In this document: piece after piece, positions 1 to 64,000 of the stretch
Layout: each line of letters starts with the position of its first letter
How positions within the stretch are numbered: the stretch's first letter is position 1
NCBI RefSeq assembly: GCF_025965415.1
Contig: NZ_JAOPWY010000167.1
Location: 1 to 64,000, forward strand
Direction of reading: 5' to 3'
Length of the DNA: 64,000 nt
DNA from: Nocardioides sp.
Lineage (GTDB): Bacteria; Actinomycetota; Actinomycetes; Propionibacteriales; Nocardioidaceae
The notes under the pieces: generated by a model
Told to the model about the DNA's origin: nothing
Database searches by the model: none
Seen by the model: only the letters and a program-made list of their open reading frames with translations
Position numbers and translations under genes: made by a program

Positions 1-73
1 CCTCCAGGTGGTGGAAGCGGTTCTTAGACAGCTCCACTCCACGCCCGGAGGTCTTCGCCTTCCAAGCTCATTC

Positions 74-95
74 AGATCGTGTCGTCACACGATCT
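74..95. repeat. Perfect 9-bp inverted repeat with 4-nt loop (AGATCGTGT-CGTC-ACACGATCT)
   Basis: Read directly from the sequence; lies just beyond the 3' end of the minus-strand MOSC gene. Confidence 0.6.
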
Positions 96-120
96 CGACC
101 AACGTGCCCGATCAGTACAC

Positions 121-564
121 CTAGCCCCGGCTCGAGGTGGCCTCGTCACCGACCCGGATGGTCCCGGAGCTGAGCAGCCGGAAGACCGTGCCGCCGCGCG
201 GGGACCGCAGTGCCTGCATCGCGCCCGGACCGAGGTCGTCGTCGAGGAGCCGGCAGGGCGCGGCGATGCGCACCACCTCGAGCTCGACGTCGCCGATCCG
301 GAACCGGTCACCGGGCCTGGTCGGGACGGGTCCGCGGTCGAGGGTGATGTTGCGGCGGGTGAGCCCGGGGTCCACCGGTCGGCCGAGCGCCTCGGCCGCG
401 GCGGCCAGGTCGTCGAGCGCCTGCACGGTCACGTGGCGGTGCCTGCTCCCGTGGTAGCGGTCGCCGACGAGACCCGCGCCGGCCTCGGCCTCGACCGCGT
501 CGACGGACTTCGTCGGCAGCCGTCGGCCGGGGGCGACGTGGAGTGAGTGGACGCGAGATGGCAC
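121..564 (-). CDS. MOSC domain-containing protein
   Basis: VHSLHVAPGRRLPTKSVDAVEAEAGAGLVGDRYHG...TRRNITLD...PCRLLDDDLGPG; likely GTG start at 564 inside the longer ORF. Confidence 0.85.
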   Translation of the reverse strand: MPSRVHSLHVAPGRRLPTKSVDAVEAEAGAGLVGDRYHGSRHRHVTVQALDDLAAAAEALGRPVDPGLTRRNITLDRGPVPTRPGDRFRIGDVELEVVRIAAPCRLLDDDLGPGAMQALRSPRGGTVFRLLSSGTIRVGDEATSSRG

Positions 565-631
565 GTCGCGACCGTACGTCGCCTCGACAATGCGGTCGCC
601 CCTTGTCCGGCTCCGTGGGCATGATCGACGG

Positions 632-1011
632 ATGGACCACCACCTCCTGGACCCCAAGACCGCCCTCCAGCGACGCGGCCGTCGCGGACCTGCCGCTCGA
701 CGCTCGCGGCGCCGTGCCGTGGTGGCCCGAGGAGCACCGCGACGTCTCCCTGGCCCGCATCGTCGCACGTCATCAGCGACACCACCCGGCACGCCGGCCA
801 CGCCGACATCCTGCGCGAGGGCATCGACGGCGCGGCCGGCCTCGCCATCTCGTCCCCCAACCTGCCCGACCTCGACTGGCCGGCGTACGTCGCCCGGCTG
901 CAGCAGGTGGCCGACCGGTTCCCGCAGCAGACCCTCACGACCGAATCGGCCGACGTCCGGGCGCTACCAGGGCGAGGAGTGCCTCACACCGTCGAGTCGG
1001 TCGACGCGTGA
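632..1011 (+). pseudogene. DinB/DUF664-family remnant (internally deleted and frameshifted)
   Basis: N-terminal MDHHLLDPKTALQR, then LDARGAVPWWPEEHRDVSLARIVA, then in another frame HVISDTTRHAGHADILREGIDGAAGLAISSPNLPDLDWPAYVARLQQ; the fragments form a DUF664 signature only across frames. Confidence 0.7.
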
Positions 1012-1697
1012 TGGCCGGTCCACAGCTTGAGCCGGATGTTGCGCGACTCGGTGAAGTGCTCGGTCGCCAGACGCGAGGCCTCGTCGCCGTCTCGGTTCTC
1101 GATCGCCTCAACCAGGGCGACGTGCTGGTCGTTGCCGCGCTCCCAGCGACCCGGAAATGCAAGCGTGGTTGCCGGGTAGCGACCGAGATGCAGTCCCAGG
1201 CGGTTGAGCAGATCGATCATGGACCGGTTGTGGGTGGCCCTCCACACGGAGCGATGGAACCGGTCGTTCGCGGCGGCCATCGCCGCCGGCTCGGGTGAGC
1301 CCATGTCGATCATGGTCTGCGCAAGCTCGTGCATCTGCAACAGGTCGTGCATGGTGCGTCGCTCGGACGCCATCCGCGCCGCAGTCGCCTCGAGCGCGAT
1401 GCGCGTCTCGTAGAGGTCCAAGACGTCTTCGGGGCTGTCCTCGCGCACGCTCAGTCCACGATCGGTTCGCACGACGATGCCGTCCTGCTCCAGGCGCGTG
1501 AGGGCCTCGCGGATCGGGGTGCGGCTCATCTGGCACCAGTCGGCCAGCGCCGTCTCCACAAGGGGCTCGCCGGGGCGCAGGTCCCCACTCACGATGGCTT
1601 GGCGGATCCTGTCGTAGGCGCCGCGCTGTCGCGCAGTGGATGCCCGTCCCCGCGAGGGCCCAGAGGGTGAGGTTCGTGGGCTGCTGCTCGTCGTCAT
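984..1697 (-). CDS. GntR family transcriptional regulator (FCD/FadR-type C-terminal domain)
   Basis: wHTH AYDRIRQAIVSGDLRPGEPLVETALADWCQMSRTPIREALTRLEQDGIV followed by an all-alpha FCD-like domain; ATG at 1697. Confidence 0.92.
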   Translation of the reverse strand: MTTSSSPRTSPSGPSRGRASTARQRGAYDRIRQAIVSGDLRPGEPLVETALADWCQMSRTPIREALTRLEQDGIVVRTDRGLSVREDSPEDVLDLYETRIALEATAARMASERRTMHDLLQMHELAQTMIDMGSPEPAAMAAANDRFHRSVWRATHNRSMIDLLNRLGLHLGRYPATTLAFPGRWERGNDQHVALVEAIENRDGDEASRLATEHFTESRNIRLKLWTGHHASTDSTV

Positions 1698-1775
1698 GAC
1701 ATACCTTCCGGGATACCGAAGCTCGGTGACATCCGTCTCGGGACTCGATCGGTGGCAGTCATCGTGCTCTATGCT

Positions 1776-1791
1776 GTGTACGTTAGTATGC
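1776..1791 (-). promoter_or_regulatory. Putative island operator site 1, GCATACTAACGTACAC
   Basis: GCATAC-core element in the GntR/thioesterase divergent region; shares the core with five other sites. Confidence 0.5.
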
Positions 1792-2307
1792 ATGCCCGGT
1801 AATGTGAAGCCGTCCCATTCCGGCGCGAGCGCCGATGACTCGTCGTCCAGGTTCTCCAGGCTTGGTGCGCTCGCGCGGGACGCCGAAGGCGGGGTTTCGC
1901 CGGCCGAGGTGGTCGACGTTCCGCCCGGCTCAGCCCTCGATCTGGCGCAGGTGCAGTTGACCCGCGTGACCACGTCCTCCGCCGAGAGCCGCGCTCCCGT
2001 GTCGCGTGCGCTGCTCAACCAGCGGGGGACCGTGCAGGGCGGGGTGTACTCGGTGATCGCCGACGCGACCGCTGGCTGGGCGACCGAGGCCTTCCTCGGC
2101 AACGACTCCTACACGACCACCGCGGTCACCAGTCAGCTCGTCGGCGTGGCTGTCGAGGGCGACGTCCTGGTGACGCACGCGCACGTCGTGCACGGCGGGC
2201 GTCGCACGGTCGTGGCTTCTGCTGAGGTCTACCGCCGCCGCCCCGGCTCGAGCGACCGCCTGGTGGCGTTGGTCACCTGCCAACAGCTGGTTCTCGAGGC
2301 GTCCTGA
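1792..2307 (+). CDS. PaaI-like hotdog-fold thioesterase
   Basis: RALLNQRGTVQGGVYSVIADATAGWAT...TTAVTSQLVGVAVEGDVLVTHAHVVHGGRRTVVASAEVY; start codon uncertain. Confidence 0.8.
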   Translation: MPGNVKPSHSGASADDSSSRFSRLGALARDAEGGVSPAEVVDVPPGSALDLAQVQLTRVTTSSAESRAPVSRALLNQRGTVQGGVYSVIADATAGWATEAFLGNDSYTTTAVTSQLVGVAVEGDVLVTHAHVVHGGRRTVVASAEVYRRRPGSSDRLVALVTCQQLVLEAS

Positions 2308-2360
2308 GTTACACCCACGTCACAACTGCGCGAAATGCTTGCATGTGACGGCATTCATCT

Positions 2361-2376
2361 GCATACACTGACAACC
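2361..2376 (+). promoter_or_regulatory. Putative island operator site 2, GCATACACTGACAACC
   Basis: GCATAC-core element about 35 bp upstream of the first Mo-hydroxylase operon. Confidence 0.5.
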
Positions 2377-2397
2377 CGACGACCTGAGGAGGCCCTT

Positions 2398-3270
2398 GTG
2401 GTGCGTGTTCTACGTCCGACAACCTTGGACGAGGCGCTCGCAGTGCTGCGCCACTCCGACGAGGACACGAAGGTTGTGGCCGGAGGCACCGCGCTGATGC
2501 TCATGATGCGCACCGGGTTGCTCTTTCCTGACACCCTCGTCTCGCTCGAAGACATCGCCGGCCTGGACTACATCAACATCGACGAGCGCGAGGTGCGACT
2601 GGGTGGTCTGACCACCCTGCGCACGATGGAACGCTCGAAGGACCTGTCGGCGGTCCTGCCGACCCTCACCCAGGCGCTCCCGCTCGTGGCCAACCATCGG
2701 GTCCGCAACCGCGCGACGATCGGCGGCAACCTGTGCGAGGCCGACTACGCCTCGGACCCGCCGTCGATCCTCGTCACGCTGGACTGCCAGGTGCGATTGC
2801 GCAGCACCCGCGGTGACCGCCTCGTCCCGCTGCGCGAGTTCCTGGTCGACTACTACGAGACCACCATCGAGCACGACGAGCTCGCCGTCGAAGTGATCAT
2901 CCCGCGACCGGACGCAGGCACGCGCACCCACTACGTCAAGTACGTGAGCCGGACCTCCGAGGACCGTCCCTGCGTCGGTGTCGCAGCCTCGCTGCAGGTC
3001 ATCGACGGCACATGTCGCGCCGTGAACGTCCAGGTCGCCGGAGCCACCTCCACGCCCTTCAGCGTCCCCCGAGCCCTGGCCGACTGCGTCGGACAGGCAC
3101 CCACCGATGACCTGTGGGCACATGTCGCGCACGCCTTCGAGACCGAGATCGAGCCCATCGACGACGTGCGCGGTTCCTCTGCCTACCGGCGCCAGGTCAC
3201 CGGCCGGCTCGTGAAGCGAACCCTGCGTGGCCTGACCCAGAACCACCCGAACGGAGCGACCCGGCTGTGA
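2398..3270 (+). CDS. Molybdenum hydroxylase 1, FAD-binding (CoxM/XdhB-like) subunit
   Basis: KVVAGGTALMLMMR...VRNRATIGGNLCEADYASDPPS...YVKYVSRTSEDRPCVGVA; GAGGAGG RBS; GTG start at 2398 or 2401. Confidence 0.9.
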   Translation: MVRVLRPTTLDEALAVLRHSDEDTKVVAGGTALMLMMRTGLLFPDTLVSLEDIAGLDYINIDEREVRLGGLTTLRTMERSKDLSAVLPTLTQALPLVANHRVRNRATIGGNLCEADYASDPPSILVTLDCQVRLRSTRGDRLVPLREFLVDYYETTIEHDELAVEVIIPRPDAGTRTHYVKYVSRTSEDRPCVGVAASLQVIDGTCRAVNVQVAGATSTPFSVPRALADCVGQAPTDDLWAHVAHAFETEIEPIDDVRGSSAYRRQVTGRLVKRTLRGLTQNHPNGATRL

Positions 3271-5597
3271 AGACACCCGCTGAGATCAACCACGACGGTG
3301 CCGTTGCGGTCGAAGCCGGCTCGGCCATCGGCAAGTCCGTCGACATGTACGCCGCCCGGTCCCGGGTCGACGGGAGCATCGACTTCGCCCTGAATGCCGA
3401 GATCCCCGGCATGCTGCACGCCGCGCTGGTGCGCAGCACCGTCCCGCACGCCGAGATCGTCTCCGTCGACGTCTCGGCGGCCCTGGAGATGGACGGCGTG
3501 GTCACCGTGATGACCGCCGCCGACTTCGAGAAGCCAGGCGCCCCGGCGCGCCACTACGGCCCCGTCATCAACGACCAGCCCGTGCTGTGCGGCCGCAAGG
3601 TCCGCTTCGTCGGCGACCCCATCGCCATCGTCGGCGCGGAGTCGGCTGAGATCGCCCGAGCCGCCGCCGAGCTCGTCGACGTGGAGTACAAGGAGCTCCC
3701 GGCCATCACCTCGGTCGACGAGGCGCTCGCCGCCGACGCCGATCTGGTCCACGACCAGCCGCCGCGGGCCCGCCGGCGCAGCTACTCCGACATCCGTCTG
3801 CTGGGTCGCGAGGGCAACGTCTGCACCAAGTTCCAGGTTCGCAAGGGCGACGTGGACGCAGCCTTCGCCGAGGCCGACCACATCATCGAGGACGTCTACT
3901 ACAGCCCCGCCGTGTCTCACGTGACGATGGAGCCGCACGTCGTCCTGGCCTCCTTCAACCCTCAGGGCCTGCACGTGATGAGCAGCACCCAGGCGCCGTT
4001 CGCGGTCCGCGACACCCTGTCCGAGATGTTCGACCTCCCGTCCTCGAAGGTGCGAGTCACCGTGCCGCCGATCGGTGGCGGGTACGGCGGCAAGACGTAT
4101 GCGAAGGTCGAGCCGGTGACCGCCGCGCTGGCCTGGCACAGTGGCCGGCCGGTGAAGCTCGTGCTGTCGCGGGAAGAGGAGTTCCTCACCACGACCAAGC
4201 ACGCCGCACAGATCCACATGCGGTCCGCGGTCAAGTCCGACGGCACCATCACTGGACGCGACGTGACGATCTACTTCAATGGTGGCGCCTACGCCGACAT
4301 CAGCCCGCGCCTCATCAAGAACGGCAGCTACAGCTGCGTCGGCCCCTACCGCATCCCGAACGTGCGCATCGACTCCTACGCCCTGTACACCAACCAGGTC
4401 CCTGCCGGTGCGTACCGTGGCTACGGCGTCTCCCAGGCCGCGTGGGGGTACGAGAGCCAGATGGACCAGATCGCCGACGCCCTCGGCATGGACCCCGTCG
4501 AGCTTCGCCACCGCAACCTGCTCAAGCCCGGCGACGAGTTCGCGACCGGCGAGATCATGAGCGAGGCCGTCTACGACGAGCTGCTCGACATGGCCGCCGA
4601 AGCCGTCGACTGGCCCGACGACGCCCGCGTCGACCTGGGCGAGGACATCGTGCGCGCCAAGGGCGTCGCGGTGATCTTGAAGTCCACCATCACCCCCTCG
4701 ACCAGCCACGCCGTGGTCCGTCTCGACAACGACGGGTCGGTACACGTCTTGACGTCGTCGGTGGAGATGGGTCAGGGAGCGCACACCGTCCTGGCGCAGA
4801 TCGCCGCGCAGGAGCTCGAGGTCGACATCGAGCACGTCAGCGTCAGCGCACCCGACACCGCCTACACCCCCTACGACCAGACCACCAGCTCCAGCCGCAC
4901 CACCCGGGCCATGGGTGGCGCAGTCTCGAAGGCGGCCGCCGAGGTCCGCGAGCGCCTGCTCGAACGCGCCGCGGACATGTTCGACGTGTCCGCTGACAAG
5001 TTGGTCCTCAACGAGGGCAAGGTCGAGATCCGCGATGTCCTCGACAGCGGCATCTCCATCCCGGACGTGCTCGCGGAGTCCCGCACCGGCAGCATCGTGG
5101 GTCAGGGCGAGGTCATCACCGCCGGTGGCCTGGACCCGGAGACGGGTCAGGGACTGGCCAGTGACCACTGGCACCAGGGCAGCGCATCGGTCGTGCTCGA
5201 CGTCGACCTCGCCACCGGGAAGATCTACCTCCGTTCGCTCTACGCCGCCGCGCTCGCCGGTCGGGTCATCAACCCGAAGCTGGCCAAGCTGCAGATGCAC
5301 GGCAGCATGATCTTCGGCATCGGCCACGCCCTGTACGAGGAGCTGATCTTCGAGGACGGGCAGCTGACCAACCCGAACATGTCCGACTACGCCATCACCT
5401 CGATGGGCGACCTGCCGAAGCTCGAAGTCGGGCTGCTCGAGGAGTCGGGGGCCGCCACCATTCATGGACTGGGGGAGACCACGCTGCCTCCTGTCATCGC
5501 CGCCATCGGCAATGCCGTTGCGCGAGCCACCGGAGCCCGGGTCCGTCGGCTCCCCATCACCCCCGAGCGGGTCATCGAAGCACTGGAGGCGCTGTGA
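3267..5597 (+). CDS. Molybdenum hydroxylase 1, large molybdopterin-binding subunit
   Basis: GGGYGGKTYAKVEP, PAGAYRGYGVSQAAWGYESQMDQIA, VEMGQGAHTVLAQIA, C-terminal GLGETTLPP; GTGA overlap with upstream gene. Confidence 0.93.
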   Translation: MKTPAEINHDGAVAVEAGSAIGKSVDMYAARSRVDGSIDFALNAEIPGMLHAALVRSTVPHAEIVSVDVSAALEMDGVVTVMTAADFEKPGAPARHYGPVINDQPVLCGRKVRFVGDPIAIVGAESAEIARAAAELVDVEYKELPAITSVDEALAADADLVHDQPPRARRRSYSDIRLLGREGNVCTKFQVRKGDVDAAFAEADHIIEDVYYSPAVSHVTMEPHVVLASFNPQGLHVMSSTQAPFAVRDTLSEMFDLPSSKVRVTVPPIGGGYGGKTYAKVEPVTAALAWHSGRPVKLVLSREEEFLTTTKHAAQIHMRSAVKSDGTITGRDVTIYFNGGAYADISPRLIKNGSYSCVGPYRIPNVRIDSYALYTNQVPAGAYRGYGVSQAAWGYESQMDQIADALGMDPVELRHRNLLKPGDEFATGEIMSEAVYDELLDMAAEAVDWPDDARVDLGEDIVRAKGVAVILKSTITPSTSHAVVRLDNDGSVHVLTSSVEMGQGAHTVLAQIAAQELEVDIEHVSVSAPDTAYTPYDQTTSSSRTTRAMGGAVSKAAAEVRERLLERAADMFDVSADKLVLNEGKVEIRDVLDSGISIPDVLAESRTGSIVGQGEVITAGGLDPETGQGLASDHWHQGSASVVLDVDLATGKIYLRSLYAAALAGRVINPKLAKLQMHGSMIFGIGHALYEELIFEDGQLTNPNMSDYAITSMGDLPKLEVGLLEESGAATIHGLGETTLPPVIAAIGNAVARATGARVRRLPITPERVIEALEAL

Positions 5598-6103
5598 GCG
5601 GGACCGAGGAAGTCAAGGACGTCACCTGCCGGATCAACGGCGAAGAGGTGACCCTGAGCGGAGAGGCGGCAGGCTCCACGGTCGCAGCGCTGCGGGCACG
5701 TGGCCTGTACGGCGTGCGGGAGACCTGCGGGCTCGGCGTGTGCGGGACGTGCACCGTGCTCCTCGACGGAGAGCCGGTCAGCACCTGCATCCTGCCCAAG
5801 TTCGCCCTCGAGGGCCGCGACGTCGTCACTGTCGAGGGAGCCGCCACGGCCGGTGAGCTGAGCGAGCTGCAGAAGCAGTTCATCGAGTCCCAGGCGTTCC
5901 AGTGCTCCTTCTGCACGCCTGGCTTCCTCGCCAGCGCCCAGGCGCTGCTGGACCGCACGTCCGGTGAGCTCACCCGCGGCGAGGTGGAGGAGGGCTTGCA
6001 GGGACACTTGTGCCGGTGCGGCTCCTACGACGCGATCAACGACGCGATCATCGCGGTCAGCCGACGTCGGGGGGCCAGCGACCCGGACGCGGGCGTCGCA
6101 TGA
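5594..6103 (+). CDS. Molybdenum hydroxylase 1, [2Fe-2S] subunit
   Basis: ETCGLGVCGTCTVLLDGEPVSTC and CSFCTPGF...GHLCRCGSY cysteine motifs; GTGA overlap. Confidence 0.95.
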   Translation: MSGTEEVKDVTCRINGEEVTLSGEAAGSTVAALRARGLYGVRETCGLGVCGTCTVLLDGEPVSTCILPKFALEGRDVVTVEGAATAGELSELQKQFIESQAFQCSFCTPGFLASAQALLDRTSGELTRGEVEEGLQGHLCRCGSYDAINDAIIAVSRRRGASDPDAGVA

Positions 6104-7038
6104 CCTGGGCGCACGAGCGGCCGTTCGAGCCCGTCCACGACCGACTTCCCTTCCAGCCCATCACGGCCCGGTCTTCGCCGGCGTGGCCTGGCGGGGCGAG
6201 GCTGGCGGTGTGGATCGTCCCCAACGTCGAGCACTACGAGTACCTGCCGCCCGCCGGGGCGCAGGACCCCTATCCGCGCGGACCGCACCCCGACATCCGC
6301 AAGTACAGCTACCACGACTACGGCAACCGCGCCGGCTTCTGGCGGATGCTGGAGGTGCTGGACCGGTGGGAGATCCCGTGCACCACCTCACTCAACGTGG
6401 CCGTCCTGGACCACTATCCCGAGGTCGCAGAGGCGATGGTCACGCGCGGGTGGGAGTTCATGAGTCACGGTCTGTACAACACTCGCTACCTCACCGGGCT
6501 CACCCAGGACCAGGAGCGCGACTTCCTCACCGAGGTCGACGACCTCCTCTTCTCCCGCACCGGCCGACACTTCGCCGGCATGCTCGGTCCCAACATCTCG
6601 GGCAACCCGTGGACGCCCGACCTGATGGCCGAGCAGGGCATGACCTACCACGCCGACTGGGTTCACGACGAGCGACCCGCGCCGCTGCTGACCCGGTCCG
6701 GCCGACGCCTCGTCGCGCTGCCCTACACCTACTCGCTCAACGACGCACCGCTGCTGATGCGCTCGCACCGCGAAGGCGAGGCGTACACGAAGATGTGCAC
6801 CGACCAGTTCGACGAGCTCTGCGAAGGTGAGGAGCACGTGGGCCGGATGATGTGCCTGTCGCTGCACCCGTTCGCGATCGGCCAACCGCACCGGGTCGAG
6901 GCGCTCAACGCCGTCCTGGCTCACCTGCGCTCGCGCGACGACGTGTGGATCGCGACCGGGTCCATGATCGCTGAGCACTACCTGAACACGGCGTTCGAGG
7001 ACGACCTGTCCCAGGCCACCGGTGGGGGCGCAGCATGA
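6100..7038 (+). CDS. Polysaccharide deacetylase-fold protein, PuuE/cyclic-imide-hydrolase-like
   Basis: WPGGARLAVWIVPNVEHYEY...YSYHDYGNRAGFWRMLEVLDRWEIPCTTSLN...GWEFMSHGLYNT...MCLSLHPFAIGQPHR; ATGA overlap. Confidence 0.85.
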   Translation: MTWAHERPFEPVHDRLPFQPITARSSPAWPGGARLAVWIVPNVEHYEYLPPAGAQDPYPRGPHPDIRKYSYHDYGNRAGFWRMLEVLDRWEIPCTTSLNVAVLDHYPEVAEAMVTRGWEFMSHGLYNTRYLTGLTQDQERDFLTEVDDLLFSRTGRHFAGMLGPNISGNPWTPDLMAEQGMTYHADWVHDERPAPLLTRSGRRLVALPYTYSLNDAPLLMRSHREGEAYTKMCTDQFDELCEGEEHVGRMMCLSLHPFAIGQPHRVEALNAVLAHLRSRDDVWIATGSMIAEHYLNTAFEDDLSQATGGGAA

Positions 7039-7982
7039 TCGGCGGACGTGCCACCGGGGGGTCGCGCGCCCTGAATCTCACCTCCGCGGATCGGCCAGCT
7101 CGTCCTGGCTACGACCACGGGTGGTTCCGCTATCGGCCCGTCCACACCTCCTCCGCGCCGGCGTGGCCGGGCGGACGCCCGCTCGCGGTTGCGGTCATCC
7201 TCGACGTGCGGTCAGCCGAATGGGAGCGCGTGGCACCAGCAGTTCCGGTCCCCGGAGGGCGCGGAGTCGCGCCCTATCCCGACTACCCGCGCCTGTCGCA
7301 TCGCGAGTTCGGACACCGTGTCGGCGTGTGGCGCCTGAGCCAGGTGCTCGGCGAGCTGCAGATCCCCTGGACCGGCGTGCTCGACGTGATGACCGCCGAG
7401 CACTACGCCCCGGTCCGGGAGCTGGTCGTGGACCAGGCGTCCCAGATCGCAGCTGGCGGACTCAGTGCGAGTCGTCCGATCACCTCCGCGATGGTCGAGC
7501 AGGAGGAACGCGCCTATGTGAAGGCAACCCTCGAGCGGCTTGATGCAGCGCTGGGCGCGACACCGACGACGTGGATGGGGCCTGGCTGGTCCCAGTCGGC
7601 ACTGACCCCCGGCATCCTGGCCGACGCGGGCGTGAGGGTCATGCTGGACTGGGGGAACGACGACGCGCCCTACCGCGTGGAGGCGGCCGCCCCGCTGTGG
7701 TCGGTGCCCGTGTCGTGGGAGCTGACCGACGTCGCTGCGATGCTCGAACGCGACGTGGAGCCGGCGGTGTACGCCGAGTCGGTCGAGCGGGCGATCGACG
7801 TGCTGGTCCGCGATGGCGCCCAGACCCCCCGCATGCTCTGCCTGCACCTGCATCCGTGGCTCAGCGGTGAGGCGTTCCGTACCCGAGCGCTGCGGCCGGT
7901 CCTGGCGCGCCTCGCCCAGCGAGACGACGTGTGGCTCGCGACACCCGAGCAGATGGTCGTGCACGCGGCCGGCGACATCTGA
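7035..7982 (+). CDS. Second PuuE-like polysaccharide deacetylase-fold paralogue, altered active-site segment
   Basis: WPGGRPLAVAVILDV...LSHREFGHRVGVWRLSQVLGELQIPWTGVLDV...MLCLHLHPWLSGEAFR; lacks the GWEFMSHG segment. Confidence 0.8.
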   Translation: MIGGRATGGSRALNLTSADRPARPGYDHGWFRYRPVHTSSAPAWPGGRPLAVAVILDVRSAEWERVAPAVPVPGGRGVAPYPDYPRLSHREFGHRVGVWRLSQVLGELQIPWTGVLDVMTAEHYAPVRELVVDQASQIAAGGLSASRPITSAMVEQEERAYVKATLERLDAALGATPTTWMGPGWSQSALTPGILADAGVRVMLDWGNDDAPYRVEAAAPLWSVPVSWELTDVAAMLERDVEPAVYAESVERAIDVLVRDGAQTPRMLCLHLHPWLSGEAFRTRALRPVLARLAQRDDVWLATPEQMVVHAAGDI

Positions 7983-8977
7983 TGTCCTCGCGCCCCCGCA
8001 TCGCGCTGATCAGCACCGGTGGAACCATCGACTCCCTGGGGCACGACCGCACCGATCTGGCGTTCTACACCGAAGCGCGCTCACGTTTGCCCGAGGGGGA
8101 GCTCCTCGCCGCCGTCCCCGAGATCACCGAGGTCGCCGACATCGAGCCGGTCCCGTTCGAGCGGGTCCCCAGCTACCAGCTCTCGGTCCAGTCGTGGGCA
8201 ACCCTCGTGCAGACGGTGCAGCAGCTGACGTGTGATTCCCCATGCGACGGCGTCGTCATCACCCACGGCACCAACAGCCTCGAGGAGACCGCGTTCCTGC
8301 TCAGCCTGACCGTCGACTGCCTCAAACCGGTCGTGGTCGTCGGCGCGATGCGACCGTTCAACGCACTCGCCGCGGACGGGCCGCTGAACCTGCTGCAGGC
8401 GGTGCGCCTGGCCGCCTCTCCGCACGCGCTGGGTCACGGCGTGCTGGTGGTCTCCAACGACACGATCTTCGCCGGTCGAGACGTGGCGAAGGCGACGACA
8501 TTTCGTGCCGATGCGTTCACCGGCGCGGACATGGGCCCGGTAGGACACGTCGAGGCCGACGGCAGCGTAGACCTGCGGATGCGACACGACTCGAACAGCA
8601 CACCCGTCTTCGACGTCGGCGACGTCGCGCGGATGCCTCGCGTGGACGTCGTGATCTCCTACGTGGGCGCAGACGGCGCCTTGATCGACGCAGCGGTGGC
8701 CGCCGGTGCGCGAGGGATCGTCTCCGCCGGCACCGGTGGGGGACGACCCACCGCCGCCGAGGACGAGGCACTCGAACGCGCCGTCCGGGCCGGGGTGGTG
8801 GTGTGCCAGTCCACCCGGGTCCCCACGGGGAAGGTGCTGCGCTCCCCGCAGATGAAGGCCGCCGGCAAGGTCGTCGCGGGCGCCCGGCCGGCATGGCAGG
8901 CGCGCATCGCGCTGGCTCTCGCGCTGACCAGGAGCCAGCAGCCGGACGAAGTCCAGACCTATCTGGACCGCCTCTGA
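7982..8977 (+). CDS. Asparaginase-family amidohydrolase
   Basis: IALISTGGTIDSLG; VITHGTNSLEETAFLLSLTVDCLKPVVVVGAMRP; TGATG coupling with upstream gene. Confidence 0.92.
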   Translation: MSSRPRIALISTGGTIDSLGHDRTDLAFYTEARSRLPEGELLAAVPEITEVADIEPVPFERVPSYQLSVQSWATLVQTVQQLTCDSPCDGVVITHGTNSLEETAFLLSLTVDCLKPVVVVGAMRPFNALAADGPLNLLQAVRLAASPHALGHGVLVVSNDTIFAGRDVAKATTFRADAFTGADMGPVGHVEADGSVDLRMRHDSNSTPVFDVGDVARMPRVDVVISYVGADGALIDAAVAAGARGIVSAGTGGGRPTAAEDEALERAVRAGVVVCQSTRVPTGKVLRSPQMKAAGKVVAGARPAWQARIALALALTRSQQPDEVQTYLDRL

Positions 8978-8991
8978 ATACAGCTGTATGC
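8976..8991 (-). promoter_or_regulatory. Putative island operator site 3, GCATACAGCTGTATTC (near-palindrome)
   Basis: Begins within the asparaginase stop codon, upstream of coxG1; one mismatch to site 5 in inverse orientation. Confidence 0.65.
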
Positions 8992-9028
8992 TGCGATGTA
9001 CAACTGATTCCACGGAGGTGGCTGGTCC

Positions 9029-9733
9029 ATGCAGATCGACAACGAGTTCCAGGTGCAGGCGCCCCCCGGTGAGGTGTGGGACTACCTCCAGCGCACGGAG
9101 GACGTCGTGGAGTGCATCCCCGGCGCCGCGATCCTGGAGAAGCTCAGCGAGGACGAGTACCGCGGACAGGTGACCGTCAAGCTCGGCCCGCTCGCGGTCG
9201 TCCTGCAGGGCACGGTCACCATCGATGAGCGCGACCACGACGCGCGCACGATGAAACTCACCGGACGGGCCAAGGACACCAAGGGCCGCGGCGCGACCGA
9301 TGCCGGCGTCGTCGTCGACATCGTCGCCCAGGGTGAGGGCACCCAGGTGACGCTGGTGTCCGACGTCAAGGTCACCGGCAAGATCGCCCAGTTCGGGCGC
9401 GGAGTGATGAAGGACGTCAGCCAGCGCATCGCCGATGAGTTCGCCCGTAACCTCGAGGCGCGCCTGACCGGCCCCGTGGCGCCCGAGGCACAGCCGGACC
9501 CCGTTGCCGAGGAGCTGCCCGGCAGGGCGGCCACCCCGTCGCGCCCGGTCCAGGCGGCCCCGTCGGCCGCGGGCCCCCGGCACGCTGCCGCCGTCCCGGG
9601 GCAGGCTGCGCCCTCGGTGGGCGGCATCCGACTGGTCGCTGGCGCGCTCATGCGCGCTCTCGGATCGGCGATCGGCAACATCTTCCGCAAGCTGGCCAAG
9701 CCCTTCACCGGCGACAAGAGCGGACGCCGCTGA
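9029..9733 (+). CDS. CoxG-like SRPBCC protein with C-terminal amphipathic/basic helix
   Basis: MQIDNEFQVQAPPGEVWDYLQRTEDVVECIPGAAILEKL...LKLTGRAKDTKGRGATDAGVVVDI...KITGKIAQFGRGVMKDVSQRIADEFARNLEARL; RBS GGAGGTG. Confidence 0.9.
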   Translation: MQIDNEFQVQAPPGEVWDYLQRTEDVVECIPGAAILEKLSEDEYRGQVTVKLGPLAVVLQGTVTIDERDHDARTMKLTGRAKDTKGRGATDAGVVVDIVAQGEGTQVTLVSDVKVTGKIAQFGRGVMKDVSQRIADEFARNLEARLTGPVAPEAQPDPVAEELPGRAATPSRPVQAAPSAAGPRHAAAVPGQAAPSVGGIRLVAGALMRALGSAIGNIFRKLAKPFTGDKSGRR

Positions 9734-11412
9734 TGGTCAACCGCATCCTGACGCGGTTGGACCCTGTCCAGTCAGAGGGTTACTACCGCGAGGGGCGCTG
9801 GCGCGCCGACTCGCTGTGGGACGTGTTCCAGGTCGGCGCGTACGCGCACCCGGAGCGCCCCGCGATCGTCGAGCGCGCACGTACCCACACCTACCGCGAC
9901 CTGCTCGATGCGGCCGGCCGGCTGGCCGGTTGGCTGCACGAGCAGGGCCTGCGCGACGGTGACCGGGTGGCGGTGTGGCTGCCGAGCCGGGCCGAGGTCG
10001 CGGTCGCGGTCCTGGCGTGCGCCCGGTTGGGCCTGGTCTGCTGCCCCTCCCTCCACCGCGACCACACCGTCGGACAGGTCGTGGAGCTTGCCGAGCGCAT
10101 GCGAGCGGCGGCGTTCATCGGCCAGCCCGGTTACGGCGCTGACGCCGAACGTCACGACATCTTCGCCGAGCTGGGCACGCTGGCCACGTCGCCGGCCACG
10201 CTGCACGTGGCGCCGCTCACCGACCCGAGCAGCCAGCCGGACCAGCCGGGGGAGCCGGGGATGTTCGCCGACCTCGCCGCGAGCCCTGCGCCGCCGGCGC
10301 ACCGCACGCACGCGGACGCTGTGGTCTACCTGGCCTTCACGTCGGGCTCGACCGGTGAACCCAAGGGTGTCATGCACTCCAGCAACACGTTGCTGTCCCC
10401 AGTGCGCGCCATGGCCCGTGACTGGGCGCTCGGCGGTGACACGGTGATCTACTCGCTCTCACCGTTGAGCCACAACCTCGGCTTCGGTGCGATGCTGACG
10501 GCCTTGACGAACGGCGGAACCCTCGTCGCGCACGACCTTCCGCGTGGCGCCAGCGTCGCCGAGCGCATGGCCGAGACCGCCACCGCGTTCGCGTTCGGTG
10601 TGCCCACCCACGTCATCGACCTGCTCGGGGAGATCGAGAGGGGTCACGGGCAGGGACTGCGCCTGCGAGGGTTCCGCATCTCGGGCGCGGCCGTGTCCGA
10701 GGACGTGGTCCTGAGACTGCGCGCACGTGGAATCACACCGCAGACCGGCTACGGCATGACAGAGGCCGGCTCCCACCACTACACGCGAGCCGAGGATGCC
10801 CCCGAGCTGATCGCCGAGACCTCGGGACGCCCCTTCGAGGGCCACGAGGTCAAGATCGTCGACCGGGAGGACTCCACGCGCGAGCTGCCCGCCGGCGAGG
10901 TCGGACAGATCCTGGGCCGCGGTCCGAGCATCACCCTGGGCTACTTCGACGACCAGCGCGCCACCGAGGCCAGCATCACCGACGACGGGTGGCTGCTGAC
11001 CGGTGACCTGGGGTGGCAGGACGAGAACGGCTACATCCGCATCACCGGTCGCAAGAAGGACGTCATCATCCGCGGCGGTCACAACATCTTCCCCGCACGC
11101 ATCGAAGGACTGGCCGGCGGCTGCCCCGGCGTGGCGGCCGTCGCGGCCGTGTCCGTCCCCGACCCGCGTCTGGGGGAGAGGGTCTGCCTGGTCGTCACGT
11201 CCAAGGAACAGCCGCCCGCGGCCGACGACGTTCTCCAGCACCTGGACCGGGCAGGGCTGTCGAAGTACGACATGCCAGAGTTCTATGCCGTCATGGGCGC
11301 ACTACCCCTGCTTCCCTCCGGCAAGGTCGACAAGCGCAAGATCGAGGCGCTCATCGCCGACAAGGCCGTCGCCATCGAACCCGTCCGATTCACCGAGGGA
11401 GCCAAGGGATGA
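9733..11412 (+). CDS. AMP-dependent acyl-CoA synthetase
   Basis: AFTSGSTGEPKGVMHSSNT, GYGMTEAGSHHYTR, WLLTGDLGWQDENGYIRITGRKKDVIIRGGHNIFP, LLPSGKVDKRKI. Confidence 0.93.
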   Translation: MVNRILTRLDPVQSEGYYREGRWRADSLWDVFQVGAYAHPERPAIVERARTHTYRDLLDAAGRLAGWLHEQGLRDGDRVAVWLPSRAEVAVAVLACARLGLVCCPSLHRDHTVGQVVELAERMRAAAFIGQPGYGADAERHDIFAELGTLATSPATLHVAPLTDPSSQPDQPGEPGMFADLAASPAPPAHRTHADAVVYLAFTSGSTGEPKGVMHSSNTLLSPVRAMARDWALGGDTVIYSLSPLSHNLGFGAMLTALTNGGTLVAHDLPRGASVAERMAETATAFAFGVPTHVIDLLGEIERGHGQGLRLRGFRISGAAVSEDVVLRLRARGITPQTGYGMTEAGSHHYTRAEDAPELIAETSGRPFEGHEVKIVDREDSTRELPAGEVGQILGRGPSITLGYFDDQRATEASITDDGWLLTGDLGWQDENGYIRITGRKKDVIIRGGHNIFPARIEGLAGGCPGVAAVAAVSVPDPRLGERVCLVVTSKEQPPAADDVLQHLDRAGLSKYDMPEFYAVMGALPLLPSGKVDKRKIEALIADKAVAIEPVRFTEGAKG

Positions 11413-12428
11413 GCGAGCGGATGCAGGCAGTTCTCATCTCCCAGTTCGCCGACCTCGACGCCGTCGAGGTCGCCGAGGTCGACCGTCCCGAACCGGGCCC
11501 CGAGGAGGTGCTCGTCGGCGTCGCGGCGGTGCCGGTGAACTACGTCGACCTGGTCACGATGCGGGGCGACTACCAGTTCAAGCCGACCCTGCCCTACATC
11601 CCGGGCAAGGGCCCGGCCGGAACGGTCCTGGCCATTGGTTCTGAGGTCACCGACGTCAAGGTCGGGGATCGTGTGCTCGCCATGGCCGAGTACGGCGGGT
11701 ACGCCCAGGCGTGCGTGGTCCGGGCTGACCAGGTCTACGTCCTCCCCGAGCAGCTGAGCTTCGAAGACGCGGCGGCGATGTCGCTGGCCTTCGACACCGC
11801 CTGGATGGCCCTGGTGGATCGTGCCCGCATCGAACGCGGCGACCGTGTCCTGATCCTGGGCGCGAGCGGCGCGGTCGGCTCCGCCGCTGTGCAGCTCTCG
11901 CGTGCGCTGGGCGCTCGCCAGGTCATCGCGGGCGTGTCGCGCCCGGACAGGTTCGACGAGCTGAAGTCCTTGGGCGCGGACGACGTCGTCGACTTGTCGG
12001 AGGCACCCCTGCGCGAGACCGTGCGCTCCCGTGTCCTGGACCTCACGGACGGGCACGGCGCAGACGTGGTCATCGACATGCTCGGTGGTGACCCCTTCGA
12101 CGGTGCGGTGCGCGCCGTGGCGTGGCGGGGTCGGCTGGTGATCGTCGGGTTCGCCGCGGGACGAATCCCCACGCTGAAGATGAACTACGTGATGTTGAAG
12201 AACATCGAGGTCTCCGGCGTGCAGATCAGCGACTACCGCAAGCGCACCCCGGATCTGATGCGCCGCTGCTATGCGCAGATCTTCGAGTTCACCGTCGCAG
12301 GTGCCATCGCCCCGCCGACGTACGATGCCCGCCCGCTGAGCGAGTGGCGCAGCGCCGTCGAGGACCTCTCCAACCGCGCCACGACCGCCCGGTTGCTGCT
12401 GCAGCCGCCGCCGCGGCTAGACGGCTGA
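11409..12428 (+). CDS. NADPH:quinone oxidoreductase-like MDR-superfamily protein
   Basis: LPYIPGKGPAGTVLAIGSEVTDVKVGDRVLAM...RVLILGASGAVGSAAVQLSRALGA...GADVVIDMLGGDPFDGAVRAVAWRGRLVIVGFAAGRIP. Confidence 0.9.
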   Translation: MSERMQAVLISQFADLDAVEVAEVDRPEPGPEEVLVGVAAVPVNYVDLVTMRGDYQFKPTLPYIPGKGPAGTVLAIGSEVTDVKVGDRVLAMAEYGGYAQACVVRADQVYVLPEQLSFEDAAAMSLAFDTAWMALVDRARIERGDRVLILGASGAVGSAAVQLSRALGARQVIAGVSRPDRFDELKSLGADDVVDLSEAPLRETVRSRVLDLTDGHGADVVIDMLGGDPFDGAVRAVAWRGRLVIVGFAAGRIPTLKMNYVMLKNIEVSGVQISDYRKRTPDLMRRCYAQIFEFTVAGAIAPPTYDARPLSEWRSAVEDLSNRATTARLLLQPPPRLDG

Positions 12429-12459
12429 ACGTCGTAACACAACGGTAACGCGGACACCA

Positions 12460-12488
12460 TTGACGTGTCGTGTACCACTGCATACAGT
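12460..12488 (+). promoter_or_regulatory. Candidate sigma-70-type promoter TTGACG-17-TACAGT overlapping operator site 4
   Basis: -35 at 12460-12465, -10 at 12483-12488; upstream of the solute-binding protein gene. Confidence 0.5.
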
Positions 12489-12495
12489 GGCACAA
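12480..12495 (+). promoter_or_regulatory. Putative island operator site 4, GCATACAGTGGCACAA
   Basis: Shares GCATACAGT with site 5; flanked by CCACTG/CAGTGG dyad at 12475-12490. Confidence 0.55.
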
Positions 12496-12569
12496 CGTTG
12501 CATCCGGGGGGCACGTACCGCTGTCGCAAAGGTCACAGCGGCTTCACCCAGAACGAGGAGCTTGGTCGC

Positions 12570-13832
12570 ATGAACCGGTTTCGCAAGAGCGTTGCACTCT
12601 CCGCCACATTGGCGCTCGCAGGTGTACTGACTGCCTGCGCAGGGGCCGACACCGGCACTGCCGGCGGGGACGACGGCGTCTTCAAGGTCGGGCTGTTGCT
12701 GCCCTCCGTCGGGCCGTTCGCCGGCATCGCCGAGGACCAGGCAGACGGCTTCCGCCACTACGTCGAGGATGTCGCCGGCGGCGAGTTCGGCGACACCGAG
12801 GTCGAGATCGTCACCGGCGACGAGGGCAACGACCCCACCATCGCGCAGGAGTCCATCCAGCGCCTCGTCGAGAAGGAGAATGTCGACGCCGTCGTGGGCG
12901 TCATCAGCAGCGCGGTGGCCTACGCCGTCGCTCCTTACATCGCCGAGTCGGGCGTGCCCACGATCTTCACCGCGACGACCGCCGACGACCTCACCCAGCG
13001 TCAGCACGCTCCCAACATGTTCCGCGTGAGCAACGCCGCCTCGCAGATCATGCTGCCGTTGGGGGAGTACGCCTGCAAGGACGCCGGCTACAAGACCGCC
13101 GCCATGGTCAGCCTCGACTACTCGTTCGGCTGGGAGGCCATGGGCGGCTTCGCCAAGGCCTACGAGGACGCGGGCTGCACCATCAAGCAGGAGCTCTACA
13201 CCCCCCTGGGCACAGCCGACTGGGGTTCGGTCGCGCAGAGCATCGACAAGTCCGTCGACGTCATCATCCAGACGTCCTCGGGCTCTGACGCCGCCAAGTT
13301 CCTCCAGGCCTACCGCGACTTCGGCCTCAGCGACATCCCGATGATCGCCAATGGTTTCGGCACCGACCTCTCCACCCTTCCCGAGGCGTCGCAGCGTAAG
13401 CTCGCCACGCCCATCGAGTCGGTCATGTACTACGCCGAGGCCCTCGACACCCCTGCGAACAACGAGTTCCAGGAGGCGTTCCAGAAGAAGTACTCCTACA
13501 CGCCCGGCATCTACGCCGAAGCCGCGTACGTTGCCGGCATGGTGCTCGACGCCGCCGTCGCCGACCTTGACGACATCAACTACGAGACCCTCAGCGAGGC
13601 CATCAGCGGCGTTCAGCTGGACGACGCTCCCCGCGGGGCGCTGCAGTTCGACGAGTACGGGCAGGCCAACCTCCCGGTGTACCTGCGACAGATGAAGAGC
13701 GTCGACGGCGAGTTGAAGAACACCGTCGTGAAGACGCTCGGTGAGGACCTCAGCCAGTTCTGGACCTTCGCCCCCGAAGAGGCGATGGACGAGAAGCCCT
13801 ACAACGACCTCAAGGGCACCTGGGTCAACTGA
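12570..13832 (+). CDS. ABC transporter substrate-binding lipoprotein, branched-chain amino acid (LivK/Leu-Ile-Val) type
   Basis: Lipobox LAGVLTACAG; VGLLLPSVGPFAGIAEDQADGFRHYVEDV...TATTADDLTQRQHAPNMFRVSNAASQ. Confidence 0.92.
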   Translation: MNRFRKSVALSATLALAGVLTACAGADTGTAGGDDGVFKVGLLLPSVGPFAGIAEDQADGFRHYVEDVAGGEFGDTEVEIVTGDEGNDPTIAQESIQRLVEKENVDAVVGVISSAVAYAVAPYIAESGVPTIFTATTADDLTQRQHAPNMFRVSNAASQIMLPLGEYACKDAGYKTAAMVSLDYSFGWEAMGGFAKAYEDAGCTIKQELYTPLGTADWGSVAQSIDKSVDVIIQTSSGSDAAKFLQAYRDFGLSDIPMIANGFGTDLSTLPEASQRKLATPIESVMYYAEALDTPANNEFQEAFQKKYSYTPGIYAEAAYVAGMVLDAAVADLDDINYETLSEAISGVQLDDAPRGALQFDEYGQANLPVYLRQMKSVDGELKNTVVKTLGEDLSQFWTFAPEEAMDEKPYNDLKGTWVN

Positions 13833-13836
13833 GTCG

Positions 13837-13878
13837 ACGGCCCGGGACCACCCGTAGCACGTGGTGGTCCCGGGCCGT
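13837..13878. terminator. Strong intercistronic hairpin (16-bp perfect stem, 10-nt loop)
   Basis: ACGGCCCGGGACCACC / GGTGGTCCCGGGCCGT, between binding-protein and permease genes. Confidence 0.75.
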
Positions 13879-13908
13879 GCTACTCGGCGACGCGAAACGG
13901 AGAATGCA

Positions 13909-14775
13909 ATGGAGATCGAGATGGTGCTCGCACGCACCCTCAACGGCTTGTCGTACGGGGCGCTGCTGTTCTTGGTGGCCAGCGGACTCACCCTGACCTT
14001 CGGCCTCATGCGCACCCTGAACCTGGCTCACGGAGCCTTCTACCTCCTCGGCGGATACCTCGCCCTGGAAGTGCTCAACACCACCGGCAGCTACTGGGCT
14101 GGACTCGGCGCCGCCATGGTCGCCGTCGGCTTGCTGGGAATGCTGTTCGAGCGCGTCCTGCTCCACCGGTTCATCGGACGAGAGCTGCAGCAGATCATCG
14201 TCACGATCGGTCTCGCGTTCTTCCTCTCCGACCTCATGCTCGGCTACTTCGGCGGAGCCCCGAGGAACCCACCGCGTCCGCCCGGGCTGACCACCTCGCT
14301 GGAGGTCGGCGGGCTTACCTTCCCGTGGTTCCGCATCGCACTCATCGTGATCGCGCTCCTGGTCTGGTTCGGTCTGTGGTTCCTGGTCAACCGCACCCGC
14401 GCCGGCGCCCAGATCCGTGCCGCTGTCGACGACCAGGAAATGGCTCGTGCAGTCGGCATCAAGGTGCCGCTCATCTTCATGGTCGTCTTCGCCTGCGGCT
14501 CCGCACTCGCTGCGTTCGCCGGCGTGTGGGGCGGAGCCTTCACCGGCCTCGAGCCCGGCACCGAGTTCCAGATGCTGATCATGGCCCTGGTCGTGGTGGT
14601 CGTCGGGGGCCTCGGATCGGTCAACGGCGCCCTGCTGGCCGCCGCCCTGGTCGGACTGGTCGACGAGTTCGGGAAGACGCTGTTCCCCGAGTTCGCGATG
14701 TTCACCGTCTTCGCCCCGGTGGCACTGCTCCTGGCAGTCAGGCCGCAGGGCCTGTTCGGAAAGGCGAACGCATGA
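13909..14775 (+). CDS. Branched-chain amino acid-type ABC permease (LivH-like)
   Basis: LNGLSYGALLFLVASGLTLTFGLMRTLNLAHGAFYLLGGYLA; GLGSVNGALLAAALVGLVDEFG. Confidence 0.93.
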   Translation: MEIEMVLARTLNGLSYGALLFLVASGLTLTFGLMRTLNLAHGAFYLLGGYLALEVLNTTGSYWAGLGAAMVAVGLLGMLFERVLLHRFIGRELQQIIVTIGLAFFLSDLMLGYFGGAPRNPPRPPGLTTSLEVGGLTFPWFRIALIVIALLVWFGLWFLVNRTRAGAQIRAAVDDQEMARAVGIKVPLIFMVVFACGSALAAFAGVWGGAFTGLEPGTEFQMLIMALVVVVVGGLGSVNGALLAAALVGLVDEFGKTLFPEFAMFTVFAPVALLLAVRPQGLFGKANA

Positions 14776-15782
14776 GCACGCTGACCCAGCCCCGCACGCG
14801 AACGGCACTCACCGTGCTCGGGCTCGCGGTGCTTTTCGCGGCCCTGTTCCTGGCGCCGTTCTTCGTCCCGCTGTACTACATGTCCATCGTGACGCGCATC
14901 GTGATCATCGGAGCGTTCGCCGTCGCGTTCAACATCGTCTTCGGCTTCGGCGGCATGCCCTCTCTGGGCCACGCAGCATTCTTCGGCCTCGGCGGATACA
15001 TGATGGGTCTCGGCGTGACCCGATGGGACTGGGGCCTGGGCACCATCCTCCTCGGCGTGGTCGTCGTGGGTGCCGGGCTTGGACTCGTGCTGGGCATCTT
15101 GTGCCAGCGCGTCAACGGCATCTACCTGCTGCTCATGACGCTCGCCGTCGGACAGGCGATCTACGGACTGGTGTTCCAGAACGCCCGCATCACGGGCGGC
15201 GACATGGGCATCAGCGGAGCCTTCCGGGACGTCCTGCCCTTCGAGATCGCCTCTCGCCAGCAGTTCCACCAGTTCGCCGTCATTGTCTGCGTCGCCGTGA
15301 TGGCCCTGCTGTGGTTGTTCATGGTGTCCCCGGTGGGACGCGCGATCGTCGGACTGCGCGAGAGCGAGAGCCGTATGGGCAGCCTCGGGTACAACCCCGG
15401 CATCTACAAGGCCGCTGCCTTCGTCGTCTCCGGCCTGGCATGTTCGTTCCTCGGCGCGCTGTACGCCCTGCAGCGAGGGTTCGTCGGCACCGACGGCCTC
15501 GAGTGGACCCTGAGCGCAACGGTCCTCCTGGCCGCGATCGTGGGCGGCTCACGCTACTTCCTGGGCCCGTTCGTCGGCGTCGCAGTGATCGTCGCCATCG
15601 AGGCGTTCTTCCAGGAGTACACCGAGCGGTACACCACCATCTTGGGCATCTTCTACATCCTGACCATCCTGGTCCTGCCCAACGGCATCCTCGGCATCGG
15701 ACGAGGCCGCAAACCGCCGGGCGACGAACCGGCCCCCCTGGAAGACCACGCCCGACCTACCGAACGTGAGGCAGTCTCATGA
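14772..15782 (+). CDS. Branched-chain amino acid-type ABC permease (LivM-like)
   Basis: AFAVAFNIVFGFGGMPSLGHAAFFGLGGYMMG; GRAIVGLRESESRMGSLGYNPGIYKAAAFVVSGLACSFLGALYA. Confidence 0.93.
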   Translation: MSTLTQPRTRTALTVLGLAVLFAALFLAPFFVPLYYMSIVTRIVIIGAFAVAFNIVFGFGGMPSLGHAAFFGLGGYMMGLGVTRWDWGLGTILLGVVVVGAGLGLVLGILCQRVNGIYLLLMTLAVGQAIYGLVFQNARITGGDMGISGAFRDVLPFEIASRQQFHQFAVIVCVAVMALLWLFMVSPVGRAIVGLRESESRMGSLGYNPGIYKAAAFVVSGLACSFLGALYALQRGFVGTDGLEWTLSATVLLAAIVGGSRYFLGPFVGVAVIVAIEAFFQEYTERYTTILGIFYILTILVLPNGILGIGRGRKPPGDEPAPLEDHARPTEREAVS

Positions 15783-16543
15783 GCGCCGCACCCGCCATCG
15801 CAGCCCGTGACATCAAGGTCCATTTCGGGGGCCTGAGGGTCCTGGACGGGATCGACCTCACCGTCGACAGCGGCGAACGACGCGCACTGATCGGTCCCAA
15901 CGGCGCCGGGAAGACGACGCTGTTCAACGTCCTGGACGGGCACATCAAGCCCACCGCCGGCAGCGTCGAGCTCTTCGGCGAATCAGTCGGCGCCCTCAAG
16001 CCGCACCAGCGCGCCCGCAAGGGGCTGGCTCGCACCTACCAGATCACCAATCTGTTCGCCGACCTCACGGTGCGTGAGAACGTGCACCTGGCGTTGGCTG
16101 CGGTGCGCGGACTGGACCGCAACAAGTTCTGGAGCCCGCTGACCCGCATCCCCGGCGTGAAGGCCCGCGCCGAGGAGCTCCTGCGCACCTGGGAGCTGTG
16201 GGACCGGCGCAGCACCACCGTCGCCGAGCTCGCCTACGGGCAGCAGCGGGTCCTCGAGATCGTGATGGCGCTGGCCAGCAACCCCAAGGTCCTCCTGCTC
16301 GACGAACCGACCGCCGGCCTGTCCCGGCGAGACGCCGAGATCCTGGCCCAGGTCGTCGACGCCCTGCCCACCGACCTTGCCCTGCTCGTCATCGAGCACG
16401 ACATGGACATCGCATTCCGACTCTGCGGCCACGTGACTGTCCTGGCAGCAGGAGCCATCCTCGAAGAGGGCAGCCCCGCACAGATCCGCAAGTCGCGTGC
16501 TGTCATCGAGACCTACCTGGGAGAACACGATGACGTTGCTTGA
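15779..16543 (+). CDS. ABC transporter ATP-binding protein (LivG-like)
   Basis: Walker A GPNGAGKTT; LARTYQITNLFADLTVRENVHLAL; LLLDEPTAGLS. Confidence 0.94.
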   Translation: MSAAPAIAARDIKVHFGGLRVLDGIDLTVDSGERRALIGPNGAGKTTLFNVLDGHIKPTAGSVELFGESVGALKPHQRARKGLARTYQITNLFADLTVRENVHLALAAVRGLDRNKFWSPLTRIPGVKARAEELLRTWELWDRRSTTVAELAYGQQRVLEIVMALASNPKVLLLDEPTAGLSRRDAEILAQVVDALPTDLALLVIEHDMDIAFRLCGHVTVLAAGAILEEGSPAQIRKSRAVIETYLGEHDDVA

Positions 16544-17246
16544 GTGCGAGGGACTCGACACCTACTACGGCGACAGCCAGGTGCTCCACGACACGTCGCT
16601 GAGCATCGGCCCCGGAGAACACATCGGCGTGATCGGCCGCAACGGCATGGGCAAGAGCACGTTGGTCTACACGATCATGGGCATCGTGCGCGCCCGCCGC
16701 GGACGCGTGGTGTTCAACGGCAAGGACCTCACCGGCGCGGCCCCGGAGAAGGTGGCAGCCGCCGGCATCACCCTGGTGCCCCAGGGCCGGCGCGTGTTCG
16801 GTTCCCTGAGCGTGGGGGAGAACCTGCGCGTCTCGCACGTCGACCGCGGGTCTGGGGGGTGGACCGTCGACGAGGTCTGCGACCGTCTCCCGATCCTGCG
16901 TGACCGCTGGTCCCAGCCGGCCGGTCAGATGAGCGGCGGTCAGCAGCAGATGCTCGCCCTGGGCCGTGCGCTGGTCGGCAACGGCGACCTCGTGCTCATG
17001 GACGAGCCCAGCGAGGGCCTCGACCAGCACCACCTCGCGTTGGTCGTCGACGTCGTCCATGAGCTCCGCCGACGTGGCACTGCGGTCCTGGTCGTCGAGC
17101 AGAAGCTGCGCTTCGCCCTCGACATGGTCGACGAGCTCAACGTGATGGTGCGCGGCCAGTTCGTCCAGACCATCTCCACCGAGCAGGCCCGCAACGACCC
17201 GAGCGTGCTCATGGAAGGCCTCGGCTTCGGCTCTGCCGCCGTCTGA
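16530..17246 (+). CDS. ABC transporter ATP-binding protein (LivF-like)
   Basis: GRNGMGKST; LVPQGRRVFGSLSVGENL; MSGGQQQMLALGRALVGNGDLVLMDEPSEGL. Confidence 0.94.
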   Translation: MTLLECEGLDTYYGDSQVLHDTSLSIGPGEHIGVIGRNGMGKSTLVYTIMGIVRARRGRVVFNGKDLTGAAPEKVAAAGITLVPQGRRVFGSLSVGENLRVSHVDRGSGGWTVDEVCDRLPILRDRWSQPAGQMSGGQQQMLALGRALVGNGDLVLMDEPSEGLDQHHLALVVDVVHELRRRGTAVLVVEQKLRFALDMVDELNVMVRGQFVQTISTEQARNDPSVLMEGLGFGSAAV

Positions 17247-17284
17247 ACCACCCGCACACACCATCGAGGGTTGGAGGTAACACC

Positions 17285-19585
17285 GTGCTCGACGCGCGAG
17301 ACCGGGTGACGGGCCGTACGCCGTACGTCATCAACCACGACCTGCCCGGCATGCTGCACTGCCAGGTCGTGCGCTCGACGCTGCCACATGCGCGGATCCT
17401 GGGGGTCGACACCTCGAGGGCATCCGCCGCGCCTGGCGTCCGAGCCGTGGTGACCGGCCAGGACCTGCTCGCGATGGACGACGTGGGGTCGCGGTTCGGT
17501 CCCGTGCTCACCGACCAGTCGGTCCTCGCCCACGACGTCGTGCGCTACGTCGGCGAACCGGTCGTGGCCGTCGTGGCCGAGACGGCCCGCGCTGCCGCCC
17601 TGGCCGCGGAGCTGGTCGAGGTGACCTACGAGGCGATGCCCGCGGTCTTCGACGCCATCGAGGCGTGCAGCGGTCAGGCGCCCAGGCTGTTCACCGAGGT
17701 GCCTGAGCGCGACCCGATGTTCGTGGACATCACCTTGCGCTCGGATCATGAACGCAACATCTGCAACACCTTCACCGTCGAGCGAGGAGACGTCGAGGCC
17801 GGTTTCGAACAGGCCGACCACGTCTTCGACGAGTGGTACGACAGCCCCGCCGTGGGGGCCGTCCCCTTGGAGACGCATGCCGTGGTGGCCGATTGGCGCC
17901 CCGACGGCGTCACCGTGTGGACCAACACCCAGACCCCGCACATCGTCCGCCGCCAGCTGGCCTTGCTGCTGCGCACCACCTTGAGCAGGGTCCGTGTCAT
18001 CGTGCCCGCAGTCGGCGGGGGGTTCGGCGCCAAGGCCTACGCCGCCATCGAGCCCGTCGCCGTGCTCATGTCGAAGATCTGCCGCGCACCGGTGCGCATG
18101 CACCTTCGCCGCGACGAAGAGTTCGTCACGATGACCAAGCACGCCATGAAGGTCCGCCTGCGCACCGGCGTCACCGATCAGGGCGACATCGTCGCTCGTG
18201 AGGCCACCGCGTACTACAACGCGGGCGCCTACGCCACGATCAGCCCCCGCAAGGTGATGTTCGCCGGCTACGGCCTCAACGGCCCGTACCGGATCCCGAA
18301 CGTGCGCATCAACGCTCACGCGGTCTTGACGAACACCCCGCCGGCGGGCGCGTACCGAGGCTTCGCCATCAATCAGGCCGCCTGGGCGTATGAGAACCAG
18401 ATGGACACCATCGCCGAGCATCTCGGCATCGACGCCGTCGAGCTGCGTCGCCGCAACCTGCTCGTCGACGGAGACACCTTCTGCACCGGCGAACAGCTCG
18501 ATCACCTCAACTTCGTCGACATGCTCGACACCGTCGCCGAGAAGATCGGGTGGGGCCAAGGTCCCGCCGTGGAACGTGACGGCGACGTCGTGCGCGCCTG
18601 GGGCGTCAGCGCGGTCATCGAGGGGACCATCACCCCCTCGACGTCCGCTGCGGCGGTGCGCGTCAACGACGACGGCAGCGTCGTGGTGTTGACCAGCTCG
18701 GTGGAGATGGGTCAAGGGATCCGGTCCGCGCTGGCCTACAACGTCGCCGAGCACCTCGGTGTGTCCACGGACGACGTGCAGGTCTCCTACGTCGACACCG
18801 ACCTGACCCCCTACGACCAGCAGACCACCGCCAGCCGATCCGCGTTCTCCATGGGCGAAGCCCTGGGTCGTGCCTCCGAGGACCTCATCGACAAGATCCG
18901 CCACCTCGCCGCAGGCCTGCTCGAGGCACCTGTCGAGGAGATCGAGTTCGACCAGGGCGCGGTTCAGGTCCGGGGAGTGCCCGACACCCGCATGAACATG
19001 GGCGACGTGATCCGACGCACGATGAGCGGGGACGTGCTGGGGGAGGGCACCTTCACCACCTCCGGCGGACTGGACCCGTTCACGGGTCAAGGCATCGGTT
19101 CTGCGCACTGGCACCAGTCCATCGGCGCCGCGCAAGTCGCGGTGGACCTCGCCACCGGACGTGTCACCCTCGAGCGCTACCACGGAGCCGTGTTCGCCGG
19201 AAAGGTCATCGACCCGCTCGGCGCCCAGCATCAGTGCGAAGGTTGCCTGCTGTTCGGCGTCGGAAACGCGTTGTTCGAGGAGCTGGTCTACGCCGACGGG
19301 CAGCTGGTCAACGGAAGCCTCGCTGACTACATGGTCCCCACCTTGGAGGACCTACCACCTGAGCGCACCTTCGACCTGGTTGAGGACCCTGAGCGTGCGG
19401 AGCCGCACGGCCTCGGCGAACCGGCGCTGCCGCCCATCGCCCCCGCGATGAGCAACGCCGTCTACCGGGCCACCGGAGTGCGCGTGACCTCCCTGCCTCT
19501 CACCTCCGAACGTGTCTACCGGGCATTGCAGGACGTGAAGGCACCGGCTCCATCAACGACCGGAGCAGAAGGCGGTGTGGCATGA
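17285..19585 (+). CDS. Molybdenum hydroxylase 2, large molybdopterin-binding subunit
   Basis: GGGFGAKAYAAIEP; PAGAYRGFAINQAAWAYENQMDTIA; VEMGQGIRSALAYNVAEHL; GLGEPALPPIAPAMSNAVYRATGVRVTSLPLT; RBS GGAGGT. Confidence 0.93.
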   Translation: MLDARDRVTGRTPYVINHDLPGMLHCQVVRSTLPHARILGVDTSRASAAPGVRAVVTGQDLLAMDDVGSRFGPVLTDQSVLAHDVVRYVGEPVVAVVAETARAAALAAELVEVTYEAMPAVFDAIEACSGQAPRLFTEVPERDPMFVDITLRSDHERNICNTFTVERGDVEAGFEQADHVFDEWYDSPAVGAVPLETHAVVADWRPDGVTVWTNTQTPHIVRRQLALLLRTTLSRVRVIVPAVGGGFGAKAYAAIEPVAVLMSKICRAPVRMHLRRDEEFVTMTKHAMKVRLRTGVTDQGDIVAREATAYYNAGAYATISPRKVMFAGYGLNGPYRIPNVRINAHAVLTNTPPAGAYRGFAINQAAWAYENQMDTIAEHLGIDAVELRRRNLLVDGDTFCTGEQLDHLNFVDMLDTVAEKIGWGQGPAVERDGDVVRAWGVSAVIEGTITPSTSAAAVRVNDDGSVVVLTSSVEMGQGIRSALAYNVAEHLGVSTDDVQVSYVDTDLTPYDQQTTASRSAFSMGEALGRASEDLIDKIRHLAAGLLEAPVEEIEFDQGAVQVRGVPDTRMNMGDVIRRTMSGDVLGEGTFTTSGGLDPFTGQGIGSAHWHQSIGAAQVAVDLATGRVTLERYHGAVFAGKVIDPLGAQHQCEGCLLFGVGNALFEELVYADGQLVNGSLADYMVPTLEDLPPERTFDLVEDPERAEPHGLGEPALPPIAPAMSNAVYRATGVRVTSLPLTSERVYRALQDVKAPAPSTTGAEGGVA

Positions 19586-20241
19586 GCAACGACGAGGACA
19601 CCCTGGTCCTTCTGCCCGACGAGGACGGCGACGTCCAGCTCACCTTGAACGTGAACGGGCACCAGCGCAAGGTCACAGCCCGCCCCACGCAGCCCCTGCT
19701 GGAAGTCCTGCGGGACGAGCTGCGTCTGCACGGCGCTCGAAGCGGCTGCGGTGTGGGAATCTGCGGTGCCTGCACCGTGCTGCGCGATGGCGCGGCCGTC
19801 AACAGCTGCCTGACCCTGGCCGGCCTGTGCGCCGACGCCGAGATCACCACCATCGAGGGCCTCGACGGCGGCGAAGACGACCTCTCGCCGGTCCAGGATG
19901 CGTTCTTGCGTCACCGTGCGTTCCAGTGCTCGTACTGCACCTCGGGGTTCATCCTCGCCCTCGAGGCACTCCTGCTCAGGAACCCTCGCCCCACTGAGAA
20001 GGACGTTCGCGACGCCTTCAGCGGTCAGGTGTGCCGGTGCGGCAGCTACACGCAGATCATGGCCGCGGCGCTGGAGTTCGTGGCCGGGGAGTCAGTCACC
20101 GAGGAGTCCGCCGCCCTGGAGTCGACCGCGGAGTCCGCGGCTGAGGAAGCGGCGGCACGTGAGTCCTCCGGTGCTTCTGTCGCCGGATCCATCGCCGATG
20201 AGCTCGTCCCGGGGGACGCGAAGGCAGGCGGAGACCAGTGA
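19582..20241 (+). CDS. Molybdenum hydroxylase 2, [2Fe-2S] subunit with acidic low-complexity C-terminal tail
   Basis: SGCGVGICGACTVLRDGAAVNSC; CSYCTSGF...GQVCRCGSYTQIM; tail AGESVTEESAALESTAESAAEEAAARESSGAS. Confidence 0.95.
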   Translation: MSNDEDTLVLLPDEDGDVQLTLNVNGHQRKVTARPTQPLLEVLRDELRLHGARSGCGVGICGACTVLRDGAAVNSCLTLAGLCADAEITTIEGLDGGEDDLSPVQDAFLRHRAFQCSYCTSGFILALEALLLRNPRPTEKDVRDAFSGQVCRCGSYTQIMAAALEFVAGESVTEESAALESTAESAAEEAAARESSGASVAGSIADELVPGDAKAGGDQ

Positions 20242-21128
20242 CCTCACCGCCCATCTTCTTCCCCCGAACGCTGAGCGATGCCTGCGAGATCCTCGCGGAC
20301 TACGACGGGCAGGCCAAGGTCGTTGCGGGGGCGACCGCCCTGTCGCTGCTCATGGGTCAGAAGCTTGTTGACCCCGAGGCGCTCGTGTCGTTGAGCAGGA
20401 TCGCCGACCTCGACCAGATCACCGTCACTGAGGGGGTGGTGACCCTCGGCGCGCTCGTCAAGCACGCCGATGTCGACCGGTCCGAGGTCGTGCGGGAGCA
20501 CGCGCGCGTCCTGGCGCAGTCCTTCGCCGTCGTCGGCAACCCGCGCATCCGCGCAGCCGCGACCGTGGGTGGCGTCCTCGCCGAGGCCGACTACGCCTCC
20601 GATCCGCCGGCACCCGTGGTGCTCCTCGACGGATGGGTCACGGTGGTCGGTCCGGGTGGAACCCGTGAGATCGCCGCCTCGGACTTGTTCGTCGGCTTCT
20701 ACGAGACCAGCCTCGAAGCCGACGAGGTCATCTCCCACCTTCACGTTCCCGTGACGGACCCGGCCGCCTACACCTCGTACCTGAAGTACTCCTCCAGGTC
20801 GGCAGAGGACCGCCCGTGTGTCGGCGTGGCCGTGTTGGTCCACGTCGGCGTCGATGGTTCCTGCGCGGACGTGCGAGTCAGCGTCGGCGCAGCCGCGGAA
20901 GTCCCGCTGCGGTTGCGCGAGGTCGAGAAGGAGGCCGTCGGTCACGTGCTCGACGACGCCCGCATCGCCCACATCGCCCAGGCGTACGCCGATGCCCTGG
21001 ACCCCATCGAGGACGTACGCGGAAGCGGTTGGTACCGCACCGAGATGACTCGAAACCTGATCTCGCGCGCCCTCGCGAACGCACGCGACACTGCGCCCCG
21101 AGCAACTGAAGCAGGAGAGAAAGAATGA
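20238..21128 (+). CDS. Molybdenum hydroxylase 2, FAD-binding subunit
   Basis: KVVAGATALSLLMG...IRAAATVGGVLAEADYASDPPAP...YLKYSSRSAEDRPCVGVA. Confidence 0.9.
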   Translation: MTSPPIFFPRTLSDACEILADYDGQAKVVAGATALSLLMGQKLVDPEALVSLSRIADLDQITVTEGVVTLGALVKHADVDRSEVVREHARVLAQSFAVVGNPRIRAAATVGGVLAEADYASDPPAPVVLLDGWVTVVGPGGTREIAASDLFVGFYETSLEADEVISHLHVPVTDPAAYTSYLKYSSRSAEDRPCVGVAVLVHVGVDGSCADVRVSVGAAAEVPLRLREVEKEAVGHVLDDARIAHIAQAYADALDPIEDVRGSGWYRTEMTRNLISRALANARDTAPRATEAGEKE

Positions 21129-22405
21129 TCGTAGACAGGCGGATCGTCATCGACGCCGCGGCTGCCGAGACGTTCAAGCGTGTCGTCGACATCCCGTTCG
21201 TCGGCGAGTGCCTTCCCGGCGCGTCTGGCATTCGCGACGAAGGAGATGGCGTCTACGCCGGCAACTTCATCGTCAAGGTGGGGCCGGTCAAGGTGAATCT
21301 CGAGGGGACCGTCAGCATCACCGAACAAGACGCCGACGCACGCCGCGCGGTGCTGCAGATGAAGGGTTCGGACCGACGAGTCGGCGGCGAGGTCGTCGGC
21401 CGCATGGACCTCGCTGTCGAGGAGAGCGGCGATGCCGCGTCACTGCTGGTCGTACACACCGAGTTCACCATCTCGGGCAAGCTCGGCCAGTTCGGACAGG
21501 CCGTCATGCTGAAGAAGGCCGACCAGATCACTGAGGGCTTCGTCGACGAGTTCTCCCGACGCATGACCGACCTTCGCGTGGCCGCGGCCGAACAGGGTCA
21601 CGTCACGGCGCCCGAGACGCCCGCGCCGGTCGGTGCCCCCGAGGCCGAGGGTGGTCCGCAGGGTCTTGCGGGACCCGTGGCGGCTGCGGTCGCGCCCGGA
21701 GTCGTTGCCCGCCCCGAGCCGGTCGTCGTGGCCCCGGTCGACATGGTCGACCCCATGCCGCTGCTGCACGCCCTGCTCGGTCTGTTGCGCCGCAGCCGGC
21801 ACTTCACCCACGTCGACTCCCGTGCGGACCTGGCGGAGAAGTCCGCGGGCACCGAACCCGTGTGGGTCACTCACGAAGCCATGCGCTCCGGTGTCCGCGG
21901 AGCCGACGTCGCACCTGCGCCGGCATATGTGATCGAGGCACGCCTGGGCAGGGCCGAGGACGTGCCCGCCTTCTGGCGCGACGCCACGCGCGCAAGCCTG
22001 GACGGGGCCGCAGCCATCGCGCTGACGCCGATGGGACCTGCTGTCGCCGACGTCTCCGTGCTTGCTCGGCTCGGTTCAGCGCTCGCCCTGCACACCGGCC
22101 GCCCGGTGCTCGTCGTCGCGACGACGCCGTGGTCGCTGATGTCGGTGGCTCGAGTGGCCCAGACCGGCGTCGTGCACGGCATCGTCGCTGACACCGGTGC
22201 CATCACCTCCGCAGAGGCGACGACGTGGATGTGCCTGGCCGTCGAGGAGGTCCGGCGAGCCGGCCTCGAGTCGCCGCTGGTTGCGGGACCCAGCACGTCG
22301 CGCGCGGACGACGACGCCCTGCGCGCTGCCGGCGCGGACGGTGTCATCCGACGCCGCACGTCGCGCAACCCCGTCAGGCGAGTCGCTGCGGCTCGAAGGC
22401 GCTGA
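21125..22405 (+). CDS. CoxG-like SRPBCC domain fused to an uncharacterised C-terminal domain
   Basis: VDIPFVGECLPGASGIRDEGDGVYAGNFIVKVGPVKVNLEGTVSITEQD...KLGQFGQAVMLKKADQITEGFVDEF, then an Ala/Pro/Val linker and about 170 aa with alternating alpha/beta character. Confidence 0.82.
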   Translation: MIVDRRIVIDAAAAETFKRVVDIPFVGECLPGASGIRDEGDGVYAGNFIVKVGPVKVNLEGTVSITEQDADARRAVLQMKGSDRRVGGEVVGRMDLAVEESGDAASLLVVHTEFTISGKLGQFGQAVMLKKADQITEGFVDEFSRRMTDLRVAAAEQGHVTAPETPAPVGAPEAEGGPQGLAGPVAAAVAPGVVARPEPVVVAPVDMVDPMPLLHALLGLLRRSRHFTHVDSRADLAEKSAGTEPVWVTHEAMRSGVRGADVAPAPAYVIEARLGRAEDVPAFWRDATRASLDGAAAIALTPMGPAVADVSVLARLGSALALHTGRPVLVVATTPWSLMSVARVAQTGVVHGIVADTGAITSAEATTWMCLAVEEVRRAGLESPLVAGPSTSRADDDALRAAGADGVIRRRTSRNPVRRVAAARRR

Positions 22406-22417
22406 CAGGGCTGCACG

Positions 22418-23611
22418 ATGCGTGAGGTCCTCGACGAGTTGCTCGCCTGGTGGTCGGCCGGGGAAGTAGTCGGCGCCGGAACGGTCGTCGACACGTTCCG
22501 CTCGGCTCCCCAGCCGCCTGGAGCAACCATGCTCGTCGGACCAGACGGCACCGTGGCGGGCTCGGTGTCCGGGGGGTGCGTGGAAGGCACTGTCTACGAC
22601 CTCGCTGCGGCGGTGCGAGAGACCCGAGAGGGGGCACTGCACTGGTTCGGGGTCTCCGACGACGACGCCTTCTCCGTCGGGCTGACCTGCGGCGGTGAGC
22701 TCGCGATCCTCATCACCGCCATCGATCAGGCCACCTTCGCGGACTTCGACCAGTTCGTCGACGACGTGAAGGCGGGTCGCCCCGTAGCGCTGGCCACCAT
22801 CATCGAGCATCCCGACCCGACGCGCATCGGGCGACGGCTCGTCCTGCGACCCGCCCAGCCCCACTCCACGGGTGGGACCTCCACAGGCGACCTGGGTAGC
22901 GAACGGCTCAACCGCGCAGTCCTCGACGACGGACTGGGCCTTCTGTCGGCTGGCCAGGACAGCGTCATCGAATACGGTCCAGAAGGACAACGCCTCGAGC
23001 ACGGATGCCGCGTGTTCGTCTGCTCCTTCGCCCCGGCTCCGCGGCTGATCGTGTTCGGCGCCATCGACTTCGCCAAGTCGATGACGACAGCCGGGCGCTT
23101 CCTCGGCTACGACGTCACCTTGTGCGATGCCCGTCCGATCTTCGCCACCTCCGAACGGTTCCCCGACGCCGATCGGGTCGTGGTGGACTGGCCGCACCGC
23201 TACCTGGCGGCCGAGCGAGACGCCGGGCGTCTCGACGCGCGCACGGCACTCACGGTCTTGACTCACGACCCGAAGTTCGACGTACCACTCCTCGAGGTGG
23301 CCCTTCGCCTGCCCGAGGTGGGCTACGTGGGGGCGATGGGGTCGCGTCAGGCGCACGAGGACCGATTGTCCAGGCTGCGCGAAGCCGGTGTGACCGCCGC
23401 TGAGCTCGCACGTTTGCGCTCGCCCATCGGTCTGGACCTGCGCGGACGCACCGCGGCCGAGACGGCGATGAGCATCGGCGCCGAGATCGTGGCGCTTCGC
23501 TGGGGCGGCACGGGGGCGCCGCTCTCGCGTGTGAACGGAAGCATCCATCAGCATGCAAGTGCGGACAACGCAACCACGCGCGAAGACCCTCGTCATCCGC
23601 GCCGGCGCTGA
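22418..23611 (+). CDS. XdhC/CoxI-family Mo-enzyme maturation protein
   Basis: GATMLVGPDGTVAGSVSGGCVEGTVYDLA; LTCGGELAILI; RLIVFGAIDFAKSMTTAGRFLGYDVTLCDARPIFATSERFPDAD; YVGAMGSRQAHEDRLSRLREAGV; LDLRGRTAAETAMSIGAEIVA. Confidence 0.93.
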   Translation: MREVLDELLAWWSAGEVVGAGTVVDTFRSAPQPPGATMLVGPDGTVAGSVSGGCVEGTVYDLAAAVRETREGALHWFGVSDDDAFSVGLTCGGELAILITAIDQATFADFDQFVDDVKAGRPVALATIIEHPDPTRIGRRLVLRPAQPHSTGGTSTGDLGSERLNRAVLDDGLGLLSAGQDSVIEYGPEGQRLEHGCRVFVCSFAPAPRLIVFGAIDFAKSMTTAGRFLGYDVTLCDARPIFATSERFPDADRVVVDWPHRYLAAERDAGRLDARTALTVLTHDPKFDVPLLEVALRLPEVGYVGAMGSRQAHEDRLSRLREAGVTAAELARLRSPIGLDLRGRTAAETAMSIGAEIVALRWGGTGAPLSRVNGSIHQHASADNATTREDPRHPRRR

Positions 23612-23660
23612 CACGCACGAAATTCATGGCTGCAACGGCTTGTGCTCGACCGCCGTCTCT

Positions 23661-23676
23661 GCATACAGTTGTATTC
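23661..23676 (+). promoter_or_regulatory. Putative island operator site 5, GCATACAGTTGTATTC (near-palindrome)
   Basis: Overlaps a candidate -10 TACAGT (23664-23669) with -35-like TTGTGC at 23640-23645. Confidence 0.65.
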
Positions 23677-23698
23677 AGACGATACGAGAGGCGGCAAA

Positions 23699-25165
23699 AT
23701 GTCGAAGCGAGTCATTGTCGTAGGCGGGGGCAACGCAGCCCTGTGTGCGGCTCTTTCTGCCCGTGAGAACGGAGCAGACGTTGTGGTGCTCGAGCGCGCC
23801 GACGGCGACCTGAAGGGCGGCAACACCGCCTTCACCGCGGGCGCGATGCGCGTGGCGTACGAGGGAGTCGACGACCTGCTCACCTTGATGCCCGAGCTGA
23901 CCGAGGACGAGCTGGCCACCACCGACTTCGGCAGCTACCCCGCGTCGGACTTCTTCGACGACATCGCACGCGTCACCGAGTACCGGACCGACCCTGAGCT
24001 CGCCAGCGTCCTGGCCGACGAGAGCCTGCCGACGCTGCAGTGGATGAACAAGCAGGGCGTGCGGTTCGTGCCCATCTATGGTCGCCAGGCCTTCAAGATC
24101 GACGGCCGCTTCAAGTTCTGGGGCGGTCTGACCGTCGAGGTGTCCGGCGGAGGCCCCGGCCTGGTCGACGCACTCACCAAGGCCGCCGCCAATGCCGGCG
24201 TGCAGGTCGAGTACGGCGCACGCGTGCTCTCGCTCGTCGCAGGTGACCAGGGCGTGACCGGGGTCACGGTGCGGCAGAACGGCGTCACCCGGGAGGAGCA
24301 CGCAGACGCGGTGATCCTCGCCAGCGGCGGCTTCCAGGCGAACACCGCCTGGCGGACCCAGTACCTGGGCCCGAACTGGGACCTGGCCAAGGTGCGCGGC
24401 ACCCAGTTCAACACCGGCGACGGTCACGACATGGCACTGCGTATCGGCGCCAGCCCCGCGGGCAACTGGTCCGGCTGCCATGCCGTCAGCTGGGAGCTCA
24501 ACGCGCCGGAGTTCGGCGACATGGCCGTCGGTGACCACTTCCAGAAGCACAGCTACCCGTGGTCGGTGATGATCAACGCCGAGGGCAAGCGATTCGTCGA
24601 TGAGGGCGCAGACTTCCGCAACTACACCTACGCCAAGTACGGACGCCGGGTGCTTGAGCAGCCCGGCCAGTTCGCCTGGCAGGTCTTCGACAGCAAGGTC
24701 AGCCACCTGCTGCGCGACGAGTACCGCATCAAGCAGGTCACCAAGGTCACCGCGAACACCCTCGAGGAGCTCGCCAAGAAGATGGACGGCGTGGACCCCG
24801 AAGGCTTCCTCGCCGAGATCCGCGCATACAACGCAGCCATCGACCAGGACGTCGCCTTCGACCCGAACGTCAAGGACGGACGTGGGACCACGGGTCTGGC
24901 GGTCAACAAGACCAACTGGGCCAACACCATCGAGGACGGGCCGTTCGAGGCCTACGCGGTCACCTGCGGCATCACCTTCACGTTCGGGGGCCTGCGCATC
25001 AATCCCGACGCCCAGGTGCTGGACACGGACCAGCGTGTCATCCCCAACCTGTACGCAGCAGGCGAGATCGTCGGCGGCGTCTTCTACTTCAACTACCCGG
25101 GTGGATCGGGACTGACGAACGGTTCCGTCTTCGGGAAGATCGCCGGAGCGAACGCGGCTCGCTAG
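23699..25165 (+). CDS. FAD-dependent oxidoreductase of the fumarate reductase/tricarballylate dehydrogenase type
   Basis: VIVVGGGNAALCAALSARENGADVVVLERADGDLKGGNTAFTAG; GLRINPDAQVLDTDQRVIPNLYAAGEIVGGVFYFNYPGGSGLTNGSVFGKIAG. Confidence 0.9.
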   Translation: MSKRVIVVGGGNAALCAALSARENGADVVVLERADGDLKGGNTAFTAGAMRVAYEGVDDLLTLMPELTEDELATTDFGSYPASDFFDDIARVTEYRTDPELASVLADESLPTLQWMNKQGVRFVPIYGRQAFKIDGRFKFWGGLTVEVSGGGPGLVDALTKAAANAGVQVEYGARVLSLVAGDQGVTGVTVRQNGVTREEHADAVILASGGFQANTAWRTQYLGPNWDLAKVRGTQFNTGDGHDMALRIGASPAGNWSGCHAVSWELNAPEFGDMAVGDHFQKHSYPWSVMINAEGKRFVDEGADFRNYTYAKYGRRVLEQPGQFAWQVFDSKVSHLLRDEYRIKQVTKVTANTLEELAKKMDGVDPEGFLAEIRAYNAAIDQDVAFDPNVKDGRGTTGLAVNKTNWANTIEDGPFEAYAVTCGITFTFGGLRINPDAQVLDTDQRVIPNLYAAGEIVGGVFYFNYPGGSGLTNGSVFGKIAGANAAR

Positions 25166-25242
25166 TGCGGTCTTCGGCGGTTGCGGGCAGAGTGCGTCGA
25201 CGCATCCAGAGAAACGCTCCACGGGATCATGGGAGGACACCT

Positions 25243-25557
25243 GTGTCGACGATGGCCGCACCACCCCTCTCGGCGAGTGAGAAGCCGACGACCTACTGGT
25301 TCACCGCATGCCAGTTCGTCGTCCGCACGGAGGACGAGGGGTTCACGCGAGAGGCCGCCTCCTTGGCACACGCCAAACAGATGGGAACCACCGTGACAGC
25401 GTGCGGGGCCTACGCCACGAGCTGGCACCGACTGTGGGAGGTGCCGTTCACCAGCAGGGTCAAGAACCCGTGTCCGCGGTGCCTGGAGGTGCTGGCCGAA
25501 ACCGGGCCCGTCGAGCCCACCGGTCGGCGCCCGCGAGGTGGCGCCGACCGCCCGTGA
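25243..25557 (+). CDS. Small putative zinc-binding protein
   Basis: GTG start with GGGAGG RBS; HAKQMGTTVTACGAYATSWHRLWEVPFTSRVKNPCPRCLEVL (H...C...CPRC). Confidence 0.6.
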   Translation: MSTMAAPPLSASEKPTTYWFTACQFVVRTEDEGFTREAASLAHAKQMGTTVTACGAYATSWHRLWEVPFTSRVKNPCPRCLEVLAETGPVEPTGRRPRGGADRP

Positions 25558-25841
25558 TCGCAGCGCCCCAATCGACGCAACCGGATCGAGGCCGAGATGA
25601 CACTTCAAGGCGACAACCCAACGTGTCATCGCGTCCTCCCCTGGAAGCGTCCAGAAACGACCGGATGGGCGCGAAGGCAAGCACGGGAGGAAGACCCTGA
25701 TGTGGGGACCGACCCGCTGTGGGCCACGACCGCGCGCGAGACAGGGTGGGCACCGGACTGGGAGCCCGCACCGGAGTAGGCCCGCCTGAGGACGAAGACC
25801 GGAGGCTTAGAAGGCCGGAGTGCAGATCGCGCCGAACAGAT

Positions 25842-25859
25842 GCCCCGCCGCGGCGGGGC
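25842..25859. repeat. Perfect 18-bp GC palindrome, possible transcription terminator
   Basis: GCCCCGCCGCGGCGGGGC, in the intergenic region before operator site 6. Confidence 0.5.
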
Positions 25860-25895
25860 CGGCAGATCTCTCGTCTTCGCCAGGTGTGCGGGTCC

Positions 25896-25909
25896 GTATG
25901 CATGTATGC
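25896..25909 (-). promoter_or_regulatory. Putative island operator site 6, tandem GCATACAT-GCATAC
   Basis: Two overlapping GCATAC cores on the minus strand, upstream of the DUF1989 gene. Confidence 0.5.
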
Positions 25910-25937
25910 CGATGAACATTGACGACAGGAGATTGCG

Positions 25938-26582
25938 TTGATTCCCACTGAAGCCCTGACTGGCTCGTCCATCGTGTTCGACGAGGTGCTCCCTGCGAAG
26001 CAGGGCACCGCGTTCGAGATGGCCGCGGGCCAAGTGCTGCGCATCGTCGATATCGAGGGCCAGCAAGTGCCGGACCTGCTGTGCCTCAACAGTGCGGACT
26101 ACACCGACAAGTTCTCTCCGCCGAACACGCAGCTGCTCAACCAGACGATCTTCCTCAAGACCGGGCACCACCTGTACTCAACACGGGCCGAGAAGATGAT
26201 GACCATCATCGAGGACACGGTCGGAGTCCACGACGTGATCAGCGGCGGCTGCAGCGCCGCCACCAACGAGTTCCGTTACGGCGTTCGTGGTACGGCCAGT
26301 TGCCGCGGAAACTTCGAGAAGGCGCTCGCTCCCTACGGCGTTCCCGAGGCCGAGATCCCCTACAACTTCAACATCTTCATGAACGTCACGGTGTCGCCAG
26401 AGGGTGCGACCGCGATCGAGGAGTGCCCGAGCAAGCCCGGCGACTACATCGATCTCCTGGCGGACATGGACGTGCTGGTGGCGATCTCGAACTGCCCGCA
26501 GTCGCGCAATCCCTGCAACGGCTGGAACCCGACGGCGCTCCGCCTGATCCTTCACGAGCCGGGGGCACGGGTCGGCGCCTGA
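25938..26582 (+). CDS. DUF1989 (urea carboxylase-associated / carboxyguanidine deiminase-like) protein
   Basis: LRIVDIEGQQVPDLLCLNSADYTDKFSPPNTQLLNQTIFLKTGHHLYSTRAEKMMTI; NCPQSRNPCNGWNPTALRLIL; TTG start inferred. Confidence 0.88.
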   Translation: MIPTEALTGSSIVFDEVLPAKQGTAFEMAAGQVLRIVDIEGQQVPDLLCLNSADYTDKFSPPNTQLLNQTIFLKTGHHLYSTRAEKMMTIIEDTVGVHDVISGGCSAATNEFRYGVRGTASCRGNFEKALAPYGVPEAEIPYNFNIFMNVTVSPEGATAIEECPSKPGDYIDLLADMDVLVAISNCPQSRNPCNGWNPTALRLILHEPGARVGA

Positions 26583-26690
26583 GCGGTCGCGTACGGCGGT
26601 GTAGGCGCGGGCGTGCGAATTGACGAGCGGCTTCTCAGCCAGCTGGGCAACCGTCGGAGGCCGGCCGCGCGGGGCCGATATCTTGACCCC

Positions 26691-27659
26691 GTGCAGGACG
26701 TCCGCGTTGCCCGAAACCTGGTCGGGGCAGTTCTCGTCACGACCTCGGCGGTCGCGTTCGGGTCGATGGCGATTCTCGGGGTCTGGGCACAGGAGGATGG
26801 CGCAGGCACCTGGCCTCTACTGATGCTCCGGTTCGGCATCGCCGCCCTGCTTCTGCTCATCATCGTCCGCGTCCGCCGGATCGAGCTGCCGTCACCGCGC
26901 CGGATCGCGGCGCTCGCCGCCATGGGTGGGATCGGCTACGTCGGTCAGTCGTACTGCTACTTCAGTGCGCTGCAGCACGCCGACGCCAGCACGGTGGCGC
27001 TGCTGCTCTACCTGTATCCCGCACTCGTCGCCGCTCTGGCCGCCGTGTTCCTCCACGAGCGACTCGCACCGTCGACAGTTGCCGCGCTGGTCCTGTCCCT
27101 GGCCGGCACCAGCCTTGTCGTCGGAGCGGGGACCGGGGAGCCCAAGGGGATCGCCCTGGCGGTCGGGGCAGCGTTCATCTACTCGGTCTACATCACCGTT
27201 GGCAGCCGGGTGATCCAGGGCGCCCACCCCCTCGTGGTCGCGCTCACCGTGTGCACGGCCGCCGCGACGGTCTGCGCCACAGCCGTCCTGGCCGGCGCCG
27301 CTCGGGGTCGTGAGATCCAGCTGCCAGAGTCGGCGCCCGGCTGGGTCGCCACTGCAATGATCGCCGTGGTCTGCACGGTCATCGCCATCGTCACCTTCTT
27401 CTCCGGCATGCAGCTGCTGGGACCCACCCGCACCGCCGTCCTCTCGACACTCGAGCCCGTCGTCACCGCGGTACTCGCCGTCACGCTTCTCTCACAGGTC
27501 CTGTCGCCCACGCAGATCGCTGGTGGGGTGCTGGTGATCGCAGCCGTGATCTGGCAGGCCACGCACCGCCATCCCGGCGTGACCTCACCCCGGGGCGGGG
27601 AACGCTCCCTCGCCATGAGCCTCCCCGATCACGGCTCGTGCCAGCAGCAGCGAAAGTAG
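26691..27659 (+). CDS. EamA/DMT-superfamily transporter
   Basis: About ten hydrophobic segments; ALLLYLYPALVAALAAVFLHERLAPSTVAALVLSLAGTSLV; likely GTG start. Confidence 0.88.
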   Translation: MQDVRVARNLVGAVLVTTSAVAFGSMAILGVWAQEDGAGTWPLLMLRFGIAALLLLIIVRVRRIELPSPRRIAALAAMGGIGYVGQSYCYFSALQHADASTVALLLYLYPALVAALAAVFLHERLAPSTVAALVLSLAGTSLVVGAGTGEPKGIALAVGAAFIYSVYITVGSRVIQGAHPLVVALTVCTAAATVCATAVLAGAARGREIQLPESAPGWVATAMIAVVCTVIAIVTFFSGMQLLGPTRTAVLSTLEPVVTAVLAVTLLSQVLSPTQIAGGVLVIAAVIWQATHRHPGVTSPRGGERSLAMSLPDHGSCQQQRK

Positions 27660-27696
27660 GAAGCGGGAAGTCGGTGACTCCGCCTAGGGTCGTCGC

Positions 27697-29112
27697 GTGC
27701 CCATGGACGAGCTGGACCCGGTCCCTGCGGACCCCGCCGCAGCGCAGGTCGAGGCGCACCTGCCGCCCGGGGTGACCCGCGGCCCGGAGACCCTGCGCGC
27801 GTTCCGGCAGGTGCTCGGCAACACCCTGGTCGCCAACGTCACGTCGAGCTACCTCTGGTTCGCGCTGACCTTCTGGGCCTACCTCGAGACCCGCTCGGTG
27901 ATGGCGACCGCGATCATCGGTGGCGGCTTCATGCTGTTCAGCGCCGTCTTCGGCACCTTCTTCGGCACACTCGTCGACCACCACCGCAAGAAGCACGTGA
28001 TGGTCGTGTCCTCGACCGTCACGCTGGTCACCTACGCGGCCTCGGGTGGCCTGTGGCTGCTCCTCGGCGAGGACCGGCTGGCCGACTGGGGCAGCCCGTG
28101 GGTCTGGCTCTTCGCGGCGGTGATCCTCGTCGGCGGTGTCGTCGAGATCCTGCGCAACATCGCGCTCTCCACGACCGTCACCCTGCTGGTGCCCGAGGAC
28201 GGACGCGACAAGGCCAACGGGCTGGTCGGCACCGTGCAGGGCATCGCCTTCATGATCACCAGCGTGTTCAGCGGCCTCAGCGTCGGCCTGCTCGGCATGG
28301 GCTGGACGCTGGCCGTCGCGATCGCGCTGACGGGGGTGTCCCTGCTCCACCTCGTGCCGATCTCCATCCCCGAGCTCGACCCCGAGGCGGAGGAGGGCGG
28401 CTCCCGCTTCGACGTGCGAGGCGCCGTCGCCGCCATCCGGCTCGTGCCGGGACTGGTGGCGCTCATCCTCTTCTCGACCTTCAACAACCTGGTCAGCGGC
28501 GTCTACATCGCCCTGATGGACCCCTACGGCCTGACGCTGTTCAGCGTCGAGGCCTGGGGCATCGTCCTGGGCGTCACCGGGCTCGGCTTCGTCGTGGGCG
28601 GCGGGCTGGTGGCCAGGTTCGGCCTCGGCGCCAATCCCGTGCGCACCCTCCTGCTGGTCAACCTCGGCATCGCGGTGCTCGGCATGGCCTTCACCCTGCG
28701 CGAGTGGGCGTGGCTCTACGTCGTCGGCATCTTCGCCTTCATGGCGATCATCCCGGCCGCGGAGGCGGCCGAGCAGACGATCCTCCAGCGGGTGGTCCCG
28801 TTCCGCACGCAGGGCCGGGTCTTCGGCTTCGCCCAGAGTGTCGAGCTGGCCGCGAGCCCGATCTCGGCCTTCATGATCGGGCCGATCGCGGAGTTCTGGC
28901 TGATCCCCTACATGGAGTCCGCCGAGGGTCGATCGACGTGGGGCTGGCTGGTCGGCGAGGGCGAGGCGCGCGGCGTCGCCCTGGTCTTCCTGGCCGCGGG
29001 AGCGATCATGCTGGTGACCGTCCTGGTCGCGCTCGCCTCCGCCCCCTACCGTCGCCTCTCAGCTGCGTACGCCGCCGCACCGACGCAGCAGCTCGAGGCC
29101 CAGCCCGGCTGA
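27697..29112 (+). CDS. MFS transporter
   Basis: Multi-TM; GTLVDHHRKKHVMVVSS; FSVEAWGIVLGVTGLGFVVGGGLVARFG. Confidence 0.88.
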   Translation: MPMDELDPVPADPAAAQVEAHLPPGVTRGPETLRAFRQVLGNTLVANVTSSYLWFALTFWAYLETRSVMATAIIGGGFMLFSAVFGTFFGTLVDHHRKKHVMVVSSTVTLVTYAASGGLWLLLGEDRLADWGSPWVWLFAAVILVGGVVEILRNIALSTTVTLLVPEDGRDKANGLVGTVQGIAFMITSVFSGLSVGLLGMGWTLAVAIALTGVSLLHLVPISIPELDPEAEEGGSRFDVRGAVAAIRLVPGLVALILFSTFNNLVSGVYIALMDPYGLTLFSVEAWGIVLGVTGLGFVVGGGLVARFGLGANPVRTLLLVNLGIAVLGMAFTLREWAWLYVVGIFAFMAIIPAAEAAEQTILQRVVPFRTQGRVFGFAQSVELAASPISAFMIGPIAEFWLIPYMESAEGRSTWGWLVGEGEARGVALVFLAAGAIMLVTVLVALASAPYRRLSAAYAAAPTQQLEAQPG

Positions 29113-29286
29113 CCTCGACGCTCGGTGACCCGGACGACCTGCGACCCGCACGACCTGCGACCCGCATGGCCGTTTCCCTCATCGAGGGGCTGTTCAACGC
29201 GGGTCCCGCGACCTAGGGTCCGGAGGGCAGGGAGTCGTCGTGGCCGATCCAGCCCGCCTTCCTGCCTCTCGGAAAGGAAGAACCTC

Positions 29287-31731
29287 GTGAGATCCACGAC
29301 CCTCGGGCTGTCCTTGGCCCTGATCACCGGAGCAGGGGCGCTCAGCCTCGCCCCGGCCGTCGCCGCCCCCGCGGCGGACCCCCACGCGGGTGAAGCGCAC
29401 GCGACGAACTCCGACCACGTCCTGCCCAACCCGGAGGCCGAGAAGCAGTCGGCACTGCGCCAGCAGGCCTGGGCCGACGTGCTCAGCGGTGAGGCGTCAC
29501 CGCAGACCATCAACGGCAACAGCGTCCTCAAGCTCGGCAAGAAGCCGGCCGCGCCAACGCGCGGCAACGCGCGCCGCAAGGGCCGGACCACCGAGGACCA
29601 GTACGTCGAGCTCAGCAACGAGCGCACCGACAAGGTCTTCGTGTTCCTCGTCGACTTCGGCAACCAGCGCCACCCCAACTACCCCGACCGGGACACGGCA
29701 CCGGCCATCCCGGGTCCGGTCACCTTCGAGGGACCGGGGTTCAACGAGATCCCGCAGCCCGGTCCCGACGACAACTCGACCCAGTGGCGCAAGAAGTACA
29801 CCAAGAAGTACTACCAGGACCTCTACTTCGGTGACGGCGAGCTCGCCGACTCCCTGAAGAGCTACTACGAGCGCCAGTCCTCGGGTCGCTACAGCGTCGA
29901 GGGCATGGTCACCGACTTCACCACCGTCCCCTACAACGAGGCCCGCTACGGGCGCAGCGACGGCTACCCCTGCGCGAGCAACGTCTGCAGCAACACGTGG
30001 GCGCTGGTCGAGGACGGCATGACCCAGTGGGTCGCCGACCAGAGGGCCGCCGGCAAGACCGACGCCCAGATCAAGCGGATCGTGTCGCAGTACGACATCC
30101 GCGACCGCAACGACTTCGACGGTGACGGCAACTTCGACGAGCCGGACGGCTACATCGACCGGTTCCAGATCATCCACTCGGGTGGCGACCAGGCCGACGG
30201 CGACCCGACCTACGGCGAGGACGCCATCTGGAGCCACCGCTGGAAGGCGTTCCAGGACCGGGTCGGCAGCCAGGGCCCCGCGGGCAACCTCGACGGCGGC
30301 ACGCAGATCGGCAACACCGGCATCTGGGTGGCCGACTACACCGTGCAGCCCGAGAACGGCGGCATCTCGGTGGTGGCCCACGAGTACGGCCACGACCTCG
30401 GCCTGCCCGACCACTACGACACGGCCGCCTCGGGCGACAACCCGGTGAGCTGGTGGACGCTGATGGCGCAGAGCCGCGTCTCCGCCGCGGGTGACCAGGG
30501 CATCGGCACCCGTGCCGCCGACCTGGGCGTCTGGGACAAGCTCCAGCTCGGCTGGCTCGACTACGAGACCGTCGTCGCGGGCCAGGACCGCACCATCGAC
30601 CTCGGCCCCCACGAGTACAACTCCGCCAAGGCGCAAGGTGTGGCCGTCGTCCTCCCGGACAAGCAGGTCAGCACGACCCTGCCGACGCCTCCCGAGGGGA
30701 CCAAGCAGTGGTTCAGCGGCTCCGGCAACAGCTACGCGGCCTCGATGGCGCGCACCGACCTGGCCGTCCCGGCCGGGACGACCACGCTGTCGCTGAAGGC
30801 GGCGTGGAACATCGAGGAGGACTACGACTACGGCTTCTTCGAGGTCCAGTCCCCGGCCGGCACCGGCACGTGGACGCCGATCGACACCGCGTCGATCGAC
30901 CCGGACACCGATGGGGACGCCGACCCCGCCAACGACCCCGTCGCCGAGGCCGGCCTCGACGGCGTGAGCGACGGCTACGTCGACGCGACCTTCGACCTGT
31001 CGGCGTACGCCGGCCAGACCATCGGGTTCCGTGCCCGCTACGTCACCGACGGTGCCGTGCAGGGACAGGACCCCGACCTGGGCTGGTCGGGCCTGCTGGT
31101 GGACGACATCCGCGTCACCAACGGCACGACCACGGTCTTCGCCGACGGCGCCGAGACCTCGCCCAACGGGTGGACCCTCGACGGCTTCCGCTCGGTCGGG
31201 GCGAGCTACGACACGGCCTACGACCAGTTCTACCTGGCCAGCAACCGTGCCTACGTCTCCTACGACAAGTACCTCCAGACCGGTCCCTACAACTTCAGCT
31301 TCGCGGACCGGCCGGACTTCGTGGAGAAGTTCCCCTACCAGGACGGCCTCCTGGTGAACTACTGGGACTCGTCGTACTCCGACAACAACACCAGCCAGCA
31401 CCCCGGTGGCGGCCTGGTGCTCCCGGTCGATGCCAACCCGCAGGCCCACTACAACCTGCAGGGCGTGCCGTGGCGCGGTCGCATCCAGACCTACGACGCA
31501 CCGTTCGGCCTGCAGACGTCCGACTCGTTCTACCTGACGGCCGGCGGACAGCGGAGCTACGTCCGTGGTCGGCCGGCGAACCCGCTGTTCGACGACAGCG
31601 ACCCCAACCGCTACTTCCAGCCGTTCGTCGACGCGGGCCTGCCCCGTGTCGGGGTGAAGGTGGCCGGGGCCGGCGTCTCGATCCGGGTGCTCTCGCAGAG
31701 CGGCACGAGCATGCAGGTCCGGGTGCAGTGA
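29287..31731 (+). CDS. Secreted M6-family metalloprotease (immune inhibitor A-like)
   Basis: Signal peptide; VFVFLVDFGNQRHPNYPDRD; zinc motif VVAHEYGHDLGLPDHYD; C-terminal immune-inhibitor-like domain. Confidence 0.93.
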   Translation: MRSTTLGLSLALITGAGALSLAPAVAAPAADPHAGEAHATNSDHVLPNPEAEKQSALRQQAWADVLSGEASPQTINGNSVLKLGKKPAAPTRGNARRKGRTTEDQYVELSNERTDKVFVFLVDFGNQRHPNYPDRDTAPAIPGPVTFEGPGFNEIPQPGPDDNSTQWRKKYTKKYYQDLYFGDGELADSLKSYYERQSSGRYSVEGMVTDFTTVPYNEARYGRSDGYPCASNVCSNTWALVEDGMTQWVADQRAAGKTDAQIKRIVSQYDIRDRNDFDGDGNFDEPDGYIDRFQIIHSGGDQADGDPTYGEDAIWSHRWKAFQDRVGSQGPAGNLDGGTQIGNTGIWVADYTVQPENGGISVVAHEYGHDLGLPDHYDTAASGDNPVSWWTLMAQSRVSAAGDQGIGTRAADLGVWDKLQLGWLDYETVVAGQDRTIDLGPHEYNSAKAQGVAVVLPDKQVSTTLPTPPEGTKQWFSGSGNSYAASMARTDLAVPAGTTTLSLKAAWNIEEDYDYGFFEVQSPAGTGTWTPIDTASIDPDTDGDADPANDPVAEAGLDGVSDGYVDATFDLSAYAGQTIGFRARYVTDGAVQGQDPDLGWSGLLVDDIRVTNGTTTVFADGAETSPNGWTLDGFRSVGASYDTAYDQFYLASNRAYVSYDKYLQTGPYNFSFADRPDFVEKFPYQDGLLVNYWDSSYSDNNTSQHPGGGLVLPVDANPQAHYNLQGVPWRGRIQTYDAPFGLQTSDSFYLTAGGQRSYVRGRPANPLFDDSDPNRYFQPFVDAGLPRVGVKVAGAGVSIRVLSQSGTSMQVRVQ

Positions 31732-31753
31732 CCCGTCACCGCTGACACACCGC

Positions 31754-31798
31754 ACGACGGCGGGGCCGGGAGCTTGGTGCTCCCGGCCCCGCCGTCGT
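31754..31798. terminator. Intrinsic terminator-like hairpin (20-bp stem, 5-nt loop)
   Basis: ACGACGGCGGGGCCGGGAGC-TTGGT-GCTCCCGGCCCCGCCGTCGT between convergent genes. Confidence 0.85.
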
Positions 31799-31809
31799 CC
31801 GTTCGGGGC

Positions 31810-32205
31810 TCAGGTCACGACGGTGACCCGGCTCGCGCGCACGACCGGGCCACCGCAGCCCAGGGCCGTCAGGTCCGGCGCGCCGGTGACCTGCACGCGG
31901 TCGCCGAGCACGAGCCCGGTCGCCGGCTCGCCGACGATCGTCCAGGTCGTCGCGTTGTCGTCCTCCACCACCACGCAGTCACCGACCTGCACCACCTCGC
32001 CGACGACGCGGAGCTTCTGCAGCCCGTCGCTCGGGGGAGTGGTCGGGGGCGGCGTCGGGGGTGGGGAGGACGTTGTCGGGCTCGACGAGCGCGGGGTGTC
32101 CCCCTCCGGGTCCTCCGCCGTGGTGCTGCCGCCGCCGTCGGCGCAGCCCGCGACGAGCAGGACGAGGACGGCGGTCGTGACGACGGCGGACGCGCGCGGG
32201 TGCAT
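31810..32205 (-). CDS. Small lipoprotein
   Basis: Lipobox LLVAGCADGG, Pro/Thr/Ser linker, OB-like C-terminal segment. Confidence 0.75.
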   Translation of the reverse strand: MHPRASAVVTTAVLVLLVAGCADGGGSTTAEDPEGDTPRSSSPTTSSPPPTPPPTTPPSDGLQKLRVVGEVVQVGDCVVVEDDNATTWTIVGEPATGLVLGDRVQVTGAPDLTALGCGGPVVRASRVTVVT

Positions 32206-32243
32206 GGGGATGGGACGTCGGGCGGGCCCGGGGCGCTCCCGGA

Positions 32244-33347
32244 TCACGCGGGCATGCGGGCCCGCAGGAAGCGCACCGTGCGGTCCATCGCCGCGACGAA
32301 GGTGGGACCGAACGCGTGCCCGTCGTCGTACCACTCCAGGGTCGAGTCGACGCCGGCCGCGGTGAGCGCGCGCTGGCTGGCGCGGGTCCACGGCGGCGGG
32401 CAGGTGTCGTCGAAGCGTCCGTGGACGAGCAGCACCGGCTCGCCGATGTCGCCGAAGGCGGGGCGGGCGGACACCCCGCGCCAGAACTCCGGGTCCTCCC
32501 CCGGCAGGCCGTGCCGTCCCCGGAAGGACGCCCGCAGCTCGGCGAGCGGGGCGTCGGGGCGCTGGAACTGGTCGAAGTTCTCGGCCTCGAGGCTCGACAC
32601 CGACGCCCACCCGACGCCGGCGGCGAAGAGTCCCGGCTCGGCGGCCAGCGCCTTGATCATCACGCCGCCACCCATCGAGCGCCCGAACAGCGCCACCCGG
32701 TCCGGGTCCACCGCGACGTCGCGCGAGCCGCTCAGTGCCCGCGCGGCGGCGATGACGTCCGCGGAGTAGCCGAGGCGCACGGCCTGCTCGACCCGCGGGT
32801 CGTCGCCCGACTCGGCGTGGTTGCGGTAGTCGACGTGGAGTGCGACGTAGCCGCGCTGGGCGAGGAACCCGCGCTCGCGGGTCATGCCCTGGCCGCGGAC
32901 GTAGTGGGCCGGGTCGATGTAGCCGTGGGCGAGCACCACCGCGGGGAACGGTCCACGCCCGGTCGGCACGTTGAGCACGCCGCTGATCCGCAGCGGTGCC
33001 GTGCCCGCGCCGGCGGTCGTCGAGGCGAAGGTGACGTCGTACGACGTGTAGTCGGCCGTGCGCTCGCGCACCGTGCCGAGCCGGAGGCCGCCGCCGGTGA
33101 GGTCCGCCGCGGCCAGGGCGGCCACCGAGATCGGGGGTGGCGCGTCCTCGGTGGGGTCCGCGCTGGGCTCGTCGGTCGGCTCCTGCGACGGTGCGTCCGA
33201 GGGGCTCGCGGACGCGGTCGACGAGGGAGTCGGTGACGGTGCCGAAGGGGCCCGCGTCGGCTCGGGAGGATCGGGCGTCCCCGAGCAGGCAGCGAGCAGG
33301 GGCAGGGTCGCCAGTGCGGCGGCGCCGCGGCGCCAGGAGCCGTCCAT
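32244..33347 (-). CDS. Alpha/beta-hydrolase lipoprotein
   Basis: Lipobox LPLLAACSG; LFGRSMGGGVMIKAL; PVLLVHGRFDDTCPP. Confidence 0.87.
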   Translation of the reverse strand: MDGSWRRGAAALATLPLLAACSGTPDPPEPTRAPSAPSPTPSSTASASPSDAPSQEPTDEPSADPTEDAPPPISVAALAAADLTGGGLRLGTVRERTADYTSYDVTFASTTAGAGTAPLRISGVLNVPTGRGPFPAVVLAHGYIDPAHYVRGQGMTRERGFLAQRGYVALHVDYRNHAESGDDPRVEQAVRLGYSADVIAAARALSGSRDVAVDPDRVALFGRSMGGGVMIKALAAEPGLFAAGVGWASVSSLEAENFDQFQRPDAPLAELRASFRGRHGLPGEDPEFWRGVSARPAFGDIGEPVLLVHGRFDDTCPPPWTRASQRALTAAGVDSTLEWYDDGHAFGPTFVAAMDRTVRFLRARMPA

Positions 33348-33434
33348 GGATCCAGTGTGCGTGAGTCCTGGTCACAGATCGGCGCGCTCGTTCGTCAGTG
33401 GTGTGGGAACAATGACCGTGGAGAGGGTGGGCCC

Positions 33435-34280
33435 ATGGACCAGACGGAGATCTTCGAGGCCGAACGGCCGCGACTGCTGGGCATCGCGACGCGGGTGCTG
33501 GCCGACCATGCGGAGGCCGAGGACGTGGTCCAGCAGGCCTGGCTGCGGCTGGACCGCGCGGTGTCGCGGGACGCGACCGAGATCGACAACCTGCCGGCCT
33601 GGCTGACGACGGTGACCACCCGGTTGTGCCTGGACCGTCTCCGGTCGCGGACGCCGGTGCCGGTCGAGGAGGTGGAGCTCGCGGGGACCGCGCCCGACCC
33701 GGCCGACGACGTGGCGCTCGCCGACACGGTGGGCATCGCACTGCAGGCGGTGATCGACCGGCTGTCGCCGCGCGAGCGGGTGGCCTTCGTGCTGCACGAC
33801 AGCTTCGGCTTCGAGTTCGGCACGATCGCCGCCGTCCTCGACACCACTCCCGCCGCGGCGCGCAAGCTCGCCTCCCGCGCGAGGGCCAAGGTCGCGCAGC
33901 CGGCGGCCCAGGACACGCTCGCGGACTGGGAGGTCGTCGACGCGTTCATGGCGGCCGCCCGCGAGGGCGACTTCGAGCGGCTGCTCCAGCTGCTCGCCCC
34001 GGACGCCGTCGTCGGGGCCGACGAGGCGGCGGTGCTCAGCGGCACGCCGGCCTCGATCGAGGGTCAGGGCGAGGTCGCGGCCTTCTTCAACGGCAGCGCC
34101 CACTCGGCGCTCGCGGTCTTCGTCGGCGACCGGCCGGCGGCGGCGTGGTACCTCCGCGGCGAGGCCAAGGTCGTCTTCGACTTCGCGGTCGCCGGGGGCA
34201 GGGTCGCGGGCATCACCTTCCGTGCGGAGCCCGCCGTCCTCGCCCAGGTCGTACGCCGCTCCGGTGGCGAGCGCGCCTGA
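33435..34280 (+). CDS. ECF sigma factor, SigJ-like with C-terminal SnoaL-type domain
   Basis: FEAERPRLLGIATRVLADHAEAEDVVQQAWLRL; LSPRERVAFVLHDSFGFEFGTIAAVLDTTPAAARKLASRAR. Confidence 0.9.
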   Translation: MDQTEIFEAERPRLLGIATRVLADHAEAEDVVQQAWLRLDRAVSRDATEIDNLPAWLTTVTTRLCLDRLRSRTPVPVEEVELAGTAPDPADDVALADTVGIALQAVIDRLSPRERVAFVLHDSFGFEFGTIAAVLDTTPAAARKLASRARAKVAQPAAQDTLADWEVVDAFMAAAREGDFERLLQLLAPDAVVGADEAAVLSGTPASIEGQGEVAAFFNGSAHSALAVFVGDRPAAAWYLRGEAKVVFDFAVAGGRVAGITFRAEPAVLAQVVRRSGGERA

Positions 34281-34298
34281 GCCACGCGGTGGCCCTCG

Positions 34299-34916
34299 TC
34301 ATCGCGTGCGGTCGAGGACCGCGACGAGGGGCGCCGGCACCGCGTCCACCGGCAGGGCCTCCACCAGCCACCCGGCGTACCGGGTCTTGCGGTGCGAGCC
34401 CGCACCGAGGAAGCGGCGCAGCTGCGCGGCGAAGTCGCGGGCGCGCCAGTCGGGCTGCTGCTGCAGGGTGCGGAACGACGTGAGGTCGCCGTGCGCGGCG
34501 AGGACGGACTCGGCGAGGTCGTGGCCCGCGGCGCGGATCACCTCGTCCTCGAGGTCCCGCACGCAGACGAAGAACCCCAGCGCGGCCAGGTCGTCACGGT
34601 CGCGTGGCCTGCCGAGGCCGGCCCGCGCCAGGTGGCGGCGGAGGTAGTCCTCCTCGGCCTCGTCGCAGAGCCCGACGAGGTGCAGCGCGGCGCCGCGCGG
34701 ACCCAGGGTCCTGAGGTGGTGGGGCATCGCGTGCGCGCCGCCGCACGGCACGATCACGACACCCTCGGCGTCGAGGTCGCGGCCCTGACGCTCGGCGAGC
34801 GCCTCCAGCGCCGCCTGGTCGCTGATCCCCTCGACGAGCACTGCCGTGCGCGCCTCGGCGATGCGCGCCAGGGCGGCGGCCGTCGCGCGCTGCGGCGCAC
34901 CCGATCCGCCCTCCAC
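34299..34916 (-). CDS. Standalone OLD-type TOPRIM-domain protein
   Basis: ARTAVLVEGISDQAALEALAER...VVIVPCGGAHAMPHHLRTLGPRG...LVGLCDEAEEDYLRRHL. Confidence 0.8.
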   Translation of the reverse strand: MEGGSGAPQRATAAALARIAEARTAVLVEGISDQAALEALAERQGRDLDAEGVVIVPCGGAHAMPHHLRTLGPRGAALHLVGLCDEAEEDYLRRHLARAGLGRPRDRDDLAALGFFVCVRDLEDEVIRAAGHDLAESVLAAHGDLTSFRTLQQQPDWRARDFAAQLRRFLGAGSHRKTRYAGWLVEALPVDAVPAPLVAVLDRTR

Positions 34917-35018
34917 CCCGACCCCTTCCGCCCCGCTGTGTCACACCTGGTGCTCGCCGATCGTCATCATCGTGAGGGCACGGACAGGCCCCACGCCACC
35001 CCGACGAAAGGACGACCC

Positions 35019-35255
35019 GTGAAGACCATGACCTGCCGACAGCTCGGTGGCCCCTGCGACCTCGAGCACCGCGGTGAGACCCACGACGACGTCATCAACG
35101 CCCAGGACCAGCACCTCAAGCAGGCGGAGAAGGACGGCGACGCCACGCACCAGGCCGCGCGCGACGAGATGAAGGGTCGCTGGCGGCACCCGAAGAAGTC
35201 GCTCGGGTGGTACCGCGACATGAAGGCCGCCTTCGCCGCGCTCCCCGAGAGCTGA
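35019..35255 (+). CDS. DUF1059-like small protein
   Basis: MTCRQLGGPCDLEHRGETHDDVINAQDQHLKQAEKDGDATHQAARDEMKGRWRHPKKSLGWYRDMKAAFAAL. Confidence 0.7.
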   Translation: MKTMTCRQLGGPCDLEHRGETHDDVINAQDQHLKQAEKDGDATHQAARDEMKGRWRHPKKSLGWYRDMKAAFAALPES

Positions 35256-35273
35256 CGCTCGCGTGGACGGGGG

Positions 35274-35588
35274 TCAGCCGGTGCGCCGGTCGGCCAGCAG
35301 CCAGGCGGCTCCGGCGCTGACCGCGGTCACCCCGAGCACCGACGGCCAGGTGCCGACCTTCGTCGCCAGTGGGTGCGAGACCCCCATCGCGGTCCAGTAG
35401 GCCGCGGAGAGCCCGGCCACCAGCGGCGCGCCGCCGACGGCGTACCACTGCCGCGCCGCCATCACGTTGGCGCCGAGCATCGCGGCCCCGCCGAGGGGAC
35501 GTACGCCGGTCTGCTGGGCCAGCGCGAAGCCGCCGACGAGGCCGGCGGCGAGCAGGGGAGCGGTGGGGATGCGGGTCACGTCGGGCAC
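35274..35588 (-). CDS. Small membrane protein
   Basis: Hydrophobic 104-aa ORF. Confidence 0.6.
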   Translation of the reverse strand: MPDVTRIPTAPLLAAGLVGGFALAQQTGVRPLGGAAMLGANVMAARQWYAVGGAPLVAGLSAAYWTAMGVSHPLATKVGTWPSVLGVTAVSAGAAWLLADRRTG

Positions 35589-35687
35589 GCGGAAAGCCTA
35601 TCCAGCGGGTCCATGGTCAGATCGGGCCCCTCTCCGGGGTGCGCATGCGGCAGCGGATCGTCCGGTAGCGGGTCTAGCGTCGTCGCC

Positions 35688-36260
35688 ATGGCTGCTGACC
35701 GCACCGACACCTGGGTCCCTCCGCCCTGGGAGCCTCCCCTCGCCGGCACCGAGGCCGAGCACCTGCTCGGGGCGCTGGGGCGGCTCCGCACCACCCTCCG
35801 CTGGAAGGCCGACGGTCTCGACGAGGCCGGGCTGCGCCACCGCATCAGCTCCTCGAACCTCTCGCTCGGCGGACTGCTGCTCCACCTGGCGATGGGCGAG
35901 GACTACTACCTCACGACCAAGCTGCGCGGCGAGGAGCTCGTCGAGCCGTGGCGCTCGCTCGGCCACGACGGCACCGACGAGTGGGAGTTCACCACCGAGA
36001 GCCTCTCCGCGGCGCAGACGTACGACGTCTTCGACGCGGCGGTCCGCCGCAACGAGGCGCGCATCGAGGCCGCGCTCGCCGAGGGCGGGTTGGGCCTGGT
36101 CGCGCACGTCGACGACGGCAACGGCAACCACCCGAGCCTGCGCCGCCTGCTGTGCGACCTGCTCGAGGAGTACGGCCGCCACACCGGCCACGCCGACCTG
36201 CTGCGCGAGGCGGTCGACGGCCGCGTCGGCGAGGACCCGCCGGACGACTGGGCCCCCTGA
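35688..36260 (+). CDS. DinB/DUF664-family protein (intact)
   Basis: LGALGRLRTTLRWKADGLDEAGLRHRISSSNLSLGGLLLHLAMGEDYYL...LLEEYGRHTGHADLLREAVDG. Confidence 0.88.
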   Translation: MAADRTDTWVPPPWEPPLAGTEAEHLLGALGRLRTTLRWKADGLDEAGLRHRISSSNLSLGGLLLHLAMGEDYYLTTKLRGEELVEPWRSLGHDGTDEWEFTTESLSAAQTYDVFDAAVRRNEARIEAALAEGGLGLVAHVDDGNGNHPSLRRLLCDLLEEYGRHTGHADLLREAVDGRVGEDPPDDWAP

Positions 36261-36267
36261 GTCCGGC

Positions 36268-37200
36268 TCAGGACAGGCCCGACCACGGGTCCTCGCGCCG
36301 CCACAGCGTCGGGAGGTGGAGCGCGACGCCCTGCGCCCGGGCCAGCTCGCCGAGGACCCGCATGGTGACGCCGAGGTCGTCGCCGGCGTGGGGGAGGGCC
36401 CGCAGCGGGAGGTCGAGGCCGCGGAAGAAGTCGTCCCAGTGGGTCAACACCACCCGGCGAGCACCGACGGCCTCGACGGTCTCGGCCCAGTAGGCACGGA
36501 TGTAGCCCTCGTCCATCACCCCGAGCTGACCGATGCCGAGGTAGGCCACCTCGGCCCGTCGTCCGGCCAGGGCGCCCTCGACGAAACCGGCGCTGCCCTG
36601 CAGCAACGCCGTACGGCCGCTGGCGTGCTCGACGAGGATCGACCAGGCCTGGCCGCACCGGTAGGCACCCGTCCTCACCGGCGGCACCACCGGCTCGTCG
36701 ATGGTGCCCGGGAAGCGGTCGGGCGGGCAGTGCGAGGACTCGACGTGGGTGAGGGTGAAGGCCCCGAAGGCCTGCGGCCGGCCCGGGGTCACGAGGGCGA
36801 TGCGGGTCGGGTCCAGCCCGGCGCCGCGACCGACGTTGGCCGCCGACTCCCCGCCGACGAGCACCGCCCCCGTCTGCGCGGCGACGACGGCCGAGTCCAT
36901 GACGTGGTCGAAGTGGGTGTGGACCGGCGCGACGGCATCGAGGCGACGTCCGCCCGGCCCGAACCCGAGCCGGTCGAGCGCGGCATCGATCCTGGCGGCG
37001 TCTGGGGCGAGCCGCCCCAGGAGCACGGTCGGGAGGGACGGCCGGGAGAAGAAGCCGTCGGTCATCACGGCGCTCTCGCCGTCGTCGACCAGCAGGCTCG
37101 CGACCCCGAGGAACGTCACCGCGAGACCGCCGTCGGCGGCGGGCACGTCGAAGCGGTCGGCGTACTGCTGCAGGTCGGGGCGGCCGAGCTTGAGTCGCAT
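36268..37200 (-). CDS. Metallo-beta-lactamase-fold hydrolase (UlaG-like)
   Basis: LAVTFLGVASLLVDDGESAVMTDGFFSRP; VAPVHTHFDHVMDS; ATG at 37200. Confidence 0.85.
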   Translation of the reverse strand: MRLKLGRPDLQQYADRFDVPAADGGLAVTFLGVASLLVDDGESAVMTDGFFSRPSLPTVLLGRLAPDAARIDAALDRLGFGPGGRRLDAVAPVHTHFDHVMDSAVVAAQTGAVLVGGESAANVGRGAGLDPTRIALVTPGRPQAFGAFTLTHVESSHCPPDRFPGTIDEPVVPPVRTGAYRCGQAWSILVEHASGRTALLQGSAGFVEGALAGRRAEVAYLGIGQLGVMDEGYIRAYWAETVEAVGARRVVLTHWDDFFRGLDLPLRALPHAGDDLGVTMRVLGELARAQGVALHLPTLWRREDPWSGLS

Positions 37201-37424
37201 GCGCGACAGCCTAGGGAGACCGCGCGGTTTGCCGGGTGCCGCAGAAGGGCATCCACAGGGCATGTCGACCTGCCAGGGTGGGTGCGTGAGGTCGGACCGT
37301 GGTGTGCTCGCCGCGGCGCTGCTGGCGCTCTCCGCGTGCTCGTCGGGCGACCCGACGGACCCCGCCACCGGTGGGGCCGGCGCCCAGGGCAAGGTCCGGA
37401 CCTTCGACAAGCCCGGTGGGTGAC

Positions 37425-37653
37425 GTGCCTGGTCCGGAGGGCTTCGCCTACGAGGTGCGCGGCGGCGAGGTCGTGATCAGCCACACGGCCGTCGTGCGAC
37501 GGTGCTGCGCGGGAGTGCTGCCCACCGCTTCCTCGCCGACGTCGAGGACGGCGACGAGGCAGACGGGCAGGAGCTGATGGCGCGCGTCACCGGCAACTAC
37601 CGCCGCGGCAACGAGCGGACGGCGAAGAACCACCCGCGCAACGCGGGTCGCTG
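37425..37653 (+). pseudogene. Frameshifted small conserved ORF
   Basis: GPEGFAYEVRGGEVVISH then, after an apparent 2-nt insertion, GRRATVLRGSAAHRFLADVEDGDE...LMARVTGNYRRGNERTAKNHPRNAGR. Confidence 0.6.
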
Positions 37654-37658
37654 ACCAC

Positions 37659-37868
37659 CTACTTCGACGGCTCCGGGGTGTCGACGTCGGCGCACTTCAC
37701 CTTGGGGTTGATCCCGGTGTAGTTGAGGGGTCCCGCCACGATGTTGAGCGCGATGTCGCTCGCCTCGGAACAGTTGGTGTCCGTGTCGTCGAAGTAGCCG
37801 CGCTGGAAGGCGGCGAAGGCGCCGATCACCAGCCAGATCACCAGCACGATGCCGATCAGTCGTCCCAT
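37659..37868 (-). CDS. Small membrane protein
   Basis: 69 aa, N-terminal TM segment MGRLIGIVLVIWLVIGAFAAFQRGYF. Confidence 0.65.
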   Translation of the reverse strand: MGRLIGIVLVIWLVIGAFAAFQRGYFDDTDTNCSEASDIALNIVAGPLNYTGINPKVKCADVDTPEPSK

Positions 37869-37974
37869 GGAGGGCCTCCTCGTGTCGTCCGGCCGGGTGG
37901 CCAGTGTTCGATCATGCGCACGTTCAGACCGCCGCTGCCACCCACCCAGGGGTGTCCGGCCCTAGTCTCGGCCC

Positions 37975-38352
37975 ATGACGATCTTCGCTGTCGGGTTCGC
38001 GGTGCTGGCCGCGGCGCTGCACGTCTACATCTTCGTGCTCGAGTCCTTCCGCTGGACCGAACCGTCGACGCGCAAGACCTTCGGGGTCTCCGAGGCGGAT
38101 GCCCGGGTGCTGGCGCCGATGGCCTACAACCAGGGCTTCTACAACCTCTTCCTGGCCATCGTCACCCTCGTCGGCGTCGCGATGCTCAGGACCGAGCACG
38201 TCGGCGGCTCGGCGCTGGCCCTGGCCGGCACCGGCTCGATGCTCGCCGCCGCGATCGTCCTGGTCACCCACGACCGCACCATGGTCCGCGCCGCCCTGAC
38301 CCAGGGGACGCTGCCCGCGCTCGCGGTACTGTTCCTGCTGCTGGAGCTCTGA
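37975..38352 (+). CDS. DUF1304-family membrane protein
   Basis: ALHVYIFVLESFRWTEPSTRKTFGV...MAYNQGFYNLFLAIVTLVGVAML. Confidence 0.88.
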   Translation: MTIFAVGFAVLAAALHVYIFVLESFRWTEPSTRKTFGVSEADARVLAPMAYNQGFYNLFLAIVTLVGVAMLRTEHVGGSALALAGTGSMLAAAIVLVTHDRTMVRAALTQGTLPALAVLFLLLEL

Positions 38353-38371
38353 CCCGAGGGCGCCGACCCCG

Positions 38372-40030
38372 CTAGGCGAGGTAGGTGTGCACCTGGGAGA
38401 CCACGGACGCGCCCTCACCGGTGGCGGAGGCGACCCGCTTCATCGAGCCCGAGCGGATGTCGCCGATCGCGAAGATGCCGGGCAGGGTCGTGGCCAGGTC
38501 GACCGGTGGCAGGTCGTCGGCCCAGTGCTCGCGCGGGATGTCGCGGCCGGTGAGGACGAAGCCGTTGGTGTCGAGCACCACCGACTCGGGGAGCCAGCCG
38601 CACTCGGGCACGGCCCCGAGGAGGAGGAAGAGGCCGCGCGCCTCGACCCGCTCGTGCGTGCCGCTGCCCACGTCCTCCATGTCGAGCCACGCCAGGTGCC
38701 CGACGTCGTCCGGGCCGCCGTCGACGACCCGCGTCGAGCCGCGCACGGTGATCCGCGGGTTCCACTCGATCTCGTTGATGAGGTACGACGACATGGTGGC
38801 GGTCAGGTCCGGTCGGCGTACGACGAGGGTGACGCTGCTCGCGAAGCGGGCGGCGTGGACGGCGGCCTGCCCGGCGGAGTTGCCGCCGCCCACGATGACC
38901 ACGTGGTCGCCGGCGAGCTCGCGCGCGGCGGCCATCGCGGCGCCGTAGTAGACGCCGCGGCCGACCAGCTCCTCGAGCGAGTCGACGCCGAGGCGGCGGT
39001 AGGTGACGCCGGTGGCGACGAGCACGGTCCGGGCGTGCACGTCGCCGCCCTCGGTGTGCACGACGTGGGCCCCACCGTCCGTCGCCGGCGTCACTGCGGT
39101 GGCCGGCCAGCCGGTGAAGAACCGCGTGCCGAACCGCAGCGCCTGGCCGCGGGCCCGCTGGGCGAGCCGCATGCCGGAGATCCCACGAGGGAAGCCGAGG
39201 TAGTTGCGGATCATCGAGCTGGTGCCCGCCTGGCCGCCGATGGCCTCGGCCTCGAGGCAGACGGTCGAGAGGCCCTCGCTGGAGGCGTACACGCTGGCGG
39301 CGAGACCGGCCGGACCGGCGCCGACCACGAGCAGGTCGACCACCTCGTCGAGCTCGATGTCGTCGGGCCGGCCGTAGAGCTGGTGGGCGAGCGCCCGCAC
39401 GCTCGGGCAGTGGCCGCACCACCCGACGAGCGAGGACACCACCGGCCATCGCCCCTCGTCCTCGGGGCAGTTCTCCATGACCGCGCGGCCGATCTCGCTG
39501 TCGGGGTGGTGCACGCCGGCCGGCAGGCCCACCCGGCTCAGGTAGTCGAGCAGCTCGCGGGTCAGCGCGTCCTTCTCAGGGGTGATGATCCGGACGTTCT
39601 CGACCACGGGGGTCGCGACGGTCGCGTTCCACTCGTTGAGCATCTCGCCGACGGCGCCGTGGAACTCCTCGTCGCGCGGACCCTGCGGCATCAGGAGCAG
39701 GGCGTCGACCTTGCCCGCGGCGACCGCGTGTCGGAAGGTCTGGTTGTCCTCGCGGAAACGGCTGATGTGCGACACGATCAGTCGCCGTGCCGTCGGCACG
39801 ACCTTCCGGGTGCCGCCGATCAGCGCGTAGAGCTTGTCCTGGTCGTGGTCGCTGTCGATGACGAACAGCGCGACCTGGTGGCCCGAGCCCATGAGGTCCT
39901 TGGCGGTGGCCTTGGCGGTGACCTCGTCGCCGACCAGGCGGACGTCGTACTCACGCTCGTAGCGCGCGAACGCCTCGCCCAGCTCGACGGCGTGGTGCGC
40001 GGAGGCGATGACGATCGCAGGCGCTCCCAT
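38372..40030 (-). CDS. Thioredoxin reductase-like flavoprotein with N-terminal receiver-like/glutaredoxin-like region
   Basis: DLLVVGAGPAGLAASVYASSEGLSTVCLEAEAIGGQAGTSSMIRNYLGFP; VVIVGGGNSAGQAAVHAA; IFAIGDIRSGSMKRVASATGEGASVV. Confidence 0.88.
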   Translation of the reverse strand: MGAPAIVIASAHHAVELGEAFARYEREYDVRLVGDEVTAKATAKDLMGSGHQVALFVIDSDHDQDKLYALIGGTRKVVPTARRLIVSHISRFREDNQTFRHAVAAGKVDALLLMPQGPRDEEFHGAVGEMLNEWNATVATPVVENVRIITPEKDALTRELLDYLSRVGLPAGVHHPDSEIGRAVMENCPEDEGRWPVVSSLVGWCGHCPSVRALAHQLYGRPDDIELDEVVDLLVVGAGPAGLAASVYASSEGLSTVCLEAEAIGGQAGTSSMIRNYLGFPRGISGMRLAQRARGQALRFGTRFFTGWPATAVTPATDGGAHVVHTEGGDVHARTVLVATGVTYRRLGVDSLEELVGRGVYYGAAMAAARELAGDHVVIVGGGNSAGQAAVHAARFASSVTLVVRRPDLTATMSSYLINEIEWNPRITVRGSTRVVDGGPDDVGHLAWLDMEDVGSGTHERVEARGLFLLLGAVPECGWLPESVVLDTNGFVLTGRDIPREHWADDLPPVDLATTLPGIFAIGDIRSGSMKRVASATGEGASVVSQVHTYLA

Positions 40031-40102
40031 GTCACGAGCCTAGTCGTGCGCGAGGAACGAGCGCAGGCGTGGCGAGGGAGGTCGAGCAAGCCCGGTCCGG
40101 GC

Positions 40103-41947
40103 TCAGCCGGTGAGGTTGTGGACGTAGCACCAGCGCCAGGACTCGTCGGGCTCCGCGGACTGCATGACCGGGTGGAGGGTCTCGTGGAAGTGCGCGGTGG
40201 CGTGCTTGCCGACCGAGGAGTCGCAGCAGCCGACGTGGCCGCACGCCAGGCACTGCCGCAGCGACACCCATCGGGTGCCGTCGGCCAGGCACCGCGCGCA
40301 GGACGGGTCGGCGACCGTCTCGATCGCCGGGTAGGCCTCGAGGTCGTCGCACTGGCGACCGCCGGCGAGCGACAGGGACCCGATGCGAACGCGCTCCGGG
40401 GCGTCGGTGCCGGCATCGAGCATCGACTCCTCGATGTCGAGCATCCCGAGCACCTGGCTGACCACATCGGACGGCACCTTGCCCTTGTCGCGGACCAGCA
40501 GCACCTTGGCGCGCTCGGCGTCGATCATCTCCCCGCGGATCCGGGCGTAGAGCTCGGACGGCGTCTCCTCGTCCTCCGCCGTGGCGAGCTGCTCCCAGGC
40601 GGCGAACGAGCGCTGGTCGAGGCGCGACCGGATCTGGTCGGAGACGCCGTGGTGGTCGTCGTACTCCAGCTCCTCGAGCTTGGCGAGACCGGCGTCGGCG
40701 GCCTGCTGGAGGAGCGCGGCCCGGGCCAGCGCGTCCTCGGCCGGGTCGGGTGCGGGCACGTCGAGCAGCCGGGTCAGCAGCGGCAGGGTCAGCCCCTGGA
40801 GGAACAGCGTGCCGGCCACCACGGTGAACGCGACGAGCAGCAGCACCTCGCGGTGCGGGGCGTCGTCGGGGATGACGAAGGCGGCGGCCAGGGTGACCAC
40901 CCCGCGCATCCCGGCCCACCCGATGAGGAAGGTCCACGAGGCCGGCAGCGGGTCGGGGCGCATGCTGCGGAAGAGCCAGGTGAGGAAGACCCAGGCGAGG
41001 CGTACGACGATGACGGTGGCGAGCGTGGCACCGCACACCAGCGCTATGTGTCCGGGCGACAGCGTCGAGTCGGCCACGTCGGCGAGGATCCAGTCGAGCT
41101 GGAGGCCGATGAGCAGGAAGACCGTGTTCTCCAGGATGAAGGCGACGGTGCGCCACGTGATCCGCTCGGTGATCCGCGACTGCGCGCTCTGGATGATCGG
41201 CGCCTTGTGCCCGAGCAGGAGGCCCGCGACCACCACCGAGATCACCCCGGACGCGTGCACCTCCTCGGCGGCGACGAAGGCCGCGAACGGCGTCAGGAAG
41301 GAGATCGCGGTGTCCATCAGCGGGTCGGTGACGCGCGTGCGCAGCCAGGCCACGAGCAGGAAGAAGCCGATGCCGATGGCGACTCCGCCGCCGGCGGCGC
41401 GGAGGAAGTCCACCCCCACCTCGGTCATCGCGACACCGCCGTAGAGGGCGGCGGTGGCCGTGCGGAGCGCGACGAGCGCGGTGGCGTCGTTGAGCAGCGA
41501 CTCGCCCTCGAGGATCGTCACCACCCGTCGCGGCAGCCCGATCTTCCGGGCGACGGCCGTCGCGGCGACCGCGTCCGGCGGCGCGACCACCGCACCGATC
41601 GCGATCGCGGCCGCCCAGCCGATGCCGGGCACCAGCCACTGCACGACCGCGCCCACCGTCAGGGCGGTGAGCACGACCAGGACCACCGAGAGCCGCAGGA
41701 TCGAGCCCCGGTTGGCGTTGAAGTCGACCAGCGACGTCTGGATCGCCGCGGCGTAGAGCAGCGGCGGCAGCAGCCCCAGCAGGACCACCTCGGACTCGAG
41801 GTGGATGGTCGGCACGCCCGGCACGTACGACGCCGCGGCTCCGACCACGATCAGCAGGAGCGGCGCCGGGAAGCGCAGGCGCTCGCTGACGGCGGTGGCG
41901 GCCAGGACGACGGCGGCCATCGAGACGAGCAGCAGGGCGAGCTCCAC
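40103..41947 (-). CDS. CPA1-type Na+/H+ antiporter with C-terminal UBP-type zinc finger
   Basis: GAVVAPPDAVAATAVARKIGLPRRVVTILEGESLLNDATALV; C-terminus CARCLADGTRWVSLRQCLACGHVGCCDSSVGKHATAHFHETLHPVMQS. Confidence 0.92.
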   Translation of the reverse strand: MELALLLVSMAAVVLAATAVSERLRFPAPLLLIVVGAAASYVPGVPTIHLESEVVLLGLLPPLLYAAAIQTSLVDFNANRGSILRLSVVLVVLTALTVGAVVQWLVPGIGWAAAIAIGAVVAPPDAVAATAVARKIGLPRRVVTILEGESLLNDATALVALRTATAALYGGVAMTEVGVDFLRAAGGGVAIGIGFFLLVAWLRTRVTDPLMDTAISFLTPFAAFVAAEEVHASGVISVVVAGLLLGHKAPIIQSAQSRITERITWRTVAFILENTVFLLIGLQLDWILADVADSTLSPGHIALVCGATLATVIVVRLAWVFLTWLFRSMRPDPLPASWTFLIGWAGMRGVVTLAAAFVIPDDAPHREVLLLVAFTVVAGTLFLQGLTLPLLTRLLDVPAPDPAEDALARAALLQQAADAGLAKLEELEYDDHHGVSDQIRSRLDQRSFAAWEQLATAEDEETPSELYARIRGEMIDAERAKVLLVRDKGKVPSDVVSQVLGMLDIEESMLDAGTDAPERVRIGSLSLAGGRQCDDLEAYPAIETVADPSCARCLADGTRWVSLRQCLACGHVGCCDSSVGKHATAHFHETLHPVMQSAEPDESWRWCYVHNLTG

Positions 41948-41994
41948 GCAGTGATTGTCGCGGCTGGCGGTCGATCAGGCCATCGCGTTCACCG

Positions 41995-42546
41995 TCAGCG
42001 GACGACGTCGTAGACCTGCAGCGTGATCCCGTTGGAGTAGGCCGCGTGCTCGGTGAGCGCCAGCCTGGTCTTGTCGCCCTCGGCGAAGAGCCGCTTCCCG
42101 CCGCCGAGCAGGAGCGGGAAGACGAGCAGGTGGTAGCGGTCGACCAGCCCGGCGGCGGCCAGGCCCTGGGCGAGGGTGGGGCTGCCGTGGACGTGGATCT
42201 CCCCGCCCTCGGTCTGCTTCAGCTCGGCGACCTCGTCGAGGGACCGCAGGACCGAGGTGTTGTTCCACTCCGGGTCCTGCAGCGTCGAGGAGACGACGTA
42301 CTTGGGCATCGCGTTGTAGCTCGCGAACTCCTCCATCGAGGGCCACACCGGAGCGAACTCGTCGTAGGACTGCCGCCCGATGAGCAGCGCCGTCGCCGCC
42401 ACGGTCTCGCGGCCCTTGATCTCGTAGGCCGCGGCGTCGAAGTCGACGTCCTTGAAGGTCCAGCCGGCGTGCGGGTGCTCGCCGCCGCCGGGCGAGTCGA
42501 CGATGCCGTCGAGGCTGATGAACTCGGTGACGACGATGGGACGCAT
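41995..42546 (-). CDS. Dihydrofolate reductase/RibD C-terminal-family protein
   Basis: MRPIVVTEFISLDGIVDSPGG...LLIGRQSYDEFAPVWP...GLVDRYHLLVFPLLLGGGKRLF. Confidence 0.88.
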   Translation of the reverse strand: MRPIVVTEFISLDGIVDSPGGGEHPHAGWTFKDVDFDAAAYEIKGRETVAATALLIGRQSYDEFAPVWPSMEEFASYNAMPKYVVSSTLQDPEWNNTSVLRSLDEVAELKQTEGGEIHVHGSPTLAQGLAAAGLVDRYHLLVFPLLLGGGKRLFAEGDKTRLALTEHAAYSNGITLQVYDVVR

Positions 42547-42578
42547 GGGGTGATCCTCTCGGTGGTGACGGGTGTGGG

Positions 42579-43067
42579 TCAGGAGGCGAGCAGGTCGTCG
42601 ATCTGGTTGATGGCCTGGGTCGAGCCCTCGACCACGCCCATGCCGAGCACCTTCTGCAGGTCCTCCGCAGATGCGTAGGTCGACCTGTAGGTCGCCCGCG
42701 TGCCGTCCGCGGTGGCCGCGAAGTCGAAGGCCTGGGACGACTCGGGCATCTCGGTGTTGGGCTCGAAGCTCTCGTCGCGGGCGAAGCCGTCGCGGAAGGT
42801 GAAGCCGCTCGGCTCCTCGACGCCGGTGACCGACCAGTAGGCGTAGAACTTCTGGCCTTCGGGGCTGGTCATGTAGTAGTTCATCCGACCACCGGGAGCC
42901 AGCTCGTGGTCGACGAAGGTCGCGGGGTAGCCGGGGGGACCCCACACGCGCTCGAGCTGGCGCGGGTCGGCGTAGACGCCCCACACGCGCTCCACCGGAG
43001 CGGCGAAGTCGGCGGTGATGGTCAAGGTGAGGGCGTCGAGGTCGTGCTGGACGTTGGTGACAGGCAT
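42579..43067 (-). CDS. AHSA1/SRPBCC-family protein
   Basis: TITADFAAPVERVWGVYADPRQLERVWGPPGYPATFVDHELAPGGRMNYYMTSPEGQKFYAYW. Confidence 0.9.
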   Translation of the reverse strand: MPVTNVQHDLDALTLTITADFAAPVERVWGVYADPRQLERVWGPPGYPATFVDHELAPGGRMNYYMTSPEGQKFYAYWSVTGVEEPSGFTFRDGFARDESFEPNTEMPESSQAFDFAATADGTRATYRSTYASAEDLQKVLGMGVVEGSTQAINQIDDLLAS

Positions 43068-43072
43068 GTCGA

Positions 43073-43447
43073 TCAGTCCTTCTCAGTGGTGGTGGGGGTG
43101 TCGGTGGAGGTGTCGGTGGCGAGGAGCTCGTCCATGCGGGAGATGCGGCCGCGCCACAGGGCCTCGAGCTCGCTGAGCATCACGCCCACCGAGCGCACGG
43201 CCTCCACGTCGCCGCTGGCCAGGGCCTCGCGGCCCTGCCGACGCTTGGTCAGCAGGCCCGCCCGCTCCAGCACGGCGACGTGCTTCTGGACGGCCGCAAA
43301 GCTCATGTCGTAGCTCTGCGCCAGCGCCGAGACGGAGTGCTCGCCGGCCAGCACGCGACGCAGGATGTCGCGCCGGGTCCGGTCGGCGAGGGCGTGGAAC
43401 CAGGCGTCGGCCCGGTCCTCGCTCTCACTGCCGTGGTGCTCGGTCAT
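43073..43447 (-). CDS. ArsR-family transcriptional regulator
   Basis: WFHALADRTRRDILRRVLAGEHSVSALAQSYDMSFAAVQKHVAVLERAGLLTKRRQGRE. Confidence 0.92.
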   Translation of the reverse strand: MTEHHGSESEDRADAWFHALADRTRRDILRRVLAGEHSVSALAQSYDMSFAAVQKHVAVLERAGLLTKRRQGREALASGDVEAVRSVGVMLSELEALWRGRISRMDELLATDTSTDTPTTTEKD

Positions 43448-43456
43448 GGGACAAAT

Positions 43457-43476
43457 GTACAACCATATGGTTGTAC
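43457..43476. promoter_or_regulatory. Perfect 20-bp palindrome, candidate ArsR operator
   Basis: GTACAACCATATGGTTGTAC located 9 bp upstream of the arsR-like start. Confidence 0.75.
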
Positions 43477-43592
43477 GTTGTCAAGGGGTTTCGACCCCTT
43501 TCGGGTGCGGCGCGACGGGTGCGTTGGCAGGTAACCTCGCACTGAGGTGCGATCTCTCGCGCCACGTCGCTGAGAGAAGTGGGGCACCCGCG

Positions 43593-44531
43593 GTGCACAG
43601 ACTCGTCCAAGGCCTCCGGCTCGGAGGTCGCTACGTGCTGCAGGACCGCATCGCGGCCGGTGGCATGTCCGACGTGTGGCGCGCGGTCGACGACGTCCTC
43701 GAGCGCGACGTGGCGGTGAAGGTGATGCGCGCCGACCCCGACAACGAGGAGATCTTCGCCCAGCGCTTCCGCGACGAGGCGCTGCACTCGGCCGCGCTGA
43801 TGCACGCGAACATCACGACCGTCTTCGACTACGGCGAGGACGACCACCTCACCTTCCTCGTCATGGAGCTGGTGCCCGGCCTGCCGCTCTCGGCGATCAT
43901 CCGCGAGCAGGGACCCCTGTCACCGGACTCGGTGCGGTCGATCGTCGGGCAGGCCGCGCTGGCGCTCGGCGTCGCCCACGAGGCCCGCGTCGTCCACCGC
44001 GACGTCAAGCCCGCCAACATCCTGGTGCGGCCCGATGGCGTGGTGAAGCTGACCGACTTCGGCATCGCCCGCGCGATCGACGCGATCGGCCACACCCGGG
44101 TCGGCGAGATGCTCGGCACCCCCAACTACATCAGTCCCGAGCAGGCGCTCGGCGAGCAGGCCACCGGAGCCAGCGACCTCTATGCGCTCGGCGTCGTGGC
44201 CCACGAGATGCTCAACGGCCAACGGCCCTTCGACCGGGGCACGCCGATCGCCACTGCGATGTCGCACGTCAACGAGCCGCCGCCGCCGCTCGGCGACCAC
44301 GTGCCGATCGAGCTGCGCGCGGTCGTCGAGGCGCTGCTGGAGAAGCAGCCGGGAGACCGTCCGGCCAATGCGCGCTCGGTCGCGCAGATGCTGGGCATCG
44401 CCGACAACGAGCTGTCCGGGCTCGCCGAGGGACTGGCCACGTCGGTGAGCGGCGAGTACGTCGACGACACCACGACGCCGGTGACCGACCTGCCGACCGT
44501 GGCCGCCCGGGCCGACGACCTGCTCGACTAG
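43593..44531 (+). CDS. Ser/Thr protein kinase (kinase domain only, no TM segment)
   Basis: GGRYVLQDRIAAGGMSDVWRAVDDVLERDVAVKVM; VVHRDVKPANILVRPDGVVKLTDFGIARA; GTPNYISPEQAL. Confidence 0.92.
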   Translation: MHRLVQGLRLGGRYVLQDRIAAGGMSDVWRAVDDVLERDVAVKVMRADPDNEEIFAQRFRDEALHSAALMHANITTVFDYGEDDHLTFLVMELVPGLPLSAIIREQGPLSPDSVRSIVGQAALALGVAHEARVVHRDVKPANILVRPDGVVKLTDFGIARAIDAIGHTRVGEMLGTPNYISPEQALGEQATGASDLYALGVVAHEMLNGQRPFDRGTPIATAMSHVNEPPPPLGDHVPIELRAVVEALLEKQPGDRPANARSVAQMLGIADNELSGLAEGLATSVSGEYVDDTTTPVTDLPTVAARADDLLD

Positions 44532-44538
44532 CGTCCGC

Positions 44539-45222
44539 TCACCTGCGGGCGTCCTCGTCGATCAGTGCCGCGAGCGCGGCCGGCTGGGTGAACATCGGCC
44601 AGTGGCCGGAGTCGATGTCGACGAAGTCCACGCGCGTGGTCTTGGCGAGCTCCGGGATGTCGCCGGCCTCCAGCCACTCCTTGGCCTGCTCCGGGGTGTA
44701 CTCCGGGCAGACCATCGTCACCGGCACCGCATAGCGGCGCTCGTCGGTGAGGCGGACCGTCCCCTGGGCGATGGCCGCGGGCACGGCGATCGCGCCGGCG
44801 GCCACCCGCGCCTTCAGCTCGGGCGACATGTCGTCGGAGTCCGGGCCCTCGAAGGGCTCCCAGCCCGGGAAGGCCACCACGCCGTCGACGGGCTCGAAGA
44901 AGCCGAAGTAGGTCTCGCCGTCGCCGTTGGGCATGCCCCCGACCAACGCCACGCGGGTCACCTTCTCCGGGCGGGCGTCCGCCGCGACCCAGGCGAGGGC
45001 GCACGCGGCCGAGTGGCCGACCACGAGGGTCGGGCCGTCGGCGGCGTCGACCGCGGACACGATCGCGGCCACCTGGTCGTCGTACGTCGCCTGCACGTTG
45101 CCGTCGCCCTGCCCGGGGAGGGTGAGCGCGACGGGACGGTGGCCCAGGCTCTCCAGATGGGGGACGACCTCGTCCCAGGCGGACCCGTCGAGCCACATGC
45201 CGGCGATCAGGACGATGTCCAT
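44539..45222 (-). CDS. Alpha/beta-fold hydrolase
   Basis: VLIAGMWLDGSAWDEVVPHLESLGHRPVALTLPGQG; LVVGHSAACALAW. Confidence 0.88.
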   Translation of the reverse strand: MDIVLIAGMWLDGSAWDEVVPHLESLGHRPVALTLPGQGDGNVQATYDDQVAAIVSAVDAADGPTLVVGHSAACALAWVAADARPEKVTRVALVGGMPNGDGETYFGFFEPVDGVVAFPGWEPFEGPDSDDMSPELKARVAAGAIAVPAAIAQGTVRLTDERRYAVPVTMVCPEYTPEQAKEWLEAGDIPELAKTTRVDFVDIDSGHWPMFTQPAALAALIDEDARR

Positions 45223-45316
45223 GGTGTTCTCCTCGTTGTCGGGGGGTCGACCCTCATGACCACCCTAGGAGTGGTTCCGGACGCTCTACGTCCGGATCGG
45301 GTGGCACCATCGACCC

Positions 45317-46276
45317 ATGAGCGACATCAGCCCCACCGCGCGGGCGCTGCGGGCGCTGGACATCCTCCAGGGCAGGCCGGGGATCACCGCGAGCGAGCTG
45401 GCCGAGCGGCTCGGCGTCACCGAACGCGCCGCGCGCCGCTACGTCGCGATCCTGCGCGAGGCCGACATCCCGGTGGAGTCCACGCGCGGTCCCTACGGCG
45501 GCTACCGGCTCGGGCGGGGGCTGCGCCTGCCACCCCTGGTGTTCTCCGCGACCGAGGCCCTCGGCCTGGTGATGGCCGCGCTCGACTCCCAGCACGCCGT
45601 GGCAGACCCCGACGACCCGGTCGGCTCGGCGCTCGGCAAGATCCTGCGGGTGCTGCCGACCAACGTCGCGCGGCAGGCGGTCACCCTGCGCGAGACGGCG
45701 CGCACCGTGCCCGAGCGGTGGCCGGTGAAGCCCGACCCGAGCGTCACCAGCGACCTCGTCGCCGCCGTCGACGCGCAGCGCCGGGTCCGCGTCGGCTACC
45801 GCACGGCGGCCGGCAACGCCCGCACCTTCGAGGTCGACCCGTGGTCGGTCGTGGTGCGCTACGGCCGGTGGTACCTCCTCTGCTTCTCCCACCACGCCGA
45901 CGAGCTGCGGACCTTCCGCGTCGACCGGATCACCGAGGTCACGCTGCTCGAGGAGACCTTCGACGTGCCGGCCGACCTCGACCCCGCGCGCGAGCTGGAG
46001 GCCAACCTCGGCAAGGGCTGGGAGTACGACACCCACGTCGTCTTCGACGCGCCGTACGCCGAGGCCCGCCACTGGATCCGGCCGACCCTGGGCGACCTGC
46101 GCGAGCTGCCCGACGGCCGCTGCGAGCTGGTCGGCAGCACCAGCAACGCGCAGGCCTACGCCGGTGAGTGGCTGGCCGGCGTCCCGTTCGCGTTCACCGT
46201 GGTCGGCGGCGAGGAGCTGCGCACCGCGGTCGCCGAGCTGGGGGCACGGTTCACCCGCGCCGCCGTCAGCCCTTGA
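45317..46276 (+). CDS. YafY-type HTH/WYL-domain regulator
   Basis: ALRALDILQGRPGITASELAERLGVTERAARRYVAILREADIPVESTRGPYGGYRLGRG; PWSVVVRYGRWYLLCF. Confidence 0.92.
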   Translation: MSDISPTARALRALDILQGRPGITASELAERLGVTERAARRYVAILREADIPVESTRGPYGGYRLGRGLRLPPLVFSATEALGLVMAALDSQHAVADPDDPVGSALGKILRVLPTNVARQAVTLRETARTVPERWPVKPDPSVTSDLVAAVDAQRRVRVGYRTAAGNARTFEVDPWSVVVRYGRWYLLCFSHHADELRTFRVDRITEVTLLEETFDVPADLDPARELEANLGKGWEYDTHVVFDAPYAEARHWIRPTLGDLRELPDGRCELVGSTSNAQAYAGEWLAGVPFAFTVVGGEELRTAVAELGARFTRAAVSP

Positions 46277-46898
46277 CCGCGACCTCCTTGCCGAGGCTCC
46301 AGCCGTCGGAGATGGGGAGGTAGTCGCCGCTCCAGAACTTGCCGGGGTCGTACCAGGTGGCGCGGCGGTCGTCGCGCAGGATTCCCATCTCGATGTAGCA
46401 GGTCGCCACGATCTCGGCGCAGAACGCCGCCTCGGGCGTGACCCGCTGGCCGCGCTTGCGGCGCGGGACGTAGGCGTCGCGCCCGCGCAGCCACCGGGCG
46501 CCGAGCTTGGTGAGGCTGGGGAAGGAGACGCCGTCGAGGCGCGCCACGGTGCGCAGCATCCCGTCCTCCTCCTGCTGCCCGATCTCAGGCTCGAGCTGGC
46601 GGAGCCAGGCGTCCTGCTCGTACTCCGTCTGCCAGCGCGCCACGGCCTCGCGCAGGTCGTGGAGCTGGACGCCGCGGTGGTGGCCGCCGGTCCACATGTC
46701 GACCTGCTTCTTGCCGAGCTCGGCGTGGAAGATCAGCGGCGGGAGGTCGTCGACGACCAGCGCGACGCCGACGTGGTTGACCGGCGAGTTGGTCACCGCA
46801 CGGATCGCGCGGTCGGGTGCCCGTCGCCCGCGGAACAGCCAGATGTCCCCGCTGCGGGTGAGGTCCACCGCCTGGTCGAGGGTCACGGACGTTGCCAT
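46266..46898 (-). CDS. YiiX/NlpC-P60-like permuted papain-fold protein (tentative)
   Basis: SGDIWLFRG...NSPVNHVGVALVVDD; AAFCAEIVATCY. Confidence 0.6.
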   Translation of the reverse strand: MATSVTLDQAVDLTRSGDIWLFRGRRAPDRAIRAVTNSPVNHVGVALVVDDLPPLIFHAELGKKQVDMWTGGHHRGVQLHDLREAVARWQTEYEQDAWLRQLEPEIGQQEEDGMLRTVARLDGVSFPSLTKLGARWLRGRDAYVPRRKRGQRVTPEAAFCAEIVATCYIEMGILRDDRRATWYDPGKFWSGDYLPISDGWSLGKEVAVKG

Positions 46899-46948
46899 GC
46901 GCGGAAGTCTGCACCACGGCTCCCCGGGTGCGGACTAGAGTCGGCGGC

Positions 46949-47119
46949 ATGCGCGTGTGGAAGCTCCTCGGCCTGGCGGGCATCCTGGCCGGTGTCGCCA
47001 CCGGCGCGGCCGTCGCCCGCGACGAGCGCGTACGCCGTCACTACGACGCCGGCGAGATCCGCGAGCGTCTGCACGCCCGGCACGACGAGGCCGTGGCGCG
47101 GGACACGGAGTCGACCTAG
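46949..47119 (+). CDS. Small hypothetical protein
   Basis: MRVWKLLGLAGILAGVATGAAVARDERVRRHYDAGEIRERLHARHDEAV. Confidence 0.55.
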   Translation: MRVWKLLGLAGILAGVATGAAVARDERVRRHYDAGEIRERLHARHDEAVARDTEST

Positions 47120-47715
47120 CCCACCGCGAGCCGGGCCGCGATCGCCAGCATGACCAGCCCGATCGCGACGTCGAGCACCTGCCAGGCGCGGGGGTTCGCG
47201 AGCCGTGGCGCCGCGAGCCGGGCGCCGTACCCGAGACCTGCGAACCAGCCGATGCTCGCCACGCAGGCTCCCAGCGCGAACCACCAGCGGCCGGGGTCGC
47301 CGTGGGTCCCGGCGATCGACCCGAGGAGCAGCACGGTGTCGAGGTAGACGTGCGGGTTGAGCCAGGTCAGCGCGACGGCGCGGGCGACGACGCCGGTGCG
47401 CGCCTCGACGGCCGCGTCGCCCACGGCGAGCGCCTGCGGGCGACGGGCCCGCCGCAGCGAGGCGATGCCGTAGACGGTGAGGAAGGCGACGCCGAGCCAG
47501 CGGATGACCTCGATGGCCCACGGCGCCCGGTCGACGACGACACCGATGCCCGCGACGCCGGCGAGGATCAGGACGAGGTCCGACAGTGCGCAGATCGCCA
47601 CCACCAGCCCCACGTGGCTGCGGCGCAGGCCCTGCCGGAGCACGAAGGCGTTCTGCGCGCCGATCGCGACGATGAGGGACAGGCCCGTCAGCAGCCCGGC
47701 CGCGATGTCACCCAC
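47116..47715 (-). CDS. LysE/ArgO-family exporter
   Basis: GLLTGLSLIVAIGAQNAFVLRQGLRRSHVGLVVAICALSD; ALTWLNPHVYLDTVLLLG. Confidence 0.92.
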   Translation of the reverse strand: MGDIAAGLLTGLSLIVAIGAQNAFVLRQGLRRSHVGLVVAICALSDLVLILAGVAGIGVVVDRAPWAIEVIRWLGVAFLTVYGIASLRRARRPQALAVGDAAVEARTGVVARAVALTWLNPHVYLDTVLLLGSIAGTHGDPGRWWFALGACVASIGWFAGLGYGARLAAPRLANPRAWQVLDVAIGLVMLAIAARLAVG

Positions 47716-47834
47716 GCGCCCAATCTAGGGTGACGTGGGCCGGCCGGACCCCGGGGCGTCCCTGACGGATGTCAGGGTCGGCTGCGGGCGATATCCCATG
47801 GCCGCCCGCTTCGGACCCCTGCGAGACTGGCCCC

Positions 47835-48614
47835 ATGACTGAGCAGCCGACTGGGGAGGCGGCGCACGGCGTCGCCGCAAGCGCACGCGACCTGATCAAG
47901 GTCTACGGCAAGGGCGAGGCCGAGGTGCGGGCCCTCGACGGGGTCGACGTCGACCTGATGAAGGGCGAGTTCACCGCCATCATGGGGCCGTCCGGCTCGG
48001 GCAAGTCGACGCTCATGCACTGCCTGGCCGCCCTCGACACCCCGACCTCCGGGGAGGCCGTCGTGGACGGCACCTCGCTCGGGAGGCTGAAGGACAAGGA
48101 CCTCACCACCCTGCGCCGCGAGCGGGTCGGCTTCGTCTTCCAGTCCTTCAACCTCGTGCCGACCCTCAGCGCGGAGGAGAACATCCTCCTGCCGCTCAGC
48201 CTCGCCGGTCGCAAGCCCGACCGCGAGTGGTTCGACCAGGTCGTCGACGCCGTCGGCCTGCGTCCCCGCCTCGGCCACCGCCCCAGCGAGATGTCGGGTG
48301 GGCAGCAGCAGCGGGTCGCCTGCGCTCGCGCCCTGGTCAGCCAGCCGTCGATCGTCTTCGCCGACGAGCCGACCGGCAACCTCGACTCCACCAGCAGCGC
48401 CGAGGTGCTGGGCTTCCTGCGCCGCAGCGTCGACGAGTTCGGCCAGACCGTCGTGATGGTCACGCACGACCCCGTCGCGGCGTCGTACACCGACCGCGTG
48501 CTCTTCCTCGCCGACGGCGTGATCGTCGACGAGCTGCGCAGCCCCGACCGCGACCAGATCCTCGCCAAGATGGCGCTCCTGCAGGACCTCGCCATCCAGA
48601 AGGCGGCGAGCTGA
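47835..48614 (+). CDS. ABC transporter ATP-binding protein (MacB/LolD-like)
   Basis: GPSGSGKSTLMHCLAALD; FVFQSFNLVPTLSAEENILLPLSL; MSGGQQQRVACARAL; FADEPTGNLDS. Confidence 0.94.
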   Translation: MTEQPTGEAAHGVAASARDLIKVYGKGEAEVRALDGVDVDLMKGEFTAIMGPSGSGKSTLMHCLAALDTPTSGEAVVDGTSLGRLKDKDLTTLRRERVGFVFQSFNLVPTLSAEENILLPLSLAGRKPDREWFDQVVDAVGLRPRLGHRPSEMSGGQQQRVACARALVSQPSIVFADEPTGNLDSTSSAEVLGFLRRSVDEFGQTVVMVTHDPVAASYTDRVLFLADGVIVDELRSPDRDQILAKMALLQDLAIQKAAS

Positions 48615-48615
48615 C

Positions 48616-51168
48616 GTGCTCCTCCTGACCTGGCGCAACCTGCTCGCCCGCAAGGTGCGCCTGCTGATGAGCACGTTGGCGATCGTGCTCGGCATCGGCT
48701 TCCTGGCCGGCGTGATGACCTTCAGCACCGGCCTCAACTCGACCTTCGACAACATCGTCAAGGGGTCGACCTCCGACGCCCTGGTGCGCCCCGCGGGTGA
48801 CGTCCAGGCCGCCAACGCGGGCGTCGGCACCACCCAGGTGATCAGCCCGGAGGACATCGACAAGCTCGGCGCGCTCCCCGAGGTGGCGGCGGCCACCGGC
48901 TCCGTCGACGGCGTCGGCTCCTTCCTGCTCGGCAAGGACGACAAGCTGGTCGGCGGCCAGGGAGCCCCGACCCTCGCGTTCAACTACGCGCCCGGCGAGA
49001 ACATGCAGGGCGAGGAGATCCTCCAGCTCAACGAGGGCGGCTGGCCGGAGAAGCCCGGCGAGATCACCCTCGACTCGTCCTCGGCGGAGCGCGGCTCCTA
49101 CGAGGTCGGCGACACGGTGACGATGATCGTCCCGACCGGGGAGCCGCGACGGACGTTCACGCTCGTGGGAACCGCGGACTTCAACGGTGGAGGCACGGCC
49201 GGCGCCACCCTGGTGCTGCTCGACACCGCCGAGGCGCAGGAGATCTTCCTCGACGGGCAGGACGCCTTCACCAGCGTGGCCCTGACCGCGGCCGACGGTG
49301 TCTCGCAGACCGAGCTCGCCGAGGCCGCCGACGCGGTGGCGCCCGCGGGCTTCACCGCCGTCACCGGTGACAAGGTCGTGAAGGAGACCCAGAAGCAGAT
49401 CGGGCAGTTCCTCGACGTCATCTCGATCTTCCTGACGACCTTCGCGGTGATCGCGATCGTGGTCGGCGCCTTCATCATCTTCAACACCTTCTCGATCCTG
49501 GTCTCGCAGCGGGTGCGGGAGTCCGCGCTGCTCCGGGCGCTCGGGGCGAGCAAGAAGCAGGTCACCCGCTCGGTGCTGATCGAGGCCTTCCTGATGGCGG
49601 CGGTCGGTTCCACACTGGGCCTGCTCCTGGGGCTGGGGCTGTCGCGGCTCCTGGCCGGCCTCTTCCGCACCTTCGGGCTCGACATCGCCGGCGACGTGCT
49701 GACCCTGACGCCCTTCACGATCATCGCCGGCTACGTCGTCGGCATCCTCGTGACGATGGTCGCGGCCTTCGTCCCGGCCCGCAGGGCCGCCAAGGTGCCG
49801 CCCGTCGCGGCGATGCGTGACGACCTCGTGGTGCAGGAGAAGGGGATGGGTCGCCGCCTCGTGCTCGGCACCGTCGCCATGGTCGTCGGCGTCGCGCTCG
49901 CGGCCGCCGGCCTGGTCGGCGCACCGGGCACCGACGCGATCTGGATCGGTGCCGGCGCGGTGATCTGGGTGATCACCACCGCCGTGCTCGCTCCCGTCCT
50001 CGGCAAGCCCGTGCTGGTCGCGTGCCGCGCCGTCTTCGGTCGCCTGTTCGGCACGGCGGGCGTGCTCGCGGGTGAGAACGCGCTGCGCAACCCGCGTCGT
50101 ACGGGCGCCACCGCCTCGGCGCTGATGATCGGCCTGGCGGTCGTCTCGGCGGTCGGCGTGCTGGCCTCCTCCCTGAGCGCGACCAACGACGCCACGGTGG
50201 ACGACGCGTTCAAGAGCGACTTCCTCGTGCAGATGCCGACCTTCCAGGGCTTCCCGTCGCAGTACGGCGACCAGATGGAGGACGTCGACGGCGTCGACCT
50301 CGTCTCCCGCCAGCAGGGGACGCCGGTGAGCGTCGAGGTCGACGGCAAGCCCGACCAGACCTTCGCGATCGGCGTCGACCCGGGGTTCTTCGAGATCTAC
50401 GACCTCACGATGGTCGACGGCACGGACTCCATCTCCGGCAACCAGATGCTCCTGAGCCAGGGCCGGGCCGACGACCTGAAGGCGGGTGTCGGCGACACCG
50501 TCGACGTGCAGTTCCCCGGCGGGAGGACCATCCCGCTGGAGGTGACGGGTGTCTTCGAGGACACCCCGACCACGGGCGGCATCACCGTCCCGCTGTCCGT
50601 GCTGGCCGACGCCGGTCTCAAGCGCAGCGACTCCACGCTCAGCATCACGCTGCAGGACGGTGCCGATCGCGGGGCGGTCCAGCAGGACCTCGAGGACGTG
50701 GTGAAGGACCTGCCGATCCTCGCGGTGCAGGACAAGGTGGAGTTCAAGGAGCTGATCAGCGGCCAGGTCAACCAGCTGCTCTACGTGATCTACGGGCTGC
50801 TCGCGCTCGCCGTGGTCATCGCGGTCATCGGCATCGTCAACACGCTCGGGCTGAGCGTCCTCGAGCGGACCCGCGAGATCGGGCTGCTGAGGGCGGTCGG
50901 ACTCTCGCGGCGCAGGCTGCGACTGATGATCACACTCGAGTCCGTGGCGATCGCCCTCCTGGGTGCGGTCCTGGGGATGGTGCTGGGACTGGTCGTCGGC
51001 GTCGTGCTGCGCCAGTCGCTCAAGGACGACCTGACCGAGCTCTCGCTGCCCGTCAACAGCCTGCTCGTGTTCCTCGTGGTGGCCGTGATCTTCGGCGTCC
51101 TGGCCGCGGTCGTCCCGGCCATCCGGGCCTCGCGGATGAAGGTGCTGGCGGCGATCGCCACCGAGTAG
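48616..51168 (+). CDS. FtsX-like ABC permease
   Basis: Two FtsX-type permease blocks: SQRVRESALLRALGASKKQV and LERTREIGLLRAVGLSRRRLR. Confidence 0.93.
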   Translation: MLLLTWRNLLARKVRLLMSTLAIVLGIGFLAGVMTFSTGLNSTFDNIVKGSTSDALVRPAGDVQAANAGVGTTQVISPEDIDKLGALPEVAAATGSVDGVGSFLLGKDDKLVGGQGAPTLAFNYAPGENMQGEEILQLNEGGWPEKPGEITLDSSSAERGSYEVGDTVTMIVPTGEPRRTFTLVGTADFNGGGTAGATLVLLDTAEAQEIFLDGQDAFTSVALTAADGVSQTELAEAADAVAPAGFTAVTGDKVVKETQKQIGQFLDVISIFLTTFAVIAIVVGAFIIFNTFSILVSQRVRESALLRALGASKKQVTRSVLIEAFLMAAVGSTLGLLLGLGLSRLLAGLFRTFGLDIAGDVLTLTPFTIIAGYVVGILVTMVAAFVPARRAAKVPPVAAMRDDLVVQEKGMGRRLVLGTVAMVVGVALAAAGLVGAPGTDAIWIGAGAVIWVITTAVLAPVLGKPVLVACRAVFGRLFGTAGVLAGENALRNPRRTGATASALMIGLAVVSAVGVLASSLSATNDATVDDAFKSDFLVQMPTFQGFPSQYGDQMEDVDGVDLVSRQQGTPVSVEVDGKPDQTFAIGVDPGFFEIYDLTMVDGTDSISGNQMLLSQGRADDLKAGVGDTVDVQFPGGRTIPLEVTGVFEDTPTTGGITVPLSVLADAGLKRSDSTLSITLQDGADRGAVQQDLEDVVKDLPILAVQDKVEFKELISGQVNQLLYVIYGLLALAVVIAVIGIVNTLGLSVLERTREIGLLRAVGLSRRRLRLMITLESVAIALLGAVLGMVLGLVVGVVLRQSLKDDLTELSLPVNSLLVFLVVAVIFGVLAAVVPAIRASRMKVLAAIATE

Positions 51169-51268
51169 CCGGGGGCGGTCTACCTCTCCACCATCCTCGG
51201 CGCCTGGCTGGCCGACCGGCTGATCGGCCCCGTGGCGGGAGTCGACTGAGCACTGGCATGCTCGTCAG

Positions 51269-51964
51269 GTGATCGAGTCCCTCGGGTGGGGTGCGTTGGC
51301 TGCCAGCTCGCTGGTGGTCGGCGCCGTCCTGGGGCTGGTGCGGTCGTGGTCGGACACGCTCGTCGGCCTCGTGCTCGGCTTCGGCGCCGGCGCCCTGATC
51401 GCGGGCGTGTCCTTCGAGCTGGCCGAGGAGGGCCTGCGCATCGGTGGGATGTGGCCGGTCGCCATCGGCCTCGCGCTGGGCGGGGCGACGTTCTACCTCG
51501 CCAACCGCTGGGTGGAGTCGACGTCCTCCGGAGGGGGTGCAAGCCTGGCGCTGGGTGCCTTCCTCGACGGCATCCCCGAGCAGGCCGTCCTCGGGATAGG
51601 CCTGGCCCAGGGCCAGGGTGTCAGCACGGCAATGCTCGTCGCGATCTTCGCCTCGAACCTCCCCGAGGCCATCGGGTCCTCCGCGGACATGCGGTCCGCG
51701 GGACGCAGCCCCCGCCAGGTGATGGGGCTGTGGGCGGCGGTGGCGGCCGCCTGCGCCCTGGCGACCACCGGCGGCTTCCTCGCCGCCGACGCCGTGTCGA
51801 ACAGCACCAGCGCGCTGGTCGACGGCTTCGCCGCGGGCGCCCTGCTCACCATGCTGATCGACTCGATGGTCCCCGAGGCCAAGGACAGGGCGAAGGACCT
51901 GGCCGGCCTGGCGACGGTGGCCGGGTTCGCCCTCGCCGCCGGGCTGTCGTTGCTGGGCCAGTAG
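51269..51964 (+). CDS. ZIP-like membrane metal transporter
   Basis: GFGAGALIAGVSFELAEEGL; LGAFLDGIPEQAVLGIGL; FASNLPEAIGSS. Confidence 0.75.
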   Translation: MIESLGWGALAASSLVVGAVLGLVRSWSDTLVGLVLGFGAGALIAGVSFELAEEGLRIGGMWPVAIGLALGGATFYLANRWVESTSSGGGASLALGAFLDGIPEQAVLGIGLAQGQGVSTAMLVAIFASNLPEAIGSSADMRSAGRSPRQVMGLWAAVAAACALATTGGFLAADAVSNSTSALVDGFAAGALLTMLIDSMVPEAKDRAKDLAGLATVAGFALAAGLSLLGQ

Positions 51965-51971
51965 CCGAGAG

Positions 51972-53030
51972 TCAGTAGCCGCCCTCGGGCGGCACCATCT
52001 CGCCGCGGACCCCGAGCAGCCGCACGGGTCGCTGGTCGTCGAGCGCGAGGTAGAGCTCGTAGGCCGTCCGCGCGACGACCTCGACGTCGTAGGTCGGTGC
52101 GGCGAGCTTGCGCACCTTGGTGAAGGTGAAGAAGGGCGCGAAGCGGATCTTGAGGTGCACCCGCTGCACCGCGCGCTCCTCACGGCGTACGTCGTCCACG
52201 ACCCGCGCCGCGAGGTCGGCCAGCGCGGCGTGCACCTCGTCGGGTGTGGTGAGGTCGGCCTGGTAGGTCGTCTCGCGTCCGTGGGCGCGGGCGACCCACG
52301 GGGTGTCGTCGGGCGTGGTGCGGCCGCCGCCGCGACCGAGTCGCCCGAGGTGCGCGCCGCTGGCGGGGCCGAACGCGGCGACCAGAGCCTCCTCGTCGGC
52401 CGCGGCGAGGTCGGCGACGGTGCGGATGCCGATCGCCTCGAGCCGCGCGGCGATCTTGCTCCCGACGCCCCAGAGCGCGGTGGTCGGGCGGTGTCCCATC
52501 ACCTCCATCCAGTTGTCGCGGGTGAGCCGGAACGTGCCCTGCGGCTTGCCGAAGTCGGTCGCGATCTTGGCGCGCACCAGGGAGTCGCCGATGCCGATGG
52601 AGCAGTGCAGGTCGGTCGCCTCGAGCACCGCCGCCTGGATCGCCCGCGCCGCGGCCAGCGGGTCGTCGGTCTCGATGCCGACGAACGCCTCGTCCCAGCC
52701 GAGCACCTCGACCACGGCGCCCGGCGTCGCGCGCAGCGTCTCCATCACCCGCGCCGAGGCGGCCTCGTAGACCGGGAAGTCGACCGGCAGGAAGACGGCG
52801 TCGGGGGAGCGGCGCTTGGCGATCTTGAGCGCCAGCCCCGAGCGCACGCCGTGCGCGCGTGCTTCGTAGGACGCCGTCGAGACGACCGCGCGCTCGGTCG
52901 GGTCGCCCCGGCCACCGACCACGACCGGCCGGCCGACGAGCTCGGGGCGGCGCAGCAGCTCGACGGCGACGAGGAACTGGTCCATGTCGACGTGGAGCAC
53001 CCAGTGCTGCCGCTCGCCCGGTTGGCTCAC
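51972..53030 (-). CDS. dinB: DNA polymerase IV (Y-family)
   Basis: WVLHVDMDQFLVAVELLRRPELVGRPVVVGG; VSTASYEARAHGVRSGLAL; LGWDEAFVGIETDD. Confidence 0.92.
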   Translation of the reverse strand: MSQPGERQHWVLHVDMDQFLVAVELLRRPELVGRPVVVGGRGDPTERAVVSTASYEARAHGVRSGLALKIAKRRSPDAVFLPVDFPVYEAASARVMETLRATPGAVVEVLGWDEAFVGIETDDPLAAARAIQAAVLEATDLHCSIGIGDSLVRAKIATDFGKPQGTFRLTRDNWMEVMGHRPTTALWGVGSKIAARLEAIGIRTVADLAAADEEALVAAFGPASGAHLGRLGRGGGRTTPDDTPWVARAHGRETTYQADLTTPDEVHAALADLAARVVDDVRREERAVQRVHLKIRFAPFFTFTKVRKLAAPTYDVEVVARTAYELYLALDDQRPVRLLGVRGEMVPPEGGY

Positions 53031-53076
53031 CCGCCCATTGTGGCCGAGAGGTCCGACAGCGCCGGCCGACCTGCGG

Positions 53077-53292
53077 ATGGCCTACTCCGAGCTGGTGGTC
53101 GGTCGGCACCGGGCGCAGGCCCAGCTCGAGGCGGCACGGGCCGAGACGGCGGCGCTGCGGTCGCTGGCCAACGGCGCCAAGCTCCTCGACGACCACCCGT
53201 CGCTCGCACAGCTGCGGCTGGTCCAGGCGCTGCCGCCCGGCTCGCGGGTCGAGCTGGTGCAGCCGGGGCGCGGGTCGGCCCGCGAGGACTGA
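53077..53292 (+). pseudogene. C-terminal remnant resembling a band-7/slipin protein
   Basis: QAQLEAARAETAALRSLANGAKLLDDHPSLAQLRLVQALPPGSRVELVQPG without an SPFH domain. Confidence 0.4.
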
Positions 53293-53301
53293 TCCGGCGA
53301 C

Positions 53302-53346
53302 ATCGTGGAGCTCCGGTGCTGGACATCGGCACCGGAGCTCCACGAT
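53302..53346. terminator. Intrinsic terminator-like hairpin (18-bp stem)
   Basis: ATCGTGGAGCTCCGGTGC...GCACCGGAGCTCCACGAT. Confidence 0.8.
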
Positions 53347-53407
53347 CTGTCTCCACCCACCTCTGCGGGCGGGTCGGCGCCTCGCCGTGCGGCGTACGGT
53401 CGAGAGC

Positions 53408-53650
53408 ATGACCAGCGACGAGCAGACCGCCCCCGACGCCTACGCCGAGCACCCGGAGGACTCCGCCTTCCCCGGCGCGGGTGAGCGGGTCAGCGACGAC
53501 GACCGGCAGCGGGCCCTCGACGCCGAGCCCGAGGGCAACGCGACGGTCGGGGACATGGTCGACACCGACGACGTCGACTCGAGCGCCCACGAGTCCGGAG
53601 CGGGTTCGGACGAGGTGGCCGAGCAGGCCGAGGGCCGACCGGTCGACTGA
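53408..53650 (+). CDS. Small acidic hypothetical protein
   Basis: MTSDEQTAPDAYAEHPEDSAFPGAGERVSDDDRQRALDAEPEGNATVGDMVDTDDVDSSAHESG. Confidence 0.6.
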   Translation: MTSDEQTAPDAYAEHPEDSAFPGAGERVSDDDRQRALDAEPEGNATVGDMVDTDDVDSSAHESGAGSDEVAEQAEGRPVD

Positions 53651-53656
53651 GCGGAC

Positions 53657-54859
53657 TCAGGCCAGGAAGTCCGTCAGCCCCTCGAGCAGCCGGTCCACGT
53701 CGGCGTCGTCGGTGTAGGCCGCGAGCCCGATGCGCAGCCCCGAGTCGACCGGCAGCCGCAGCGCGCGGAAGGTCTCGTAGGCGTAGAACGTGCCGGCCGG
53801 CACGAGCACGTCGCGCTTCGCCAGGGCGTCGTACGCGTCCACGGGCAGGTGGTCGCGCAGGGTGAGGAAGAGCGTCGAGGTGCGGTCGGCGGCGCGCGAG
53901 TGGAGCGTGAGGCGGTCGCCGAGGTCGACCAGGCCCTCCTCGAGACGTCCGCGCAGGCGGAGCTCGTGGTCGGCGACGAGGGCGTACGCCGCCACCAGCC
54001 GGTCGCGGCGGGAGCCACCCTCCGGCGCCAGGCCGGCGATCAGGTCGATCGCCGCGGTGACCCCGGCGAGCATCTCGTAGGGGAGCGTGCCCAGCTCGAA
54101 CCGCTCGGGCACCGCGTCGGTCGACGGCACGAGCTTGTCGGGGCGCAGGGTCTCCAGCAGCGCGGGATCGGCGACGAGCGCGGCGCAGTGCGGGCCGAAG
54201 AACTTGTAGGGCGAGCAGACCATCAGGTCCGCCCCCACGGCCGCGAGGTCGGGCGCCGCGTGGGCGGCGTGGTGCACCCCGTCGACGTAGACAAGTGCGC
54301 CGACCTCGTGCGCGCGACGGGCGACGCTGGCGACCGGCGGTCGCGTGCCGAGCAGGTTGGAGGCGGCGGTCAGCGCGACGACCCGGGTGCGCTCGTTGAC
54401 GACCTCGTCGAGGTCGGAGAGATCGAGCTCCGCGGTCGCCGGGTCGAGCCGCAGCCACCGCACGGTGACCCCGGCGCGCTCGGCGGCCTGGACCCATGGG
54501 CGCACGTTGGAGTCGTGGTCGAGCTGGCAGAGGACGACCCCGTCACCGGCCGCCCACGTCTTCGCGAGGGTGCGGGAGAAGTCGTACGTCAGCTGCGTCG
54601 CGCTGCGGCCGTGGACCACGCCCTCGGGGACGCCACCCATCAGGTCGGCCACCGCCGAGCGGAACTCGCCGACGGCCTGCTCCGCGTGGCGCTGGCTGAC
54701 GAGCGCCGCGCCGCGCTGTGACAGGGGACCGGTGAGCGTCCGGGCGATCGCCTCGCCCACCACGGCCGGGGTCTGGGTCCCGCCGGGGTTGTCGAAGTGC
54801 GCGATGCCGGAGGCGAGCGACGGGAACTCGGCGCGGAAGGAGCAGACGTCGAAGGGCAT
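53657..54859 (-). CDS. Cysteine desulfurase-like aminotransferase class V protein
   Basis: FPSLASGIAHFDNPGGTQTP; VVALTAASNLLGTRPPV; VYVDGVHHAAHAAPDLAAVGADLMVCSPYKFFGPH. Confidence 0.9.
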   Translation of the reverse strand: MPFDVCSFRAEFPSLASGIAHFDNPGGTQTPAVVGEAIARTLTGPLSQRGAALVSQRHAEQAVGEFRSAVADLMGGVPEGVVHGRSATQLTYDFSRTLAKTWAAGDGVVLCQLDHDSNVRPWVQAAERAGVTVRWLRLDPATAELDLSDLDEVVNERTRVVALTAASNLLGTRPPVASVARRAHEVGALVYVDGVHHAAHAAPDLAAVGADLMVCSPYKFFGPHCAALVADPALLETLRPDKLVPSTDAVPERFELGTLPYEMLAGVTAAIDLIAGLAPEGGSRRDRLVAAYALVADHELRLRGRLEEGLVDLGDRLTLHSRAADRTSTLFLTLRDHLPVDAYDALAKRDVLVPAGTFYAYETFRALRLPVDSGLRIGLAAYTDDADVDRLLEGLTDFLA

Positions 54860-54900
54860 GCGGGTCCTCGTCTGGTCGGGAGTGGTCGGGCGATGGTCGG

Positions 54901-55848
54901 TCAGCTGGCGATGTGCACGACGGCGTCACCGGAGTTGACCAGGGGCGCCTCGGTGCGGCCGATCACGATGCCGTCTCGGCTGGCGTAGACCGCGCGCAGG
55001 GTGCGTCCGAAGGAGTCGAAGAGGGTGCCGAGCCGCTCGCCCTCGCTGACCTTCTGCCCGAGCGCGACGTCGAGGTGCAGGATCCCGGTGCGACGCGCAC
55101 GCACCCACCCGCTGGACCGGCACTCCAGGCTCGGCTCGACCGGCGGCTCGACGACCGGCTCGGTCATGCCGAGCGAGGCCAGCACCCGCCGTACGCCGAT
55201 CACGCCGGCGTCGACGGCGTAGGAGTCGAAGCGCAGGTTCTCGCCCGCCTCGTAGAGCAGCACCTTGGCACCCTGCTCACGGGCGGCGTGGCGCAGCGAG
55301 CCGTCGCGGATCTTGGCGTGCAGCATCACCGGGGCACCGAAGGCCTGCGCCAGCTCGCGGGTGCCCGGGTCGTCGAGGTCGGCACGGACCTGCGGCAGGT
55401 TGCTGCGCCGGTCGGACCCGGTGTGGAGGTCGATGCCGACCTCGCAGCCCGCCACGATCTCCTTCATGAAGAGGAAGGCGATCCGGCTGGCGAGCGAGCC
55501 GCGGGCGGAGCCGGGGAAGGAGCGGTTGAGGTCGCGCCGGTCGGGGAGGTAGCGGTCGCCGGTCATGAAGCCGAGCACGTTGACGATCGGCACCGCAACC
55601 AGCGTGCCCCGGAAGGTCTTGGGGTCCAGCCCGGCCATGACCTGGCGGACGACCTCGACCCCGGCGACCTCGTCGCCGTGGATGGCGGCGTCGATCCACA
55701 CGCACGGCCCGTCCTCGCGACCGTGCACGACCCGCACCGGCAGGGTGACGTCGGCGCCCGTCACCAGGCGGGTGATCGGCAGCTCCAGCGCGCGCACCGT
55801 CCCGGCGCGGATCCGGACGCCGCCGATGGCGAAGGACTCGCGGGCCAC
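54901..55848 (-). CDS. Succinylglutamate desuccinylase/aspartoacylase-family protein
   Basis: VWIDAAIHGDEVAGVEVVRQVMAGLD; RDLNRSFPG; GIDLHTGSDRRSNLPQVRADL. Confidence 0.88.
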   Translation of the reverse strand: MARESFAIGGVRIRAGTVRALELPITRLVTGADVTLPVRVVHGREDGPCVWIDAAIHGDEVAGVEVVRQVMAGLDPKTFRGTLVAVPIVNVLGFMTGDRYLPDRRDLNRSFPGSARGSLASRIAFLFMKEIVAGCEVGIDLHTGSDRRSNLPQVRADLDDPGTRELAQAFGAPVMLHAKIRDGSLRHAAREQGAKVLLYEAGENLRFDSYAVDAGVIGVRRVLASLGMTEPVVEPPVEPSLECRSSGWVRARRTGILHLDVALGQKVSEGERLGTLFDSFGRTLRAVYASRDGIVIGRTEAPLVNSGDAVVHIAS

Positions 55849-55990
55849 TAGGACCTGCTCCGGGCGACCGGGGCGGGAGCGGCGGCGGGGGTCACGCTGC
55901 TCAGGGTAGTGGCCGTGGCCGCGGACAGGACCCACCCCGGGCACCTCCCGGGGGGAAGAGGTGACCGGGGCGGGTCGGTCCGTGGGAGCC

Positions 55991-56530
55991 TCAGCTCTGC
56001 TGGGTGGACGAGTCTGAGCCGGTGCCGGAGTCGGGGGACGTGCTCGAGCCGGTCCCGCTGTCCGGCTGGCCGTCGCCGTCGAAGTCGGGCGACTCGCCGG
56101 TCGTGCCGCCCTGGGTCCCACCGAGCTGGCCGTCCAGGTCGCCGCCCGGCGGGACGCCCATCGGGCCGTCGCCGTCCCGGTCGCCCATCGGGCCGCCCGG
56201 GAAGCCGTGGTCGCCCAAGTCGGTGCCGGTCTGCGTCGTGCCGGTCGTCGAGTCGGAGTCGCCGACGGCGTACCCGGCCCCGAAGCCGGCCCCGCCGATC
56301 GCGAGGCCCGCGACCACCGCGCCGGCGGTCAAAACCTTGCGGCTGCGGCCCAGCCGGCGCCAGTCGCGCCTCGCGGTCGGCGGGTGGGTGGGGGCCTCGT
56401 GGGCGGCTGCTGCGCCGGTGTCGAGAGTGGTGCCGGGGGCGGCGGGGAGGTCGGAGGAGCTGGTGCTGGTCATGTCGTGTCCTTCGTGGGTGTCCGTGCT
56501 GGTGGAGGGGGAGTGCTCGGGGTGGGTCAT
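55991..56530 (-). CDS. Single-TM protein with disordered Gly/Asp/Ser-rich C-terminus
   Basis: KVLTAGAVVAGLAIGGAGFGAGYAVG TM segment; low-complexity tail. Confidence 0.65.
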   Translation of the reverse strand: MTHPEHSPSTSTDTHEGHDMTSTSSSDLPAAPGTTLDTGAAAAHEAPTHPPTARRDWRRLGRSRKVLTAGAVVAGLAIGGAGFGAGYAVGDSDSTTGTTQTGTDLGDHGFPGGPMGDRDGDGPMGVPPGGDLDGQLGGTQGGTTGESPDFDGDGQPDSGTGSSTSPDSGTGSDSSTQQS

Positions 56531-56533
56531 GCG

Positions 56534-58045
56534 TCAGCCGCCCATCGGGCCGCCGTGGCCGCCCGCCGGCGCGACGCCGGCCGTGACCTCGGTCGGGGTG
56601 CCGTCGACGGTGACGGTGTAGGTCGCGTCCTGCTCGATGTCGGGCGAGGAGAAGACGACTGAGGTGAAGTCCTTCGCGATCGTGTACGTCGCCACCTGCG
56701 CGCCCGAGTCGTCGGCGATCACGACCTCCGAGCCCGCGGCCGCGGTGGTGCTGAGGGCGGCGGCGATCCAGCCCTGCGCGGAGTCGGTCGACGGGGCGAC
56801 CATCATCCCGGAGGTGCCGGCGGCCATCAGAGTCCCGCCGGTGACCTCGAAGGTGCCGTTGACGTCGAGTGCGCCGTTGCCGTCGGTGGTCGGTCCGTAG
56901 ACCGTGATGTCGCCGCCGGTGATGGTGGCGTCGCCGTTGGAGTCGAGCCCGTCGCCGCTCGACCACACCTCGAGGGTGCCGCCGTTGATCACGAGGTGGA
57001 GCGAGGTGTCGGCCGCCATCTCGCCGCCCATGCCGCCCTGCCCGTCGGTGGCCGCGCTGTCGTCGGAGGTGGCGACGTTGACGCCGTCGTCGGCGGAGTG
57101 CAGCTCGATGTCGCCGTCGTCGACGATGATCAGCGAGCCCTCCAGGGCCTCGTTCGACCCGGCGACAGCGATGGTGCCGCCGGCCACGAGCACCTGGACG
57201 CCCTTGATGCCGTCGTCCTGCGTGGTGACGGTCAGGTCGCCGCCCTCGATCAGCACGAAGCCGGCGCCCGCGTCCTCGGTGTTGTCGGACGTGACGGCGT
57301 CACCGGTCGAGTCGACCGTGACGGTGCCGTCGGTGAGGACGAGGTAGTCCTTGCCGATGATGCCGTCGTCGACGGAGGTCACCTCGATGGTGCCGCCGGT
57401 GATGACCAGGCCGTCCTTGCCGACGATGCCGTTGTTGGTGTTGCCGGTGACGGTCAGCGACCCGCTGCCGCCGATCGTGAGGTCGGCGGTGGAGTAGAGC
57501 GCTCCGGTGGGTGCCTCGTCGGACGTGTCGTCGTACGTCGTGGCGTCGGTCAGCGCGTTGGTGCTCCCGTCGGCCAGCACGACGACGACCGACTGGGCGT
57601 CGACGACGTCGACGGCGGAGGTCGTGCCGGAGGCGATCGTGGCGTCGTCGAGCACGAGGCGTACGTCGCCGGCGCTGTTGATGACCACCTGGCCGGCCAG
57701 GTCGCCGCTGAGGACGTAGGTCCCGGCGGCGGTGATCGTGACCGTGCCGTCCGCGATGGTGACGGCGTCACTGTCGGAGCTCGCCGAGGTGCCGGACAGG
57801 GTGACGACGGTGGCATCGGCCTCGTCGTACGCCGTGTCGCCGGTCTCGACGGCCACGTCGTCGGCGAGCGCGTCGTCGACCGTGGTCGCGTCGCTCGCGG
57901 TGACCGTGCTGGTCGAGCTCGCGGAGGCGGTCGACGTGGTGCCGGTGGTGTCGCTGGCCACGGAGGCGCCGCAGCCGGCGAGGAGCAGCGCGGCCGCGGT
58001 GCCCGCGAGGGCTCGTCGGATGGGTGTCCGGTGCAGGGGGCGCAT
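56534..58045 (-). CDS. Secreted beta-helix-like carbohydrate-binding (DUF4353-type) lipoprotein
   Basis: Lipobox LLLAGCGAS; repeating GGTIEVTSVDDGIIGKDYLVLTDGTVTVDSTGDAV...GGDLTVTTQDDGIKG units. Confidence 0.8.
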   Translation of the reverse strand: MRPLHRTPIRRALAGTAAALLLAGCGASVASDTTGTTSTASASSTSTVTASDATTVDDALADDVAVETGDTAYDEADATVVTLSGTSASSDSDAVTIADGTVTITAAGTYVLSGDLAGQVVINSAGDVRLVLDDATIASGTTSAVDVVDAQSVVVVLADGSTNALTDATTYDDTSDEAPTGALYSTADLTIGGSGSLTVTGNTNNGIVGKDGLVITGGTIEVTSVDDGIIGKDYLVLTDGTVTVDSTGDAVTSDNTEDAGAGFVLIEGGDLTVTTQDDGIKGVQVLVAGGTIAVAGSNEALEGSLIIVDDGDIELHSADDGVNVATSDDSAATDGQGGMGGEMAADTSLHLVINGGTLEVWSSGDGLDSNGDATITGGDITVYGPTTDGNGALDVNGTFEVTGGTLMAAGTSGMMVAPSTDSAQGWIAAALSTTAAAGSEVVIADDSGAQVATYTIAKDFTSVVFSSPDIEQDATYTVTVDGTPTEVTAGVAPAGGHGGPMGG

Positions 58046-58129
58046 GGGGTGCGGCCTTTCGTCAGTGGTCCGAGGTCTGGGCGGGCCGGGTCAGCGGCTC
58101 GTGAGGTCGAGGGTGGTCGGCCCACCTGT

Positions 58130-58555
58130 CGGGGAGGTGGGCTGACCTTGTGGACCTCCTGTGAGGCGTCGCGGCGTGCGGCGCCGCCGGTGCGGGTGCG
58201 GTGGCCGCTGTCGAAGACGAGCCTGCGGTTGACGGCGAAGTTGACGCCGGCGCTGGTGAGGCGCGCCCCGACGACGGAGAGCAGCAGGTCGCCGGTCGCC
58301 GCGGTGAGCACCAGCAGCGCGACGGTGTCGATGACGAAGGCGGCCAGCGACGAGGCGAGGAAGAGCAGCAGCGCCGCATAGACGCGGAGCGAGTCCGCGA
58401 CCGGCCGGAAGTGCGAGGACGCGTTGTCGTCGAGGTAGATCGTGGCGATCGGCACCGGGTCGAGGGCGATGCCCGCCCGGCTCGCAGGAGCACCTGCAGC
58501 TCGTACTCGTACCTCTCGCCCGGCACCGCGCACGCCCAGCCGAGCAGGTCTGCGG
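58130..58555 (-). pseudogene. C-terminal remnant of a GT2-GtrA fusion glycosyltransferase
   Basis: GERYEYELQVLLRAG...AGIALDPVPIATIYLDDNASSHFRPVADSLRVYAALLLF...VALLVLTAATGDLLLSVVGARLTSAGVNFAVNRRLVFDSG, split across frames with no N-terminal catalytic domain. Confidence 0.65.
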
Positions 58556-58735
58556 GGATTCCGCGCAGGCCTCGCCGTTGATGGCGAAGATCGCGCCGCT
58601 CTGCTCGGCGCTGTCGGACGTCTGGGTGCCCGACCCGGTGCTGACCTCGCGCACGCTGATCGTGGTGCCGTCGGCGCTCCAGCTGTCGTCGGTCAGCACG
58701 GCCTGCGAGGTGTCGAGCTGTTCGGACCCTGTGGT
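58556..58735 (-). pseudogene. N-terminal fragment resembling a phosphodiester-glycosidase-type protein
   Basis: TGSEQLDTSQAVLTDDSWSADGTTISVREVSTGSGTQTSDSAEQSGAIFAINGEA, then abrupt loss of similarity. Confidence 0.45.
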
Positions 58736-58756
58736 GCAGCCAGTGATCAGATGTGG

Positions 58757-59257
58757 CTACTTGCCCCAGTTCTTCCTTCGCACTGCGCGCCGCGGCCGGC
58801 CACCGGCGTACGACGTCGCGGAGTCGACGAGGAACCCGCGCTCGAGGGCCTCGCGGCCGATCAGCATCCGGAAGCCCATCTCGTCGCGGTTGCTCAGCGT
58901 CATCACCGTCGTGATGGTGCGGCCGGCGAGCGTCACGTCCATGGCGACGGCGTACCTCTGCTCGGTCTGGCCGTTGCTGCTGCGCACCTCACGCCGGTCG
59001 AGGACGGGCAGGCTCAGCTCGACGTGGTCCTCGTCGGACCGCTGCCAGGGGTGGATCGAGAACCGCACCCACTCCTGGCCGTCGGACTCGAAGACCTCCA
59101 GGTCGAAGGCGTGGATCGACGACGACCGTGCGCCCGTGTCGATCTTGGCCTTCACCCAGGCGACGCCGGCCTGCGGGAGGGCCACCCACTCGCGCCAGCC
59201 GACGACGATCCGCTCGCCGCCGGACCCGGGGTCGGGAGGGGAGGGGTCGGGGGACAC
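58757..59257 (-). CDS. RimK-associated (RimB-like) ATP-dependent zinc protease family protein
   Basis: IVVGWREWVALPQAGVAWVKAKIDTGARSSSIHAFDLEVFESDGQEWVRFSIHPWQRSDEDHVELSLPVLDRREVRSSNGQTEQRYAV. Confidence 0.88.
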   Translation of the reverse strand: MSPDPSPPDPGSGGERIVVGWREWVALPQAGVAWVKAKIDTGARSSSIHAFDLEVFESDGQEWVRFSIHPWQRSDEDHVELSLPVLDRREVRSSNGQTEQRYAVAMDVTLAGRTITTVMTLSNRDEMGFRMLIGREALERGFLVDSATSYAGGRPRRAVRRKNWGK

Positions 59258-59309
59258 GGCGTCATCTTGTCAGGTGGGCTCTGCGACTGGCGTGCTTGTA
59301 TGTCCCACC

Positions 59310-60500
59310 ATGAAGCTCGCCATCCTCTCCCGCGCGCCGCGCTCCTACAGCACGCAGCGCCTCCGGACCGCAGCCGTCGACCGGGGCCACGACGTCAAGG
59401 TGCTCAACACGCTGCGCTTCGGCATCGACCTCACGGGGGACGAGCCCGACCTGCTGTTCCGCGGCAAGCAGCTGTCGACGTACGACGCCGTGCTGCCGCG
59501 CATCGGCAACTCGATCACCTACTTCGGCACCGCCGTCGTGCGCCAGTTCGAGCAGATGGACGTCTACACGCCCAACACCTCCTACGGCATCGCCAACAGC
59601 CGCGACAAGCTCCGCGCGACCCAGATCCTCTCGCGCCACAAGATCCCGATGCCGGCGACGACCTTCGTGCAGGACCGCGCCGACGTGATCCCCGCGATCG
59701 AGCGGGTCGGCGGCGCGCCCGTCGTGATCAAGCTGCTCGAGGGCACGCAGGGCATCGGCGTCATCCTGGCCCCCACGATCAAGGTGGCCGAGGCGATCAT
59801 CGAGACGCTGCAGAGCACCCGGCAGAACGTGCTGATCCAGCGCTTCGTCAAGGAGAGCAAGGGCCGCGACATCCGCGCCCTCGTCGTCGGCGACCGCGTC
59901 GTGGCGGCGATGCGGCGCGTCGCGCAGGGCGACGAGTTCCGCTCCAACGTGCACCGCGGCGGCAGCGTCGAGCCCGTCGAGCTCGACGAGGAGTTCGAGC
60001 GCATCGCCGTGCGCTCGGCGCAGATCATGGGCCTGCGGGTCGCCGGTGTCGACATGCTCGAGGGCAACAACGGCCCGCAGGTGATGGAGGTCAACTCCTC
60101 GCCCGGCCTGGAGGGCATCGAGGGCGCGACCAAGCTCGACGTCGCCGGCGCGATCATCGACTACATCGACAACCAGGTCGCCTTCCCCGACATCGACGTA
60201 CGCCAGCGGCTGACGGTCTCGACCGGCTACGGCGTCGCCGAGATCGTCGTGCACGCCGGGTCGGACATGGTCGGCAAGAAGCTCGGTGAGTCCGGCCTCG
60301 ACGAGCGTGACATCACCGTCCTGACGCTCCACCGCGGCACCCAGGTGATCCCCAACCCGCGCAACAAGACGGTGCTCGAGGGAGAGGACCGGCTGCTCTG
60401 CTTCGGCAAGCTGGAGGAGATGCGCTCGATGATCCCCGACCGCAAGCAGCGCCGGGTCAAGCGCCTGATGAAGAAGCACCTGCCCCCGGCGACGCCGTAG
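59310..60500 (+). CDS. rimK: RimK-family ATP-grasp ligase with C-terminal TrkA-C (RCK_C)-like domain
   Basis: MKLAILSRAPRSYSTQRLRTAAVDRGHDVKVLNTLRFGIDL; KLLEGTQGIGVILA; MEVNSSPGLEGIE; C-terminal EIVVHAGSDMVGKKLGESGLDERDITVLTLHRGTQVIPNPRNKTVLEGEDRLLCFGKLEEM. Confidence 0.92.
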   Translation: MKLAILSRAPRSYSTQRLRTAAVDRGHDVKVLNTLRFGIDLTGDEPDLLFRGKQLSTYDAVLPRIGNSITYFGTAVVRQFEQMDVYTPNTSYGIANSRDKLRATQILSRHKIPMPATTFVQDRADVIPAIERVGGAPVVIKLLEGTQGIGVILAPTIKVAEAIIETLQSTRQNVLIQRFVKESKGRDIRALVVGDRVVAAMRRVAQGDEFRSNVHRGGSVEPVELDEEFERIAVRSAQIMGLRVAGVDMLEGNNGPQVMEVNSSPGLEGIEGATKLDVAGAIIDYIDNQVAFPDIDVRQRLTVSTGYGVAEIVVHAGSDMVGKKLGESGLDERDITVLTLHRGTQVIPNPRNKTVLEGEDRLLCFGKLEEMRSMIPDRKQRRVKRLMKKHLPPATP

Positions 60501-60507
60501 CCCCTCG

Positions 60508-61767
60508 TCAGCCCAGCGTCAGGCCGGCGGACCAGTAGCCGTTGACGTCCCTGCTCGTGTCGAGGCCGGCGACCACGTCCGAGCGTACGACCAGGATCGC
60601 CTGGGTCTGGTTCGAGATCGGGATGTTCAGGCCGGTGGACGTGCAGCTCGACACAGTGCCGATCGCGACGATGCCGGTGAATGACGGCACCAGGCTGCAC
60701 GTGGCTCCGGGGACGGCGGTGAACACGTTGTCCGGCGTCGGGGACGTCCAGAGCTCGACGCTGAGCTGGAGCGTGGAGCCGACCAGCGACATCGCACTGG
60801 TGTTGGTGAAGTAGCCGTCCATGCTGGTCAGGGTGTGGTCGTTGGTGATCGGCTGGGCCAGCCCCGCGATCGGGGAGTTCGTCGCATCGATCGTTCCGCC
60901 GACGATGGAGACGTTGCTGACCGATCCGGCGCCGCTGAGGGGGAGCACGGCCACCGTGTTGCCGGCACCGCCGAGGACGGTCGTGGTGGTGGCCACCTGA
61001 CCACTGCTGCTCGAGAGCATGGCCCCGGTGCCGGGGGATCCGGCGGGACCGGTGGCTCCCGTGGCGCCAGCGGCTCCGGTCGCGCCGGTGGGTCCGACAG
61101 GGCCGGTGGCGCCGATGGGTCCGGCGGGGCCGGTCGCGCCGGACGGGCCGATGTCCCCGGCAGGGCCGGTGGCTCCGGTGGGTCCGGTCGCTCCGACAGA
61201 CCCGTCCGCTCCAGCCGCACCCGTCGCGCCCGCGGCACCCGTGGCTCCGGTCGCGCCGGCGGGTCCGGCCGGGCCGGCAGGTCCGATGTCACCGGTAGCG
61301 CCGGTTGCGCCGGTTGCGCCGGTGGCGCCGGTCGCACCGTCGGCCCCGGTCGCTCCCGTGGCTCCGGTCGCGCCGTTGGCCCCGGTCGTGCCCGTGGCTC
61401 CGGTGGCTCCGGTGGCGCCGGGTGCTCCGGTTGCTCCGGTCGCTCCCGTGGCACCGGCGGGTCCGGTCGCGCCGGTCGCACCCGTCTCGCCCTTCGGCCC
61501 ACGCGGGCCCTCGGGGCGCTCTCCGCCGCGGACCCAGCGGATGTGGTCCTCGCCGGGGCGGCACTGGGTGACCTTGCGGACGACCCGGATCTGGCCGGTC
61601 TCGACGCTGAAGCACGCCTTGATCACGCGGACGTCGCGCGTCGCGCTGTCGGCCGCGACGGCCGTCCCCCCGGTGCCGACGACGGTGGCCAGGGCCAGGG
61701 TGGCGAGGGACAGGGACACGAGGGCGCGGGGCCGAGAGGTGGGCACCGAATCACCGTAGTGGAGCAT
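60508..61767 (-). CDS. Secreted collagen-like Gly-X-Y repeat protein
   Basis: Signal peptide, short N-terminal domain, then about 50 GXY triplets dominated by GAT, then a C-terminal globular domain. Confidence 0.88.
61022..61525 (-). repeat. Collagen-like GXY coding repeat tract
   Basis: [40 protein letters not shown]... read from the minus-strand translation. Confidence 0.88.
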
Positions 61768-61813
61768 CGGACGGCGCGTGGCCGAATCGGGAGACCCCGC
61801 GCAGCGCTCGTTC

Positions 61814-62371
61814 TCAGTCGTACGACGGCGCCCGGACGTCCGCCATCGAGGGGTCCAGCTCGACTCCCGTGGCGAGGTGCTCCTCGGCCTCGTCGGTCTC
61901 GCCCAGGTGCAGGAGGGCGAAGCCGAGGCGCATGTGGGCGGCGGCGAGGTCGGGGTCGATCGCGAGGGCGCGACGATAGAGCTCGACCGCGGACCCGAGG
62001 TCGTCGGCCTCGAGGACGATGCCCTTGTTGTAGAGCGCGGAGGTGAACTCCGGGTCGGTCTCCAGCGCCGCGTCGTACTCCTTGATCGCGAGCGCGTCGT
62101 TCCCGGCGTCCTGGGCCAGCAGGCCGAGGTTGTAGTGGGCGTAGACGTTGCCCGCGTCGAGCTCCAGCACGTTCTCGAACGTCGCCCGCGCCTTCGCGTC
62201 GTCACCCGCCTCGAGCTGCTGCAGCGCGGTCTCGACCAGGGTGTCCGCGGCCGACAGGGTGGTCGAGGACGCGCTCGTCGGTGACGGCCCCTCGTCGGTG
62301 CTGTCGCCACTGCAGCCGGTGACGAGGAGGGTGCTCAGCAGGGCGAGCACGGCGAGGGCGGGACGAGGCAC
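61814..62371 (-). CDS. TPR-repeat lipoprotein
   Basis: Lipobox [92 protein letters not shown]. Confidence 0.9.
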
Positions 62372-62376
62372 GTCGG

Positions 62377-63486
62377 TCAGTGTAGGGCGGTGCGCTCGCG
62401 AGCGAAGGCGAGGTTCTGCTCGACGCGAGGCCGATCCCCCGGCGGCAGCTCCGGGTCCGCGAGCACGGCCTCGGCGAGGACGGCGGACTCGGCGTACCTC
62501 CCGACCCAGTAGCTCGCGACCGACAGCTCGTCGCGGGCCCGCCAGCCGTAGCAGGCAGGGAGCACGAAGAGGATGTCGTCTGTGTGCGGCAGCTGGACGG
62601 CCCGGGTCGCGAAGACGTGGGCGAGCTCGTGGCGGCCCCGCTCACGGAGGTGCCGGGCCAGCTCGACGAGGGTCTCGGCGCGTCCGGGCCGGCGCTCGAA
62701 CGCCGCCAGGTAGGCCGCGAGCACGTCCCGGTCGTCGTCCCCGAGCCGCTCGCGCAGCACCGCCACCTGCAGCAACGAGTACCAGACCTCCTCCTCCCAG
62801 CCGCCGAGGGCCACCCGGTGCTCGTAGGCCGACACGGCCTGCCGGTCCCGACCGAGGTCGCGCAGCGTCTGCGCCCGGTAGAAGACGTACCGGGCGTTGT
62901 CGGGCTCGTCGGCGAGGCCGCGCTCCAGCAGCGCGAGGTCGCGCTCGAACTTGACCCGGCGGCTCGAGCCCTCCGCGTGGTCGCGGAACCAGGCTCCCTC
63001 GAGCCTCGGACGGGCGGCCGAGCCGACGTCGAGGTACTCGTGCGTGACGCCCACGTAGCGCAACGGCGCAGCGACCCGCAGGAGCCGCACGTTGGCGTAG
63101 TGGAGGCCGGCGGCGCGCTGCTCGAGGAGGTAGGCGTCGGCGGTCAGCGCGTCGCGGAAGCCGGGATCCTCGACCACGAGCTCCATGTCGGCGTCGCAGA
63201 GCAGGAGGTGGCCGACGTCGTACGCCGCGGCGGTGTCGCGTGCGGCGACGAGCGAGTCGTTGCGGGCCTGGGCGAAGTCGTCGAACCGACCCTCGGTCAC
63301 CCGGCCGGGCACCCCGTGCCGCTCGAAGAACGACCGGACGATGTCGGGCGTGCCGTCGGTCGAGCCGGTGTCGAGGATCGCGTAGGCGTCGATCCAGGGA
63401 GCCGCGGCCGCCAGGCAGCGTTCGATGATGGCGGACTCGTCCCTCACGATCATCGTCAGGCAGAGCCTGGCCCGGGTGTCAGCCAT
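62377..63486 (-). CDS. Glycosyltransferase (GT2-like) with TPR-like C-terminal region
   Basis: LCLTMIVRDESAIIERCLAAAAPWIDAYAILDTGSTDGTPDIVRSFFERHGVPG. Confidence 0.9.
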   Translation of the reverse strand: MADTRARLCLTMIVRDESAIIERCLAAAAPWIDAYAILDTGSTDGTPDIVRSFFERHGVPGRVTEGRFDDFAQARNDSLVAARDTAAAYDVGHLLLCDADMELVVEDPGFRDALTADAYLLEQRAAGLHYANVRLLRVAAPLRYVGVTHEYLDVGSAARPRLEGAWFRDHAEGSSRRVKFERDLALLERGLADEPDNARYVFYRAQTLRDLGRDRQAVSAYEHRVALGGWEEEVWYSLLQVAVLRERLGDDDRDVLAAYLAAFERRPGRAETLVELARHLRERGRHELAHVFATRAVQLPHTDDILFVLPACYGWRARDELSVASYWVGRYAESAVLAEAVLADPELPPGDRPRVEQNLAFARERTALH

Positions 63487-63895
63487 GGCTGCGGGGCCGC
63501 GTGCGGACGAGCCAGGCCAGCCCCGCGAACGGCAGCACCAGCGGCAGCCAGCCGTAGCCCGCGCCGTACGAAGACCACACGGTCTGGTCGGGGAAGAGCT
63601 CCGGGTCGAGGACGGTCAGCGTGCCGACGGTCAGCACCCCCACGAGCTCGAAGCCGACGGCCGCCCAGGCCAGACGACGCGGCTGCGGGCCGACCTCCGC
63701 CAGCCCGAGGGTGGCCGCGACGTAGACGACTCCGGCGAGGGCGGAGAGGGAGTACGCCAAGGGCGCCTCGTCGGCCTTGGTGAGCAGCTGCACGAGCGAG
63801 CGCGCCGTGGCGGCGAGGGCGAAGACGCCGTAGATCGCGACGAGGACGCGACCGGCGCCGGAGCGGGTGGACCCGGTCGCCGAGCTCACGGCCAC
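63479..63895 (-). CDS. Small membrane protein
   Basis: Four hydrophobic segments. Confidence 0.65.
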   Translation of the reverse strand: MAVSSATGSTRSGAGRVLVAIYGVFALAATARSLVQLLTKADEAPLAYSLSALAGVVYVAATLGLAEVGPQPRRLAWAAVGFELVGVLTVGTLTVLDPELFPDQTVWSSYGAGYGWLPLVLPFAGLAWLVRTRPRSHG

Positions 63896-64000
63896 ACCTG
63901 CAGCGCCCGGACGACGACGAAGGCCTCGGTCAGGCCGACGACCGCCAGCACCGCGGTCGCACCGCGGCTGCGCTCGGCCAGCGACCAGACGAAGCCGATC
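63886..64000 (-). CDS. Membrane protein, C-terminal end only (runs off window)
   Basis: IGFVWSLAERSRGATAVLAVVGLTEAFVVVRALQVWP-stop. Confidence 0.5.
   Translation of the reverse strand, partial: IGFVWSLAERSRGATAVLAVVGLTEAFVVVRALQVWP

Follow-up and report, generated by a model that had tools for sequence, protein, structure and literature searches.

Genes A and B, which lie in tandem in the window (the whole stretch of 64,000 nucleotides of Nocardioides sp. DNA that was analysed), are paralogues with a PuuE/NodB fold that we read, at a probability of about 0.68, as the two subunits of a hetero-oligomeric ring hydrolase of PuuE type (NodB fold, not the metal type of CE4 enzymes), A being catalytic and B non-catalytic here. 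This reading draws on tandem order with translational coupling, two fusions and matching trees, and on an intact A in every pair beside repeated, non-identical losses of the B site under purifying selection; complex formation, the inactivity of B, the reaction and its substrate are what we infer. Of the two options raised by the first-pass annotation, an active/pseudoenzyme hetero-oligomer thus has strong indirect support from gene order, fusions, trees and motif states, and a second enzyme of different mechanism is disfavoured. More broadly, we give even odds that the pair represents a widespread and ancient class of two-subunit PuuE-type ring hydrolases, distinct from homotetrameric PuuE, in which the catalytic subunit is obligately paired with, and sometimes fused to, a non-catalytic paralogue. 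The only family match for such proteins is a generic one, of polysaccharide-deacetylase type. Should A and B form one enzyme, soil and marine bacteria, among them SAR202-type Chloroflexi and Acidimicrobiia, would contain an unrecognised two-part class of cyclic-amide hydrolases, and expressing either half alone would give misleading negatives.

Genes A and B and their active-site motifs

That A and B are tandem paralogues had been suggested from the DNA letters alone, and this held on comparison, the two proteins being 32% identical, of the PuuE/NodB fold and both with structure matches of PuuE type. The proposed ATGA overlap was likewise found, the shared bases being 7035-7038 (Table 1). Overlaps extend to both neighbours: the 5' end of A overlaps the upstream 2Fe-2S subunit gene, again by ATGA, and the 3' end of B overlaps the asparaginase-like gene by one base (TGATG). 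In sequence searches of the PDB, A matched 1z7a (1.9e-27) and 3cl6 (1.6e-25), and B matched 3rxz best (4.6e-18) and 3cl6 at 1.8e-11; A also matched Pfam PF01522 (2.6e-08). The TIGR03212 profile scored A at 130.4 bits (6.9e-38) and B at 65.2 bits (4.9e-18), but neither reached the curated cut-off of this equivalog for PuuE allantoinase (424.6 bits), so the earlier label "imidase/PuuE" is sound for fold and family and fails for allantoinase PuuE itself, from whose threshold both scores (130 and 65 bits) are far removed. A genome search with B returned A and B as the only two matches in the source genome. A close relative of B was sought in the source genome and its congeners and none was found; a single-protein scan of genome contigs with B gave no match, but an A-like alignment did succeed. 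The closest relatives of B are only ~50% identical to it.

Table 1. Features of the A/B region and its gene cluster, in window coordinates
Feature	Position	Strand	Description
Molybdenum hydroxylase 1	2335-6103	+	FAD 2335-3270, Mo 3324-5597, 2Fe-2S 5594-6103; Pfam
Gene A	6100-7038	+	312 aa, ATG 6100-6102; PuuE/NodB-fold hydrolase, proposed catalytic subunit
A motif 1, N42-V43-E44	6223-6231	+	N42 and E44 in 65/65 first genes
A motif 2 histidine, H123 (SHGLYN)	6466-6468	+	65/65 first genes
A motif 5 histidine, H256 (LHP)	6865-6867	+	65/65 first genes
A stop/B start overlap	7035-7038	+	4 bases, ATGA, from sequence; translational coupling
Gene B	7035-7982	+	315 aa, ATG 7035; degenerate PuuE/NodB-fold paralogue, proposed non-catalytic partner subunit
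G-x-D-H near N-terminus of B, residues 25-28	7107-7118		66-72 of 76 second genes/halves; absent from first genes
B motif 1, D57-V58-R59 (E to R)	7203-7211	+	R/G/G/R/T in the five members of B's clade
B motif 2, G141 for histidine (AGGLSAS)	7455-7457	+	GLSAS in 5/5 of B's clade
B motif 5, H273 retained (HLHPW)	7851-7853	+	From alignment
Asparaginase-like amidase	7982-8977	+	Proposed half-amidase; PF00710 1.3e-51
AMP-forming acyl ligase and quinone-oxidoreductase-type ADH	9733-12428	+	Order conserved in L086, L089
Molybdenum hydroxylase 2 (Mo, 2Fe-2S, FAD)	17285-21128	+	ORFs; homologous to hydroxylase 1 by sequence
TcuA-like FAD-dependent tricarballylate dehydrogenase	23699-25165	+	NF006130 577.7 bits, cut-off 369
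DUF1989 protein	25938-26582		Resembles urea-amidolyase-associated proteins

In CE4/NodB enzymes, motif 1 supplies an Asp-x-Asp, motif 2 two histidines and motif 5 one histidine as the metal-binding and catalytic residues, represented in HpPgdA by Asp12, Asp14, His86, His90 and His247 (PMC3084791), and PuuE is reported to be non-metal-dependent (PMC10967932). The HpPgdA residues were mapped to A and B by motif position and their equivalence is an assignment of that kind, whereas the alignments of A with B and with 1z7a and 3rxz were computed. A keeps every expected active-site position (N42, E44, H123, N127 and H256), an arrangement of the same kind as in 1z7a (N, E, H, W, H). At the same positions B has D57, R59, G141 and A145, with H273 alone retained. 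The CE4 Asp-His-His metal triad is absent from both A (E44/H123/N127) and B (R59/G141/A145), while 3rxz, aligned together with them, retains residues of the metal type. The segments that the first-pass annotation had quoted, GWEFMSHGLYNT for A and ASQIAAGGLSAS for B, are as given, A and B do share the flanking WPGG, FGxRxGxWR and LHP regions, and the conserved E/H segment is indeed missing from B, in which H123 is replaced by G141, N127 by A145 and E119 (of the "WEF" in A) by Q137. A larger change, which had gone unremarked, lies in motif 1, where N42-V-E44 of A corresponds to D57-V-R59 of B. Having lost the acid and the motif-2 histidine, and with a fold that appears retained on sequence and model grounds, B is a candidate CE4/NodB pseudoenzyme.

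We considered E62 of B as a replacement catalytic residue and rejected it, as it aligns with E47 of A and is not new; a new catalytic residue at motif 1 or 2 of B was rejected on the grounds that the replacements there vary within B's clade. An alignment error was rejected as the source of the motif loss, since the predicted strands (35-43, 119-122 and 249-255 in A; 50-57, 137-140 and 266-272 in B) put the motifs at the aligned positions and the same segments occur in related B proteins. The strands come from AlphaFold2 models of A and B as single chains (pLDDT 81.7 and 78.5, respectively), for which Foldseek against solved structures found 1z7a and 3cl6, of the NodB-type distorted barrel, to be nearest; the A model matched these with TM 0.75-0.79 and the B model, with 3cl6 first, with TM 0.70-0.73.

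Paired loci, fusions and trees

The first sign of other tandem pairs came from a class-level genome search, in two actinobacteria (genomes G152, locus L033, and G461, locus L052). An alignment of three first genes, used to scan 84,980 species genomes, then yielded 80 loci, which are the best matches to A-like genes and in which A's clade is over-represented. A same-strand tandem pair with the A-like gene first was present in 63 of these 80 loci, and a further 11 had A and B fused in one reading frame. As for the rest, L134 has overlapping reading frames of the A-B kind, the B gene of L117 is cut off by the contig end, L100 lies at a contig end, and L139 and L142 have a B-like gene on the opposite strand, 0.7-1 kb away. 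The sole A-like locus with neither an adjoining partner nor a contig cut was L106 (Dehalococcoidia 277c_30, G533), from a genome with 21 family matches, several pairs among them. Seemingly unpaired A-like loci were considered as a contradiction of pairing, which we rejected because 11 of the 12 were fusions; the genomes of these 12 loci all contain further strong B-like matches. In three loci of Comamonadaceae and Polaromonas (L153, L155 and L158) another A-like gene comes after the tandem pair, and a B-like gene lies 4-5 kb off on the other strand; these two may make up a second, split pair.

The two genes are closely spaced, B starting at most 12 nt from the A stop in 46 of 65 pairs and with an exact 4-base ATGA-type overlap in 18 of them. 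In two evenly drawn samples, of 397 genomes from the phylum and 274 from the class of genome G538, pairs were sparse (about one per cent) and each strong B-like match adjoined an A-like gene. The window pair belongs to this group: an A-like gene is followed by a B-like gene on the same strand, A falling in the first-gene clade and B in the second-gene clade. That the A/B motif pattern recurs in dozens of independent pairs argues against its being due to chance.

In a maximum-likelihood tree of first and second genes, built by a quick method as were our other trees and with 3RXZ as outgroup, the first genes formed one clade (SH-aLRT 99) and the second genes another (SH-aLRT 97), and the subclades of the two match across Actinomycetota, Chloroflexota, Pseudomonadota and Rokubacteria. 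The first- and second-gene distance matrices were correlated at r = 0.91, a value reached in none of 1000 permutations. Second genes diverged more in 99% of comparisons, and their total tree length was 23.7 versus 14.0 for first genes. Since each set is one clade and the subtrees match, the simplest history would be one ancient duplication followed by inheritance as a unit, including by lateral transfer.

The 11 fusions are single ORFs of 637-718 residues with the A half N-terminal every time, and the starred branches of the tree force two separate origins for them, in Acidimicrobiia and Burkholderiales. When the same two proteins have been fused independently, this is classically taken as evidence of functional, usually physical, association. 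E/H/H is intact in all 11 fused N-halves and in none of the 11 C-halves, which always lack the motif-5 histidine (R there) and in L111 and L115 also lack the motif-2 histidine.

Active-site asymmetry and the proposed role of B

Across the 65 pairs, with motif states taken from a single alignment to which sequences were added, N42, E44, H123, N127, N214 and H256 are invariant in the first genes. Second genes keep E in 48, H123 in 50 and H256 in 44 of 65, N214 in a single case and N127 in none, so the full E/H/H triad is found in 65/65 first genes versus 32/65 second genes. It is also intact in 36 of 36 unpaired homologues and in 7 more from later samples (43 in all), the nearer of which have no partner gene within flanks of ~1.5 kb. 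The losses take many forms: R/G/H in B of the window and L088, G/G/H in L086, G/A/H in L087 and T/G/H in L089, and elsewhere P/R/F in L052 and L147, Q/H/T in L033, G/A/T in four Roseomonas-type loci and E/H/R in many Acidimicrobiia. On a second-gene tree built for counting losses with the motif columns masked, the minimum number of changes was 8 for E, 4 for the motif-2 histidine and 7 for the motif-5 histidine. Many independent site losses beside an invariant partner amount to a natural experiment on the change from enzyme to pseudoenzyme. Pairwise dN/dS among degenerate second genes of Roseomonas type (L131, L146, L154 and L157) was 0.20-0.26, a range at which these genes are, by their sequences, not decaying. 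B's clade of five keeps GLSAS, SHREFGHR and HLHPW at ~50% overall identity, and second genes generally carry a signature of G25-x-D27-H28 (70, 72 and 66 of 76, respectively), W180 (76/76), N208 (73/76) and W275 (74/76).

This signature, the purifying selection on the second-gene clade and its retention of E/H/H in 32 of 65 members would suit B as an enzyme in its own right, with another active site, which acts on what A produces or on a tautomer of the substrate of A, so that the tandem is a pathway; tandem order, fusion and co-inheritance would also be expected if A and B catalyse consecutive steps. We nevertheless consider this unlikely, as the replacements of E and H vary inside B's clade (R/G/G/R/T and G/G/A/G/G), which implies that no new catalytic residue has been fixed, the losses are repeated and differ between lineages, and there is no obvious second step, an amidase already following B. 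Loss of the catalytic site with the fold retained (in the model) is also what would be seen if B were a free-standing regulator or substrate-binding protein that had given up PuuE-type catalysis and made no stable complex with A, but the two independent in-frame A-B fusions and the matching trees favour a fixed stoichiometric partnership, and we rate such a role as quite improbable. Hardest to credit is that B is a decaying duplicate en route to loss in the source genome: although its end branch (0.93-1.43) is among the longest of the second genes, its intact reading frame overlaps the genes on either side, its ancestry in a separate clade long predates the source genome, at least five actinobacterial lineages have retained it, and all five have GLSAS, EFGHR and HLHPW.

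With A as catalytic subunit and B as its partner, A would bind and hydrolyse a ring amide through its N-x-E, SHG and LHP residues, and B would be an obligate member of a mixed oligomer patterned on the PuuE homotetramer. PuuE is a homotetramer, and each of its monomers is described as carrying an active site independent of the others (PMC6983136), so that a partner would not be needed in principle. Since the acid and the motif-2 histidine are lost in the window lineage, B most likely has no catalytic part there and instead stabilises, shapes or regulates A as its partner, giving it structure, specificity or regulation and not PuuE-type catalysis. In other lineages, where half of the second genes keep E/H/H, B is for that reason perhaps catalytic, and both subunits may be active where the triad is kept. 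In a two-subunit class the paralogue, having lost catalysis many times independently, might for example complete, gate or organise the active site of A.

A resembles PuuE allantoinase (PDB 3CL6; TIGR03212) in having an SHG motif 2 without the second metal histidine, and the likeness extends to the fold, the motif order, the N-x-E motif 1 and the LH motif 5; a small cyclic amide would be expected as substrate here too. PuuE allantoinase, however, is a single-gene homo-oligomer, whereas the putative window enzyme is a pair (a fusion in relatives) in which B lacks E and H and both proteins fall far short of the equivalog cut-off. The fold of A and B is shared by unpaired polysaccharide deacetylase-like proteins of actinobacteria, those of the 3RXZ type among them, but 3RXZ keeps the metal-type D-x-D and H...H motifs, unlike A and B, and the nearer unpaired relatives keep E/H/H, unlike B. 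The CE4 pseudoenzymes BA3943 (PDB 7BKF, 6HPA) and 4M1B, the latter termed a pseudoenzyme (PMC10967932), have, as in B, a NodB fold with catalytic function lost, but they are distant from B (TM ~0.5), and no active paralogous partner is reported for them in the records examined. A search of the open-access literature found no description of a heteromeric or paired PuuE-like enzyme. Pairs of active and inactive paralogues are known from trypanosomatid AdoMetDC-prozyme and deoxyhypusine synthase and from the alpha and beta subunits of mitochondrial processing peptidase. Pairs of the AdoMetDC-prozyme type have a degenerate paralogue as obligate partner, as proposed for B, and offer a lead, although their folds and reactions are unrelated.

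Gene neighbourhood and a candidate pathway

In the window the order is molybdenum hydroxylase, A, B, asparaginase-like amidase, AMP ligase and ADH, and further members of the cluster are the second molybdenum hydroxylase, the TcuA-like dehydrogenase and a GntR regulator. This arrangement is conserved in Pseudonocardia acidicola and an actinomycete MAG, and partly in a Dactylosporangium MAG. In L086 and L089 A is directly preceded by orthologues of molybdenum hydroxylase 1, and in L086-L089 B is directly followed by the asparaginase-like gene. Molybdenum hydroxylase 2 has orthologues in related clusters, and CoxG- and XdhC-like genes (Pfam matches) lie downstream of it. The TcuA-like protein has a 75% orthologue on the L089 contig, ~7 kb from A, and in P. 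acidicola a 45% homologue ~10 kb upstream of A. Other phyla have the pair close to amidases of the isochorismatase or GatA type and to luciferase-type monooxygenases, and the theme common to pair neighbourhoods is, as far as gene content indicates, ring amide opening followed by amidase action.

The window cluster defines a candidate pathway for N-heterocycle degradation. Two molybdenum hydroxylations would yield a dihydroxylated azine, another tautomer of which is a cyclic imide; the pair would most likely open the cyclic imide or lactam, e.g., a dihydroxylated pyridine in its imide tautomer, and the asparaginase-like enzyme would then free ammonia from the resulting half-amide. For the substrate, a doubly hydroxylated N-heteroaromatic in general is a balanced bet. 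The TcuA homologue suggests tricarballylate or cis-aconitate as end product, and on this basis we tentatively name pyridine-4-carboxylate (isonicotinate via citrazinate), a more specific and rather doubtful proposal. The pathway outlined here draws on established enzyme families and on older biochemistry, in which two-step imide catabolism proceeds by an imidase and a half-amidase, and isonicotinate catabolism by way of citrazinate. The order expected from these routes, ring amide opening and then an amidase of isochorismatase or asparaginase type, is as in the window; for imidase with half-amidase and for isonicotinate genes, no matching paper was found in the open-access literature searched for each theme.

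Two smaller observations concern individual members of the cluster. Instead of the THGTD of type II L-asparaginases, the asparaginase-like protein has THGTN, with the N kept in all five orthologues (window and L086-L089), a hint that its amide substrate has changed. The DUF1989 protein (Table 1) has a homologue in the Dactylosporangium MAG cluster.
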